From NCBI RefSeq assembly GCF_001638985.1, contig NW_017265140.1:1724304-1788303 (forward strand): a stretch of 64,000 nucleotides of DNA, in the 5' to 3' direction. The translations under genes were made by a program, and so were the position numbers. Of this stretch, positions 1 through 64,000 are shown in pieces. This stretch comes from Phycomyces blakesleeanus NRRL 1555(-) (Eukaryota; Mucoromycota; Mucoromycetes; Mucorales; Phycomycetaceae). The notes under the pieces are model-generated. The model searched no databases and was not told where the DNA came from. It saw nothing but the letters and a program-made list of their open reading frames with translations. The stretch's first letter is position 1. Each line of letters opens with the position of its first letter.

Positions 1-719
1 TTTAAACGGACGGGTGGGTCCAGTAAAAATGTCAGCAAAGTCATCGGGCCGGTACAATGTCTGTCTGCTGCTGTCTTCGTTTGAGTAGGCATTCATGGCA
101 TGAGAAAGAGATTGGAAGGTTCTCATTTCTGCTGCCATTCTAGCGATATGATCCTGGCTATCATATTCTACTCTGGTGTCCGTGTCTTCGTCATCAGTGG
201 TCTCATCATAGTCATCTGATGAATCACTGTTCAGCAAAAAAAAACAGGTTATTATCTATTTCAATATTGCATTACTAATTTTTACTTACGATAGAATGTG
301 ATCATCACTATATTCGTCTTCGTCAGAGATTTCATGGCCATATGTGTCCTGAGGGTTTTCAATAATAAATTCCATTGGGGCAGGTTCATTATTACTGTTC
401 AGGTTGGTAGTGGCAGTGGCAGTGCTTGCAGAAGAAGAAGGGCCATCAAACATAGCAGGTCTAATGTTAAGGTATACTCAATTTCAGCTTTACATTACAT
501 AGTATTTTTCATCCTACTTTTAGGATTAACTTACCTTCTTTTTAGAAGTTTCTCATACTCCCCCATTTCGTTTGGATGTTTTTTTGTATAATGTCTTCTG
601 AGGCCTTGCAAGGACCCTAACACTCTTTCGGTTTCGCAGACGGTGCACACAAATGTTCGGTTGTCTGTAGCCGTCGGTGTGAGGAATGTGTTCCTCTTTG
701 TTGTGAAGTGATTTTCCAT
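1..719 (-). CDS. C2H2 zinc-finger protein, 5' part only (runs off left edge)
   Basis: The start is the ATG at 719. Exons read as 535-719, 290-460 and 226-1, with GT-AG introns of 74 and 63 bp and consistent phase, and the frame is open at the window edge. Exon 1 encodes one C2H2 finger (C-x2-C, then H-x4-H, in FVCTVCETERVLGSLQGLRRH). Exons 2-3 encode a Ser/Thr/Ala stretch followed by a long Asp/Glu-rich segment and a helical part (DHIARMAAEMRTFQSLSHAM). A zinc finger at the N-terminus followed by an acidic linker resembles the start of the zinc-finger Tnp2-type transposase at 5.5-8.7 kb, so I infer a transposon gene, but the catalytic part lies outside the window. It could instead be a host regulator. 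The gene model is fairly sure, the function is not. Confidence 0.55.
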
Positions 720-2124
720 GTTTAAAAATCTTTGGAACGAAAGATGTAGAAAAGCATAAACTAATTCGAGGTACCATATCTTTAATCATGCAAAAAATGA
801 CTGCTAAAAAAATCATGTGAAATAATGTGAGCTAATTTTTTTTTGTTTACTTGTTTCCTTCTTTTTCTTTTTTTTTCTCATGACTGAAAAGTAAGTTTCA
901 AACGTAATCTAACAAGATGATAGCGTCCATCATACCGAACACCCTCAGTAAGTAATATATTTATTATGCCCTACTTCATATTGATACTAATATATATTTT
1001 TTATTAGATTCTATGGAGATTCCAACATGAGATTGTATTAGGAAGTTACTTCAAACTATGCCAAGCTGTCTGTCGTGGTATTATAGGGTATCTACTCCTA
1101 ACATAACTAAACAAGCAGTCTTTTCCTTTACTTTTGTTAATAACTTTACCCTCATCTCTTTAGGTAAGTCTCATATATCACTGTCTGTCTAGTATAAAAA
1201 GGTAATTTACTATATTATTTACTTCAAAGGTCATAACACTAATACTGTTTCTGTTTAATAGTCGTTCTTCTTTACTTTTACCATGTCTATCTCCCAATCT
1301 ATTGCATAAGAGAGGCTGCTACACTAGACTAGCTACTAGTATATAGAACGCGTAATCCTAGTACTATTTTTTATTGAAACCAAAATAAAAAAAAAAATTT
1401 GAAACATTTTTTTTTTAAACATTTTTTGAAACTCTATAATTGCAATTATTAGACCCCCCATTTTTCAGATTTTTTGTATCCATCCTTTTTTCCATTCACG
1501 GTAAATTCGAGCGGACACTTCATATTCCGCTTTAGGAAATTTTAGTCAGGCCAACTTTAAATCTAGCTTGGACATTGAGTTTAAAAAAATCTCAGTGGGT
1601 GTGTAGGTGACTAAGAGAAATTCCGACATTAAGATATTGCTGCACTTATATATGAGAAACAAGACAAGTACTTAATAAAAGAAACCTGCTTCTTCATCAA
1701 TATGTTAAAGAACATATATAAAAATATAATGATAATTTTTTAGATGTGTGTAAAAAAACCAAATTTTTAATAAAGTTTTATTAGGCTGCATATAACTTAT
1801 GGAAAAAATAATCGTGGTGACCTTCATTGAAAAGAAATAATTATTTTGGGTGGGAACCTAAGATATTGGCTGTTATTCCAGTGTCGGTCATTAAAAATGA
1901 ATGTCCAGAGAAATCTTTAGAAATCCTCACCCCTTGATAATAATAATAATAATAATGATAAAATAACTTGGATAGTTATTATATCCGAGCCAATAGAGAA
2001 TTACAACATGACTTTATGAATATGTACACCAAAAAACATGCTGAGATGAAAAATTGCTCTAAATATCCACATGTAACCATGAACCTTCACACAAGGGTAT
2101 TCAGGGTCATTTCTCCAGTGAATG
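720..2124. other. AT-rich intergenic stretch
   Basis: I see no convincing gene. It holds poly-A/T runs, a short (TAA)n microsatellite near 1936-1957, and a 61-codon open frame at 1968-2153 (YIRANRELQHDFMNMYTKKH) that opens at TTG and is not recognised. That frame could be an exon fragment of a decayed element. Confidence 0.4.
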
Positions 2125-2261
2125 TTACTATTGAGGATAATCCCAATAATTGATATTTGGGGATTATATAAGTAGTGTGAGAATATGATATGTTAAGATA
2201 GTTATAATAGATAGATTTAGCTACGTAGGTGTTGTGACTGTTAGAGCATCTGCTTCTAACA
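2125..2261 (-). repeat. About 137-bp dispersed repeat, LTR-end-like (copy 1)
   Basis: This segment is about 90% identical to 15354-15490 in the same orientation. Read on the minus strand it begins TGTTAG(A/G)AGCAGATGCTC, so it could be the 5' end of an LTR. It lies just downstream (minus-strand sense) of the gag-protease relic at 2440-4440, which fits a 3' LTR of that element. The other LTR boundary was not found. Confidence 0.5.
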
Positions 2262-2439
2262 TCCCTCTTGTTAGACTGAGCTTGTCGGTTGAAATTATGG
2301 TTTCATTCTTAAAATATGGACATTGATAAGTTTGTTTGAAATTCTTGATTGAATTGCTAATTGGTTGCAGGCTATGTTTGGTACCGAAAATGTTTCTTGT
2401 TGTTGTGGTAGCTTTGGCAATACTGGTTAGGAAGGAGTT

Positions 2440-4440
2440 TCAGTCTGTCTTCTGTCTGAGGTTTTCTTTGGGTGGTAATTGTGCGGATATGGCCTGGGCG
2501 TCACTCCTGCTGTTTAAAATTAAGGGTGTATTATTGAGAGCCGGGTGGACAGATGCGTTGTAGTGGTAGTTGGAGAGTTTATGAGGAAGATGGTTAAAGT
2601 ATTTAAGGGCCATGTGGACCAAGGGAACATGGCTTAGAGTAGGTTGTTGGATATTGTGCTGGGATAAAGAATCATGTTTGTCAAGGGTGTCATTAATGTC
2701 TCGCCTGAAGTGGCAAGGGGAAACAAGCATGGGCAAAGAATCACCAGCATCAATGGTAGAGTCAAAGAGATGAGTGGGTGTGGGGTAGACAGTGTTAAAA
2801 GTAATGGTCTTTTGTTATTTATTAAGTTTATTCTGTATGTCAGGGGAAAGTGCAGTGGTGGAAGTATTGATGATGTTGACGGCTTGATCAATGGCGGGCA
2901 CCAACAAAGACAGAGACAAAGGTAAAGCAATGGTGGGGTGGCCAGGAGGGTGATAGACAATAGATGGGGGTGAATCGTGGATAATGCCACCAAGTGTAGA
3001 TAGGTTGTTCCATCTGAGCAGAATGTTGTGATGAACGTTGTTGAGAACATGGAATGGAAGCAAGACACCAAAGATAGAAAGATAGGTGACACCTAGAGTG
3101 CAATGGGATTCGTTCATGATGGTGTGAAAGCGTTGTTTTTGGGAATGATCAATAGGTAGGCCAAGTTGGGCAACGATGTTGGACTTAATGATAGATAGGT
3201 TAGTGCCGGTGTTGATGAGAGCATCAAGAGTGAGAGGGCCGACTTGTATGATGGTAGTGGGGGACTGGCGAAGGGACAGGGAAGAAAGCAAGGGGATAAG
3301 GGCATTGATGGTGGGAGGGTGAGAAAGATTCTGATAAAAGAATTGGGCTTGTAGGGAAGGTAGTGTGGTGCAGTCAGCTGAGGTGTCCGGAGAGATTGGT
3401 TGGGAAGGGGAAAGGGATAGAGGTTGTGAAATGGTGGCAAGGTGGCTGATTTGAGGTGAAGAATACTGGGATTGATGCCAGGTGGAGTGATTGCTAGATT
3501 GTTGTCATGGGTTGGGTGGAGAGGAAAAGTGTGTGTGACAATTGATTGTTCAGTGACCAGCAATCCAGTAGTAATCGCAGATGGGGAAGCCTTCTTTGGT
3601 GTAGGCTCAGAGGAGAGGGCAATCAGTAGATTGTTGGTGTTGTTGGTGCTGTTGTTGTTGGTACTGAGATTGTTGCTGATGTTGGTTTTGTTTGTGTGGA
3701 CGATTAGTGTTGAATGAAACGTGCAAAGCATCAATGTCCATGGGTGTGGGCTGGTAAGAATCAGTGCATTGTTGCTCGATGTGTCATTTGGCCAGTGTGA
3801 AGTCAAAAAGTCAGGCATGGCTTTCAAGTTTGATGGCTTCAGAGACAGGGGCAGAAAGGTCAGCAAGAATGATAGAGCTGAGGGTGGTACGCATGGGGAC
3901 AGAGTCGAGGGACTGGATGAACAAGGTGACTTGTTCATCAGCAGAGTATTGAGTAGAAAGTAAAGAGTTGAGATGTTTCCAAGTAGCAGCAAATTCGGTG
4001 ATAGTTTGGTCAGATAGTTTACAAAGTTGGCAAAGCTGACATAGAGTGTGGTGGTTGTTGATGGCAGAGGGAGTGGCCCAGTGGTCCAGAAGAACGGGCT
4101 CCAGCAGGGTCCAGGAGGAGCGAGTGGTGTCGGGTAGTGTGGTGAGCCACATGCAAATGGGAGGGGGCATGTACTTGCGAAGGACTTTGGTGCAGGCGTC
4201 CAGCGGGGCATTGACAGCAGCGGCCTCAAGTTTGAACTTGCGAAGCCAGAGACAAAGGTCGAGGACATTGAAGAGAGAAGACGTGTCAATACACTTGACA
4301 TTTTCCGTGATACGCCATAAAGTAAAGGATGTATCAGTAGTGGGGGTAGGGATGGGCAGAGGAATGGGAGACATGTCTTTGGGTTCGGAGTCAGAGGAGC
4401 AAATGGATTGGGATTTGTGCCAAGCAGTGAAGGATGACAG
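2440..4440 (-). pseudogene. Ty3/gypsy-type gag-protease relic
   Basis: A single minus-strand frame from about 4440 to 2815 reads as retrotransposon gag followed by an aspartic protease, interrupted by stop codons but apparently not by frameshifts. The gag part has the capsid-like stretch around 4374-3811 (W..LLEPVLLDHW, EFAATWKHLNSLLS). After it come a PMDIDALH linker, a Gln-rich tract, and a damaged zinc knuckle (CDYYWIAGH, second Cys replaced by Tyr). The protease has LINTGTNLSII, where the family has a catalytic Asp in place of the Asn. In-frame TGA stops follow SHA, LAK, CPLL, AGH and NP. No reverse transcriptase is recognised, so the element is truncated. It is dead, and the family call is fairly secure. 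Confidence 0.65.
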
Positions 4441-4495
4441 GATGTATGTGACAAAGAAAGAAGGAGATCGAAAACGTTAGTAGTAAAGAGCAAAG

Positions 4496-4700
4496 GTGTA
4501 AGGAATCAGAGAGTAATGGTGTATGGAATCAGATAGCAATGGTGTATGAAATCAGAGAGCAAGAGTATACAGAATCAGAGAGCAAGGGTGTACGGAATCA
4601 GAGAGCAAGGGTGTACAGAAGCAGACAGAAAAGAGTGTACAGAAGCAGAGAGCAATGGTGTATGAAAGCAGAGAGCAAGAGTATATAGACACAGAGGGCC
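4496..4700. repeat. 23-bp minisatellite, about 9 copies
   Basis: Tandem units of the form gtgtacagaatcagagagcaa/g with single-base variants run from 4496 to about 4700. They lie directly upstream (minus-strand sense) of the gag relic, so they may be in its 5' untranslated region. Confidence 0.85.
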
Positions 4701-5524
4701 AGTAAGGAATCAGAGGACAGGAACAGGGATCAGAGAACTGGTAGTCTCACCATGTTGTGTGCCAGACGTGGCACAGTGGAGGTACAAATAGTAAGAGAAG
4801 TGAGTTCAATAATAAGAAAAAGATAGTCTTTATTGATTAATATTTTGAATGATATTTATACTATTTGTTAATTGCTAATTGCTATATAAGTGTTCACTAT
4901 GAATGAAATTGGTGTGGCCGCTACTAATAGTAGTGAATATGCCACTAATTTATTTTAATTAACCAATCAAATTGGTTCTAGATTTTGGTAAAAATATTAA
5001 AAAAAGGTGAAAAAGATAAAGTTGTATTTAAGAGCAAAAAAACATAATAGAAACGTCTTTTTTTTACATATATATCATATAGAGAGTATAATACCTTGAT
5101 TTATTTATTTTTTATTTGAAATCGTAAAACTTTTTTTTTGTCTCATTGTCAAGATTGTTGTATTTTGCCAATACCACTAATCAATATGGCAGACCAACTA
5201 ACTTTCTCACTAATTTACTTAGAGTGCGGGATTTAAATTGATTTTTTTATCTTTTATTTTGCTTTAATTTTTACTTTGCATTTTTTTTCCTTTTTATTGC
5301 AAATGGACATCATCTTAAAAAATAATTTTAAGATGAAAAAGATGAATCTCTATAGCTACTTTATACATCTACTTTGCATGACTTATTTTCTTTTAATTTT
5401 TCTTTAATTTAACTTGTTAAAATAAAAATATATTTAAATTATTGAAATAGAAACAAAGGTTCTTTTTATTGTTTATGGGTATATTAAAGAAAGAAGAGAT
5501 AAAAAAATGGGTATAATGGGGTAT
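4701..5524. other. AT-rich intergenic stretch
   Basis: I see no gene. A short inverted motif (gtgccagacgtggcac) lies near 4761, in a region where the 5' LTR of the gag relic would be expected, but no LTR boundary can be shown. Confidence 0.4.
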
Positions 5525-8500
5525 TTACAGTTTGATATGGCTTAATTTTCCAGCAGTACTTTTCATATCTTCATTAAATATATAATATGGAGCAACTACT
5601 TTATATTTCTTTGAGTCCATAGCGGTTTGGACTAAGCCGACTTGATTTTGGATATCATTTATACTAATTACTGCTAATCTTTGGTATATAGAAGTTGCTT
5701 CTAGAGTTACAACTGGAATGGAATTGTTGTAGTCAGCGGCTGAGTGATCATTCATAACACTTACCAACACAAGTAACTGCCTGCAGTTTTCATTATGAGG
5801 TGAGATGTTATGTCAGAAATAAAAAATAACAGACCCAATAAACAAGTGGGTTTTGCTGAGATTTAAATAGAGTAATTAGAAACTTTATTCTATAGGACAT
5901 TTCTTTACGACAAACTTACTTTTGGTATATGGCATAAAATTTTATGTAATGATTGTCTCGACAGAATTCTGATCACTTTCTTCTGTACATCTCCAAACTA
6001 TATACATGGCTACCGATTAATGCGCACGCTGCTATCTGAACTGTGTTCATGATATATTGTGGATCGGTTTGCTGTGAATTAGATCAGATATAAAAGGTTT
6101 GTAATTCCTTGGTAAATGTGGGTATGTTGGTGAATTCTTGTATATAGGGTATAGTTTCGAACGGACTCCAGAGTTGATGATCATAATTGTAGGGAGAGAG
6201 AGATGAAAGTTCCAGGAAGTCGTCCAGAGATGTCCTTGTGGGTATAATTGGATTCACCAATTCATCGAAATCTACCGAGCAGTTCAGATAGCCACGGATC
6301 GCTAGTCGCTCCACCAAGTTGCCCGCGTTTTTTCCACTGAAAACCTTACTTTTGATCAACTTAGAATATCTGTCAATTGTTCATTCTATGGATCTGGTAC
6401 TGTACACCCTTAAATTACCCATCTTTCTTGTGATAAGACCAATATGGGTAATGTAATGGTTTACGGGAGAGAAGACTCTGACTGATAGATTTTTTCTGTA
6501 ATCTCAGAATCCAGAAACTGATGCCAAATGTTGAAATTGCTATTAAAAAAGAAAGTAAGCATTATTTTCAAATAATAAAGTTTCAAAGCTCATTTCAACT
6601 TACTTTTCCATTTCCACTATCATATTCTCATTTAAATTCCACTGCAAGCATATAGAGCAACCTTTTACCAGAGCCAGGAGTGCCTTTCGAGTTGTTTGTC
6701 TTGTAAACAGAGGAACCAGCAGAGTGGAGATAACATACAAAAGGAAATCAATATAATCGATTGCCCTTACGCCTTCCCTCTTGTCAATAATATTATCCCA
6801 ACTGCCTTGGAAGGATACAGGTATGTTGGATCTAGAATACTGGATTTGTCTACCTGCCAGCTTAACATCACTTTCCTTCAGAGAGAAGGTATATCTATCT
6901 TTCAGGAAATGACTTCCGTCTTCACTCTTTGGCCAGTAAGCTTCCAATGATTCAGTGTTGGAAAGTACAACTAGTTTGTAGATAAGTTTGCCTATTCCAT
7001 GACCAATTAAATGCATCTCATCAAGTCCATAGAAGCAAGATCCACTAAAGGTGGGCAATCGGGCAAAAATGTTTGCCTCTTTAATACCGGTAGCCTATAA
7101 AATTTATATTAATATACAATTCTTTTTTTTGCTATAGTATACTTACTTTTTTACCTCCAACAAAGTCGTCCTTTGTTCTCAAAGTGGCACAACGGTCCTG
7201 GTAGTATTTCCCTTTACCGTGGGGAGGGCTGACGCCTTCTACCTCGCATATCCGGCAACCTTTGTTAGACATGTGACCAGTGTGGTGACAAAATTGGGTA
7301 ACCTATTTTTGCTCAAAATGGTGAGTTGCTTTCTCCTTAGTTTTTCTTTAACTCACTTGAGGAATGTCACCAGAGGCCATGACCATGTGAACTTTGGCTT
7401 TAATCTGCTCGCCATTGAACTTTTTGATGATCAACCCATGTTTTCCTAAGCTACTTATTTCGTCTATAATAGGCAATAAGAAAGAGTCAAGATCTTTGGG
7501 CTTTCCAGGTATAATCGCAAGTTGGATGAGGTATTCATCGGTACATCTTGACACAAAAAAAAAGATAAGTCTAAGATAACCCATGTATAAAAAATCCTTT
7601 TATGTTTTGCACTAATTATTCCCTAATTTCAGGGTTATAGTTTAATACCATTACATGCACAATAGTCAATTGCTGTTTCGATTTTTCTTGGTTTACAAAA
7701 CCATCAAGAAACAGAGCAATTGCTATGTCATTGGGGGAATCAAAGAGCTGCTGCTCTTTTAGAGTTTTATACTCTTCACCATCAAAATAATCAGATATTT
7801 CATTTGAAATAGATTGCCTGTTGGCCCTGCATTGCAGCTTTGCTCTTGTCTTGTCGTTACCAAGAAGTCTTGCCAGTTGGTCGCCAATTGACATCATGAT
7901 GTTTACTGGTACCAAAGAAGAGTCACCATCGATCTCCTTGTATCTGTAGGCCTTGCAAATGGAGCATTTGTCTTCATCCTTGGTGATGTCAAAGAGCAAG
8001 CAAACATTCTCACAAATGTCGTACTCATAAGACTTCAGGTCAGTCTTGCTTTTGATGAGCGTGTTGACAGGCCCAGCATACAAGATTTTTGGGTTGTATT
8101 CTAATGTTTGAACATTTTAGTTAACTTTCTAGAATATCTAAAGGAAATTCGAATTGAACATACCTTCTTTGAGCTTGTCATTATTACGAATGACTGTGTT
8201 CAGAAGATCTACAAGTAGACTATGCAGATCTGTAGAAACCCCAAAATCGGTTACAAGATTGTTCAAGCAAATACTGAATAACTCGGATGTCATGAAGATA
8301 TTGTTGTTGTAGATATGTCCTTGGTCACCAGCTTCAAAGTTGCAAGATGCTTTAAAGATTCTTGACTGGAAAGGATCAAATGGAACTGTAACAGGCAATT
8401 AGGGTTATAAATATTTATGTTTGGAAAGTGTGTACTAAATTATTTCAAATACATACCATCTTCTAGATTTGTTTGTGCTGAAGCAGATTGCACAACTGGT

Positions 8501-8658
8501 TCTTGTAAGTTCTCTTTAGCAACAGGAGTATTGACTGTTTTGTGAATACGCTTGTGATTGTGAAGTTGCTTGCTAGTAGGGTAAGTCAAGCTACAGAAAT
8601 TGCATTCAAAAGAAGGCAAGTCAGTAGAACTTCTGGTTCTTTTGTTTGAATAAGACAT
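5525..8658 (-). pseudogene. C2H2 zinc-finger Tnp2-type transposase, decayed
   Basis: The ATG is at 8658. Exons read 8457-8658 (one C2H2 finger, ECNFCSLTYPTSKQLHNHKRIH), 8164-8385, about 8100-7625, 7357-7546, 7147-7302, 6604-7094, then from 6539. Segments typical of the Transposase_21/Tnp2 superfamily in fungi are visible: IALFLDGF, LIQLAIIPGKPKDLDSF, CHHTGHMSNKGCRICEVEG, FYGLDEMHLIGHGIGK, and a C-terminal block at 5525-5770 (HSAADYNNSIPVV, VGLVQTAM). Damage: the donor after PEIR reads GG where GT is expected (about 7625), a frameshift near 6470 inside the segment before VRVFSPVNHYITHIGL, and a TGA after RSIE near 6390. It therefore cannot make a full transposase. It differs clearly from the CACTA-like transposases at 29, 51 and 60 kb, so it is a separate subfamily. 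Confidence 0.75.
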
Positions 8659-8780
8659 TAGTAAGGTTGAAAAAAGGGTAGTATATGAAAGTTAAAATAA
8701 AAAAGAGGTATTTTAATCTTGAATGAGATTGAAAGCTCCCCTTTTTATATTTTTTTGAGTTCATAAGCGTGGTTTGTTGA

Positions 8781-9400
8781 TGTTGTAAATGAGTATCAAT
8801 TACTGCTTACTTTGAGAGTAAGACTGAAGGATAATATAATAGTCTCAGGTATTTCACTTCGCCAGATATGTCTTTAAGATATTATTCTATGCGCAGATCA
8901 TCATACCCATAATTGATTATTAGTTATCATGTATTAATTATTATTATCACAATAGCATAGAATATATAAGTACACATACATTATATCTATGGTATTGTTA
9001 TATTTCACTTATATATCTCATTTATTATATGAATACTTAATTGAGAGACTACAACTACAATTGATAAACATTATGAAACATCACCCGAGTATCTGGTCGG
9101 AATACTAAAATATTACCAATAGCATAAATGGTCTTCTTTACCAAAAATTTTGGATTGATATGACTTGAGAAGTATCAGAACAATTGGTCTCTCTAGATTT
9201 TCCCGAAAGAATAATACTTCTGCAAGATGACTCATTGTAATAAAGTTTATTTAGGTATGTTCTAAAACATAAATCAGAAAACATATAAACTCTGTTATGC
9301 TCTACTTTTATTTTGATATAAGCAATTTATATAAGTTCTTATTGATTATTTTGTCTATATTTTATTTGTTAATTTCTTGTTTTTGCTTCTTGTTTTGAGA
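8781..9400 (+). repeat. Solo LTR, family F, copy A (degenerate)
   Basis: This begins TGTTGTAAATGAGTAT and is collinear over about 600 bp with the solo LTR at 25539-26169, sharing TTGAGAGACTACAACTACAA and AATACTAAAATATTACCAAT. The 3' end has diverged, so no terminal CA or target duplication is visible. It is the oldest-looking of the three copies. Confidence 0.7.
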
Positions 9401-9594
9401 GGAATATTCAATTTTCTATAGAAAGCAAAAAGAAACCAATCTTATAGCTTTAATTATAAAGTCTGTATCAATTGGATGTTCAGGTTTAACGGATTTTATA
9501 TGTTTATCTATCCCAACATATATTAGCTGTCTTTATTTTCATTATTTTTTATTTCTTCCTTTCTCTTTTATAGTCTTTAAACCATCTACTTAAT

Positions 9595-10032
9595 ATGAAT
9601 AGCCAATTGGACATTAATATGTTAAACACAATTAGAATTGTTATTCGTGAGAAACTGGCTGATATCCACACTTCAGTTGCTAGAATTGATGAAAATGTTG
9701 CTAATCAACAACAGTTTATAAGACAGACTTTTAACACAGACAGAACTAGTAACGTCCATAGAGATAAGAATAATGGGTTTAGCAACTGTTTTGAATATTC
9801 ATAAATTTTATTCAAAGATGTCATCAAACAATCTGCAATCAAAAGACAAATGGAATACCTAGTAAGCCATCCTGATGACAGAGGCGTAAGACATATAACT
9901 GTAACAATGAATGAGACACATATGGGGTTCATACCTCGAGGAACAAACAAGACCCCAAGTGACACTGCAAGAATCAATGCATTGATTAACTCCCTCTGGA
10001 AAAAACAAAAAGGGACAGATGTAAATATATAA
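9595..10032 (+). pseudogene. Unknown small ORF with one internal stop
   Basis: A single frame from ATG 9595 to the stop at 10030-10032 encodes about 145 codons, broken once by TAA at 9802-9804 after FEYS. The protein is polar and predicted helical at the start (MNSQLDINMLNTIRIVIREK, ARIDENVANQQQF), with a later segment ITVTMNETHMGFIPRG. I do not recognise the family. The N-terminal helix is loosely like the coiled-coil N-termini of the CACTA-like partner proteins, but that is too weak to use. It lies between a solo LTR and a Crypton relic. Confidence 0.35.
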
Positions 10033-10655
10033 GGAGTGGAGGTCCGAAAATTTTTGAAATGTTCAAAAAAATTAGCCTGTGTAACCTAGCAGAGGTCACG
10101 GATTTTCTATGCTTCTAAAATTGGTATCTTCCATTTTCTCTTAATAAAAAAAGTAATACACACCACATATCTTTCATTGGTTCGTTTTTATAAGAACAAT
10201 ATAGATGAAAAATCAAATCCGAGCTGGAAAAAAAACCCTGGCCTGGAGACAAAAGCACTTCTCAACTGTATAAATTCCACTTATAAACATACTTCTTTAA
10301 TCTTTTGACATGGCAATTAATAATGGTTTCCTTTAATAAATAAATTTCAAAAACAAGTATATTCTTATATACTCTCTTCTCTGTACCCTTTAATTAAATT
10401 ATATATAGCTTTTTGCTTTCATTAACATATTGTAGACAGATAGAGAATATTTATTTGATTGTTTTTTAAAAAAAAAAGTATAAAAAAAAAGTATAAAAAA
10501 GTATTAAAGATATATAGATATATATAAAAAAAGTATAAAGAAATAAATATACAGATATAAGAGTATGAAAAAGATAAGTATAAAGATATATATATAAAAA
10601 AAACGAAAAGAAGTATAGTTATATTAAAAAAAAAAAGAGAAAAAAAACTATTCTA
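10033..10655. other. AT-rich low-complexity stretch
   Basis: Runs such as tataaaaaaagtataaa occur repeatedly between about 10470 and 10640. No gene is seen. Confidence 0.5.
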
Positions 10656-10656
10656 A

Positions 10657-12920
10657 TTTAGCTCAAGCTTAAGAGCTTTGTTAAGCTGGTTTAAGGTGAT
10701 CCCCTCCCTCACTCGCCTTCCCTCTACTTCGTTCACTGCAGCATTAAAGTCACCACCATTTAACTCTGCTATTTTTTTATAGCATAGATGATAGAAACTC
10801 GGCGAGAATAGAATTTTTGTTCTACAAAATATTCACAAGTTAAAACCAAAATATTATCTTTGCATTGATCGTTATCTATTACATACCTGTTTCATCTCTC
10901 CATGCATTTTTATATTTTTTGAGCTCTTCAATCAGAGTACATGACATTATCAATAGTATACCTAACAGTATACTCGTGCCAAAGGTCCTTGACATTTTTT
11001 ATCCACCTTTGCATATTATACTTAGGCGCTTGCTTGGCTGTTGGCTTGGGTGTGGCAGGTCTCGGGCAGTCTTAATCAATGGAGCCACTCTCAGTGGGCA
11101 TGATTATAGGAGCAGAAGTAGTGTTGTTTCCAAAATTAACACATGCAGATCTAAACTCATTGAATGAGAAGTTAAGCCCATTCAATGAGCCTATGACATT
11201 CTGCATGTCTTTCCAATGGCCAGAGTATGCCTCCTCTTTCGTTGCTGATGTCGCTTGCCTCGCATTGGTGAAGTTGATGCTCCCTGCTATATTATCTATC
11301 TTCTTAAAGATTGCTGTAAGAACATGCTGTAGATCGGGCAAAACATCCTTGAGCTTCATCTCTTGATGAGAATCTTGAGTCTAGCAAACCTCTAGCAGAC
11401 CAGCTTCGAATTCCAGGAATTCAGGATCACAGAAAACCAAATTGCAAAAAATGGGATTGGTGGGGCACTCTACCCTGAAGAATACAGCGTCCTAGAGAAT
11501 GATGGTTCTCATCGTCTTTAAAAGCTTCAGGAACGCCTGCCTGCAAATGGTCTTAGGGTACCCTGTAGTGGAGTCAGTCGAGTTTTGCTCATCTTCATAG
11601 CCATCCTCAATCAATGGCAGAATTTCTTCTACCAAAGGAAAGATCTTGGTCTGTAAAGATGCAGAAGGAAGGACAGAGGCACGGGGCAGCCAGAACTGCT
11701 TTCCAATGCCAGGAAAACCATCTATGATCCTAATGGATTGTCTTGGGAGGCTGGTCAAGTAGTTGCTCTCCATGCTCTAAGCATTCCAGCAGCCATGTCT
11801 GCGCAATTAGTCTTCAGAGGCACTGGAAATCTCTGCATGTCTGGCTCCACTGCCACAGCCTGCATGGGTCTTCTTGATGCTGTTTATACCACATGCTTTG
11901 AAGGCCATACAGATAGAGTTGTACTGGGTCTTGTAGTCAATTTCATCCTTGAGTGTATCCTTGTTGCTCTTCAATACCTTCAAGTCGAATCAGTCCTTGT
12001 TTTTCTTAAAACTTGGGAAAGGCTCGTTTGACACATGCCACCAAAAAAAGAAATAGAACGCCAAGGCTCCGAAAGCCCACTGCTTGTGATCTTTGTGGTG
12101 GATGGTAGCAGCATACTCCAGCTTTCCAGTATGGTTGGTCTTTCCCTCGCGTATAAGAAGGACTAATGCTGGGCAGTCTGAATATCCTTCGTCTTGGAAG
12201 TCCAGCATAAAGAGATCCGGGAGCTCTATTCTTCTTGTGCTTTCTTTACGTAACAACATAGTGTGCTGCATCAAAAAGGCAGCTTGGTCATGCATGGTCT
12301 TCTCAGTTGCCTGGCCAAAGTAGTACATTGATACGCAAATCATTTCTTCAGGGGTGTATCCGACTTGCAAGGTACCAGCTCCACGGTCTTAGTATGATTG
12401 ACGAAGTCTGTCAGCCTCTTGAAGTCTGAGAGAACGCAAATACAACTTCAATAGAGTTCCACGAGGATCTTGCAGGTTGATGCCAACTATGAAGAACTTT
12501 TGATCAGTATGAAGATCAACAACTGCTTTAATATATTGATCAATTGAAGAGGGACTGAGTGGGTAAGGGCTGCCATTGGGTCTAAACTTGCCACGTCTTG
12601 CTCTTTGTCTGTTGCCAAACAGAACGACATCTTGCTGAAGAAAATCAAGCAATTTTGTCTCAGTAACCAATGCACTGGAGGTATGACAGATTCTTGCACA
12701 GTAATCCTATAATTAAAGCAAAAATAAAGTTAATATAATCAATTAATGAATAGTTTATTTTGTATATGATATATTAAGAATTTACCAAGTATTTTTGCCT
12801 TCTATTGTCATATGCCTTAGCAGTGTTTGCGCATCTTGTGAGTGCTTTCATTTGAGATATAACATTAATGATATTGGTTTCTTTTTGAGCTTCAGCAGCT
12901 TGGATTGGGAAGTTGGACAT
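10657..12920 (-). pseudogene. Crypton-type tyrosine recombinase (NDC10-like) with GCR1_C tail, decayed
   Basis: The ATG is at 12920. Exon 1 is 12786-12920, the intron has GT-AG ends, and exon 2 starts at 12706 and keeps one frame down to at least 11079. Visible parts: an N-terminal SAM-like core-binding domain (KAYDNRRQKYL, KFRPNGSPYPLSPSSI), the NDC10 domain-2/tyrosine-recombinase-like region (YSDCPALVLLIREGKTN, FKACGINSIKKTHAG, GARHAEIS, RRHGCWN, SNYLTSLPR), a coiled segment, then a GCR1_C DNA-binding module (MQRWIKNVKDLWHEYTV, GGDFNAAVNEVEGRRV). This order is what fungal Cryptons encode. At least seven in-frame stops are present (after QSY, NKD, SED, WNA, TIIL, EVC, GSID), mostly where a Gln, Arg or Trp codon is expected, with no frameshift up to about 11079. 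The element is inactive, and its ends were not found. Confidence 0.78.
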
Positions 12921-13275
12921 TTTGTAATAAAAAAACGATGGAGTAATAGTAAGAAAATGATAGGCAAAAACAATTTTATTTTATACTTTTCTTTAAATAC
13001 ATGCTTGTTTTATAAGAAATCAATTCTTTGTGAGTCCATTACATACAACTTGACAAAGTATCTAATAATTTGTATGCAATAGTACTCATGAACACATATG
13101 AGTAATAATGCATGGTATACAAAGAGTCATAAAAATTTCACAATTTTTATTGGCTCCTTTAATGAAGTATAATGACTAGTTCTGATCCAGTCGGGCTTAT
13201 AATTTTTTTGGGAAACAGTATAGCTATTTGGTCCTAATTTTTGGTGGTGACCTATATCTGGACCCTCAATATTGA

Positions 13276-13797
13276 GTGGAAGATACCTACTATATATCAT
13301 CACTAGAGCAAAAGCTTATTTGCTTGCAGTTTTATATGTATACCAGGCAATGTCGGTATATAATAAAAGATGATGATGTTGTGAAAGTAAATTGGGGAAA
13401 ATTGAATTCTCAGAAAAAATTGTACTACTCTTTGCAACTTGTGGAGTTAATTTTCAATAACTACAACTTCCCACTTTACGAATGTCAAGATCAATGGGCT
13501 GCTTCTCTTCTTTTACGGGAAGTAATTAAGGCTGAATGCCAAACAGAAAAAAGAAGAAAGGTTTGTATATAATTTGCAAAAGTCAAGTATCTTTATTAAT
13601 TTGATTTTAAATATCATAGGAGAGAGCGGCTGTGCTAGTTCAGGACAATAGGTACAAACAGACTCATTTCAATATATAATGTAATGAAATTGATAATTTC
13701 TCTGCTTCAAATAGTGCCAACAACATTATCTCTGAAGAGGAGTCAATTGTGGTCATAACACCACCAAGGAGACCAACACGCAGCAGACATACTTAGA
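13276..13797 (+). pseudogene. Unknown two-exon gene, probably broken
   Basis: An open frame at 13276-13560 ends at a GT donor (AAG|GTTTGT). A likely acceptor lies at 13619-13620, and the frame continues as ERAAVLVQDNRYKQTHFNI, a TAA, then CNEIDNFSASNSANN to a stop near 13797. The frame opens at GTG, so an upstream exon or a lost ATG is likely. The protein is rich in aromatic residues in exon 1 (NWGKLNSQKKLYYSLQLVEL) and ends in a basic/acidic tail. I do not recognise it. Confidence 0.3.
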
Positions 13798-15353
13798 AAA
13801 GTAAAAAAAAGCACGGGCCACAAGCCACATGATCATATTTGTGCACAGCAATAAAACATTTTACTCTGTTTCTTCTTTTTTTTGATCCCCATCATTGGTA
13901 GCATTAGTTAATTCTAAACACTGTATTTATTTTTCTTATGTTTTCCATCACCCACATTCCAGCCAAGCAAAAGCACACCAATAAAAGTTGAAATCTTGTA
14001 GGAATATTTTGAATTGTTCACTTTTGTAATAAATCATTCGATCTGGATCTAAAAGAAATAGAAATAAATTTAAACTAATGGAAGCAGACTCTAGATACGA
14101 CTTTGCAATTAACAATAAGAAAGAATTCAAGATGCATCATAGCTGAAAAAGGTATTCTATATATACATTTGAATAGGACTTGGTCATTTATCTTTTTTTT
14201 TGAATAATCAAAAATAGTTATGAGCAACCTCTATTCTGATACAGCAATAACCAGCCTTTAATTTGATGTGTAAACCCAGGTAAATATTCTTGTACAAAGA
14301 AAAAGAGCTGTTTTAAATGTACTAATAATTATATAGCTTTTCAATAGTATTTTTTTGAAGTTTATGTACTTTATTTACAATATCAATTGAAAGGTAACTA
14401 ACAGAATTGAACTTTTTATATTATATGTATACTAATATTATTATTATTTCGTTTAGTTTTGAGAATTTTCAAGTTGCTTTCCTGTGAACTATTGACTTTT
14501 TGGGGTGGTTTACTGTTTTTGATTGACCTAAGATAAATATATTGAAAAGGGTTTCTTTTTAAAGCTACAAATGCTAACTATTGGTATTATTACTCAATAG
14601 AAAAAACACTGATTTATAAGAAGCATGCTTTTATATTATGTTTGTTGAAGTTATGTAAGTTGTTAGTGCTATTATATTTCTTTATTTTTGCTATTGTTTC
14701 GTGGTATTGAGTATTAAACAATGTTATTGCATAGTTTAACTCAGCAATATTGCTCCATCCTATCCTGTAGAATAATTGTTCCGAATGTTATCTCGTCTCA
14801 TCTCATTGTCAAGGATATTGCATATATCCTAGCAACCTGTTTGCTGGATACAAAACAAAATAGAAAAACCCAAAAAAAAACACTGTATAAGCCTACCAAT
14901 AGTTTCTTACAAAAAGTGAAAATAAGCAATGCCACCAATGCTGCTATTTTAAATAAAAAAAACCTACTGTCTAAAATTATTTTTTTAATAAAAAAACTAC
15001 ATTGCTGTTTTTTTTTTTTATAAAAAACCACATCATAATTTCCTTTTTTGTAAAAAAAAACTACACCAAGGTATAGTAGATATTAACATTAAACTGGCAA
15101 ATGCTACACTGTTTTTTTAGCACAAAACCACATTAATTGGTTACGTTTCCACTAAGTTTTATGGTAGGAGAGCCACTAAGATCTGTTCCAAATCACTAAC
15201 CAAATTTGGTGTGGCAAAACTGCATTGATTGGTAACTAACATAGCTCATTTACCACTAATCTACCCTGCTTAAGTGTAGTGTGACTGGCCAACAAATTAA
15301 TAAAAAATTAGTAGGACTGCCACGCCAATTTCGTTCATAGTAGTTAAATAATA
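13798..15353. other. AT-rich intergenic stretch
   Basis: No supported gene. Open frames near 14721-15031 lie in A/T-run sequence on both strands and look like chance. Confidence 0.4.
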
Positions 15354-15490
15354 TTACTATTAAGAATAATCCCAATGATCGATATTTAGGGATTATAGAA
15401 GTGGTATGAGAATATGATATGTTAAGATAGTTATAATAGATAGATTTAGCTACGTAGATGTTGTGACTGTTAGAGCATCTGCTCCTAACA
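15354..15490 (-). repeat. About 137-bp dispersed repeat, LTR-end-like (copy 2)
   Basis: This matches 2125-2261 over its whole length and ends at the same base (…CTCCTAACA; minus strand TGTTAGGAGC). No coding remnant lies next to it, so if it is an LTR fragment it is solo or truncated. Confidence 0.5.
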
Positions 15491-15558
15491 ACTACACAAA
15501 CCATATTACTTATAAGATTATAACACTTAAAATAGATACTATAAACTTTATAATTGTA

Positions 15559-15675
15559 TTTTCTCTATCAATTTGTGACGTTATGTGACAATCAAACTGC
15601 ATCTACATAGCCCACCATCACGGCATTGTTTTAAGTATATGCACGTCACATGACGTCCCAAATTGATAGAGAAAA
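15559..15675. mobile_element. MITE-like 117-bp foldback element
   Basis: Arms of about 31 bp, TTTTCTCTATCAATTTG… at the left and its reverse complement at the right, differ at about 2 positions and flank a 55-bp middle. The size and long terminal inverted repeats suit a miniature element. No target duplication is convincing. Confidence 0.5.
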
Positions 15676-15999
15676 CAAACTTTAAAGTAATTAATAATAA
15701 TAATTTAAATATGTTATATTTCACTAAATATTTGTATTTCTTTTGTGCAAATTGAACTGATAATCTGCAGATTGCTTTATGACACTATAACACCATAGCA
15801 GATTTTTTGTGTAACAATTTTGTTATTCAGCCCGTGAGTTTATGTTACTATTTTGGGAATAGCTTTTTTATTGAAGTTTCAGGTCCGAAAGAATCACAAA
15901 ATTGATAAATGGGATTGCAAAAAAATATTGGCTGGTAAAATACGATTTTATTTATTTTTATGGGTTGAAAATATTGGGGGTAGATAATTTTAGGCTTCC

Positions 16000-16040
16000 C
16001 ATACCTACCCTGCAGTAGCTGCTACTGTAGGGTAGGTATG
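16000..16040. repeat. Near-perfect 41-bp palindrome
   Basis: CATACCTACCCTGCAGTAGC is followed at once by its reverse complement with one mismatch (G versus A). The GC content is much higher than the surroundings. It could form a cruciform or hairpin. Function unknown. Confidence 0.8.
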
Positions 16041-16597
16041 CTTGCACTAGCAGTTAGAAATATTTAATAGCTATTCTGAAAATGTTTCCAGAAACAAAAG
16101 CAAATAGAATTTTGAAAAACCCAATTGCATGTTTTGTGGTATTTCAGGTACGAAACAATAGAAAAATAAAATATTTGATAATAGAGATGTATAGAAATAC
16201 TTTGAGACTGTATATAAGTTGCCTTTATTCATAAATAAAAAGTGTCCCTTTTTATAAGAAAACACAATCTGCTCTTGTCATTACGTCTTAGTTTCTTAAG
16301 GCTTTCTTCCTTTACTATATTTGGTTATTAGAGTGTATTTACTGCTTAACTGGTGTCGGTGTAACAATTATGACATCAAGTCATAAATCGTACTTCTTTA
16401 GCTCTTAGCTATTCTTTTCTCTTTTATACTAGAGCTTTAGGACTTCCTACTAAATTAGCTCCATATCGATCTGACACAGTTTACCCGGCAGTATGATATA
16501 ATTATCTTAACAACCTTTAAGATATTATCTACAGTACTAACTGTAATAATTATTGGGCTGATTACTTAATCGTTTATATATATTTTATACTGACAAG

Positions 16598-18432
16598 ATG
16601 ATAGCTACTATGCTATCCCAATATGAATATGTTCTTATATGTGCTAAATCCAACATCCGAGTATCTGGATTACCACAAGTCCTTGCTGGAAGAGCCTCAT
16701 TTCTTAAAACAGCACGTACTAGACAAAACCGGAAAGCCAATCGATCCAAAGTTGTTTTACAAGGTGAGGATATTGCCTATTATACTCTTCACGGATGACA
16801 CCTCCAGAAACTGATCAAAGCAATATAACCCGTACGAAAGCTGGTCAATGAAGTTTGCTGCTCTCTCCTACAAAGAGAGGTCTTCAATTGAAAACATACA
16901 CTTTCTCTCTGCTGTTCCTAAGAAAAAGGGGGCAAGTGAAATGTCCTTGTTGCCTAAAATCATTGAAGATTTCAAAAGGCTCAAAAACGGACTGGTGATG
17001 TTCTCTGCCAAAGACAACAAAAACGTCTTAGTAGCATCACCACTCCTTTGGATTGAGGCAGATACTTCATGCCATTCTGAACTATGTGGTTTGTGCATGC
17101 CACAAGTCTGTACTCATGCTGCAAATGTTATGTCCATTTACAAAGATCCATGCCCAACCTCCAAAGCTCTTTGTATTATACTGGTAGACACACAGCAAGA
17201 ACAAAAGCACACTATCTTGCTGCTGCGTTTACCTCGGGACGTGGATCGACTATTTCAGATACTCCTTTGACTGGAAATGCTCTGACAGCAAGCAACCTAT
17301 GCTTCGCAAATAGGGCAACAGATGCATTGTTGGAACTACAGTCATTCAATCCATCGACAGATACTCCAGTTGAAGTTTTGCATAACATACTTCTTGGAGT
17401 TGCTAAGTATCTAGTCAATGATTTGGTAAAGGTTATACTAAAGAAAAATTCTAACCAAATGGCTAGATTGTCCAAAGCCCTCAAGGATTATGAAAACTCT
17501 CAAGGAATGTGAAGAAAGTTCACTCGAGAGTTACGACACTGTGGCTCATTCCTTGGGAGGGATTACAAAGCTCTTCTGCAAATTCTACCCACTATCTTAG
17601 TTACAGAATTTGCAAATAATAGTACACTCTCTCTCTCATAATTCCATCTTTTGTCCATCTTGGCCGTCTTTGCTCCTTGGTGTTTGTTAGAGCAGTAAGG
17701 TATAATTATAATATATACATCAACAAAGTTGAAAAGGCAGTTACAAGACTTATCCAAGAACTGCATCATTATGTCATTACCTGTGAAATTGAAGGACATA
17801 ATCCATATTCCTCAAAGCCCAAGGTTCACCTGCTCACACATCTGCCCAACGATCTACAAAGATTTGGAACTGCTCTACATTACAAGACCGAAAAAGGTGA
17901 GCAGTTTAACAAACACATTCGTGAACATCTAATGTATACCAATAGGTTAAACATCTCAAGAGATGTATGTCTCAAGCTCACCAAGCAATCTGCAATGAGA
18001 CACATCATTGATGATGATTCATGGGTGAGCAAAGACAAAATGAGAGAGAAGTATAGTAATTTCACAGCAGAATTTCTTAAAGAAAACTTTAACGACAATG
18101 TTAAGAATATTCTGTTTGGTGGATCAAGAGAATTTGCTGATAATAACGACACTGATGACATTACAACAAAAGCACTCTGTGACAATACCTTTGTGGTGTT
18201 CATGCTTAAGGAGAGTAGAGACCAACATGCTCATCCATTTATTGGAAAAGTCCCCTCTTTGAGAATAGAATACTATTGAGTTGAGAGTAGTCCCCACGCT
18301 CAAGTTAATAACTACCTCCTTGCACAAAGGGTTTCTAATGATGCATCTACTCTACTCAATCAGCTGAAAATTGTATGTAAGCTTGATATGCACACAGAAT
18401 TTAATAACAAGTTTGTCATCAATCTCAGTAAA
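16598..18432 (+). pseudogene. Transposon-derived protein, frameshifted remnant
   Basis: Collinear protein pieces appear in all three plus-strand frames. The main ones are 16623-16814 (YHKSLLEEPHFLKQHVLDKT, ILPIILFTDD), 16848-17098 (AALSYKERSSIENIHFLSAV), 17084-17512 (VEVLHNILLGVAKYLVNDL) and 17677-18279 (KPKVHLLTHLPNDLQRFG, EKGEQFNKHIREHLMYTNRL). Tnp2-associated and related fungal transposon proteins carry a similar block (THLPxDIxRFGPA … E.FN … NR..SRD). I therefore infer a dead transposase-like gene, with at least three frame changes and some stops. The exact superfamily is uncertain. Confidence 0.6.
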
Positions 18433-18771
18433 TTTGGCTCCTACTAGTTCTTTGTTTCCTTGTTTTCAAATCGACAATATTGATTTTTTTTGATCTTTAT
18501 TAATAAAAAAAAATTATGATTTTCACCAAGTCATTTTTTGGTTTTGCCAAAATATTGAGAGGGTCTATTTATAGATACTTGCCCTTTTAAAATTGCCATA
18601 TGTAGTTGACAAGTCTCATAAAATAGGTCAAATTTGATATCCCAATTAATCTGGGTTATATAGACCAATCAAAATGTATGTAAGTAAAATATTGAAAATT
18701 TGATATTGAAAATCTCCCATGCTGAAGCAAAGGGCGGAGTTTGAACTCGGAGCTTTAAAACACCATAAACC

Positions 18772-18779
18772 TTCAGAAA
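18772..18779. repeat. MULE target-site duplication, left copy
   Basis: TTCAGAAA lies immediately before the left inverted repeat and recurs exactly at 21291-21298 after the right one. Eight bp is within the usual range for Mutator-like elements. Confidence 0.9.
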
Positions 18780-21290
18780 GTATCTCCTTATTTTATCCTA
18801 CGGAGAGTTTGAATTAGTATTTAATTTAGTCCTATGGCTTTCTAACTTTAATGGCAGACAGTGGCTTTTGCATCCCACACATGGCATTTTTTTTTAACAA
18901 ATAATCACTTCCCTCTTTCTTAAAAACAAACTTCAATTATGTCTAACAACAATATAAACAACACTATTTATGATATTTCCACCATTCAACAAGTCTTGAT
19001 CAACTCGCCTTTGGAAGGAATCAAGATGCTTCCTTTGAATTCGACAATATTAGTAAAAGCTAGTGAATGGGAAAAGTGTCTGGAGCAAATCAATGTCTTA
19101 TGCTCAACAAAATGGAATAAAAAGCATAAATATTCTGGAAAAGGTTTAGTTTTTGGAGAGACTAAAAAATGCCACCGTGCTGGCCAATATATAACAAACC
19201 GCCAATTACGTCTTGCCCAGAAAGATACGAAGGCATGCTCTTGTACAGCTGCCTTAAAAATCATACAGCATCTCGACAACCCCAATGTTGTTACATTTTG
19301 CCAAACAAGGGCACATGTAAACCATGTTCCTGGAGACTGGGACGAAGTCAGAACTCTTCCTTTGCCTTCTGAAGCCATAAAGATTATTGAAGATCAGTTG
19401 AAAAGTGGCAGCAGCTGTAGAAGTACAAGAATTTCAGTTCTTAGACAGATTGATAGTTGGGGAGTTGGCGTTAGAAAGCCTAATTATGAAGAAATTTACA
19501 ACAGAATGAGAAAGGTTTGTCAATGAATATAACAGAGCTTTCGTATTAAATTAATATTTATATATCAAATAAATACTCGTATATAAAATAGATGACTACT
19601 TTGTTATATATGTTTGCTTCTGATGAAAATGCATCTATTTCCATCTGGTTAAATGTAAAGCTAGCAGAACAAAACTATTGCATTTTTGAAATCAATCTTT
19701 CTGTTTATAATGACGGTAAAAAACAATTTGCCTTTGGATTTCAATCACCAATGCAAGTTTCAATCATGAGAATCTCGCAATCTTTTTGTCTCGATGCCAC
19801 CCATTCCATTTCGTCCAGAAGCGACGAAGTATTATATACTTTGGTCACTCGCCATCCTCAAACAGGAAAGGGATTCCCTGTTGTATACATGGTGACAAAC
19901 AACCAGACAGCCATACCCATCAAACTTTGGCTTGACCACCTTCGCATCAAGAGCAGCTTTGTACCAATGAATATTACCATTGACTGTAGCATTATGGAGG
20001 TTAATGCAATCAAAGAAGCATTACCTCATGCTACAATTCACTACTGTGATTTTCATGTTCTTCGCGCTTGGCAGCACAACCTTGACAGCAAGATTAAACT
20101 TAATGCCTCTTATACATCAGAACAACTTGGGAATTATAAGACTGCACTGAAGAACTACCTGAGACACATTCTCATCGAGTCAAACGAAGACGTGTTCCTA
20201 AGAGCAATTGAAGATTTTAAACTGATGGTTCAGGATCAACCTCAGTTTTTGAAATATTTTGAGAAGAAATGGACCGAGAACGAAGAATTGTTGCGAAGAT
20301 GGGGGCGCCCATACATTAGCCAACAACATCAGAGATATGTGACAAACAACTATGTAGAATCATGGCACAATCAACTCAAGACAATCTACTTTGGTCGTGC
20401 ACGCATCAGAAGATTGGATCGACTAATTTTTATCTTGACAAATGATGTGGAGTTCTATTTTGAACAAGAGGTTGAGCGTATTCACTTCAACAATGGTAAG
20501 ATGGGTCCCATTGATAATGAGTTAGCAAGAAATTCTTTTGTTGCTTCAAAAATCCAAAATGACATGCTCCCTTCCATGATTCTCAACCCTTTGAGTGAGA
20601 CTGGTAACAGCATGGATGATTATAATGGTGAGTGGCAAATAAGATCTTTTGTAACAGAAGATAAGTGGTATACCATCAATATATCAAATGACTTGATACA
20701 AAGCTGCACCTGCCCAAACTTTCTGACCCGCCAGATCCCATGCAAGCATTCACATTTGTTGAAGCGTTACTGTGGGGCAAAATTCAGCTTCATCGAGCAA
20801 CGGGAGATAGCAGGAGTGGTATTGAACCGACAAGACGCTGTAAATGCAAACGAGAACGAAGTTGAGAAAGAAGTAGAGGAGGAATTAGAGAGTGGAGGTA
20901 CTGCTGAAGATAGAGGTGTATATGTCTTTGACGAAATTGCAGCTTATTCTGCAACGATGCATCACGGCTTTGAAGATCTTCAAACTTTGAAGACAATTCC
21001 TGGCTTAGATCAAACAAAGGCAGATCTTATAAAAAGAGCACTCGCAGATGCTGTGAGGTTGATGGATGAATATAGAAGTGAGAACCCTTCATATTTTAGA
21101 AACTTGAATACTCAGAGATAATAATAAAAATAATAAATATATATCATTAAAAGATAAAAGTACAAGAAAAAATATTTCTGATTGATATAAACAAATACAA
21201 TTCTAATTGAATTTACCAAAAGTAAAACCTGTCACTACCTCAACGGATTTTCAAAATTCAAACTCTCCGTAGGATAAAATAAGGAGATAC
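18780..21290 (+). mobile_element. Complete Mutator-like element (MULE)
   Basis: The 2511-bp element is bounded by perfect 36-bp terminal inverted repeats (18780-18815, beginning GTATCTCC and ending TTTGAATT; and 21255-21290) and a perfect 8-bp duplication TTCAGAAA. Its single two-exon gene is uninterrupted. Perfect repeats plus an intact gene suggest recent insertion and possible autonomy. It has landed just upstream of, or inside, the Harbinger-associated gene that resumes at 21299. Confidence 0.92.
18939..21121 (+). CDS. MULE transposase with SWIM zinc finger
   Basis: The CDS is 18939-19514 joined to 19592-21121 (intron AAG|GTTTGT…ATAG, 77 bp, phase 0), 701 residues. The transposase would bind the element's inverted repeats and carry out cut-and-paste transposition in the nucleus. 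The N-terminal half of exon 1 has a Cys/His-containing DNA-binding-like region (KKCHRAGQYITNRQLRL, ACSCTAALKIIQH). The MULE DDE core follows: first Asp about residue 260 in CLDATHSISSRS, second in ITIDCSIMEVNAIKEAL, the family CxxH in YCDFHVLRAW, and a candidate Glu in NNYVESWHNQL. A SWIM finger (CTCPNFLTRQIPCKH, CxC…CxH) lies near residue 562, followed by an acidic tail. No stops or frameshifts. The ATG was chosen because it follows the AT-rich leader after the inverted repeat and gives the full N-terminal domain. Confidence 0.92.
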
Positions 21291-21298
21291 TTCAGAAA

Positions 21299-22202
21299 TC
21301 CGCAACTGCTCTTGCTGGAAAGGTGGTGATTCTAGTCGGAAAACAAAAGAGGTTCTTTGCTTGGAAACCAGAGAAATTATAGTTAATAATGATATTACTA
21401 ATTGGAGTAATAGTGACATTTGCAGCAAGATTCAGTACTTGCACAATAAGTTTAAGGATGCTACCAACTTTCTAAATGGAACTGGGCAAGACATTCTGAA
21501 TGATATCAATGAGAGTGAAAAAACTCCAGAGGAAGCTGAAAAGACACTTGAAGATATACTTGTATGCTTAATTTATATATCAAAAAAGAGTGACTTCTAA
21601 TAAATAATAAATTTTCATTATTATTGTTAGAAAAAGTAAAGCAAAAATGCACTTATTACTATGATCTTAAGTATGTAATGCTTCACAGACCATCAGTTAA
21701 CTCACTATTTCCAATGACAAGTGGTGACCCAATTGATGTCTCTTAGGTGTAGGAAGAGACTTGCAGTCATGAAGAAGTTGAAGCTGAAGATGAAGCAGAA
21801 TTTGATGCAGAAGTTCAAGATGATGAACAATTAGATAAAACACTTCTAGTCTACCATCTGTCTACCACGTTTTCAGGCTCCTAAAAACCTTCCAAGCAGA
21901 TCAGAAAAACAATTAATGCAAGCATCTCAGAGACTATAGAAGAGTCTGTCAAGCTGAATCATATTCACGTTGAGCTGATGCAGAAAAAGTTTGAAGCTGA
22001 AGTCGAGGTTAATGAAAGACAGTTTTGCCACCAGGGGATTGTGTATGGAGACAGAATGATGATGAAGGAGAGGTGGCTGAACATTGAAGCAAAGCAGTTA
22101 GAGAATGATTGTAATCAAAGCAAGCTTCAATACATTGCTAAGTTGGAGAGTTTAGAACTTTCCAAACAGTATATATTGGGAAAGTTGGATATAAAACTTT
22201 AA
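21299..22202 (+). pseudogene. Harbinger-associated Myb/SANT-like protein, remnant
   Basis: Pieces at 21361-21600 (SDICSKIQYLHNKFKDATNF, NGTGQDILNDINESEKTPEE) and 21978-22202 (a charged helical tail, QKKFEAEVEVNERQFCHQG) read in the same direction. PIF/Harbinger elements usually carry a second gene with a Myb/SANT-like trihelix protein next to the transposase. The KIQYLHNKFKDA… helix and the divergent transposase at 22261-23581 fit that. The first part was cut off by the MULE insertion at 21290, and the pieces lack a clean joined frame, so I call it a remnant. Confidence 0.5.
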
Positions 22203-22260
22203 TAAAACATATTATATACTAGGCAATCAAGTTATATAAGAGTAAAAATACATTTGAGGT

Positions 22261-23581
22261 TTATTGCTTCAAGATAATATGCTTTATTTTTTCCCTCTTA
22301 TCTTTACCCAATTCTACTTGATATAAGTTTTCTCTATGCTCATTATTATTCTCATCTTTATCCTTACTATCATTCTTATCAGTATCATCAGTATCATCAT
22401 AGGAAAGTTTTTGAAAATTGCTATAACCACATTTTAATAAAAGGTTGTATAGGATACAGCAACATCTAATCCATATTCCAATCTTAGCCACATCATATTT
22501 GTTTTTTAACAAGATTTGTAAGCTTTTTAAGGATTGGAATCTCCCTTTCAGAATACTAATGCAATGTTCAATCTTGGCCTATGTATTGTCATGCTTATAG
22601 TTAAATTTCTTATTTTCTACTGATATCAATCCATTTTGTGGCTTCTTGTAGGCAGGTATAATGATATGACTTGGTGCATATGCTGAATTCCCCAACACGT
22701 ATTGATCCCCAGAAAAATATTGGCCAGGATTTCTTGTCATATGCGTATTTGCAAATATACAAGCATCATAAAAGCACTCTGGCCATACAGTATGACAATA
22801 TCTTATAATATTTTCAGCATCACATATAATGGTTGCTGAAATACAGTAACAAGACTTTCGACTGTAAAAGTTCTCTCCTTTCCAGGTTGGCTTATATTCT
22901 AGGTTAATCAAGATTCCATCTACAAAGCTCAGATAAGAAGGGAAGCGTGTTATTTCTTCAATTCTTCTACTAATATTGTGACAGTCTAACTAATCAGGTC
23001 AAACCACAGTGCTAGTCTCTAATAATATTATGGTGGTGAGAAATCTTTCTATATAGTGGTAAACTGATCCTTCTATGCAATGAGATATATATAACTATCA
23101 AAATATATATACTGCATATAATAGTTGAAAAACAGTAAAAGTTGTCATTGATACACATTGATTGTGTAGTGTGACCCACAGAAATATCATTTCTATATGT
23201 ACCTAGCTGCTCTAAGGCCAACATCATCTGAATTATTGGTTCTGTCTGATTCTTGTGTGGATCACTTTTGAAAACACAATGGTCTTTTATCATTCAAAGT
23301 ATTGTATGGAAGGAGTTTTTATTTATGTAGAATTCCTGTCTGAATCAGTTGTCATCTAATTAATATAGAAGCCAGTTTATTCTGCTTGGAGCTTATAGAA
23401 TATGGAGTCTTGGGAAAAGGTATCTGTTTTCAAGCACAATCTGATAAATTAAAAGTTTAAAGATGTTCTTAATAATATTTAATACAGATGTACTCAAAGA
23501 AAGCTTTCTTTCAATAAGCTTTTTGAAAATCTTCTCTTTCAGATCTCTGAGAATAATCTGTCTATCATTTAATGTAAGCAT
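22261..23581 (-). pseudogene. PIF/Harbinger transposase (DDE_Tnp_4), decayed
   Basis: Minus-strand pieces in order: 23393-23581 (N-terminal helices), 23012-23293 (DPHKNQTEPIIQMMLALEQL, GTYRNDISVGHTTQ), the region about 22990-22580 (RFPSYLSFVDGILINLEYKP; YSRKSCYCISATIICDAEN; WPECFYDACIFANTHM; GDQYVLGNSAYAPSHIIIP) and 22261-22512 (NKYDVAKIGIWIRCCCILYN). The DGI…, GxSAY and later K..RF.SL blocks are typical of the Harbinger DDE domain. A stop between the last two pieces (near 22579) and an extra low-complexity insert near 23012-23130 break the frame. The protein probably is not made. Confidence 0.68.
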
Positions 23582-24903
23582 TGTGAATAAGAGGTCAAGT
23601 TATTAAAAGAAAACATAGGGAAAAAACAGAGAAGATATGGAGAACATAATCAATTATGCTTAAATTTGTTTGTTAAAAAAATTAAATTCCATAATCTCTG
23701 AATCTCAATCTATAAACAACTAATGGTAATGACTAGTTGTTTATAGATTAAAAATATCTCACATTTAGTTTAATGATATTCAATCATTTAATAAATTAAA
23801 TTTAAACATCTAAAACTGCAGAAACATCCTATTATAAATAAAGGGAAATACTATTCAGTTAACAATTTTGGGAAAAATAAAGGGGAAAGGATTTTAATTT
23901 TCAGAAAATCAGTTTTTGAAAAAAGATGATTTTGTGAAAATGAAAGAAAGAAAGTAAAATTAGAATTAAAATTTTGAAGAAAAATTAAAAGGGGTTTTCA
24001 AAGAATGTCTGAACTTGGTAGATTATGATTTGTAAACTACGGCTAAGTACATTATCATACCATGTGTCAATTGACGCATGTGGTGCTTGTATTTGTGGTA
24101 AATGTTGACAAGTGATATTATCACGCTTTTCAAGGTTTGAATGGGTTTGTAGATATGAAATAACCTCTCTTTTCTACAAGAGAGAAAAAGACAAACTCAA
24201 AAGAGAATGTAGAATTAAAGATAATAAAATTAATAAGAGAAAAATAAGAGAAAAAAAACAGTACTATTAATCAATCTCAATAGACTTGACTTAATATACT
24301 TGGATAATCAAACAAATAAAATATCAACAGTATTAAATATTAAGAGAACTTGTTGTCAGAAAATAAGATGAAGAAAAATCCATGTTTATTAAATGTCAGT
24401 ATTGCGATATTTATAGCTTTGCAATTGACTTGTTGAATAATTAAATAAATAAAATTATAAAAAAATATATAATAAAAGCTGTATAATCAACAATCTATTA
24501 AATATGATTTGTTCTTTACTATCATTAAGTACAAATAAAATAAAATAATAATTAAGTCATAATTATGAAGATAATTATGCTTATAAGAATATATAATAAA
24601 AATAATATTAAGTCCAAGTTGATTTGTTCAGTTAAATATAGTAAGAAAATACAATATGATGTGTGGTTGCCTGAAGTTATTGTTGACAGGATGATGTCTT
24701 TTCGTTGTATTTATTGGTGTTTTTCTCTACAAATAGGAAACTTGCTTTCTATTCAGCCTTGGCCGCCATCAAAAAATCAAAAAAATAATAATAGAATATA
24801 ATTTTCTAGAATTATAAAGAATTCTGCAACGTCACCGCACCGCCGGACAGCCAAAATTGTTTACCGCAAAATCATTTTTATTACCCCGTGTTACAATATA
24901 AGT
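23582..24903. other. AT-rich stretch without gene
   Basis: The sequence is very AT-rich, with poly-A runs and short direct repeats. The only structured item is the inverted repeat at 23707-23749. Confidence 0.5.
23707..23749. repeat. Perfect 16-bp inverted repeat
   Basis: AATCTATAAACAACTA and its exact reverse complement are separated by 11 bp. It may be a remnant terminal structure of a small element or a hairpin. No function assigned. Confidence 0.8.
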
Positions 24904-24986
24904 GGAGAGATGGCCGAGTTGGTCTAAGGCGTCACGTTAAGGCCGTGATCTCTTCGGAGGCGTGGGTTCGAATCCCACTCTCTTCA
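24904..24986 (+). tRNA. tRNA-Leu (AAG anticodon)
   Basis: A complete cloverleaf is visible. Acceptor GGAGAGA pairs with TCTCTTC (one G-T), the anticodon stem TCACG/CGTGA encloses loop TTAAGGC with anticodon AAG, a long class-II variable arm (TCTC-TTCG-GAGG) is present, and T arm GTGGG-TTCGAAT-CCCAC is followed by discriminator A. The long variable arm and the AAG anticodon fit leucine (CUU codons). A TTTT Pol III terminator follows at 24987-24990. The gypsy LTR starts 20 bp past the 3' end. Confidence 0.95.
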
Positions 24987-25006
24987 TTTTGTGTCGTGCC
25001 CAAATT

Positions 25007-25317
25007 TGTCGTTCCCGATCTGGGTTGGTCTTCCTTTTACTATAACAAAGTCAAAAGGTCAAACCCACTGGGGATCAAGGAGTATACGTAAAATCAAAGA
25101 GAGGATAAAAGATACTTTTTATTGATATGAATTGAATTGTCTTATATAGTTTTCTAAACTAATACTGCGCATTATCCGCAGTAGTTATTATTTATATTTA
25201 ATTAAGGAAATAGTCATTATACTGCGGTTAATGCTCAGAAAGATATTACTGCGCATAAAGAAGTACTGCGGTTAACTATCTTCAGATTTTACGGATTCAT
25301 CAAAATAATGTCCGACA
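25007..25317 (-). repeat. 3' LTR of the Ty3/gypsy element
   Basis: 311 bp. On the minus strand it runs TGTCGGACATT…GGGAACGACA. It matches 38048-38358 with few differences. The pol stop codon lies inside it (25272). Confidence 0.95.
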
Positions 25318-25538
25318 TCACCCCCTCCCGAAACTGTTGATAGTCCTCGATCAACCCCAGAAGAATCCACAAGGGAAAACAGTAGGGCAGAAGAAGAGTC
25401 CAAGGCTAAATCGCGGCGCATTTGGGCATGGGCAGGGGTTGGGTAATACCAGGTATGGTCAAAATCATCAGATTTTGCAATTTTTAAACGATTGGCGTGA
25501 ACCCAGGAAGTATAAGGGACACCTTCCATAGTTGTGAG
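25272..25538 (-). CDS. Gypsy pol, C-terminal segment
   Basis: This is the end of the pol reading frame after the solo LTR interruption. It starts within the target duplication at 25534-25538 and carries the TMEGVPYTSWVHANRLK block, typical of the integrase C-terminal GPY/chromodomain-proximal region. It continues as HTWYYPTPAHAQMRRDLAL and ends SVKSEDS at the stop at 25272, inside the 3' LTR. No chromodomain is recognised. On its own this segment lacks a start and is not a functional gene. Confidence 0.75.
   Translation of the reverse strand, partial: LTTMEGVPYTSWVHANRLKIAKSDDFDHTWYYPTPAHAQMRRDLALDSSSALLFSLVDSSGVDRGLSTVSGGGDVGHYFDESVKSEDS
25318..25332 (-). promoter_or_regulatory. Polypurine tract of the gypsy element
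   Basis: Immediately upstream of the 3' LTR on the minus strand lies GGGAGGGGGTGA, a purine run expected to prime plus-strand DNA. It is also translated as part of the pol frame. Confidence 0.8.
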
Positions 25539-26169
25539 TGTTGTGAATGAGTATTGATTACTGCTGAATCTGAGAGTAAGACTGAAGGATAAAATAATAT
25601 CCTCAGCTATTCCAGTCAAACGGATCTCCCTTTATGATATTATCTAATACACAGATCATCATACACATAATTGATTATTTATTATTATCACCATGACATG
25701 GGATATACAAATACATATACATTATATATATGGCATCATTATATTTCATCTACATATTTCTTTTATTATACAAATACTTAATTGAGAGACTACAACTACA
25801 ACTATCTAATATTATGAATCATTACCCAAGTATCTGGGTCGGAATACTAAAATATTACCAATAGCATAAATGCTCTTCTTTACCAAAACTCTTGGACTGA
25901 TCTGACTGGAGAAGTATCATATCAATTGGTCTTTCCGGATCTTTCCAGAAGAACAATACTCCTGGAAGATGACTCATCGTGATAAAGATTACTTAAGCAC
26001 ACACTGAATTACAAATTAGAAAAACATATAAATATCAGTAGATAGTTCCGTGTAGAAAGACAATCGAATTTTATCATTCTTTACTTTGCTTTTGAAATAA
26101 ACAACCTACACAAGTTCTCACGAATTCTTTTGTCTATATTATATTTTGCTTTATTTTCTCCCCACAACA
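25539..26169 (+). repeat. Solo LTR, family F, copy B, inside gypsy pol
   Basis: 631 bp, beginning TGTTGTGAATGAG and ending CCCCACAACA. It is bounded by an exact 5-bp duplication GTGAG (25534-25538 and 26170-26174). It interrupts the pol frame near the integrase C-terminus. The internal part of this family is not present in the window. Confidence 0.93.
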
Positions 26170-28486
26170 GTGAGCTTGTATATATTTTTATCTGCATTCT
26201 TGTCTATAACTATGTATGGTCCCATCCAGTTATATTCTAAGCCAAATTTGTTTTCATGTCGGAGCAATAAATGTTCACCGATTGCAAATTGGTGCAGTTT
26301 CATAATAGAATCCCATCGTTCCTTGTCTTGTTGGCTATTGGTGGCTACTCGAGCATCAGCATTAATGCGGGCTTGTTGCAGATTGCGGAGAAAAGGGATA
26401 GCACCATCAGAGACAAGAGAAGGATCATCAGGAATAGCGGTATCCATGAATGGGTGTAGAGGATCACCTGGAATATGAGGTTCACGGCCATAGGTCAGGA
26501 AGAACAGACTGAAACCAGTTGTTCGGTGTTTCCTAATTCGGCAGGCCCAGAGTGCAGTTTCCAAATATTTGTCCCAGCAATGAATAGTGCCATGTACATA
26601 TTTTCGTAGCATCTGTTTTAAAATACCATTTAAACGTTCACATTTTCCGTTGGTTCGAGGGTGAAATGCTGATGTTAACTTGTGGTGTAATTTAATCTTT
26701 TTAATGTAAAAGCTGAGGATGTGTGACATGAAATTGGCGCCGCGGTCAGTGAGGATCCCGTTGGGACAACCAAAATGCATTACAATTTCTTCATACAGGA
26801 AATTGGCTATTGCTTCACCAGTAGCAGCAGGTACAGCACGTGCTATTGGCCAATTGGTGGCGTAATCTACTGCAATGAGAATCCATCGGTTACCATTTAC
26901 AGTTGTTGGGAGCTCTCCAATGAAATCTAGATGCCAGCGGGAAAATGGAGGGGGAATATCTAGGGGTTCCATGGGTGCATGGTGGATATTTCGCTTGGCA
27001 TTGGACGCTAATTGACACTGGGGGCATTTTGCAAGCCATTCTTGGATCTGTGTTCGCATTCCTGGCCACCACCAACGTTTCTTCATCAAGTCATAAACTG
27101 TTGTCTCACCAGCATGTCCAAACCCATTGTGGAAATTGTTTACCAGATCGGCACGCTTGGTAAACAGAGCAAAACGGATTTCTTGAAATGTGTCACCAAT
27201 CTTAACCAAGTGGAAAACCTTCTGATCATGAACCACGAATTTCTTGCGTTGTCTGTGTAGCAACTCTTTTATGTCATCTGGCCACTCATCTTCCGTGCGA
27301 GCATAGTATTTGGGCCAATCTGAAGTCTGTGATTCGGGCATGGTGTACAGATACTCTGGCTCCATAGACTCAATTGTAGATGCATCAAATTCAGGACCGT
27401 CAATTCGAGAAAGTACATCCGGGACACTGTTGTCTTTGCCAGGTTTGTATTGAATAATGGGGTCATACAACTCGAATTCGGAAATCCATCTTATTAATCG
27501 AGGGGTTGGTTTAACTTGGCTACGGAAGTACTTGAGGGGCAGGTGGTCAGTAAAAACAGTAAATGGTTTCCCTTCAATCATACAGCGCCAGGTACGTAGT
27601 GCGTGCAGTATTCCTAAAAGTTCACGTTCTTGGGCTGGGTAGGAACGTTCAGCACTGGAAAGTTTCTTGGATTCAAATGCCAGTGGTTTCCAGACTCCTT
27701 CTTCATCTTCTTGCATCAATACAGCACCGACACCAAAATCGGAAGCATCTGTCTCAATTCGGAAAGGTTTGTCCATATCTGGTGCAAGTAGTACAGGTGC
27801 AGTGCTGAGTTTTTCCTTAAGGATGTCGAAGCTGTCTTGGCAAGTGTCAGTCCATACAATTGGTCGTCGTTTAGGTCCTGTTCCTTTGGTAAGATCAGTT
27901 AATGGAGCAGCGATTCCAGCAAAATCTGGGATAAAACGGCAATAATGCTGTGCCAAACCAATAAATTGGCGCACTTCTTGAACATTAGAGGGTGGAACCC
28001 ATTCTTGTATGGTCTTGACTTTATCTGGAGACGGGAGGATACCTTGAGCAGACACATTGAAACCAAGAAATGTCAGTTCCTTTTTGTTAAATTCACATTT
28101 TTTAAAGTTGGAAATCAGCTTGGCTTCGCGGAGACGGTTCAAGACATGTCGTACATGTTCTTCGTGTTCTGCTGAGGTTTTACTGAATATGAGAATATCT
28201 TCCAAGTAGACCAAAGCGAAGTTGTCTAAACATTCTCCCAGAACTTTGTTCATCAAATGTTGGAAAGTTGGCGGGGCGTTGGTAAGACCAAAAGGAAGGA
28301 CCAGGAACTCGTATTGACCATAGCGGGTGTTAAACGCTGTTTTTGGCACATCTGAATCTTGAATGCGTACTTGATGGTAGCCACTCTTGAGATCTAGGCT
28401 GGTGAAATGGTTGGCTCCACGCAATCGTTCTAGGCATTCGTCAATTCTTGGTAAAGGATGGTTATTGCGGATTGTGACTTTGTTGA
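26170..28486 (-). pseudogene. Gypsy pol, RT core - RNase H - integrase segment
   Basis: The open minus-strand frame runs from the CACTA junction (28486) to the solo-LTR junction. In order: RT palm (HFTSLDLKSGYHQV, FLVLPFGLTNAPPTF), the catalytic box reads YLED where the family has YxDD, RNase H (FRIETDASDFGVGAVLMQ, TDHLPLKYF), integrase HHCC finger (HAGETTVYDLMKKR … CPQCQ), then the integrase core with Asp in LDFIGEL, Asp in LTDRGANF and Glu in NGKCERLN. There are no stops over 770 codons. The RT is severed from its N-terminal part at 28486 by the CACTA-like element, and the Asp-to-Glu change in YxDD would itself be expected to disable polymerisation. Confidence 0.92.
28484..28486. repeat. 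CACTA-like copy 1 target duplication, left
   Basis: TGA next to the CACTGG terminus; the partner TGA is at 35888-35890. Confidence 0.85.
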
Positions 28487-28729
28487 CACTGGAAAAATAA
28501 AAAAAATACTATAGCTTTAAGTAACGAGAAAGGTAGTGGAAATGTCAGGGTTTTTTTTCAGCTCAGCCGTTTTTTTTATTTAAGTTGGGGGTGTATTTTC
28601 GACGTATTCTATTGGTTTAGATAGACAATAAAAAATTCATATTTTTTTGGCTTGCTATAAAATCACATCAAATAAAGTATTTGTAGTACTTGTTTCCTTT
28701 TTTATTTTATAATTCAAGCTATACACAAT

Positions 28730-31700
28730 ATGTTTCCCTCTACCCAAATCCACACCTTAGACTGTCACTGCATTAAATGTCACAACAGTCATCAGAAATC
28801 TTCTTATGCTGCAAAGCGTACTAAGACTCGTCGTAATAAGAGAGCTAGAGTTGAAGGTACCAGAATATTTGAGAATAGTATAATATATTCAGTGTTGGTT
28901 TTTTGTTTGCTGCGTAATAATCGTTTTAATTTTTTTTTATTTTTTATTTATGTTGTTTATTTTTAAACTTTTAATGAAACACAGCCGCAATGAGAAACAT
29001 GGATGTAGATACTGAGGGTAAGAATTTTTTTATTTGAAAGCAGAAAAAAAACTAATAAACTATTATATTCCATATTTGTAGTAATCCCGACTTCTCGTTC
29101 CGATTCTGTGAAAGCAATGGACGGTCAGGCCAACTCACCTTTTTTGGATGCCGCCTCAATGTTTGACAATGACAGAGACGACAATGATTTCGATGCCAAT
29201 GTTGAAGATGAAGTCAATGAGATCGAGATTGAGGACTTCAACAGTGAAGGTCAGTGTGAGATATATAAAGAAAACTAAAAGAAAAAGAGAGTAAAAGAAA
29301 AATCAAGTGTTAATTTTTTTTACTTTTTTACAGACCCTTTTGCTGCTCCTGATATGCCCGAAAATGAAGTCCATCAATTCATAGCCATCTTTACGGTACT
29401 ATTTGCTTCACGTCATGTTGTTGATAAGGGTGCTGCTGTCTTGATTGAGTTTATCAACAACCTGCTGAGAATCTACGACCAAGATTTTCAATTACCAACC
29501 AGTCTTGCCGGTTTACAAAAAATGACAGGATTTTCTGCTATTACAAAAGGCATCAAGAAATTTGTGGTGTGCCAAGACTGTCATACAGTATATCAGGATA
29601 TCGTATCTGCTCCTCCTCGATGTGTTTCCTCAAAACTTGGTGCCAGGTCTGCATGCAACTGTAATTTGACGAAATCCATATCTTCCGGTGCCTTGGTTGC
29701 AAAGCGTGAATATGTCTACCAATCCATTAAAAATACATTGAGCGTTTTCTTCCGTCGCCCTAGTTTCGAAGCCAAGATTCGTCAATGGAATAAGGAGTTG
29801 AAGATGGTAGATACTCTGTGCGATATCTATGATGGTGCGATGTGGAAGGAGTTGAAGGACAAGGATGGTGTATCATTTGTGTTGGACCCACGCTCACTAA
29901 TGTTAACACTTAACATCGACTGGTTCCAGCCCTTTGATGGTGTCACTCACTCCTCTGGTGCTATCTATCTGGCCATCAACAACTTGCCCCGTGATAAAAG
30001 ATTCAAGCCAGAGAATATTATCCTTGTAGGTCTCATGCCTGGTCCAAAGGAGCCAAAAACCGACGAGATCAATAGTTACTTGGAGCCCTTGGTGGATGAT
30101 TTGAAGCAGCTGTACGTTAGCATGCGGATTCCTACACACGAATTCCCAAATGGTGTCAGTGTTCGTGCTGCACTACTGATGGTTGCATGTGATATCCCAG
30201 CCGCCAGAAAGACAAGTGGATTCACAGCGCATAACAGCACATGTGCTTGTTACAGGTGCAGCCGGCAGTTTACTTGGTTAGGGAGCAGCAATCAGATTGA
30301 TTTCCATGGATTCAATTATTCTCATTGGAATATCCGCAGTGGTGCAGAGAGCAGGTTGCATGCTGAGGAGTGGAAGGATGCAAGTACACTCTCAGAAAGG
30401 CATCAGCTGGAGGTCAAAAATGGTGTTCGATGGTCGCAGTTGCAACGCCTTGGATACTTTGATCTAGTACGTGGAACGATCATTGATCCCATGCATAATC
30501 TTTTCCTGGGGACGTCTAAGAGATTAATGGATCGGTGGATTGATGAGAAGACAATTGGACCTGAAGAGTTTGCTTCGATGGAGAAAATTGCAGAGACAAT
30601 GGTACTACCCAGAGATTACACCACACTGACAACCAAAATTGGAAAGGGCTTCAGCTACATGAAAGCGGACGAGTGGAAATCATGGGTTCTGGTTTATTCT
30701 CCTGTCTTGTTGCATGGTATTCTCCCTCCATTACAATTCAAGAACTGGATGTATTTCGTTGATGCATGCCGATACTACGTAAAGCCCAGCATTACTTTTG
30801 ATGAGATCACCACTTCCCACAGCCTGTTAGAAAAGTTTTGCAATGCATGTAACGTAGACTATACTGCCACTATTCTCACCTGCAATATGCAACTACACCT
30901 CCATCTTCATGAATGCATTCGTGATTTTGGACCAGTGTATGGTTATTGGCTCTTTGGGTTTGAGCGATACAATGGTATTTTAAAGAATTTCAAGACAAAT
31001 GGCAAAGACGGTTTTGAGGCGACCTACATGAAAAATTTTGTTCAGAATGCGTATAAGGGTGATTATGTCAATGCTGTTCTTAAAAGTTCTAGCCAGATCC
31101 CCTTCATTCACACTCTGTCTAAACTTGTTACAACCTCCATACCTGCCGCCACAGTCACCACTCTCTCCAGTCGCCCATTCAGATTGCAAGCATTCGTTCA
31201 AGGCTACACTGATCCTTATAATCCACCCAAGGGTAACGAGCCTCTTCCTCCTTCTACATTTCCTCTAAAATACAAAAAGCCATCAGTAATGGATGATTCC
31301 GACTATCTCCATTTACTTGAATATTACCAAGTTGCTTACAACCTCCCAGACCTTGCCAGCTATCAGGACACGTCCTATAATCGCCCAGCACTTGACAATC
31401 AAATCATCAAATTGAAGTCAATTGACATTCTTGGTCAACACTATCAAGGAACAAACAACAGCACAATCAGTCGCGGATCACTTGTTCAGGCAAAGTTTGT
31501 TGGTAGTAATGGAAACATTATACTTGGATTTGCTGGACAAATTCAGTATCTTTTTACACACTCCTTCCAACTTCCACCCACGCACAATCTCCATCTGACT
31601 CGCATGGTTCATGATCATCAACATGTATTCGCATTTATCAAGTGGTTTCGTACTTCCTCTGATAGGTCGCGTGAGGATGACAGTGTTGAATTTTGTTTGC

Positions 31701-31840
31701 CCACGTTCTCTCCTGATAGCTACCATAGCATTATACCTGTACATCGCATCTTATTAGAGGTTGCTACAGCTACTATTGCGACAAGTAGAAATGTTAGCAA
31801 AATGCTGGTAATTCCATTGCCAAAGAAGCTATATGCTTAA
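28730..31840 (+). CDS. Tnp2/Transposase_21 transposase, copy 1 (intact)
   Basis: Exons 28730-28856, 28985-29017, 29082-29249 and 29334-31840, with GT-AG introns and phases that agree with copy 2, give 944 residues. It is expected to cut the CACTGG ends and integrate with 3-bp duplications. The N-terminus has HTLDCHCIKCHN (CxCxxC, shared by all three copies), then a basic KRTKTRRNKRAR nuclear-signal-like stretch and a Ser/Asp/Glu-rich region. The Transposase_21 core shows IDWFQPFDGVTHSSGAIYLA, NNLPRDKRFKPENIILVGLM, PGPKEP, TSGFTAHNSTCACYRC, GTIIDPMHNLFLGTSKR, HLHLHECIRDFGPVYGYWLF and GFERYNGILKNFKTNGK. The extended model is preferred over the 828-residue open frame starting at 29354 because the upstream exons are conserved in copy 2. 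Confidence 0.9.
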
Positions 31841-31979
31841 ATAATAAATAAAGTGAACTTTTACATTTCTTTTTCTTTAACAAAAAAAACAGAGCGCGTA
31901 TTTCTGATATATATATTGATAGTATTTTGTATGTGAAAAGTAATATATAGATAAAAAGAGAGAGGCAATTTTTGTTTAT

Positions 31980-33735
31980 TTAATACCCGTCTCTAAGGGC
32001 CCACTGAAGAAATTTGGGGGTTATGTCATCTGGGACTGCTGTATTAGACACACTGGTGAAAACCCTCTCCTTCATTTGAGAAGCACTTGACCCCATTGCT
32101 TCAATAACATACTCATCAACGAGTTTAATGAGAGTATTGAACTAAAATGATTTTGTTAATACTGTTGTGGTGGTTGAAGTTGAAGAAGTTTTTAAGAGGA
32201 AGAATTGAAGATTTGAAATTAGGAACGAAGATTCGTGAGAACTTGTGTAGGTTTTGTTTATTGAGAAAGATTTTTTATCAAAGTTTGACCAGGTTCCTAC
32301 ACTGAACTACTACTGCTATTTATATTGTTTTGGATTGGGAAAATTATATGACTGGGGTCAGGTAATCGATCCTATCTGAGCCTTAATCAGAGCAACGTGA
32401 TCTTGGGATAATTAATGTATGATTAATTATATAAATGTGTGTAGTCCCAATGAAGTATTAACATCGAAAGTAAATGTGTTTATAAGTTATAATTATGCTT
32501 ATAATAATCTACTGATGTATCCCATATTATGGTGATATCATCATATGAAATATAATCACTATCATGCATGCTAAACCTGTGTGTTAAATAATAAAGTAAT
32601 CGGTAGACACCTTTGACTGGAATAGCTGAGGCCTTATATTATTTCCTTCAGACTTATTCTCAATTACAGCAGTAGCCAATACTCATTTACAACAAATACT
32701 TCACTTTATATTTTTTATAATAAGACATAATTATTAATATAAAATAATATACCTCGTCACTTCTCCATCCTGGCCGAACAATCTTGACGATGCTCTTCGT
32801 GCGATTCTCGAAGTCTTCATCTGCAGATTCTCCATCAGACATTGCTGCCATTTGCATCGTGAAGTCACAATCTCTCTTCATTTGTAGATCAATTGCTTCT
32901 TTGTTGTCTGTGTATGCAAGTAAACGGCGAGTATGATTCTAATAGTAGTTTTTTTGTATTAGTATTTTTAAAATTCTCAAGACTAAACTATATTATTTTG
33001 AAATTATTTATTTAGAGATTACACTTACATCTCTGGCACGTCCTGCCCTTCTCAAACAAGTGTTTGTTGCTTTTATTTCCTCTTCGGTTTTTCTTGCTTT
33101 TGAAACCCGGCTGGTGAAGTTTTTGTGCAGTCTTGCTCTCAAGTCTGCCTCTCTAAATCCCTCATGGGTAAACTTGCGCTTCAAGTTTTCAAGAAGTAGC
33201 ACCACCAACTCCTTGTTTGGCGACTTGTAAAAGAAAACATTTGTATTCCATCTGGGCTTACTCTCATTTGCCAGGATATCAGCTTGATTTCTTGTTTTCA
33301 GCTTGGGATCCCACATGAGATTACGAATATGGGCCTGATAGAATATATGAGAAAATACATCGATAAAATTTTGCACACGTTGATACTCACATAAACATCA
33401 TTAGAGGCCTTCTTGCTAAACTCAGACGGGGCGTTGAAGGCAGGCTGAGAAACATTAGCCATTGTATTGGTAGGGGAAACGAGGGGGGCCCTGCTTAAAC
33501 TGTCAATAGCAGTGATTGTCTCAGTGCTGCTGGTGGCAAGAACACCAATTCTGCTATTCATGTTTAGCAATGTATCTTCAACAGTGCCAATTTGTTCTTG
33601 TACAATCGATATGTCAGCTGCCATGTTGGTTCCCATGGCTGTCATATTAGTTTTCAAAGTAGAAAGAATTTCCATCAATTGTTCGTTTGTAATCTCAACG
33701 GGACGAAGAGCAAGTTGACATCTTTGAATAGCTAT
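31980..33735 (-). CDS. CACTA-like partner protein, copy 1 (start codon altered, intron invaded)
   Basis: Exons 33391-33735 (first in-frame ATG at 33676-33678), 33029-33334, 32753-32938 and 31980-32141. The last three match copy 2 exactly in length (306, 186, 162). The protein has a coiled-coil-like N-terminus (MAADISIVQEQIGTVEDTLL, NMNSRIGVLATSS), a basic central part (HIRNLMWDPKLKTRNQADIL, KPRWNTNVFF, KRKFTHEGFREADLRARL, HKNFTSRVSKARKTEEEI), and a C-terminal MSDGES…RPGWRSDE motif. The family is not one I can name. It occupies the place of the accessory DNA-binding gene (TnpA) in plant En/Spm, so a DNA-binding partner role is inference. The position of copy 2's ATG reads ATA here. The last intron carries a 532-bp solo LTR. 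Confidence 0.72.
32163..32694 (-). repeat. Solo LTR, family F, copy C, in an intron
   Basis: 532 bp, with TG…CA ends, and an exact 5-bp duplication AATAC (32158-32162, 32695-32699). The minus strand reads TGTTGTAAATGAGTATTGG…, homologous to copy B (25539-26169) but about 100 bp shorter. It enlarges the partner-gene intron from about 75 bp (copy 2) to 611 bp. Confidence 0.9.
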
Positions 33736-34269
33736 TGTCTACAGAATATAATAAAAGGTAAAAATGTAACTGTTAATTTTAGATTACATTGTTATTGATG
33801 CTATTATACAATTGAATTGAATTGAATTAAAAATAAATTATATCAAATTTACATACTTAAATTATTTGAAATAAAATGGGTTGATGTGTGTGTGTTTGAG
33901 TATGAGTGCAATAAGTAGCAAGAAAGCAGGAGAAAGAGTAAACAAATTGTATAAAACGTATGGTTTATATAGATATTCAGCATATCTTTGATATATAAGT
34001 CTCTATTAATACTTCTTGTAATCACTGAGATGCAAATCGGCTTTCATACTGCTTTAGAACCCAATTGATCAAACCAGTCTAGTCTTTTGTTTCAAACGCA
34101 CTTTTTTTTTTCTTTTTTTGTTGTTGTTCCTGTTTCTCTTTTTTTTTGCTCTTTATATTTGCTATTGGTCTTTTCTTTGTTTCTCTATCTCTGCAACTTC
34201 TATTATATTTGCGAACTATTTGTGTAAGACATGTTCTTTCTAAAAAGTCTTCTTTATAGAAAATAAAAG

Positions 34270-35160
34270 CATTTATTTATTCTGTTGCCATAGACACACT
34301 CTTTGTCGCTGTCTCCACCCATTTTTTTATTTTTTTATTAGTCTTTTTTTTTAATCTGCTTTTTTAAAGTACTTTTTTTATATAACTAAAAAGAATTAGT
34401 TGTTTCAGTTGCCATAGACACTCGCCCTCTCTTTTCTTTTTACTTCTTTCTTTCTCTTTTACTCTTATACTTACAAATGTTCCTGGTAAGGCGCTTTTTT
34501 TCTTTATTTTTCTTTATTAGTAATTTCTTCAAATATAGCTGAGTAATAACAAGTGTTTCTGCTACCATAGTCACTCGCGTATAGTTTCCTTCTGATGCAT
34601 CCTCTTCACAATGGCCATCCGGATTAGTCAAGGTTAGTAAATATACTTCATACCATTATCTCATAAAAGTATCCTGATTTTTTCCTTTCTTTTTTATAGG
34701 ACATATCACCCAAAATATTTTCTACAGCTAAACACAACCACTAACACGGTAATATTTTTATCTATTTATTTATTATATTTCTCTTTAATATTAATCAAAC
34801 TGAATCCAATTTTTACTATAGATGAACAACCCTCTCTAAAACATGCTATGAATCAAAAGCTTCTATCTCATGCTGCTGTCATTGACATGGTAAGACTTTT
34901 TTTGTTCTTTTACTATCCTTATATGTATCATTATATTACTTATACTGTTTATTAATAAAAAAAACTACCAGATACTATATCGACTTTTGATAAGTATTAT
35001 CTATATCTGCAAATAAATCCGTTTGCTTTGGGTATGTAAATTAATAATTATATCGCCCAATTCACAAAAATTACTTTTTTCCAATCATTTTCATAGTCAA
35101 AGGAATCAAAATTCCGTACCTTTACTTGTAATATTTTATTGTTTGGTCTTTGTACTGGAT
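34270..35160 (+). other. Micro-exon transcription unit of CACTA-like copy 1
   Basis: Short segments bounded by good GT-AG signals recur at matching places in copy 2 (minus strand, 56190-56960). Examples: 34571-34632 (CATAG|TCACTCGCG … GTCAAG|GTTAGT), 34701-34749, about 34823-34890 (CTATAG|ATGAACAACC … GACATG|GTAAGA) and about 34970-35028. Exons two and three are the same length in both copies (62 and 49 nt). One frame gives SGLVKDISPKIFSTAKHNH then a stop, against SGLARATSPKILSTIKHGY then a stop in copy 2. A motif of the form gccatagacactcgc recurs three times (34285, 34411, 34566), like duplicated exons. No start codon is evident and copy 1 has an upstream in-frame TAG, so coding is uncertain. 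Confidence 0.45.
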
Positions 35161-35887
35161 AATTCCAATATAAGTATTAATGGTTTATAAGAATTGAAAT
35201 ATCCAACACACACGCACACCCATCACTAACGATTTATCTATTCTCAAAGAGTACTGCTCGTACCCCAAAAAAAACGTATTGAGCAGCTCATTTTTTTTTA
35301 GGTATTTCTTTTTTGTAGAAAATTTTTCATCCCAAATATAACAAACCGACCGAGCAAGAAGTAGCTAGAGATATAGAATAGTATTATTAGATCTGAAACC
35401 TAGAAACATTCTATTCTTTCCAATAAAAATAAAAGCGTAAACCATTACCAGCCTAATAAGAACGGGAAACCAAATAAATAAAGAACATATTACTGGTCCA
35501 TAATTTTAAAGACGCCTTTTTTTGCTGCTGATGACCAAACTTCTTAACAATAAACTAGCTTAAAGGTCACCTTTACGCTACTTTTAATCTTCATAATATG
35601 TCGGTGCCTGACCTTTATGGTTCCATATAAAGAATATCAAAATAGATACGCAGTTTTAAAAAACTTTCTTTTTATATATCAAGTCAGATAAGTATATCTA
35701 AAGTGCTAACAAACCTTACCTGCGGCACCCCCCACCCACAATTCCGCTAGTTGACTCTAGTCATTCCACTATCTGTGAAGGTCACCTTCAGCACAAGTGG
35801 AAAAAAAAATCAACTAATTTAAATATGGAAATTACACTACACTATACCCCATATTTAAACTACCTTATTTTTTTAATTTTTCCAGTG

Positions 35888-36896
35888 TGAGAGCACGATA
35901 GTCTACACACATGCGCATTTCGCCATTCTTTTTCTTTACAAATAATATAGGAGCACCCCATGGAGATGAGCTAAGGCGAATGAGACCAAGGTCAAGGAGT
36001 TCTTTGAGTTGCTTTTTGAGTTCGTCAAGTTCTCGGGGGCTCATCTTAAAAGGCGGTTTGTTTACAGGGTGTGCATCTTCAGTGTTTATTACATGTTGTA
36101 CATCTCGACTCGGTGGTAACCCTGGCAAACCGTCTTGGAACACATCGTCAAACTCTTTCACTAGTTTCATCCATTGTTCATTGTTGGTTACTTCTTTCTC
36201 GGTCTTGATGTGCAGCAAAAAACACTCTGCCTCCTCCCTCCAAGAGAGTTTCTGGACTTGCTTTGCAGAAATGAGGTAATTAAGTTGAGGTTTCATGGGG
36301 CGGTTGCCATGGGGACGCAGGACAAACTCTTGGCCATCACGATATAAAGACCAGTTATCTCGATGCCAATCAGGAACAGGTTTAGCAGTCTGTAACCATG
36401 TGCGGCTGAGAATCAAATCGAATTTAGTGGGGAAGATAAAAGCATCAACACTATCAGTATAATCATTAAGAGAAAGTGTTAGTGTGGCTTTCTGGTTAAT
36501 TTTGATGCTATGCCCTCCAGCGGTTTCAACTGATCGCCCAGGAATATTCGAGACTTTTGTGGCAAGGTGTTTGATCCAGGGTGACGCATAGTTTGCACTG
36601 GCTCCACTGTCGATGAGAATCAAGATTTGTTGTCCATGAAGTGTTGCCGCATATAATGGTAAATCTGTGTCCACAGCAGAGTGAAGGTCTTCCAAAAAAC
36701 GTTGATTGGTGGTGAGACAAGGGTCACAATTTTCTTCGGAAATGGCTTTTTTCTCTTCATTAGTAACAATTTTGTACTGGTCAAAAGTTTCTTTATTACT
36801 TAAATGTTCTGTAGGCTCATTACTAATACTGGCCTGTGGGGAGGATTTTTCTTCCATTGTACACAACCGACCTCCCATTACGGTTGTGCTTCGCAA
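35888..36896 (-). pseudogene. Gypsy pol, protease and N-terminal RT segment
   Basis: The frame opens at the gag frameshift site (36896, TTG CGA) and runs to the CACTA-like junction. It has an aspartic protease with [11 protein letters not shown] near residues 92-102 and [17 protein letters not shown] linker follows, then the RT start ([48 protein letters not shown]). The coding frame resumes at 28486 if the transposon and one TGA are removed. As it stands the protein would read into the transposon end and stop after LEKLKK. Confidence 0.9.
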
Positions 36897-38008
36897 AAAC
36901 CCTGCTTCTTAAGACGCTCCTCGTCCAACTTCTTGATTGCGGCCAGACGGTCTCTACAATTTCTCTTGAAATGACCGGAGTCACCACACCAATGGCAAGT
37001 AGCATTAGTGCGTCTTGGAGGCGGGCGAGACTGGTAGTTGCTGTGACGGTTGTTGATTGCGTCCAGGTCCATGGGCTCGGGTCCACTGTACTGATATTGC
37101 TGTTGTTGGTACTGTGGCTGGTACTGCTGCTGGTATTGTTGCGGAGGTGGTACAGACGCATAATTGTTCTGGTATCCGAGTTGGAGACCACTGGCATATG
37201 CCAAGGCGATGTTACAAGCATTGTCAACATCAACAGGGCGGGCAGCAGGGACATTTCCACGGATGGATGGGTGTAGTCCACGGACAAATTTATCGAGTGC
37301 CTCTTCATTGTTCATTCCAGGCAATTCCAATTGAATGTCTTGGAAGGCATCGATATATTCAGCAACAGTCCCAGTCTGGTGTAATCGTGCTAGTCGATCT
37401 CTAGAGGTCTGGAGGGAATAAACTGGGCGGAATTCTCTGGTGAGGGCTGCTTTAAATTCGACCCAAGTAGTGGGATGGTCTGTTTTGAGTTCTGTGCGTC
37501 TCCACCATGTGTCAGCTCTATCGCGCAAAAGATTTACTGCAAAATCGCAGGCTTTGGTCGGGGCGAAATTGTAGTACTTGGTGTAACACTCGACTGCGTG
37601 CAGCCAGCCATCTACTACTGCGGCGGAGCGTTCACCTCGGAAACAATCAGGCTGCTTGATTCGTTCGGCACGGGACTCCTGTTGTGCTGTGATTGCTTTC
37701 ATTGCTTCTGCAACAGCGGCTGCGATTGCTTCAGCAGTTACGGTGGCAGTTTGTGGGGCCATCTCTTCTAGTTCTTTATTTTTTCCTGTTAATGTTGCGG
37801 CAAGTTTTTTTGCAAGTTCGGACCACTTTTGTTCTCGTGCAGGAGTGTTCTTGAGTCTCTGTTCTTCAGGTATATGTGGTACACACCGGTTCTTCTTGTA
37901 GTCGTTTACTAGTTCTTTGGGTAACAAGTCCTGGACTCGTTCTTCAATCTCGAACTGGCTAAGTGTCTTTTTGTCAAAATTTTCTTGGTGTCTTTCACCA
38001 GGATTCAT
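36878..38008 (-). CDS. gag: Gypsy Gag polyprotein
   Basis: 376 residues from the ATG at 38008 (the codon before it is TTG). It would form the virus-like particle shell in the cytoplasm. There is a capsid-like retrotransposon-gag domain around residues 120-270 ([72 protein letters not shown]), a Gln/Tyr/Pro-rich linker with EPMDLDAI, and a CCHC knuckle [14 protein letters not shown] near 338-351. No stops. Pol lies in the -1 frame and overlaps the last 19 bases. Confidence 0.93.
36896..36902 (-). promoter_or_regulatory. Candidate -1 ribosomal frameshift heptamer
   Basis: The minus strand reads G GGT TTT in the gag frame (CAG GGT TTT TGC), matching X XXY YYZ. The pol frame is -1 to gag and its first codon after a slip is TTG at 36896. 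It lies 18 bases before the gag stop. A downstream pseudoknot was not tested. Confidence 0.7.
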
Positions 38009-38027
38009 CAAAGGTCTTTAGGAGGAA

Positions 38028-38045
38028 AAATAGCTTCAGCTACCA
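38028..38045 (-). promoter_or_regulatory. Gypsy primer-binding site
   Basis: Two bases after the 5' LTR the minus strand reads TGGTAGCTGAAGC. TGGTAGC matches the complement of the 3' end of a fungal initiator tRNA-Met (…GCTACCA). The match beyond seven bases is uncertain. Confidence 0.6.
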
Positions 38046-38047
38046 AT

Positions 38048-38358
38048 TGTCGTTCCCGATCTGGGTTGGTCTTCCTTTTACTATAACAAAGTCAAAAGGT
38101 CAAACCCACTGGGGATCAAGGAGTATACGTAAAATCAAAGAGAGGATAAAAGATACTTTTTATTGATATGAATTGAATTGTCTTATATAGTTTTCTAAAC
38201 TAATACTGCGCATTATCCGCAGTAGTTATTATTTATATTTAATTAAAGAAATAGTCATTATACTGCGGTTAATGCTCAGAAAGATATTACTGCGCATAAA
38301 AAAGTACTGCAGTTAACTATCTACAGATTTTACAGATACATCAAAATAATATCAGACA
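38048..38358 (-). repeat. 5' LTR of the Ty3/gypsy element
   Basis: 311 bp, the same length and nearly the same sequence as 25007-25317. Minus-strand start TGTCTGATATT, end CGACA. It ends 19 bp from the tRNA-Ala 3' end. Confidence 0.95.
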
Positions 38359-38377
38359 ATTACAAGAACATCTAAAA

Positions 38378-38450
38378 TGGAGAAGCTGGGCGTCGATCCC
38401 AGTGCCTCTCGCATGCTAAGCGAGCGCTCTACCATTTGAGCTACATCCCC
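38378..38450 (-). tRNA. tRNA-Ala (AGC anticodon), LINE target
   Basis: Minus-strand cloverleaf: acceptor GGGGATG with CTTCTCC plus discriminator A, anticodon stem CTCGC/GCGAG with loop TTAGCAT (anticodon AGC), T arm CTGGG-ATCGACG-CCCAG. Pair 3-70 is G-U, the alanine identity element. Pair 6-67 is a U-U mismatch. TTTT follows the 3' end (38374-38377). The first 14 nt (tgagctacatcccc on the plus strand, 38437-38450) are repeated at 43194-43207 and 43724-43737 as LINE target duplications. Confidence 0.93.
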
Positions 38451-38658
38451 AATCTCTCTTTCACGTAAGCTACTGTTACACAAGACATAACAAAAAAATT
38501 GGTTGCATCCATACAAAAGCTTCATCAATCCGTCCTACATCTTGTTCAAAACGTTACATCCATTGTCAAAAACATTGCATCCATTACCACTGTTGCCTTA
38601 TCTATCAGCAGAAAAAATTTCAGCCGATTCCGACAACTCTTCATTTTTGCGATCTCAA

Positions 38659-39570
38659 ATGTCAACATTGCTGCCATCCTCTGTCATGCAGGGAATGTCA
38701 CCCGATCTCGCCTCATTTCTGGGGAACATGCAGGCCCAATTCATGTCACTACAACAACGTACCAATGAACTTGAATCTCTTGCCGCAACTAATGCTAGAT
38801 TAACTACTCAATTAGTTAATGCGGAAAAGCTAATTGCTGATCTCAGATCTCAATTAGCATCTCAGGGCAATTGCCAAATTACAACAAATGCATCAATATC
38901 ATCTGCACCAACCACACCCAAGGAGCCTGGCACTGAGGCTTCTACATGGGCTACAACTGCTGCTGCTGCTCACAACTCTGTTGTTGTTCCTACTGCTCTT
39001 TCTGTTTGCAAGACTCCAAGACCTCCTTCTGTTCGCCAGGTTGCTGCTTCTGCTAGAATGTTTGCCATTCCCACTGGTCTCAAAGGATATCAATATGTGT
39101 ATATCCCACGTTCACGTCGTCTCACACATAGAGAAGTGCGCAACTCTTTGAAAACACTTGGTGTTGATACTGGCCGCATCTTGGATATCAATTTTCCTGC
39201 CAAAGATGTAGTTGGCATCCTAGTTCACAACCAGTATGCTGAGAAATTCCAGACCACTCTGACCACAGTTGCCATTGAGATCTTAGATGCGTTTGACCCT
39301 TTGGATCCCAAAAACATTGCAGATCCCAAATATAAGTCTCTTTCTGATTCAGAGCTAGAAGAAGTTGCTGCTGAACTTCATTCTGATCGTTGTATGAAGG
39401 CTCTCAAGTACCTTCGTCCTCATGTTGCTGTTCCTGTTGGTCATTTCTTTTGTGATCAAGGCTGGATCTCTAAGGAAGATATTCCTGTCCATTCTGTTTC
39501 TGGTCCTGGTGCTGGTATTCATGATTTCCAATCACCATCTTGTCGTACCTCTGTTGCAATGTCTGAATGA
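38659..39570 (+). CDS. LINE-A ORF1 protein
   Basis: 303 residues from the ATG at 38659, chosen because the corresponding Met is conserved in copy C and earlier frame sequence only opens at TTG. A coiled-coil-like segment (LQQRTNELESLAATNARLTT, QLVNAEKLIADLRSQL) precedes a Ser/Thr/Pro linker. The conserved C-terminal domain shows GYQYVYIPRSRRLTHREVR, TLGVDTGRILDINFPAKDVV, FDPLDPKNIADPKY and VPVGHFFCDQGWIS. No CCHC knuckle is seen. ORF1 proteins bind LINE RNA, which is the likely role. The C-terminal domain is not one I can name. The stop overlaps the ORF2 start. Confidence 0.85.
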   Translation: MSTLLPSSVMQGMSPDLASFLGNMQAQFMSLQQRTNELESLAATNARLTTQLVNAEKLIADLRSQLASQGNCQITTNASISSAPTTPKEPGTEASTWATTAAAAHNSVVVPTALSVCKTPRPPSVRQVAASARMFAIPTGLKGYQYVYIPRSRRLTHREVRNSLKTLGVDTGRILDINFPAKDVVGILVHNQYAEKFQTTLTTVAIEILDAFDPLDPKNIADPKYKSLSDSELEEVAAELHSDRCMKALKYLRPHVAVPVGHFFCDQGWISKEDIPVHSVSGPGAGIHDFQSPSCRTSVAMSE

Positions 39571-42500
39571 GTGAAATCTCATTAGGACTTTGGAATGCTA
39601 ATGGTCTGCAGCCTCGTGCAATTTATGATGTTCTTCAACACTGTCACTCTCTACATATGCTTTTTATCACTGAAACATGGCTTCTTCCCCCATCTCGTCT
39701 CCCCACTTCTTGGTCCCAGATTCATCTTTATGGTTCACCTGTAGCTGGCAACTACAGAGGTTCTATGGGTGTTTCTGTTCTTATTTCTCCATCTTGTCCT
39801 TATCCTGTCACTCAGATTCCTATGTCATCTAATTATGCTTTAGCCATCAAGATTGGTTCCCTCAGAATTGTATGCCTGTACTTACCGCCCTCTATGTCCA
39901 CCCATGATGCTCTTGCAGTTCTCTCATCCATTCCTTTGACCAATGACACTATTATCTGCGGCGATTTTAATTCACGTTTGGGTTCACTTACTGGTGACTA
40001 TGCTACTAACACTCGAGGTCTTGCTCTTTGTCAATGGTTAGAAGAACGTGCTCTTACTGTTGTCAATGGCCAGCTCTCACCATGCATATCTACATTCATT
40101 TCATTCCACCAAAATGTGGAGATAAGCAGTATCATTGATCTGTTTATCACTAATATGTCCCTCATCAATGCCACTCTCAACATTCATACCGACCTCTCAC
40201 TCAACTCTGACCACCGTCTGCTTTCACTTTCATTTACATATGCCATCAATCCAACATCACATGCACCACCACCATCTCGCAAAACATGGAACCTCTCACA
40301 TCTTCAAGAACCTGATGTTCTCAAACTATATGCCCACACATTTGTCACTAATTCCACCAACCTCAAATCCACTTTGCAATCGACCTTCGAACACCCTCCT
40401 TCCTCACGTCCACCAATTGATGCACTAACTGATGAATTCAACTCACTCATTTATAATTCTTTAAGTAGCTCAATTGGTAACCGTTCTCCCCGTCCTTCCC
40501 ACTGGAAAAAATTCTGGAATCCAGTACTTCAAGCAGCTGCAGAGCACCGCAATTTCTGCTACAAGAAATGGCGCCGTGCATGTGGTATAGACAGAATTCA
40601 TTGGTGGGATAAGCATCTCAAAGCGCAGGCAGAATTCCGACATCAAGTGCAATCATCTAAGCGCCAATCATGGCATGCTTTCTGCAAATCAATGGAACAA
40701 GACTTTTCCAAAGCAACATCAAAGATCAAGCTACTCAAACGCCGATGGCAGCCTCAGCACATGTTTCAACATAGTGATGGACCAGCAACAGCAGCAACAA
40801 TTATGTGTGAGCATCTTGCATCTGTATACAGTGGCAGTATCCTCCCAGATCAGCGTCCTCCTCCTCCTCTTCACAGTACTAGTCTGCCTTTTGCCTCTGC
40901 CAACTCGCCATTTGTTTCTTCAGTAGTAGAGGGATGCATGCAATTTATGCCTAACCGCAAGGCACCAGGCCCAGATCACATCAGAGCAGAAATGTTGAAA
41001 GTAATTCGACCACAAATTGCTCCACTACTCTCACTCTTGTTCACCATCTGTTGGCAATGGTCATATGTACCTGTTATTTGGCGTCAGGCTCAAGTTTTTC
41101 CCATTTACAAAAAGGGAGATCCATCAATTGCTGCTAACTATCAACCTATTTCACTAACTTCTGTTGTGCGGAAACTGATGGAAATGTGTATTTCTCCAGT
41201 GCTTCACAAGTTTTCCCCTCCTCTGGATGTTGCTCAGGGTGGTTTCCGTCCTAGACGTGGTGCCATGGACCAAGCTCTCTGTCTGCATGACCTCATGAAA
41301 GCACACTTCCACCGCCATCACCATTATCCTGTTGTTGCATTCTTAGACATAAAGGCAGCTTATGATACAGTAGACCGACGAGTCATTTGGGATGCTCTTG
41401 CTAGACGTCACACACCACCAGCTTTACTTGGACTTCTTGTCAATATGTTTGATAATGTCTCTATATCTGTTCTTCTTGGCAACTTCTCTTCTCATTCTTT
41501 TTCTCCCACCACAGGCGTCCTTCAAGGTTCTGTTCTCAGTCCACATTTGTATTCAATCTATATCAACTCCCTGCCACCAATACTCCGCACAGTTGCATCA
41601 CCACTCACCTCAACACATATCCCATCAACCTCTCCTTCCTCATTGGATGCTTACAATTCTCTTCTTGCCCCATCAGATGTGAATGACTTTCAACACATTC
41701 ACTTGCCTACTGCCATTAACAGTCTTCTTTTTGCTGATGATGTTGCTATCTTTGGCTCTGTCACTGATGTTCAGAGTATGCTTGACCTTGCTGCCCAACA
41801 CTCCTTCCAGCTTGGCTACCGTTGGAGTCCTTCAAAATGTGCTGTACTCTATCCTCCTTCACGATCTTTACCACGTTCTACTATCTCTCTGTATGGCGAG
41901 TTGCTTCCTGCAGTAAATGAGTTTATATACTTGGGTATACCTTTCTGTAACAAAGGCATCTTTGGACCGTCTGTTGTCACTCATCGTCGTTCTGGAGCAT
42001 TGGCTGCTATGGCAACTCTTACTGCTGTTGGTGCATGTAGATCTGGTTTCAATTTGCTCTTAAGTTCACGTCTGTTCAAAACCTTTATACGACCAAAATT
42101 CGAGTATGGTCTTGCAATCACATGTCTTTTGCAAAAAGATGTTTTACTTCTAGAGAAAATTCAAGATAAATGCTTGCGAATGATTGTTGGCGGCCATGCA
42201 ACTTCATCTACTGCAGTCTTGAAACATATCTGCAACCTGCCCAGTATGGCTTTTCGCGTTGACATTCTCAAAACAAAATTTTGTCTTCGGGCACACACTC
42301 TTCCTTCTGGTTGTCTTCTCTCTCTGCTCCATTCTCATCATCTCCAAGCATCAACACTATCCACTCTTCACACAAACCCTCTTTTTGCCAGCATTCCCCC
42401 TGATCTTAATTGCTCCAGCCGCATAAAACTATCCAAGCACTTTGAGTCTTTTAGACAAGAAAAGTTTGCTCACTTTCGTCTCACCAACACTAAGATTCTC

Positions 42501-42887
42501 ATCCAAGCTTGCCGCCCTCTTCTTGAAGTTGATCCTGTATTGTTTCTTCCTGCTACACGCATAGAACGTGGCCGTCTAGTACGTTGGAGAATGGGCTGGT
42601 TGCCTGGTAAGCCAAAGGAGTGTGCATGTGGCTTTGATCATACTTCAAGACGCCATCTCCAATTCTGCATCACAATCCCATCTCAGCTGTTCTCTCAACT
42701 TCCAGCACCACCCACAGATGAAGACAACATCATTGACTTTGCTATATCAGCACTACCAATCTCGTCTACACATCCAAGCCCTCTATATTGGAAAGCTCTT
42801 CTTACAATACTATGGCATATTGACATGCTATGCAATCCTAATGGCAACTACACACATGAAACCGATCATGGTTCTCTCTGGCACTAG
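39567..42887 (+). CDS. LINE-A ORF2: APE endonuclease and reverse transcriptase
   Basis: 1106 residues, uninterrupted. The N-terminal AP-like endonuclease shows LGLWNANGLQ, FITETWL, CGDFNSRLG, SSIIDLFITN and NSDHRLLSL (catalytic Glu, Asp/Asn and His in place). The RT spans about residues 460-760: NRKAPGPDHIRAEML, FPIYKKGDPSIAANYQPISL, AFLDIKAAYDTVD, TGVLQGSVLSPHLYSIYIN and the FADD box near residue 721. A C-terminal Cys/His motif (CACGFDHTSRRHLQFC) lies near 1020. It would nick the target and copy the LINE RNA by target-primed reverse transcription. The endonuclease must recognise the tRNA-Ala 5' part if the site repeats are target duplications. The start ATG overlaps the ORF1 stop as ATGA. 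Confidence 0.94.
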   Translation: MSEISLGLWNANGLQPRAIYDVLQHCHSLHMLFITETWLLPPSRLPTSWSQIHLYGSPVAGNYRGSMGVSVLISPSCPYPVTQIPMSSNYALAIKIGSLRIVCLYLPPSMSTHDALAVLSSIPLTNDTIICGDFNSRLGSLTGDYATNTRGLALCQWLEERALTVVNGQLSPCISTFISFHQNVEISSIIDLFITNMSLINATLNIHTDLSLNSDHRLLSLSFTYAINPTSHAPPPSRKTWNLSHLQEPDVLKLYAHTFVTNSTNLKSTLQSTFEHPPSSRPPIDALTDEFNSLIYNSLSSSIGNRSPRPSHWKKFWNPVLQAAAEHRNFCYKKWRRACGIDRIHWWDKHLKAQAEFRHQVQSSKRQSWHAFCKSMEQDFSKATSKIKLLKRRWQPQHMFQHSDGPATAATIMCEHLASVYSGSILPDQRPPPPLHSTSLPFASANSPFVSSVVEGCMQFMPNRKAPGPDHIRAEMLKVIRPQIAPLLSLLFTICWQWSYVPVIWRQAQVFPIYKKGDPSIAANYQPISLTSVVRKLMEMCISPVLHKFSPPLDVAQGGFRPRRGAMDQALCLHDLMKAHFHRHHHYPVVAFLDIKAAYDTVDRRVIWDALARRHTPPALLGLLVNMFDNVSISVLLGNFSSHSFSPTTGVLQGSVLSPHLYSIYINSLPPILRTVASPLTSTHIPSTSPSSLDAYNSLLAPSDVNDFQHIHLPTAINSLLFADDVAIFGSVTDVQSMLDLAAQHSFQLGYRWSPSKCAVLYPPSRSLPRSTISLYGELLPAVNEFIYLGIPFCNKGIFGPSVVTHRRSGALAAMATLTAVGACRSGFNLLLSSRLFKTFIRPKFEYGLAITCLLQKDVLLLEKIQDKCLRMIVGGHATSSTAVLKHICNLPSMAFRVDILKTKFCLRAHTLPSGCLLSLLHSHHLQASTLSTLHTNPLFASIPPDLNCSSRIKLSKHFESFRQEKFAHFRLTNTKILIQACRPLLEVDPVLFLPATRIERGRLVRWRMGWLPGKPKECACGFDHTSRRHLQFCITIPSQLFSQLPAPPTDEDNIIDFAISALPISSTHPSPLYWKALLTILWHIDMLCNPNGNYTHETDHGSLWH

Positions 42888-43193
42888 CTCTAATAATTTA
42901 ATATCTGTTTTCTTTTACTTCTTTTCTTCTTATTTTTGTCTTCTCATTCATGAAAGGTTTCTAGATCTGCAATTCTGTCTCCTCCCTTTCACTGTTACAA
43001 CTTTTTACACAGCTGCAAAGTGGAGAGCAGGTTCAGTCTTTTAGCTTAGTATTGTTTATTTCTCTTCTTCTATTCATTTTTTTGTCTTTTGTGATCCTTT
43101 TGGACTTTTTTTTTTCTTTTTCTTTTGTACTTGGGAGGCTATATGATCTATAGATCGCCAGCGATATCTCCTTAATAAAAATAATTTTTAACC

Positions 43194-43207
43194 TGAGCTA
43201 CATCCCC
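43194..43207. repeat. LINE target duplication (second copy of tRNA-Ala nt 1-14)
   Basis: tgagctacatcccc, identical to 38437-38450. It separates LINE A and B. It is not a tRNA gene. Confidence 0.93.
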
Positions 43208-43723
43208 CCTGACCAAGATCAGATACACAGAATTAATTTTGCCATCACATCCTTGCCTTTGTCATCTCAAGAACCGCGACCTGCTTACTGGATACCACTG
43301 CTGACTATTCTCTGGCACATAGATGTTATATGTAATCCTGATGGTGACTATTCACATGAGACTGAACATGGTGCTCTTTGGATATAATTTAGACTTTTTC
43401 TTTTCTTTCATAGCTCTTCACTTTTCATTGTTCTTTACTCCCTTTATCTCTCTTCTTTCTCTTTTGTCCTTTGCTGTCTGAAAAGTTCTTTGTTCTGCAA
43501 TTCTGTCTCCTCCCTTTCACTGTTACAACTATTTTCACAGCTGCAAAGTGGAGAGCAGATTCAGCCATTGAAGCTAGTATGATTTGATCTTCTCTTTCCC
43601 CTCTCTTTTTTTTGTCTTTTGTGATCCCTTAGGACTTTTTTATATCTTCTTTTTGTACTTTGGAGGCTATATGATCTATAGATCGCCAGCAATATCTCCT
43701 TTAATAAAATATAATCTTTAACC
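43208..43723 (+). mobile_element. LINE copy B, 5'-truncated
   Basis: 516 bp between two tgagctacatcccc copies. It starts inside ORF2 (about 58 codons, INFAITSLPLSSQE, LLTILWHIDVICNPDGDYSH, ending at TAA 43385-43387) and keeps the 3' UTR to the same TTTAACC end as copy A. Five-prime truncation with exact target duplications is what incomplete target-primed reverse transcription leaves. Confidence 0.92.
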
Positions 43724-43737
43724 TGAGCTACATCCCC
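43724..43737. repeat. LINE target duplication (third copy of tRNA-Ala nt 1-14)
   Basis: tgagctacatcccc, separating LINE B and C. Confidence 0.93.
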
Positions 43738-46427
43738 ACTGCTCTTTCGCTTAAGCATTTTATTTGCCTGGTTCCAAAATTTTATTTTTGACGAATCCAC
43801 ATATAAAGTGTATCCATCCATCAACATCTTTACGCAAAACGATCCATCCATCACGAAAAACGTACCTCCCATTGCCAAAAGTAGTGCAGTTCTTGTCCTT
43901 GGTATCCCAGCTGTCAGCAAAAAAAATTTCAGCTCAATCAGACAACATCACGCCATCTGCATTCTCAATCCCAATGGCTAATTTGCAAATCGGCAACAAG
44001 CAGGGATTGCCAACCGAGCTTACCTCATTCCTGACAACATTGCAGGCACAAATCATGAATGTGCAAAACAGAACCGACCAGTTGGAGCGACTTGCAGCAG
44101 AGAATGCAAGACTAACTACTGAATTAGACCATGCTAGAGCAACAAATGCTAATCTGCAGAAGCAATTAGGATCTCAGAGTGCACCTGAAAAAAACTTTTC
44201 AGAAATTTCACTTTCGAACCCAGCCGGCGCAGTAGGTGCTCCTGACAAAAACAAAGAACCAGGTCTGGAAGCCTCCACTTGGGCTACTAAAGCCAGTGTT
44301 TCTCTTCCTGTAACTGCCCCAAAAATGTCTACTGTTCCCTCTGCTCGCCGAATTGCAGCTTCTGTCCGTATGTTTGCTCTTCCCTCTGGTCCTTCAGGTT
44401 ATGAATATGTTTATATTCCAAGATCAAGACGCCTTAAGCACAAAGAAGTCCGTTCCTCTCTCCGCACTCTTGGTGTGGATTCTTCTCGACTTTTGGACAT
44501 TAACTTCCCAGCCAGAGGTGTCATTGGCATCCTTGTTCATGTCCAGTATGCTGATACATTTAAGGCCAAACTGACAACTGCTTCTGTTGAGATTTTGGAC
44601 GCATTTGATCCACTTGATCCTGATAATGTTGCTGATCCCAAGTATGCATCTCTGTCCACTCATGAACTTGCCAACACTGCTGCCATGCTTCACCATGATA
44701 GATGTCTCCAAGCCCTACAGTTCCTGCGCCCACACGTTGCTATCCCAGTTGGTCACTTCTTTTGTGAGGAAGGGTGGATCAGTGAAGATGAAATACCAAC
44801 ACGTACTACTCTTACCAATGCTACTGGCGGGTCTTTGTTCAAACGTCAGCGCAGCTCATCAGTCACTATGTCTGAATGAGTAATCTCAATATCGGATTAT
44901 GGAATGCCAATGGCCTGCAACCCAGAGCCATTCAAGATACCCTTCAACACTGTCAGTCCTTACATATGCTCTTCATTACAGAAACATGGCTTCTCTCTCC
45001 CTCACATCTTCCCACATCATGGTCACAAATTCACTTGTATGGGTCTCCTGTAGCTGGCACCTATAGGGGCTCTATGGGTGTTTCTGTTCTCATATCACCT
45101 CACTGTCCTTATGCCGTCACTCAAATACCTATGCCCTCCAAATATGCTCTGGCTGTCAAAATTGGCTCACTCAGAATTGTATGCTTATATCTTCCACCAA
45201 ATATGCCCACTCACGATGTCCTACATGTACTCTCTTCCATTCCTTTAACACATGATACCATTCTTTGTGGTGACTTCAATGCAAGACTTGGCTCTGTTAC
45301 TGGTGACTATGCATCAAATTCTCGTGGACTGGCACTATGTTCTTGGATAGAAGAGAGATTTCTATCAGTTGTAAATGCAGATCTTGCACCTTGCATACCA
45401 ACATATATTTTTTTCCGCAACAACTATGAAATCAGCAGTATTATTGACCTCTTGATAACTAATATGCCACTCATCAATCCTTCTCTTCATATTGCTACTG
45501 ACTTGTCCCTTGGATCAGATCATTGCCTTTTGTCACTTTCCTTTGCCTATGATCTACAGCACTCTACCAATATGCCACCACCATTATGCAAGTCATGGAA
45601 CCTCTCACGCCTCAATGAACCTGATGTCCATGCTCTTTATGCTCATATTTTCACTCAAAACTCAACCTCCCTCCTTTCCACCTTGCAAGACATTGTACAG
45701 AATCCACCACTCACTAGACCCAACATTGATGCTATCACTGATGAGTTCAATTTACTCATTTATGACTCATTAAATAGCTCAATTGGACATCGACCCTCTC
45801 GCCCCAACCATTGGAAATCCTTCTGGAATGTGGCATTACAAACAGCAGCAGATCATCGTAACCAATGTTACAAAAAATGGCGCCTAGCAATAGGTATTGA
45901 CAAAGTTGTTTGGTGGACTAAACACAAGCATGCACAGGCCGAATTCCGATCTCAGGTTCAGCAAGCAAAACGTCAGTCTTGGCATGTCTTTTGTCAGTCT
46001 ATGGAACGTGACTTCAGCAAAGCAACATCAAAGATAAAGCAGTTAAAACGCCGTAGACAGCCGCAACATACTTTCCAGCACGATGATGGACCAGCCGTAG
46101 CAGCAGCAACAATGTGTGACTATTTGGCAACAGTATATAGTGGACATATACTTCCAGCAACCCGACCACCAGCACCAATGACCACTTGTAACAGTGTGCC
46201 TTTTGCCTCTGATGACTCTCCCTTTACCTCACCAATTGTAGAGGAATTCATGCAATTTATGCCTAACCGCAAGGTACCAGGACCAGACCATATCAGAGCT
46301 GAAATGCTAAAACCTGTAAAAACACATGTCTCACCCATTCTTACTTTATTATTTACAGTTTGCTGGCAATGGTCATATGTTCCAAGTTTGTGCCGCCAAG
46401 CCCAGGTCTTCCCAATCTTTAAGAAGC
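43738..46427 (+). mobile_element. LINE copy C, 3' part lost
   Basis: It starts at the third target duplication with a full-length-type 5' leader and ends abruptly in the RT at 46427, where the CACTGGGG terminus of CACTA-like copy 3 begins. The remaining RT and 3' UTR are not found further right. About 70-75% protein identity to copy A, so it is not a recent sister copy. Confidence 0.88.
43974..44879 (+). CDS. LINE-C ORF1 protein
   Basis: 301 residues from the ATG at 43974, aligned with the copy A start. It has the same plan: coiled coil (VQNRTDQLERLAAENARLTT, ELDHARATNANLQKQLG), linker with PGLEASTWATKA, and conserved domain (GYEYVYIPRSRRLKHKEVRS, LLDINFPARGVIGILVH, FDPLDPDNVADPKY, VGHFFCEEGWIS). 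It ends MSE with the stop overlapping ORF2 as ATGA. Uninterrupted, although the element itself is broken downstream. Confidence 0.85.
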   Translation: MANLQIGNKQGLPTELTSFLTTLQAQIMNVQNRTDQLERLAAENARLTTELDHARATNANLQKQLGSQSAPEKNFSEISLSNPAGAVGAPDKNKEPGLEASTWATKASVSLPVTAPKMSTVPSARRIAASVRMFALPSGPSGYEYVYIPRSRRLKHKEVRSSLRTLGVDSSRLLDINFPARGVIGILVHVQYADTFKAKLTTASVEILDAFDPLDPDNVADPKYASLSTHELANTAAMLHHDRCLQALQFLRPHVAIPVGHFFCEEGWISEDEIPTRTTLTNATGGSLFKRQRSSSVTMSE

Positions 46428-46480
46428 ACTGGGGAATTAGATTTCTACACATATGTGATAGTATGGGAAATTCTGAGTGA
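44876..46480 (+). pseudogene. LINE-C ORF2, truncated in the reverse transcriptase
   Basis: The AP endonuclease is complete (LGLWNANGLQ-equivalent IGLWNANGLQ, FITETWLLSP, CGDFNARLGS, SSIIDLLITN, GSDHCLLSLS). The RT N-terminal part (NRKVPGPDHIRAEMLK, QAQVFPIFKK) ends at residue about 517. The last 17 residues before the stop at 46480 are read from the adjoining transposon end. There is no catalytic FADD box, so it has no polymerase. Confidence 0.9.
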
Positions 46481-47179
46481 CAGAATAATTAAATTCTGGA
46501 ATTTGGTATTTATAGACTCCATTCGCAATATATTATATTACCTGTGAGTTGTCCATGTAACTTCTGAACTTATAATGATCCATATAGAGATGTAAGGTTC
46601 TTTTAAACTATTTAATTGCAGAGAGAATAATCAAATTATGGCATCTTTTTTTTGGATGTTGCATTAAGTTAAACTTGATTTGAAACAGAGGTTCCAATAA
46701 AAAATTTATTTTTGATAGAAAACTGTCTACTGAAATAATGATATTCTATTGGATCATTTAACAGAAGAAACATGATTTATGTATACTGTCTTCCGAATCT
46801 AAACACTTTTATTGGACAATTATACACGGCTAAACTATAGGATTCACACATGCCATACTACTGCAATAATTCTTGCACTTCATTTTAAATATTTTTATAG
46901 GGATTGTTTTGGAAAAATTGTTTTTATTTAAAAAAAAAGCTTCTTGCTTATAATATGTATATCTTGACAATATATAGTCTAATTTAATATATAGGCTACT
47001 ACATAATTAATATAATAACAAACTCTTTCATATATTATAATATATAAATACTTCCAATACAATATAATCCTAAAAAGAAACACGTGTTTACAGTATTTTA
47101 CTAGTAAGAGAAGGCTAAAAAATTATGCAATTATATTAGATTATATAAATATTTTTTTTTAATTTAAATAGTATGATTA

Positions 47180-47870
47180 CTTACCAGTACTTTTGTCAGA
47201 ACCAGGCATAGTGCACATTGACTGTTATTCTGAAAGGTTTAATAAAATGCGTTAGTAAAGATCATGAAATAAAGTTTGACTTTATTACTTACCAAAGAAA
47301 ACCGGTTTTCAAAGACAAGTCATTGAATCAGGTACATAGAAATGTTAACAGTACTAACAGAGATAGAAAATAAACAAAATTAGATATAAGAATAAAGTGA
47401 ATAAATGCATTATTCAGACTTACCAGATAAATTTCTGCTGTTGGTATGTCTTTATGATGAGCTGAGAAGTTAATGAGCTGAGGATCTAATGAGCTGAGAA
47501 GCTAATGAGCTGAGGAGAGAAAAAGAAAATAATTAATAAAGAAACACATACACAATAACCGTGTTTTACCTTTTTGTTCTTGTCCATTAATCAACATGGC
47601 AAAGACTTGTAATACTATCAGCAACCACAATAATAATAAAAGAAAAAACATTAAGAATAAATATAACAATAGAATAAAAAAAACAAATTGCTTACCAGGG
47701 TGTGAACTCAAATACATCAACCAGAATAAAAGTAAATAAAGTGGAAAAGAAACAGGAAAAAAAGAAATAAGAAAAAAATAAAGAAAAAGAAGAAAAAAAA
47801 GTAGGCTTTCAAACAGAAGGCAGTTTAGATGAGAATTGACTCTAGTAAAATACAATAGTAATAAAATGAA
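47180..47870 (-). other. Micro-exon cluster of CACTA-like copy 3
   Basis: Repeated minus-strand donors (CTG|GTAAG at 47187, 47290, 47425 and a GTAAG near 47692) separate short segments, at the same relative place as the micro-exon units of copies 1 and 2. I could not establish one reading frame. A 16-bp tandem repeat (atgagctgaga…, 4 copies, 47455-47515) lies within it. Confidence 0.35.
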
Positions 47871-48126
47871 TAGTCCAAAATTATATTATAACACTAAGTT
47901 CTATGTTGAATATTAAAGAAGTTGTTCAAAGTTATAAAGGATTTTATAGAAAATAATATATAATCCCTTCCTTTTCTCAGCTATTTCATAAATCTACTTT
48001 ATATTAACTTATTTTATATGTATATCTTTGATTAAACAAAAATAAATATATTTCAACCCATACATTTATTTTATTTCAATAATTTATTAATGTATAAAAC
48101 TTTAATAAAAATACAATAACGAAAAA

Positions 48127-49433
48127 ATGCCTTCCAATAGCAGCAGAAAAACAGACCATAAAGGAAAAGAACAAGCATCTGCAAGTATATCTACCTCTGC
48201 AAACCGTGTTTTGGCTGGCCGTGTTGGACCTCAAGAAATTGCCCCCAGTTTCTCATCCGCAACTATCCAAGATCAGCAATATGCGGAAATTGTTGAAATG
48301 TTTAACAAAGTAAACAACAGTATCAATGGTGTCAAGGATGACATTGCTGCTGTCAATAGCAACACGACAGCCTTTAAAAACAGAATGGGTGTTGTTATTG
48401 ACACGTCTGGAAAGACACATACGGAATTTGCAGACTTTGCAACTGCCTATGCCAACGATCAGACTTGTATGGCTAGTCTAGGACTATCTCTGATGCCATC
48501 CTATGTCCCCCAGACCTCCCTCAGTGATGCCGAGGTTTCTGTCATTATCTCGGTAATTAATATTAATATATGTTAGTATCAACAGCTTATTAAACAACTT
48601 GTATTTAGGAAATCTTCGCAGAAAAGTTGTGGGACTAGAAGTTTGAGTCTGATGACCCTGCTCTTGTTGCTGAGAACAAGAGTAAGAAGAAGTGGAACTT
48701 GAACAAGAAGATTAACCACTGCAATAATGTAGCTGTTATCAACTACTTGAAGAGCTACATTAGTGTCCAGACTCGTCTAGCTGGTACTCACCCATGGGTG
48801 ATAAGTGATAAAATAAAGAACATATACAAGCACAGTCATTATACTTTTCACGAGTCTCCTGAGCAAAATGCCAAGAAAAACAGCAAGGGGAGAGCAAACA
48901 GTCGTACTCTTCAGGTTTGTATATACTATATAAAAAATTAATTGGTATATTACTATTTTCTCAAGCTACAATCTATATAACCAGATGTCTATCTGACGCA
49001 AGTCGACATACATGGACAACTGGGTAGCCATTGATGCTGCAATGAGATATAAGACTGGAAAACCTGTTGAGAAGGCCTATCTCAAACTCTTTCAGAACGA
49101 TGCCATGTCTGATGGTGAGTTGGATATTGAGATTGTGGACAATATTCTACGACGGTGTTTGCATGTAGCTCACCCCACTTGGAGAAGTGAAGAGGTAAAT
49201 AATATTTAGAATAAATAAATTTTATAAGAAGAAAAATAAAGAACTAATAAAAATAAATACAGTTCAACAGATTGCTGACAACGGTTGACGACATTGATCA
49301 TACCCATCACGTGTCAAATGCAGGTGTGGGAACAAAGCCAAGAATGAACAGATATCCAGTAACATTGTTGCCTTGCTCTGTTCCTGCCACCCTGTCCTAG
49401 TCATTGCCTCGTTGGGCAATCAACGATAAATAA
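48127..49433 (+). pseudogene. CACTA-like partner protein, copy 3 (three stops)
   Basis: Exons 48127-48552, 48609-48914, 48985-49194 and 49263-49433 parallel the four exons of copies 1 and 2; exon 2 is again 306 nt. The N-terminus is Ser/Lys-rich with a helical segment (EIVEMFNKVNNSINGVKDDI). The end has NDAMSDGELDIEIVD, HPTWRSEE and PRWAIND, matching MSDGES…PGWRSDE and PRWALRD of copy 2. In-frame stops: TAG after EKLWD, TGA after MSI, TAG after ATLS. It is dead but clearly homologous, and it shows the partner gene is an ancient part of the element. Confidence 0.75.
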
Positions 49434-49548
49434 ACATTTTCTTTACTACGTTCTGCTGTAGAGCCAAATAGTAATAATTGAAATTGAATTGATTAAAGGA
49501 AATAATAATAATAGAGAATAAATATATAAGTAAGTATGTGTATGAGAA

Positions 49549-52530
49549 TTAATAGTAAATTTTTTTTGGTAAAGGTATTGCGTGTTTTTTGTTGATGTTT
49601 TTTGTAGTTTTGTAATCTACTATTGCAACTGTTAGGAGAATCGGATGTACTGGCAGGATGCTTTGAAAATCTTGCTTGTAGAATTCATCCTGTAACAACT
49701 CAACTCCTTCTAATTCTCTTGTTTTGTCTGAAGTGGATTTGAACCATTCGACAAATGCAAATACATGCTGACTACTATGGGAATTTCTGTATGTTAGAGA
49801 AGAAACAGCTGACCTAAAATTGTGAACAAAAAGGTACTGAATCTCTCCAACATACGCATGTTCCGACCCAGTTCGTTCAGTGAAATATGCTTGTATGTAT
49901 GATCTGTGGCCATTTGTGCCAATGCACCCTTTGTAGCTTTGCCCAGGAAGATCAATGGACTTCACCATTTCGATCTAGTCATTGACGAAAGGTGAGTCAT
50001 CAATTACATCTTTGCAACCTGAGATCTGTGAATTCTTGTACGCAGCTTGATAGTATCCTACAAAACAATCATATTCATGTTTTGGCATAAATGATAATGG
50101 TCTTGTTTTCAATGGCAAGGTGGATAGTGGCAGGGGCTCGTTTCCACAAATTGTGATTGAAAGGTTCTGTGAAGCTTCAAGTTATTTGGAAATTGAGAAA
50201 GAGTGAGAGAGGTTAGTCTTGGTGTTGGTATTGGTGTTGGTGTTGGTGTTGGTGTTAGTGTTGGTGTTATTGTTGTTGTTGTAATTGGTGAACTTATCAA
50301 AAATTTCAAAACACGCAAGTGTATGCATAGGTTTCAGAAATTGACAAACAAAATCTCCCTTCCATGACTCTTCAATGAACTGTCTCATAAATGTTGTTTC
50401 GAGCCCATTTCTTCGATTGGTCTTGATATTTTTCAGAACACTATTATATCTTTCAAAGCTAAAAAGCCAATAGCCATAGACGGGCCCGAAGGCAATCATT
50501 GTTTGGTGTAAGTGCAGATGCAGATGCAGATGCATGTTGGGAGAGAGAAGGTCCAGATCGTGCAATGTCTCACACCCTTTACAGAATTCTTTTAAGTATT
50601 TTTGGCCTTTCTCAATATCTTTTTCAGAAACACTAGGCTTGGTGAAGTATCTGCATGCGTTAATAAACTCTATTTAGTTTTTAAACTCTGGCAATAGCAA
50701 TACATCCCTCAGAATCACAGAAGAGTATACAAGGCAACAAAACTTCCACTCATCAGCCTTCATATAGGGAAATCTCTTGGCAATTTTTGTCCCAAGTGAC
50801 ATGTAATTGGGTGACAGCACTACCTTGTCAGTAGCCTTTTGCATAACAACGGGTTTTTTATTGTTGATTAGTCAATCTGTAACCAATCTCTCCAGCATTC
50901 TTTTGGAAGTACCTAAGAAAAGATTGTGTATGGGATTGATGATCACGCAGTGAATAATGTCAAAGTACCAAAGATTATAAAGTTCGGACCAGTGAATGTC
51001 ATGTGCAACTTCAAGACGCTGTCTATCAGTTGGTTTGATTGCATTTCTCCAGATCTCTGCATTCTTATAATTGTCATTCTTAGTGCGAAAGAGCCACTTT
51101 GAGAAATTGAATCCAGAATAATCAATGGAACTAGTTTCAGCCAACCTCAAAAATGGACACATACACATGTGGCATGCATTTGTACTTGTATGAGATGTGA
51201 ACCCACATACTTTCCTTGTGCCAGATATATCACATACAACTATGAGAAGGGCTGCTCAGATAGAAGTGCCATTTGAACATTGGTGAGTCTTAATTTTAAT
51301 ACCTTTGTACAGTTCCATCAACTCATCGACAAGCAGTTTCAGATAGTTATTTATGTCAGAAGTGCTCGCTTCTTTAGGCCCTGGCATTAACCCAACAAGA
51401 ATCACACTCTCCTTTTTGAACCGCTCCCTGGGTGAAAGATTATTGATTGCAAGATATATGGCATCACAGAAGTAGATAACACTATCGAATGGCTGAAACC
51501 AGTCAATGTTCAGCATGAGCATGAGTGATTGCTCAGTATCAACAAAATGTATACCATTTACGTCTACTATCTCATTCCACATCGCACCATCGTACACGTC
51601 AAACAAAGTGCTATCTATTTTTAGGCCGCTGTTCCATGAGTTGATTTTGTTTTCAAAATCCGGATGTTGAAAAAACATCTTTAGGGCTTTTTTGATGGAG
51701 TGAAATACATATGTCTTTTTGGGTGCTTTTGATCTGATACCAGACTTAAACAAGCTGTTGCCACACAAGGGGGTTTTACCAAAATTGGGTGATGTACAAC
51801 ACAAAGGGGCGGCTTCATTATCATATATGACATGACATAGCATTCACTACATGCAACATACTTCTTGACACCACTTGTCAACACTTCAAATCCGGCCAAA
51901 TGTTTGAGGCCAGCAACACTCACGGGAAGATGGAATGGGTCAAACAAAAACTGCAGGATCTTGTTGATTATGGCAATCAGGATTACAGCTCCTTCATCTA
52001 CGACGTATAGCAAGACAAAAAGAGTAACCAAAATAACAACGAATTGGTGAATCAAATTCAATTCCAAGATTGATTCCAATAAAGAATCTTTAATTTAATT
52101 TTTTTTAAAGAACATTGATTAACTCTCTATTTTTTAGGATATGATATTATCTAAAGCTGCATACCTACCTTTGTCATTGTCTATCTCAACATCGGATTTA
52201 TCTTCATATTCTTTGTTTTCTTTATAAGTGTCACTTGTATACTGAACATTATTTTCAGGGACAAACATGCAATCCGTTTCAGAGAAAGGTTGGTTTCTTG
52301 TCCATATATCTAAAATATTATTTGTGTTATTTAGGTTCACAAAAGTGGAATGTCAGTCCCAAATAAATCAATGTAATAAAATAAGTTTTCTTACTTCTAA
52401 GCTCAGAATTCATTTCAACATCTTCCTGTTCAAATTCAAAACTATCTTCCTCTTGATTTACAGGCTCAGAAACAGTACTACTAATTATATTGCATATGTC
52501 TTCTTGGGCTACACATTTATTATTATTAGT

Positions 52531-52628
<98 letters not shown>

Positions 52629-52853
52629 AAATAATAAAAAAGGAAATGGTATAAAATAAAAAAAATAAAATATAGTAAAGTAAAGCAAATGTATTAACTG
52701 TACGCATTTGAACATGTGTAATATCATGATTATCTTTTTTTTAATGACATTTAAATGTTTTAACAGATATACAATTGAATCCTAGTGTCTTGCTTTTACA
52801 GATAGAACATCGACACTCTTTTCTAACAGTGGATTTGTGAATAGGAGCCATTT
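49549..52853 (-). pseudogene. Tnp2/Transposase_21 transposase, copy 3, decayed
   Basis: The ATG at 52853 opens MAPIHKSTVRKECRCSICKS, keeping the CxCxxC motif. Acidic middle exons lie near 52134-52480 and are interrupted by an (ATT)n run. The core shows LNIDWFQPFDSVIYFCDAIY, ERFKKESVILVGLMPGPKE, HLHLHLHQTMIAFGPVYGYW and LFSFERYNSVLKNIKTN. The frame changes once near 51843. Stops lie near 51256 (CGA-type TGA), 50870 and 50680. A hexanucleotide expansion at about 50215-50280 encodes an Asn-Thr tract (NTNTNTNT) absent from copies 1 and 2. It ends tail-to-tail with the partner gene, 115 bp apart. Confidence 0.82.
52517..52625. repeat. (ATT)n microsatellite
   Basis: About 36 uninterrupted ATT triplets in the N-terminal intron region of the copy 3 transposase. 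Confidence 0.95.
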
Positions 52854-53102
52854 TAAAATGAAAAGAAAGGTTTACAATAGTATTTAATAGTAAAAAAAGA
52901 GACCAAACAAAACACACTTTTATTTTATTTGAGTTTGATATTGCATTCTAATGCTACACAGCTGTCAGTAGCCAATAGAGTAGCTTAAAATACTATTCAA
53001 ATACTTTACTCACAAAAGTGAGCTGAACTACAATTTTATCTATTCTGTCTATCAGAACTTAGATATACTTTACATATGCGAAATTGATCTGTTTTTGCAG
53101 TG

Positions 53103-54230
53103 TAAGTAGATCACAGCCAATCTGATATATATAAGTGGATCACAGTCAATCTGATATATATATAAGCTGATGATAGTCGATCTAGTATATATATAAGCTG
53201 TTGACCGCCAATTGAGTATATATATAAGCTGATGACAGAGGATATACACTATATATAAAAATATGATATCCAATCTGATATATATATAAGTGGATCACAG
53301 CCAATCTGATATATATATAAGCTGATGATAGCTGATCTGGTATATATATAAATTGTTGACCGCCAATCAGCTATATATATATAAACTATTAACAGTTTAT
53401 CTCATATGTATATAAGCTGATATTAGCCAATCTAGTATATATATAAGCTGATGATAGTCAATCTGGTATATATATAAGCCGTTGACTGCTAATCTGGTAT
53501 ATATATATATAAGTTATTAACAGCCAATCTTATATGTATATAAGCTATTGACAGTCTATCTCATACATATATAAGTAGATCACAGCCAATCTAATATATA
53601 TATAAGCTGATGATAGTCAATCTGGTATATATATAAGCTGTTGACCACCAATTGGGTATATATATAAGCTGTTGTCCGCCAATTGCATATATATATAAGC
53701 TAATGACAGGTGATTTGTACTATATATAAACATATGATATCCAGTCGGATATATATATAAGTGGATCACAGCCAATCTGATATATATATAAGTAGATAAC
53801 AGTCAATCTCATATATATATAAACTGAATACTACCAATCTAGTATATATATAAATAAATAATATCTGATCTGATATATATGTAAATCAATAACAGTCAAT
53901 CTGTATTATATATATATATTTATCACATCCAATTTACTACTTATATAAGTTAATAAAATCTAATATATAATCAATATTAGCCAATAACATTTGATTTATT
54001 ACTAATATTAGCCTATAACATCTTATCTATCTCTGATATTAGTCAATACTATTGGATCTATCACATTATATATATTCACACTTGTCAATATCCAAGTCAT
54101 ATCCAATCATCTCATCAAATATAAGTTACATACTCTAATCATATTTAATCTTTAATTTTATATATATTCACAACTCTTTTATAATCTTTATATATATATA
54201 TATAGTATATAAATACATTAAAATTATAAT
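53103..54230. repeat. About 31-bp AT-rich minisatellite array, segment 1
   Basis: Units of the form (T)ATATATATAAG + about 20 bp ending in AATCTGG/GATCTGA repeat from the transposon end. They are regular to about 53930, then degenerate with scattered units to 54230. Variant units occur in a fixed order that recurs at 63430-64000. Long open frames across it are by-products of the period. Confidence 0.9.
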
Positions 54231-54894
54231 AAATATTAATAAGTTGACTTGTTCATATATTTTTTTATTGATTTATATAATAATATTTTGATTTTTATAA
54301 GAAAATTAGTAAAAAAATATGAAAATTAATTTTTATTAATTCTGTACTTGCTGTTTACATATTTTGATACTTTTATATTATACTACTAAATTTTCTTTAT
54401 ATAGCAAAAAAAAATAAAAAATTATTACTTAGTAAGAATTTGAACTTTCATTAGAAGAGATATATTTAATTATTGTCTGAACAGCTTTTTGATAGTTTAA
54501 AGTTAAATGTTTTTCCATGCCAAGCTTTTACATAGTTGCTATTTATATAACCTATCTTCCCACACTAAAAATGTCAAGACTTCTCACACTAGGTGCATTC
54601 AGACTAACCAAAAAAGGAAATTTTTTGCGAAAAAAGCTATTTTTTGTTATTTTTTCCCACAAATTCAATGGTATTGTTTACGTAGATCATTTATGCGAGA
54701 TTATGCATGATTATGCACGTTATATAACAAGTATAGCCAAAAGTTACCAATTTTTTTCAGCAATGCAATTGTATAGTTTACATTATGCGAATATGCGTAA
54801 TGATGTATGTTACACAAACTTTATTTTTTATATTTTTATATATGTTTAAATTCTCTTATATGTGCCTATATATAATTATGCAATATTATGCAAG
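54231..54894. other. AT-rich spacer between array segments
   Basis: No gene is supported. Short repeats of ttatgc(a/g)-type occur near 54690-54800 and 54880-54900. Confidence 0.4.
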
Positions 54895-55396
54895 ATTGTG
54901 TAAGCTGATAACAACTAATTGACACTATATATAAACTAATTATAGCTGATCTCATATATATATAAGCTATTGATAGTTGATCTAGGATAAATATAAGCTG
55001 TTGACCGCCGATCTGGCATATATATAAGTTGTTGATCGCCAATCTGGCATATATATAAGTTGTTGATTGCCAATCTGGCATATATATAAGCTGTTAATTG
55101 CCGATCTGGCATATATATAAGCTGTTGACTACCAATCTGGTATATATATAAGCTGTTGACCACTGATCTGGCATATATATAAGTTGTTGATCGCTGATCT
55201 GGCATATATATAAGTTGTTGATTGCCGATCTGGCATATATATAAGCTGTTGACTACCGATCTGGCATATATATAAGTTGTTAATTGCCGATCTGGCATAT
55301 ATATAAGCTGTTGACTACCGATCTGGCATATATATAAGTTGTTAATTGCCGATCTGGCATATATATAAGCTGTTGACTACCGATCTGGCATATATA
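54895..55396. repeat. About 31-bp minisatellite array, segment 2
   Basis: Highly regular 31-bp units. From about 55170, two unit types alternate (agctgttgactaccgatct and agttgttaattgccgatct), giving a 62-bp higher-order period. The array is cut at 55396 by CACTA-like copy 2 and continues at 62093 with the same unit type. Confidence 0.93.
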
Positions 55397-56189
55397 CACT
55401 GGAAAAAAGTAGAAAAATACTGACGTGTATATATGGGCAAACGGTACTGGAATAACATGATATATCATAGTTGATATTTTTTTCCACTAGGTTTTAAGGT
55501 CATCTAGCACTGTATGTGCGAGACTTACAAACACTACAGTATATGTAGATGGGGGGTTCCGCAAGTAAGGTTTGGTAGCACTTTTGATATACTCGTTATG
55601 CTTAATAAATAAATAAAAATATTTAAAACTACGGATTTATCTCGGTATTCTTGACACAGAACAGGAAAGGTCAAAGACGGATTACATCATGTATATTGCT
55701 CCAATGGTTTATCTGTACTACACCTCACCTTTACTGACCACCTTTACTGACCACCTATACTGACAGTTCTTTAAAACCTCCAATCATCAACAGCATAAAA
55801 ACACGTCTTTAAAATTATGGACCAGTAATATGTTCTTTATTTATTTGGTTTCCCGTTCTTGTTAGGTTGGTAATGGTTTACGCTTTTATTTTTATTGGAA
55901 AGAATAGAATGTTTCTAGGTTTCAAATCTAATAAAGCTATTCTATATCCTCAGCTACTTCTTGCTCGGCAAGCTTGTTATATTTGGGATGAAAAATTTTC
56001 TACAAAAAACAAATACCTGAAGAAAATGAGGTGCTCGTTACCTTTTTTTAGGGGTAAGAGCAGTACTCTTTGAGAATAGATAAAACATTAGTGATGGGAG
56101 TGCGTGCGTGTTTTATACTGCAAATTTTATGGACTAATTAATACTTACATTGGAAGTACCCAGTACAAATGGACAAAGAAATAAAACAT

Positions 56190-56960
56190 TTACAGTAAAG
56201 CACGGGATTATGATTTCTTTGACTATAAAACGATAGGAAAGAATTAATTTTTGTGAATTGCGTGATAGAATAATTGATTTACATACCAAAGGCAAAGGAT
56301 TTCTTTGCAGACCAAGATATTATCTGTAAAGTGGTAATATCGTCTCTAGTAGAGAATATACATTAATATACAGTATAAATAATATTATTGTATTTATAGA
56401 AGTAAATAAAAGGCTTACCATGGCAATGACGGTAGCATGGGATGGAAGTTCTTGAGGAATGGCACGTTCGTAAGAGGGATGTTCATCTATAATAGAAATT
56501 ATATTCAGTTAGATAAATATTAAAAAGAAATAGATTAAAATAAAATAGAATATTACCATGTCAATATCCGTGTTTGATTGTAGAGAGTATTTTTGGCGAT
56601 GTGGCCTATATTAAAGAAAGAAAAAAGTCAGAATGATTGTATGGAATGATGGCATAAAGTATATTTACTAACCCTGGCTAATCCGGATGACTGTTGTGAA
56701 GATGGCGCATCAGAATGAGACAAAGAGTGAGTTTCTATGACATTAAAATATATTGTTATTTTTTAGTTATACATAAAGAAGTATATATTTCTTTTAAAAC
56801 AAAGAAAGTGCCTTACCATAAAACCTTGCGAGTGTAAAGAGTGAAGAGAGAGAAACAGATAGAATACCTATGACAGACAAAAAAATTAATTCTTTTGTTC
56901 TTTGTAAAGAAGTATTTTGAACCAAAAACAATCTTACCAGAAAAATTTGCAAATATAACA
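56190..56960 (-). other. Micro-exon transcription unit of CACTA-like copy 2
   Basis: Minus-strand segments between GT-AG signals: about 56900-56940 (…TTTTTCTG|GTAAG), 56820-56870, 56674-56735, 56557-56605, 56420-56488 and about 56290-56350. One frame runs GILSVSLSSLFTLARFY, then THSLSHSDAPSSQQSSGLAR, then ATSPKILSTIKHGY and a stop. The 62- and 49-nt exons have the same lengths in copy 1, and the frame is open here where copy 1 has a stop. No ATG is found for the first exon, so either the start lies further upstream or this is a spliced non-coding RNA. Confidence 0.45.
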
Positions 56961-57406
56961 AGAATTGAAAAGAGAGAGAAAAGAGGGAAATAACAAAAAA
57001 CGAATAAAAAAAGTAAAAAAAAAAATCTTAAAAAAAAAAGAAAAAAGTGTGTTTAAAACAAAAGACTAAAATGATTTCATCAAGTCCCAAAGCAATATGA
57101 AAACCGATTTACATCCCAGTCATTACAAGAAGTATTAATAGAGATTCGTATATCAAATATATTTTGAATATATATAATAATCATACCTTTCATATAATAC
57201 ACTTTCCCTTGCTCTTACTCTCTTGCTACTTACTACACTTATACTCCCAAATCAATACACTTGTTCTAACAATTCAAGTATGTAAACTTGATACGATTTA
57301 TTTTTAATTAAATTTACATAAATTTAATTGTAGAATGACAGCAATAATAATAATATAATCTGAAACTAATCATTATAACCTTTCATTTTATTATATTCTG
57401 TAGACA

Positions 57407-58590
57407 ATGACTAACACAAGACGTGAACGCGCAATTGCCCTTCGTCCTGTTGAGATTACCAATCAGCAGCTTATGGAAATACTTTCTACTGTGAGAGCTG
57501 ATATGTCTACCGTAAAAGGACAGATCGGCAATGTTGAGCAAACTCTGACCAACATGAATGGCAGAATTGGCGTTCTTGCCACCACCAGCACCAACACCAT
57601 CAGTGCCATAGATAGTTTGGCCAGAACTCCCCTTGCTGCTCCTGTGAGAGCCGAACTCACTGTTGCTGCACCTGTTGTCATCTCCAACCATGAGCCTACC
57701 CGTGAAGAATCTAATGCAGTTTATGTGAGTAACATATTATAAAATATTTTATCAATTCATTTTCTCATGATTTATTTATCAGGCTCATATTCACAACCTT
57801 ATGTGGAAACCCAAGCTTAGCTTGAGAACGCCAGAAAATATCCTGGCCAACAACCTCAAGCCCAGATGGGATACAAATGTTGCTTTCAACAAATCTCCCA
57901 ACAGGGAGATAGCCGAGAGACTTCTTTCTAATCTTGAGCGCAGGTTTGGTTCCTCTAGTATGAGACGGAGTGACCTCCGAAAGAGGTTGCACACCAACTT
58001 CACTAGTAGAACCCGTCGTGAGAGAATGTCTGATGATGAGATAGCGGAAACAAACGCTCTTACACGAAGAGCAGCCCGTGCAGATGATGTGAGTATTATG
58101 CTAATATATATAGTTTATAGTTGAAAATTAAAAATAAAAATAACAAATTAACAAAACTTATTACTAGAATGAGTGTCGCCGTGTACTGGCCTACAAAGAC
58201 AATAAGGAGGCAATTGATCTTGTAATGCTCAGAGACTGTGCCAACACTCTCCAAAAAGCAGTAATGTCAGATGGAGAGTCTGCCGATGAAATGGACGAGG
58301 ATGGCATAAAATATGTCATTCATATTGTACAACCAGGCTGGAGAAGCGATGAGGTAGATTAATTTGGAGTAATACGTTTGTATTGGTGTATTATTATATT
58401 GAGTGAATTATTAACGAATGTATTTCAGTGCAACCGTTTCATTGCACTTGTTGACACTTATGCTGTCCAGGCCATGGGGTCAAGTGCTAATCAAAGGATC
58501 CGTAGGATCACTACTAGTGTGTCCAACTCAGCAGTCCCGGATAACATTAGCCCCAATTTTCCTCGGTGGGCTCTTAGAGACGGGCTCTAA
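57407..58590 (+). CDS. CACTA-like partner protein, copy 2 (intact)
   Basis: Exons 57407-57724, 57783-58088, 58168-58353 and 58429-58590, all phase 0, give 323 residues with no stop. A 5' UTR intron (GTATGT…TTCTGTAG) precedes the ATG, as in copy 1. The N-terminal 60 residues look coiled-coil (EITNQQLMEILSTVRADMST, VKGQIGNVEQTLTNMNGRIG). The middle is basic (NLMWKPKLSLRTPENILANN, RRSDLRKRLHTNFTSRTRRE). The C-terminus has MSDGESADEMDEDG, QPGWRSDE and NFPRWALRDG. No known domain is recognised. Its stop lies 134 bp from the transposase stop, tail-to-tail. By position it could be the TnpA-like end-binding partner of Tnp2. Confidence 0.82.
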
Positions 58591-58724
58591 ATAAAAAAAA
58601 ATGTTTCTCTCTTTTTATCTACGTATTACTTTTTACATACACAATACTATCAATATATATAGGGAATTTGTTCTGTTTTTTTTTGTATAAGAAAAGGAAA
58701 TTCAAGTGGGGGTTTTTTTTTATT

Positions 58725-61700
58725 TTAAGCATAAAGCTTTTTTGGCAAAGCAATTACTAACATCTTACTAACATTTCTACTTGTAGTAATCCTGGCTGTA
58801 GCAATCTCTAAAAAGATGCGGTGCACAGGTACAATGCAATGGCGACTATCGGGGGAGAAGGTGGGGAGACAAAACTCAAGACCGTCATCCTCACGCGATC
58901 TATCAGAGGAAGTATTAAACCACTTGATATATGCGAATACATGTCGATGATCATGAACCATGCGAGTCAGGTGGAGATTGCTGTTAGAAGGGTGTGTAAA
59001 GGAGTGTGTGAAGAGATACTGTATTTGTCCAGCATAGGCTAGGGTATTTCTACCGTCACTACCAACAAACATTATGTGGACAAGAGAACCACAACTAGCT
59101 GAACCGTTTTTACCACGGTACTGTTGACCAAGTAAGTCAATGAACTTCAACTTTGTGATTTCATTGTCAACAAAGGAGTTTGTGAGCGTGGCATATTGGT
59201 AACTGACAAGGTCGGGAAGATCATAGGATGTTTTGTAGTGCTGAAGCAGATGGGCATAGTCGGTTTCATCCATCAGTGATGATTTTTTTAGCTGAAGAGG
59301 AAAAGTCGAAGGAGGGAGAGGTTCGTTACCCTTTGGAGGAAGATGTGGGTTGGACGATGCTAGTAAGAATGATTGCAATCGGAATGGACGGGAGGAGAGA
59401 GTAATGACTGTGGTGGTAGGTGTGAATTTCGGAGAAAGCTTTGAGAGAATGTTGAAAAAGGGGACGTGGCTAGAACTTTTCAGAACAGCATTGGCATAGT
59501 CACCCTTGAATGCGTTTTGAACAAAACTTCTCATATATGTTGCCTCAAAACTATCTTTTCCGTTTGTCTTTATATGCTTCAACAGGCCATTGTATCTCTC
59601 AAACCCAAAGAGCCAGTAACCGTACACGGGTCCAAAATCACGAATGGTCTCGCGAAGGTGGAGGTGCAGGTGCATGTTGCAGGTGAGGATGGTGGGAGTG
59701 TAGAGTTCGGTAGCCTTTTTGCAAAACATTTCCAGATAGTCGTGGGCGCTGTTCACTTCATCAAATGTGATGCTTGGCTTGATAAGATAGCGGCATGCAC
59801 GGACGAAATTCATCCAGTTGTTGTACATTTCAAATGGTAGAACACCATGCAGCAGAACAGGAGAATACACCAGTACCCAGGATTTCCAGTCGTCGGCTTT
59901 CATGTAAGGAAAGCCTTTTCCAATCTTCGATGTCAGCTTTGTATAATCCCTCGGAAGAACCATTGTCTCTGCGATTTTTTCCATGGCAGCAAACTCTTCG
60001 GCTCCAATCGTTTTCTTATCGACCCACCGGTCCATCATTCTCTTGGGCGTCCCCAGGAATAAATTATGCATGGGATCAATGATCGTTCCACGTACTAGAT
60101 CAAAGTATCCAAGGCGTTGCAACTGCGACCATCGAACACCATATTCGACCTCCAGCTGGTGCCTTTCTGAGGGTGTACTCGCACTCTTCCACTCCTCAGC
60201 ATGCAACCTGTTCTCTACACCGCTACGAATATTCCAAAGCGAATAATCGAATCCACTGAAGTCCACCTGATTTGTGTTGGGCAATCTGGGGAACTGGGTT
60301 GTACACTTGTAGCACGCACATGTACTATTGTGGGCTGTAAATCCACTTGTTTTCCTGGCAGCAGGGATGTCACACGCAACCATCAGCAAGGCAGCACGGA
60401 CATTAGCACCAGAAGGGCACTCGTAGGTCGGGACTCGCATTCCAACATACAACTGCTTCATCTCGTCTACCATGGGCTTGAGATAGTTATTTATCTCCTC
60501 GCATCTTGGCTCCTTGGGACCAGGCATCAAACCAACCAGAATTGTGTTCTCAGGCTTGAACCGTACCTCTCGAGGCAGATTATTTACAACCAAGTAAATT
60601 GCACCAGAAGAGTAACTAACTCCATCGAACGGCTGGAACCAGTCTATGTTGAGTGTCAACATCAATGAGCGAGGACAAGCAACAAACGAGACACCACTTG
60701 CATCCTTCAGCTCTTTCCACATTGCTCCATCGTATACGTCGCACATAGTATCGACAATCTTAAGCTCCGTGTTCCAGTGACGGATTTGCTCTTCAAAACC
60801 AGGACGAAGGAAAAGAACAGACAAAGCTTGCTTGAGGGACTGGTACAAGTATGCTCGCTTTGATACCAGTGCACCTGAAGTTGACTCTTTCATCAACTTA
60901 CAACCACAAGGAGAGCGTGCACCAACATTTGTGAAAACACAATGGGGAGGTACGGACATGTTTTCTTCATAGATGCAATGGCAGTTTGGACATGACACAA
61001 ATCGCTTGATGCCTTTGGTGATAGACGAAAAGCCAGTCATTTTATGTAGCCCAGCCAGACTTTCGGGAAGTTGGAAATCTTGTCCATAAATCTTCAAGAG
61101 CTCGTTGATGAACTCAATCAAGACAACAGAACCCTTATTGACCACGTAACGAGATGCAAACAGTACTGTAAAAGTAGCAATAAATCTGTGCACTGGATTC
61201 TCGGGCATACCAGAAGCAGCAAAAGGGTCTTTTTTTTAAAAAAAAAAAATTAACACACATTTTTTTTAGTTTTTTTTTATGTATTTAAAACTGACCCTCA
61301 TTGTTAAACTCTTCAACATAAATCTCGGCAGTGTCTTCTTCGCCATTGTCATCACTGTCATTGTCATCGGTCGTGTCAGACTCATCACCATTGTAGTCAT
61401 TACCAACAAAGACGTCATTGTCAAACGTTGAGACGGCATCCGAAATAGGTGAGTTGGCCTGACCGTCCATTGCTTCCACAGAATCGGATTGATACGTCGG
61501 GATTACTACAAATATGGAATATAATAGTTTATTATTAGTTTTTCTTCTGCGTTTCATATAAAAAATGTCTTACTTTCAGTATCTACTTCCATGCTTCTCT
61601 TTTCAGCTATGTTTTTTAAAATAATAAAAAATAAAAATAAAAGCGATTATTACTCGGTAGACAGATAACAGCACTGAATAAATTATACAACTCTTGAATA

Positions 61701-61836
61701 TCTCAGTACCTTCAAATCTAGCTCTTTTATTATGACGCTGAGCAGTACGTCTCGATACTCGGGAAACTCCTTGATCATTATTATTGCATCTGGTGCAGTG
61801 GCAATCAGTGTTGTGCATTTGAATAGAAGGAAACAT
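58725..61836 (-). CDS. Tnp2/Transposase_21 transposase, copy 2 (intact)
   Basis: Exons 61710-61836, 61574-61606, 61296-61505 and 58725-61228 (phases matching copy 1) give 957 residues. N-terminus MFPSIQMHNTDCHCTRCNN (CxCxxC), basic RRTAQRHNKRAR, then a strongly acidic exon 3 (DTTDDNDSDDNGEEDTAEIY). The core has IDWFQPFDGVSYSSGAIYLV, RFKPENTILVGLMPGPKEP, TSGFTAHNSTCACYKC, IDPMHNLFLGTPKRMMDRW and RDFGPVYGYWLFGFERYNGL. Exon 4's acceptor (AAAAAG) lacks the usual pyrimidine at -3 but follows a T/A-rich tract. Most of the core is alignable without gaps to copy 1 at roughly 75-80% identity. Confidence 0.92.
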
Positions 61837-62092
61837 AGTATATGTATTTTGAATTATAAAATAAAAAAGGAAACAAGAGTGCTACAAATATTTCATTTGA
61901 TACGGTTTTATAGTAAACCAAAACGTATTTTTTATTTTATTTTTATTTTATTTTTATTTAAGCCAATAGAATACATCAAAACTACACCCCCAACTTGATG
62001 AAAAAAAACTGCTGAGATGAAAAAAAATCCTGACATATCCACTATGATCCGACTACCTGGACAATATGTTAATTGTCCTTATTTTTCCAGTG

Positions 62093-64000
62093 ATATAAGC
62101 TGTTGACTACCGATCTGGCATATATATAAGCTGTTGACTACCGATCTGGCATATATATAAGTTGTTGATTGCCGATCTGGCATATATATAAGCTGTTGAC
62201 TACCGATCTGGCATATATATAAGTTGTTGATTGCCGATCTGGCATATATATAAGCTGTTGACTACCAATCTGGCATATATATAAGCTGTTGACCACCAAT
62301 CTGGTATATATATAAATGGATGACAGCTAGTCTGCTATGTATATAATTAGATGACAGCTGGTCTAATATATATATAAGTAAATGACAGCTGATCTGCTAT
62401 ATATATAAGTAGATGATAGCCGGTCTGATATATATATAAGTGGATGACAGCCAATCTGATATATATATAAGCTAATTTTAGCTGATCTGCTATATATATA
62501 TGTGGATGTCAGCTGATCTGCTATATATATAAGTGGATGACAGCCGGTCTGATATATATATAAGCTGATTATAGCTGATCTGCTATATATATATGTGGAT
62601 GTCAGCTGATCTGCTATATATATAAGTGGATGACAGCCGGTCTGATATATATATAAGCTGATTATAGCTGATCTGCTATATATATATGTGGATGACAGCT
62701 GATCTGCTATATATATATGTGGATGACAGCTGATCTGCTATATATATATAAGCTGATTATAGCTGATCTGCCATATATATATGTGGATGACAGCTGATCT
62801 GCTATATATATAAGTGGATGACAGCCGGTCTGCTATATATATAAGTGGATGACAGCCGGTCTGCTATATATATAAGTAGATGACAGCTGATCTGCTATAT
62901 ATATATGTGGATAACAGCTGATCTGCTATATATATAAGTAGATGATAGCCGGTCTGATATATATATAAGTGGATGACAGCTGATCTGCTATATATATAAA
63001 TGGATGACAGCTGATCTGTTATATATATAAGTGGATGACAGCCAATCTGATATATATATATAAGCTAATAATTATTAATCTGGTATATATATAAGTCAAT
63101 AATCATCAATCTGGTATATATATAAGCCAATAATCATCAATCTGGTATATATATAAGCCAATAAGCATCAATCTGATATATATATAATCTAATTACAGTT
63201 AATCTCATATATATACAAGTAGATAACAATCAATTTTATATATATATAAGTGGATAACAGTCAATCTGGTATATATATAAGTTATTAACCACCAATCAGG
63301 TATATATATAAGCTGATGATAGTTGATCTGATATATATATAAGCTGTTGACCACCAATTGGGTATATATATAAGCTGATAACAGGTGATCTACACTATAT
63401 ATAAACATATGATACTCAATCTGATATATATATAAGCTGATGATAGCTGATCTGGTAAATATATAAATTTTTGACCGCCAATCAGCTATATATATATAAA
63501 CTATTAACAGTTTATCTCATATGTATATAAGCTGATATTAGCCAATCTAGTATATATATAAGCTGATGATAGTCAATCTGGTATATATATATAAGTTATT
63601 AACAGCCAATCTTATATGTATATAAGCTATTGACAGTCTATCTCATACATATATAAGCTGATATTAGCCAATCTAGTATATATATAAGCTGTTGACTGCC
63701 AATCTGGCATATATATAAGCTGTTGACTGCTAATCTGGTATATATATATAAGTTATTAACAGTCAATCTTATATGTATATAAGCTATTGACAGTCTATCT
63801 CATACATATATAAGTAGATCACAGCCAATCTAATATATATATAAGCTGATGATAGTCAATCTGGTATATATATAAGCTGTTGACCACCAATCTAGTATAT
63901 ATATAAGCTGTTGTCCGCCAATTACATATATATATAAGCTAATGACAGGTGATTTGCACTATATATAAACATATGATATCCAGTCGGATATATATATAAG
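62093..64000. repeat. About 31-bp minisatellite array, segment 3 (to window edge)
   Basis: The array resumes mid-unit after copy 2 with the same alternating unit types seen at 55170-55396. It passes through blocks of gtggatgacagctgatctgc-type units (62330-63050), then the variant order found in segment 1. It runs past the window end. Confidence 0.94.

What the first reader, a model, noticed from the sequence alone, without database searches (positions are those of the whole stretch)
38378..46427. A LINE family that appears to insert specifically inside tRNA-Ala, stacking copies outward
The 14-bp sequence tgagctacatcccc is nt 1-14 of the tRNA-Ala gene (minus strand). It occurs exactly at the tRNA, between LINE A and B, and between B and C. 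Each LINE 3' end (…TTTAACC) abuts it and each 5' end follows it. So three independent insertions used the same cleavage point, after tRNA nt 14 on the tRNA-sense strand, and each duplication rebuilt a whole tRNA. This predicts age order: A (complete) youngest, B (5'-truncated) middle, C (broken) oldest. tRNA-targeting LINEs are known in Dictyostelium (TRE elements, near rather than within the genes). An APE-type LINE cutting within a tRNA coding sequence in a fungus seems little described.
Basis: partly seen in the sequence, partly recalled or inferred. Interest (0 to 1): 0.88.

Follow-up and report, generated by a model that had tools for sequence, protein, structure and literature searches.

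The report
LINE that inserts inside tRNA genes
In the fungus Phycomyces a LINE retrotransposon sits at one fixed point near the start of tRNA genes, and because each insertion repeats the gene's first 14 bases the tRNA gene is left whole and can be hit again, a way for a jumping gene to live in essential genes without breaking them.

Summary
The host is Phycomyces blakesleeanus. I examined 63 3' ends of this LINE family genome-wide (a lower bound for the family). Of these, 61 are joined to nt 1-14 of a tRNA gene: Ala 30, Thr 18, Ile 5, Tyr 4, Phe 2, Lys 2 (49 exact, 12 with 1-3 changes). One lies in a tRNA-Glu gene in another register; one is unassigned. All 44 exact tRNA-Ala 14-mers are accounted for: 15 tRNA genes and 29 LINE junctions. 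Occupied are 13 of 15 tRNA-Ala(AGC) genes (11 of 13 without two duplicated pairs) and 10 of 12 tRNA-Thr(AGT), but 0 of 37 sampled genes of other tRNA types. Up to five copies stack on one tRNA and different subfamilies are neighbours, so tandem duplication of one insertion does not explain them. "Inside tRNA-Ala" should read "inside the A box of several tRNA genes". Best model: the apurinic-type endonuclease nicks the tRNA-sense strand after nt 14, target-primed reverse transcription follows, and the 14-bp duplication rebuilds the tRNA. tRNA-specific restriction-type LINEs and A-box DNA transposons (Dada) are known; an apurinic-type, tRNA-rebuilding LINE was not found in my ten paper searches. 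New variant of a known kind.

The parts
38378..38450 (-). tRNA-Ala(AGC), the target gene, complete (mature part)
   Evidence: ARAGORN 38377-38451; identical to 14 other tRNA-Ala genes of the genome
38437..38450 (+). 14-bp target duplication, tRNA-proximal copy (reverse complement of tRNA nt 1-14)
38451..43193 (+). LINE A, complete, 4743 bp, with one extra A at the 5' junction compared with the commonest form
   Evidence: its first 1481 bp are 99.3-99.5% identical to four copies at other tRNA-Ala genes
38659..39570 (+). ORF1 of LINE A from its first ATG (no Pfam family over its cut-off); stop overlaps the ORF2 start (ATGA)
   Evidence: start codon is my choice, one search lists the frame from a TTG at 38503
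39567..42887 (+). ORF2 of LINE A, 1106 aa: apurinic-type endonuclease (motifs ITETW, GDFN, SDH), reverse transcriptase (FADD), C-terminal Cys-His motif at 42621
   Evidence: Pfam PF14529 9.4e-13, PF03372 3.6e-6, PF00078 1.9e-21; motif positions, their meaning recalled
43194..43207 (+). 14-bp duplication between LINE A and LINE B
43208..43723 (+). LINE B, 5'-truncated copy of the second subfamily (last 243 bp identical to a copy at C18:473843)
43724..43737 (+). 14-bp duplication between LINE B and LINE C
43738..46427 (+). LINE C, second subfamily, intact 5' end, cut off at LINE position 2690 inside the reverse transcriptase frame
43174..43193 (+). AATAAA 20 bp before the LINE A 3' end, then the end itself (TTTTTAACC), no poly(A) tail

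Best explanation
A tRNA-gene-specific, apurinic-endonuclease (APE) type LINE family of Phycomyces blakesleeanus. Shown by sequence: copies are joined at a fixed 3' end (TTTAACC in most, no poly(A)) to tRNA nt 14, and at the 5' end to a second copy of tRNA nt 1-14 that, in the innermost copy, continues into the complete tRNA gene; the LINE lies head to head with the tRNA; the same site is used repeatedly; several tRNA types are hit. Inferred: the ORF2 endonuclease nicks the tRNA-sense strand after nt 14 (TRGCTCA^R, inside the A box); the free 3' end primes reverse transcription of the LINE RNA from its 3' end; the other strand is cut 14 bp away, which at these genes is exactly the mature 5' end; fill-in makes the 14-bp duplication. 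The tRNA keeps both internal promoter boxes and its downstream part, with the LINE's 5' end as its new upstream flank. Because the target is recreated, insertions stack outward. Also inferred: selectivity needs more than TRGCTCA, either a longer stretch of the D arm or help from the Pol III machinery.
For: 3' ends: 56 places by pattern, reversed-pattern control 0, plus 7 further ends; 61 of 63 at tRNA nt 1-14. Accounting of the exact Ala 14-mer: 44 = 15 tRNA genes + 29 LINE 3' junctions; of the exact Thr 14-mer: 30 = 12 tRNA + 17 LINE junctions + 1 unrelated. 5' ends: of 60 motif places (reversed control 3) 48 directly follow a tRNA 14-mer and 1 a Thr/Ala chimera. Occupancy: Ala 13/15, Thr 10/12 against 0/37 sampled genes of other tRNA types, Fisher p = 1.2e-13 with the two groups chosen after the fact and two duplicated Ala pairs included (3 of 3 positive controls found). 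Stacks of 3 (gaps 4742-4800 bp) and 5 copies (4741-4800 bp and one 295-bp piece) at one tRNA. APE and RT domains. The tRNA-Glu case has a 14-bp duplication with one difference, cut after nt 6 (TCCTCA^A), which suggests that the 14-bp spacing is a ruler, not recognition of the tRNA start.
Against: No biochemistry; strand order of the nicks is inferred from junctions. TRGCTCA is also in Lys (0 of 7 sampled occupied), Cys (0 of 4) and Thr-CGT (0 of 1), so the core is not sufficient; two decayed Lys-like junctions exist nevertheless. One end, TGAGCTAGGCTGAA at C44:139856, is not assigned to a tRNA (4 differences from the nearest). Some copies have unequal flanks, for instance Ala on one side and Thr on the other at C44:84069-88825, which points to recombination between stacks. 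11 of 60 5'-motif places are not at tRNA 14-mers; one of them, C4:2966614, is an A-like LINE 5' end preceded by other sequence, and the old copy at C38:250 kb likewise.
Confidence: 0.93

Rival explanations
1. Tandem duplication: one LINE inserted once at the tRNA and the unit LINE + 14-mer was later duplicated by unequal crossing-over.
For: Recombination and duplication do occur: a copy at C44 has Ala and Thr 14-mers on its two sides, C35 and C24 share blocks at 99.97-100%, and two pairs of occupied tRNA-Ala genes have identical LINE flanks (C35:439799 with C10:1561272; C44:114995 with C44:93582).
Against: Neighbours are of different subfamilies (A and B 81.5%, A and C 74.8% DNA identity), have different truncation points and different junction bases (none 31, C 7, G 4, GC 2, A 2, CC 1, T 1 of 48). 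Even counting each duplicated pair once, 11 tRNA-Ala and 10 tRNA-Thr genes carry their own copies.
Confidence: 0.03
2. Targeting is mainly by tethering to the Pol III transcription complex (as TRE5-A ORF1 protein with TFIIIB), the endonuclease only choosing the nearest CTCA.
For: 62 of 63 ends lie at tRNA-derived sequence, although TRGCTCA should occur thousands of times in 53 Mb (my estimate, not counted); the off-register case is again in a tRNA gene. TRE5-A ORF1 protein interacts with TFIIIB subunits (PMC5911963, passages).
Against: Single-base precision across 61 ends is unlike TRE5, TRE3 and Ty1, which insert over windows of some ten to hundreds of bases (PMC5911963, passages). Lys and Cys genes, presumably also bound by Pol III factors, are not occupied in the sample.
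Confidence: 0.3
3. The 14-mer belongs to the LINE itself and insertion is by homology or annealing of a read-through RNA, not by target cutting.
For: A LINE RNA reading through into the 14-mer could anneal to the cut tRNA strand. At C1:62313 a Thr 14-mer is followed by 12 bases of the Ala 14-mer and then a LINE 5' end.
Against: At the occupied genes read, the outer 14-mer is of the same tRNA type as the gene apart from mosaic stacks, and subfamily C is found at both Ala (12) and Thr (13) with the fitting 14-mer.
Confidence: 0.05

Closest known systems
NeSL-1_TV (tRNA-Pro), LIN15_SM (tRNA-Arg), LIN25_SM (tRNA-Glu): NeSL-related non-LTR elements (Kojima and Jurka 2015, PMC4640811, passages)
   Same: Non-LTR elements specific for tRNA genes
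   Different: They belong to a lineage with a restriction-like endonuclease and each is listed for one tRNA type, in planaria (LIN) and, as recalled, Trichomonas (TV); here an APE endonuclease, a fungus, several tRNA types, and a duplication that rebuilds the tRNA. Their duplications were not in the passages I saw
Dada DNA transposons of fish and Perkinsus (PMC3706591, PMC8869645, passages)
   Same: Many are inserted in the A box; the duplications there are tRNA nt 8-13, TAGCTC in three Perkinsus families, overlapping the sequence used here; various tRNA types
   Different: DNA transposons with a DDE transposase and 6-7 bp duplications inside the gene; the paper speaks of tRNA genes disrupted by Dada
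TRE5/TRE3 and NLTR-A/NLTR-B of dictyostelids (PMC5006619, PMC5911963, passages)
   Same: LINEs that live at tRNA genes; NLTR-A lies 2-6 bp upstream of the mature tRNA
   Different: Insert beside the gene over a window, not inside it; NLTR-A and -B carry RNase H; the passages name no duplication of the tRNA start
Site-specific APE LINEs of the R1 and Tx1 clades; Keno, Mutsu, Dewa as examples of site-specific elements (passages of PMC3706591 and PMC4640811; clade of each and the rest recalled)
   Same: APE-type LINEs with precise targets in multicopy sequences
   Different: Targets include rDNA, U2 snRNA (Keno), 5S (Mutsu) and the spacer of tRNA-Leu (Dewa), not the tRNA coding part
Grem-LINE1 of Mucor (PMC7377519, passages)
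   Same: L1-like two-ORF LINEs of Mucoromycotina
   Different: Reported from pericentric regions; tRNA is not mentioned in that paper's main text (0 occurrences); sequence relation not tested here

Membership tests
APE-type non-LTR retrotransposon (LINE) | ORF2 with apurinic-type endonuclease followed by reverse transcriptase | tested here: met
   PF14529, PF03372 and PF00078 in order; motifs; solved LINE-1 ORF2p matched over query 64-674
APE-type non-LTR retrotransposon (LINE) | 5'-truncated copies and target duplications of a few to some 20 bp | tested here: met
   B and others truncated at differing points; 14-bp duplications
APE-type non-LTR retrotransposon (LINE) | Insertion by target-primed reverse transcription | not testable with these tools
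   Consistent with junctions only
Target-specific element | Most copies at one base position of one kind of multicopy target | tested here: met
   61 of 63 examined 3' ends at tRNA nt 14/15
tRNA-targeting restriction-type LINEs (NeSL/LIN) | Restriction-like endonuclease, no APE domain | tested here: not met
   APE domain upstream of the RT; no other endonuclease family in Pfam at E 0.1
Dictyostelid TRE/NLTR | Insertion outside the tRNA gene in a window | tested here: not met
   Junction inside the gene at a fixed base
R1 or Tx1 clade | Place in the RT tree within that clade | not tested
   No named reference sequences at hand; no RNase H domain in Pfam at E 0.1
Grem-LINE1 | Sequence relation to the Mucor elements | tested here: inconclusive
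   Named Mucor, Rhizopus and Umbelopsis proteins match at 38-54% identity among the 120 listed of 326, but none is labelled Grem-LINE1

The most novel reading that the evidence does not exclude
A Mucoromycota lineage of APE LINEs dedicated to the tRNA A box, in which the 14-bp stagger equals the distance from the nick to the tRNA start, so that every insertion rebuilds a working tRNA gene with the LINE's 5' end as its upstream flank. The LINE would then be transcribed divergently from the open tRNA chromatin (the Thr/Ala chimera at C1:62313 is what an RNA started inside a tRNA-Ala gene would leave). Host supply of tRNA-Ala(AGC) and tRNA-Thr(AGT) would come mostly from genes with a LINE as 5' flank, and subfamilies would shift between tRNA types (clear subfamily-A full 5' ends 13 of 13 at Ala, a 14th A-like end being the chimera; C 12 Ala, 13 Thr, 1 Ile).
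Probability: 0.4. Interest if true: 0.88.

Novelty: new variant of a known kind. Interest (0 to 1): 0.74.

Why it matters
It points to a third way for a retrotransposon to live in essential genes: neither beside the gene nor by sacrificing some copies, but inside it with the gene restored. It is a natural case of an APE endonuclease with base-precise preference for a sequence shared by several tRNA genes, whose insertion recreates its own landing site. It makes testable how such an endonuclease gains specificity, whether Pol III factors take part, and what happens to tRNA expression when most genes of one type have a mobile element as 5' flank. Phycomyces is a laboratory organism, so strains and transcripts can be examined.

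Tried and rejected
Tandem duplication of one insertion: rejected by subfamily, truncation and junction differences, although some whole loci are duplicated. Ala-only targeting: rejected. Age order by divergence: in the window not decidable, all three copies have near-identical relatives. In the six stacks that I compared, ORF2 stop counts from the tRNA outward rise in three (C24:872180 0,0,1; C44:93582 0,5,5; C12:106538 0,6), stay 0 in two (C24:66687, C1:34658) and fall in one unclear case (C4:2960821 8,4, where other sequence lies between). This is weak support only. The duplicated blocks C24/C35 did not date the proximal insertion, because at C35 the LINE sequence stops inside an element.

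Genome-wide ORF2 search scored 42 of 306 candidates, and the DNA searches 40 of 75 and 40 of 79, so copy numbers are lower bounds. My first 5'-end pattern had a wrong fixed spacing and found 3 places; one search replaced it. Two fetched stretches meant to hold target tRNAs missed them (C25:352900, C28:191300), as did C15:1068850, where later placed the tRNA-Ile at 1068741. ARAGORN names the CCGGCTTTAGCTCA gene tRNA-Asn with a 9-base intron; I read it as tRNA-Tyr(GTA) with an intron, because a separate tRNA-Asn(GTT) without intron exists; that reading rests on recalled knowledge. In one search the LINE end was located with a list of end motifs chosen after looking, followed by a T; all 62 rows gave a match. 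No structure prediction was run.
Full report
Host. The best named protein match to ORF2 is from Phycomyces blakesleeanus NRRL 1555, on a contig of 1,834,031 bases, the length of the contig that holds the window. The genome has 53.5 Mb in 60 contigs; the window is C7:1724304-1788303.

Observation. LINE A has open ORF1 and ORF2 frames that overlap by ATGA. ORF2 holds an APE-type endonuclease and a reverse transcriptase.

Genome-wide test of the 3' end. A pattern from the conserved LINE 3' region finds 56 places at up to 3 mismatches, 0 for the reversed pattern. Seven further 3' ends came from ORF2 copies and 14-mers outside that list. Sequence following the 63 ends: tRNA-Ala nt 1-14 in 30 (29 exact), Thr 18 (17 exact), Ile 5 (1 exact), Tyr 4 (0 exact), Phe 2 (2 exact), Lys 2 (0 exact), tRNA-Glu in another register 1, unassigned 1. 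The 12 inexact ones differ by 1-3 bases, 18 changes in all, of which 17 are C to T or G to A. At the tRNA genes read in full the gene-side copy is intact, which suggests that selection keeps only that copy. The last seven LINE bases are TTTAACC in 51 of the 62 ends, TTTAATC in 8, other in 3.

Accounting of the 14-mers. The exact Ala 14-mer occurs 44 times, its reversed control never: 15 are tRNA-Ala genes and 29 are LINE 3' junctions. The exact Thr 14-mer occurs 30 times: 12 tRNA-Thr(AGT) genes, 17 LINE junctions, 1 unrelated place, C27:309909.

Occupancy. Of 15 tRNA-Ala(AGC) genes 13 have LINE sequence upstream: 10 with a full LINE 5' end, 2 with truncated LINEs directly, and 1 (C10:538901) with 45 foreign bases and then a truncated LINE; C25:374721 and C3:2581498 are empty. 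Two pairs are duplicates rather than separate events: C35:439799 and C10:1561272 are identical over 1481 bp upstream and 1300 bp downstream, and C44:114995 and C44:93582 are identical over 1480 bp upstream and 93% over the first 174 bp downstream; counted once each, 11 of 13. Of 12 tRNA-Thr(AGT) genes 10 are occupied (7 by a full 5' end, 3 by truncated LINEs, two of these judged by eye), 2 empty. tRNA-Ile: 3 of 12 places clearly occupied, 3 more probably (by eye). tRNA-Tyr: 3 of 10 places; the pattern used makes 10 a lower bound. As a control I fetched 40 stretches: 37 of the 63 tRNA matches, two Phe candidates and one other place. ARAGORN read 38 of them (Gly 6, Arg 10, Asn 9, Lys 7, Cys 4, Thr-CGT 1, Phe 1); none has LINE sequence in the some 45 bases upstream, while 3 of 3 positive controls do. 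For the 37 without Phe against Ala plus Thr (23 of 27), Fisher p = 1.2e-13; the groups were chosen after seeing the targets and the duplicates are included, so it is descriptive.

5' ends. A 5'-end motif with up to one mismatch has 60 places (reversed control 3): 48 directly follow a tRNA 14-mer, 1 follows a Thr/Ala chimera, 11 do neither. Many of these 14-mers are also the 3' junction of the next LINE, so 3' and 5' counts are not independent. Of the 11, I read six: four (C9:1430608, C42:23907, C26:685047, C1:3258040) and a decayed fifth (C6:1956663) are a related repeat whose C9 copy has an ORF1-like frame; the sixth, C4:2966614, is an A-like LINE end preceded by other sequence. Extra bases between duplication and LINE: none 31, C 7, G 4, GC 2, A 2, CC 1, T 1 of 48. 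Clear subfamily-A 5' ends are at Ala in 13 of 13; a 14th A-like end is the Thr/Ala chimera and one 5'-truncated A copy sits at Thr (C1:39470-43987). Subfamily C: Ala 12, Thr 13, Ile 1 (Fisher 0.0011 for 13:0 against 12:13, copies not independent).

Stacks. At C24:66687 five LINE copies lie on one tRNA-Ala with gaps 4799, 4741, 4799, 295 and 4800 bp; at C24:872180 three, 4742, 4798 and 4800 bp. Both subfamilies occur in each. ORF2 is matched over its full length without stops in 15 of the 43 rows, 6 of type A and 9 of type C, so the family looks recently active.

What sets the site. Targeted genes share TRGCTCA followed by a purine at the cut. nt 1-7 differ between Ala (GGGGATG) and Thr (GCCTTCT) at six of seven positions, so upstream sequence is hardly read in detail. 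Lys, Cys and Thr-CGT have the core but were empty in the sample, so more than the core matters. In the tRNA-Glu case the duplication is TGAGGAGAA(C/T)ATAG: nick after nt 6, TCCTCA^A, and 8 of the 14 bases lie upstream of the gene. I infer that the second cut is set by distance and that, at the A-box sites, this distance reaches the mature 5' end. One case only.

Literature. Ten searches of open-licence PubMed Central papers, and passages of ten papers, gave tRNA-specific LINEs of the restriction-type lineage, Dada transposons at tRNA nt 8-13, and dictyostelid LINEs beside tRNA genes. They gave no APE-type LINE inside a tRNA gene and no description of this family. Subscription papers, Repbase Reports and supplements were not searched, so a prior catalogue entry is possible.

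Noticed in passing
window 25012-25058 and 38053-38099; L001, L005, L015, L073, L107 and overlapping loci: An identical stretch (GATCTGGGTTGGTCTTCC...) lies in the 3' flank of both tRNA genes of the window and, by coordinates, in the 3' flank of five further tRNA genes (11 of 167 loci, several overlapping). 3' flanks of many tRNA-Ala genes share repeats at 87-97%. Possibly an LTR element that also settles at tRNA genes; the loci were fetched around tRNA genes, so this is a biased sample.
   Followed up: partly
C9:1430608, C42:23907, C26:685047, C6:1956663, C1:3258040: A related repeat with the CTCTTTCRCATAAGC-like 5' motif and, at C9, an ORF1-like frame, not at tRNA A boxes. The C1 copy begins some 36 bp after what reads by eye like a tRNA 3' end, but ARAGORN found no tRNA in the stretch before it.
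   Followed up: partly
C1:62313-62340: Thr 14-mer followed by 12 bases of the Ala 14-mer and then a subfamily-A-like 5' end: a trace of a donor RNA that began inside a tRNA-Ala gene, or of recombination.
   Followed up: partly
C38:249950-250350, C46:95500-96000, C4:2966450-2966700: Near older LINE copies other repeats lie where the tRNA would be expected; those at C38 and C46 are alike. Another element may also insert at the tRNA/LINE border.
   Followed up: no
C35:345799-347555 and 349127-352371; C24:884819-886575 and 880003-883247: Near-identical blocks (100% and 99.97%) carrying stacked LINEs and the same outer flank; a recent segmental duplication.
   Followed up: partly
inexact outer 14-mers, e.g. 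C25:362613, C14:379007, C38:245240: 17 of 18 changes are C to T or G to A, fitting decay of methylated repeats; 5mC in Phycomyces is reported almost only from repeat-rich regions (PMC11258239, passages).
   Followed up: partly
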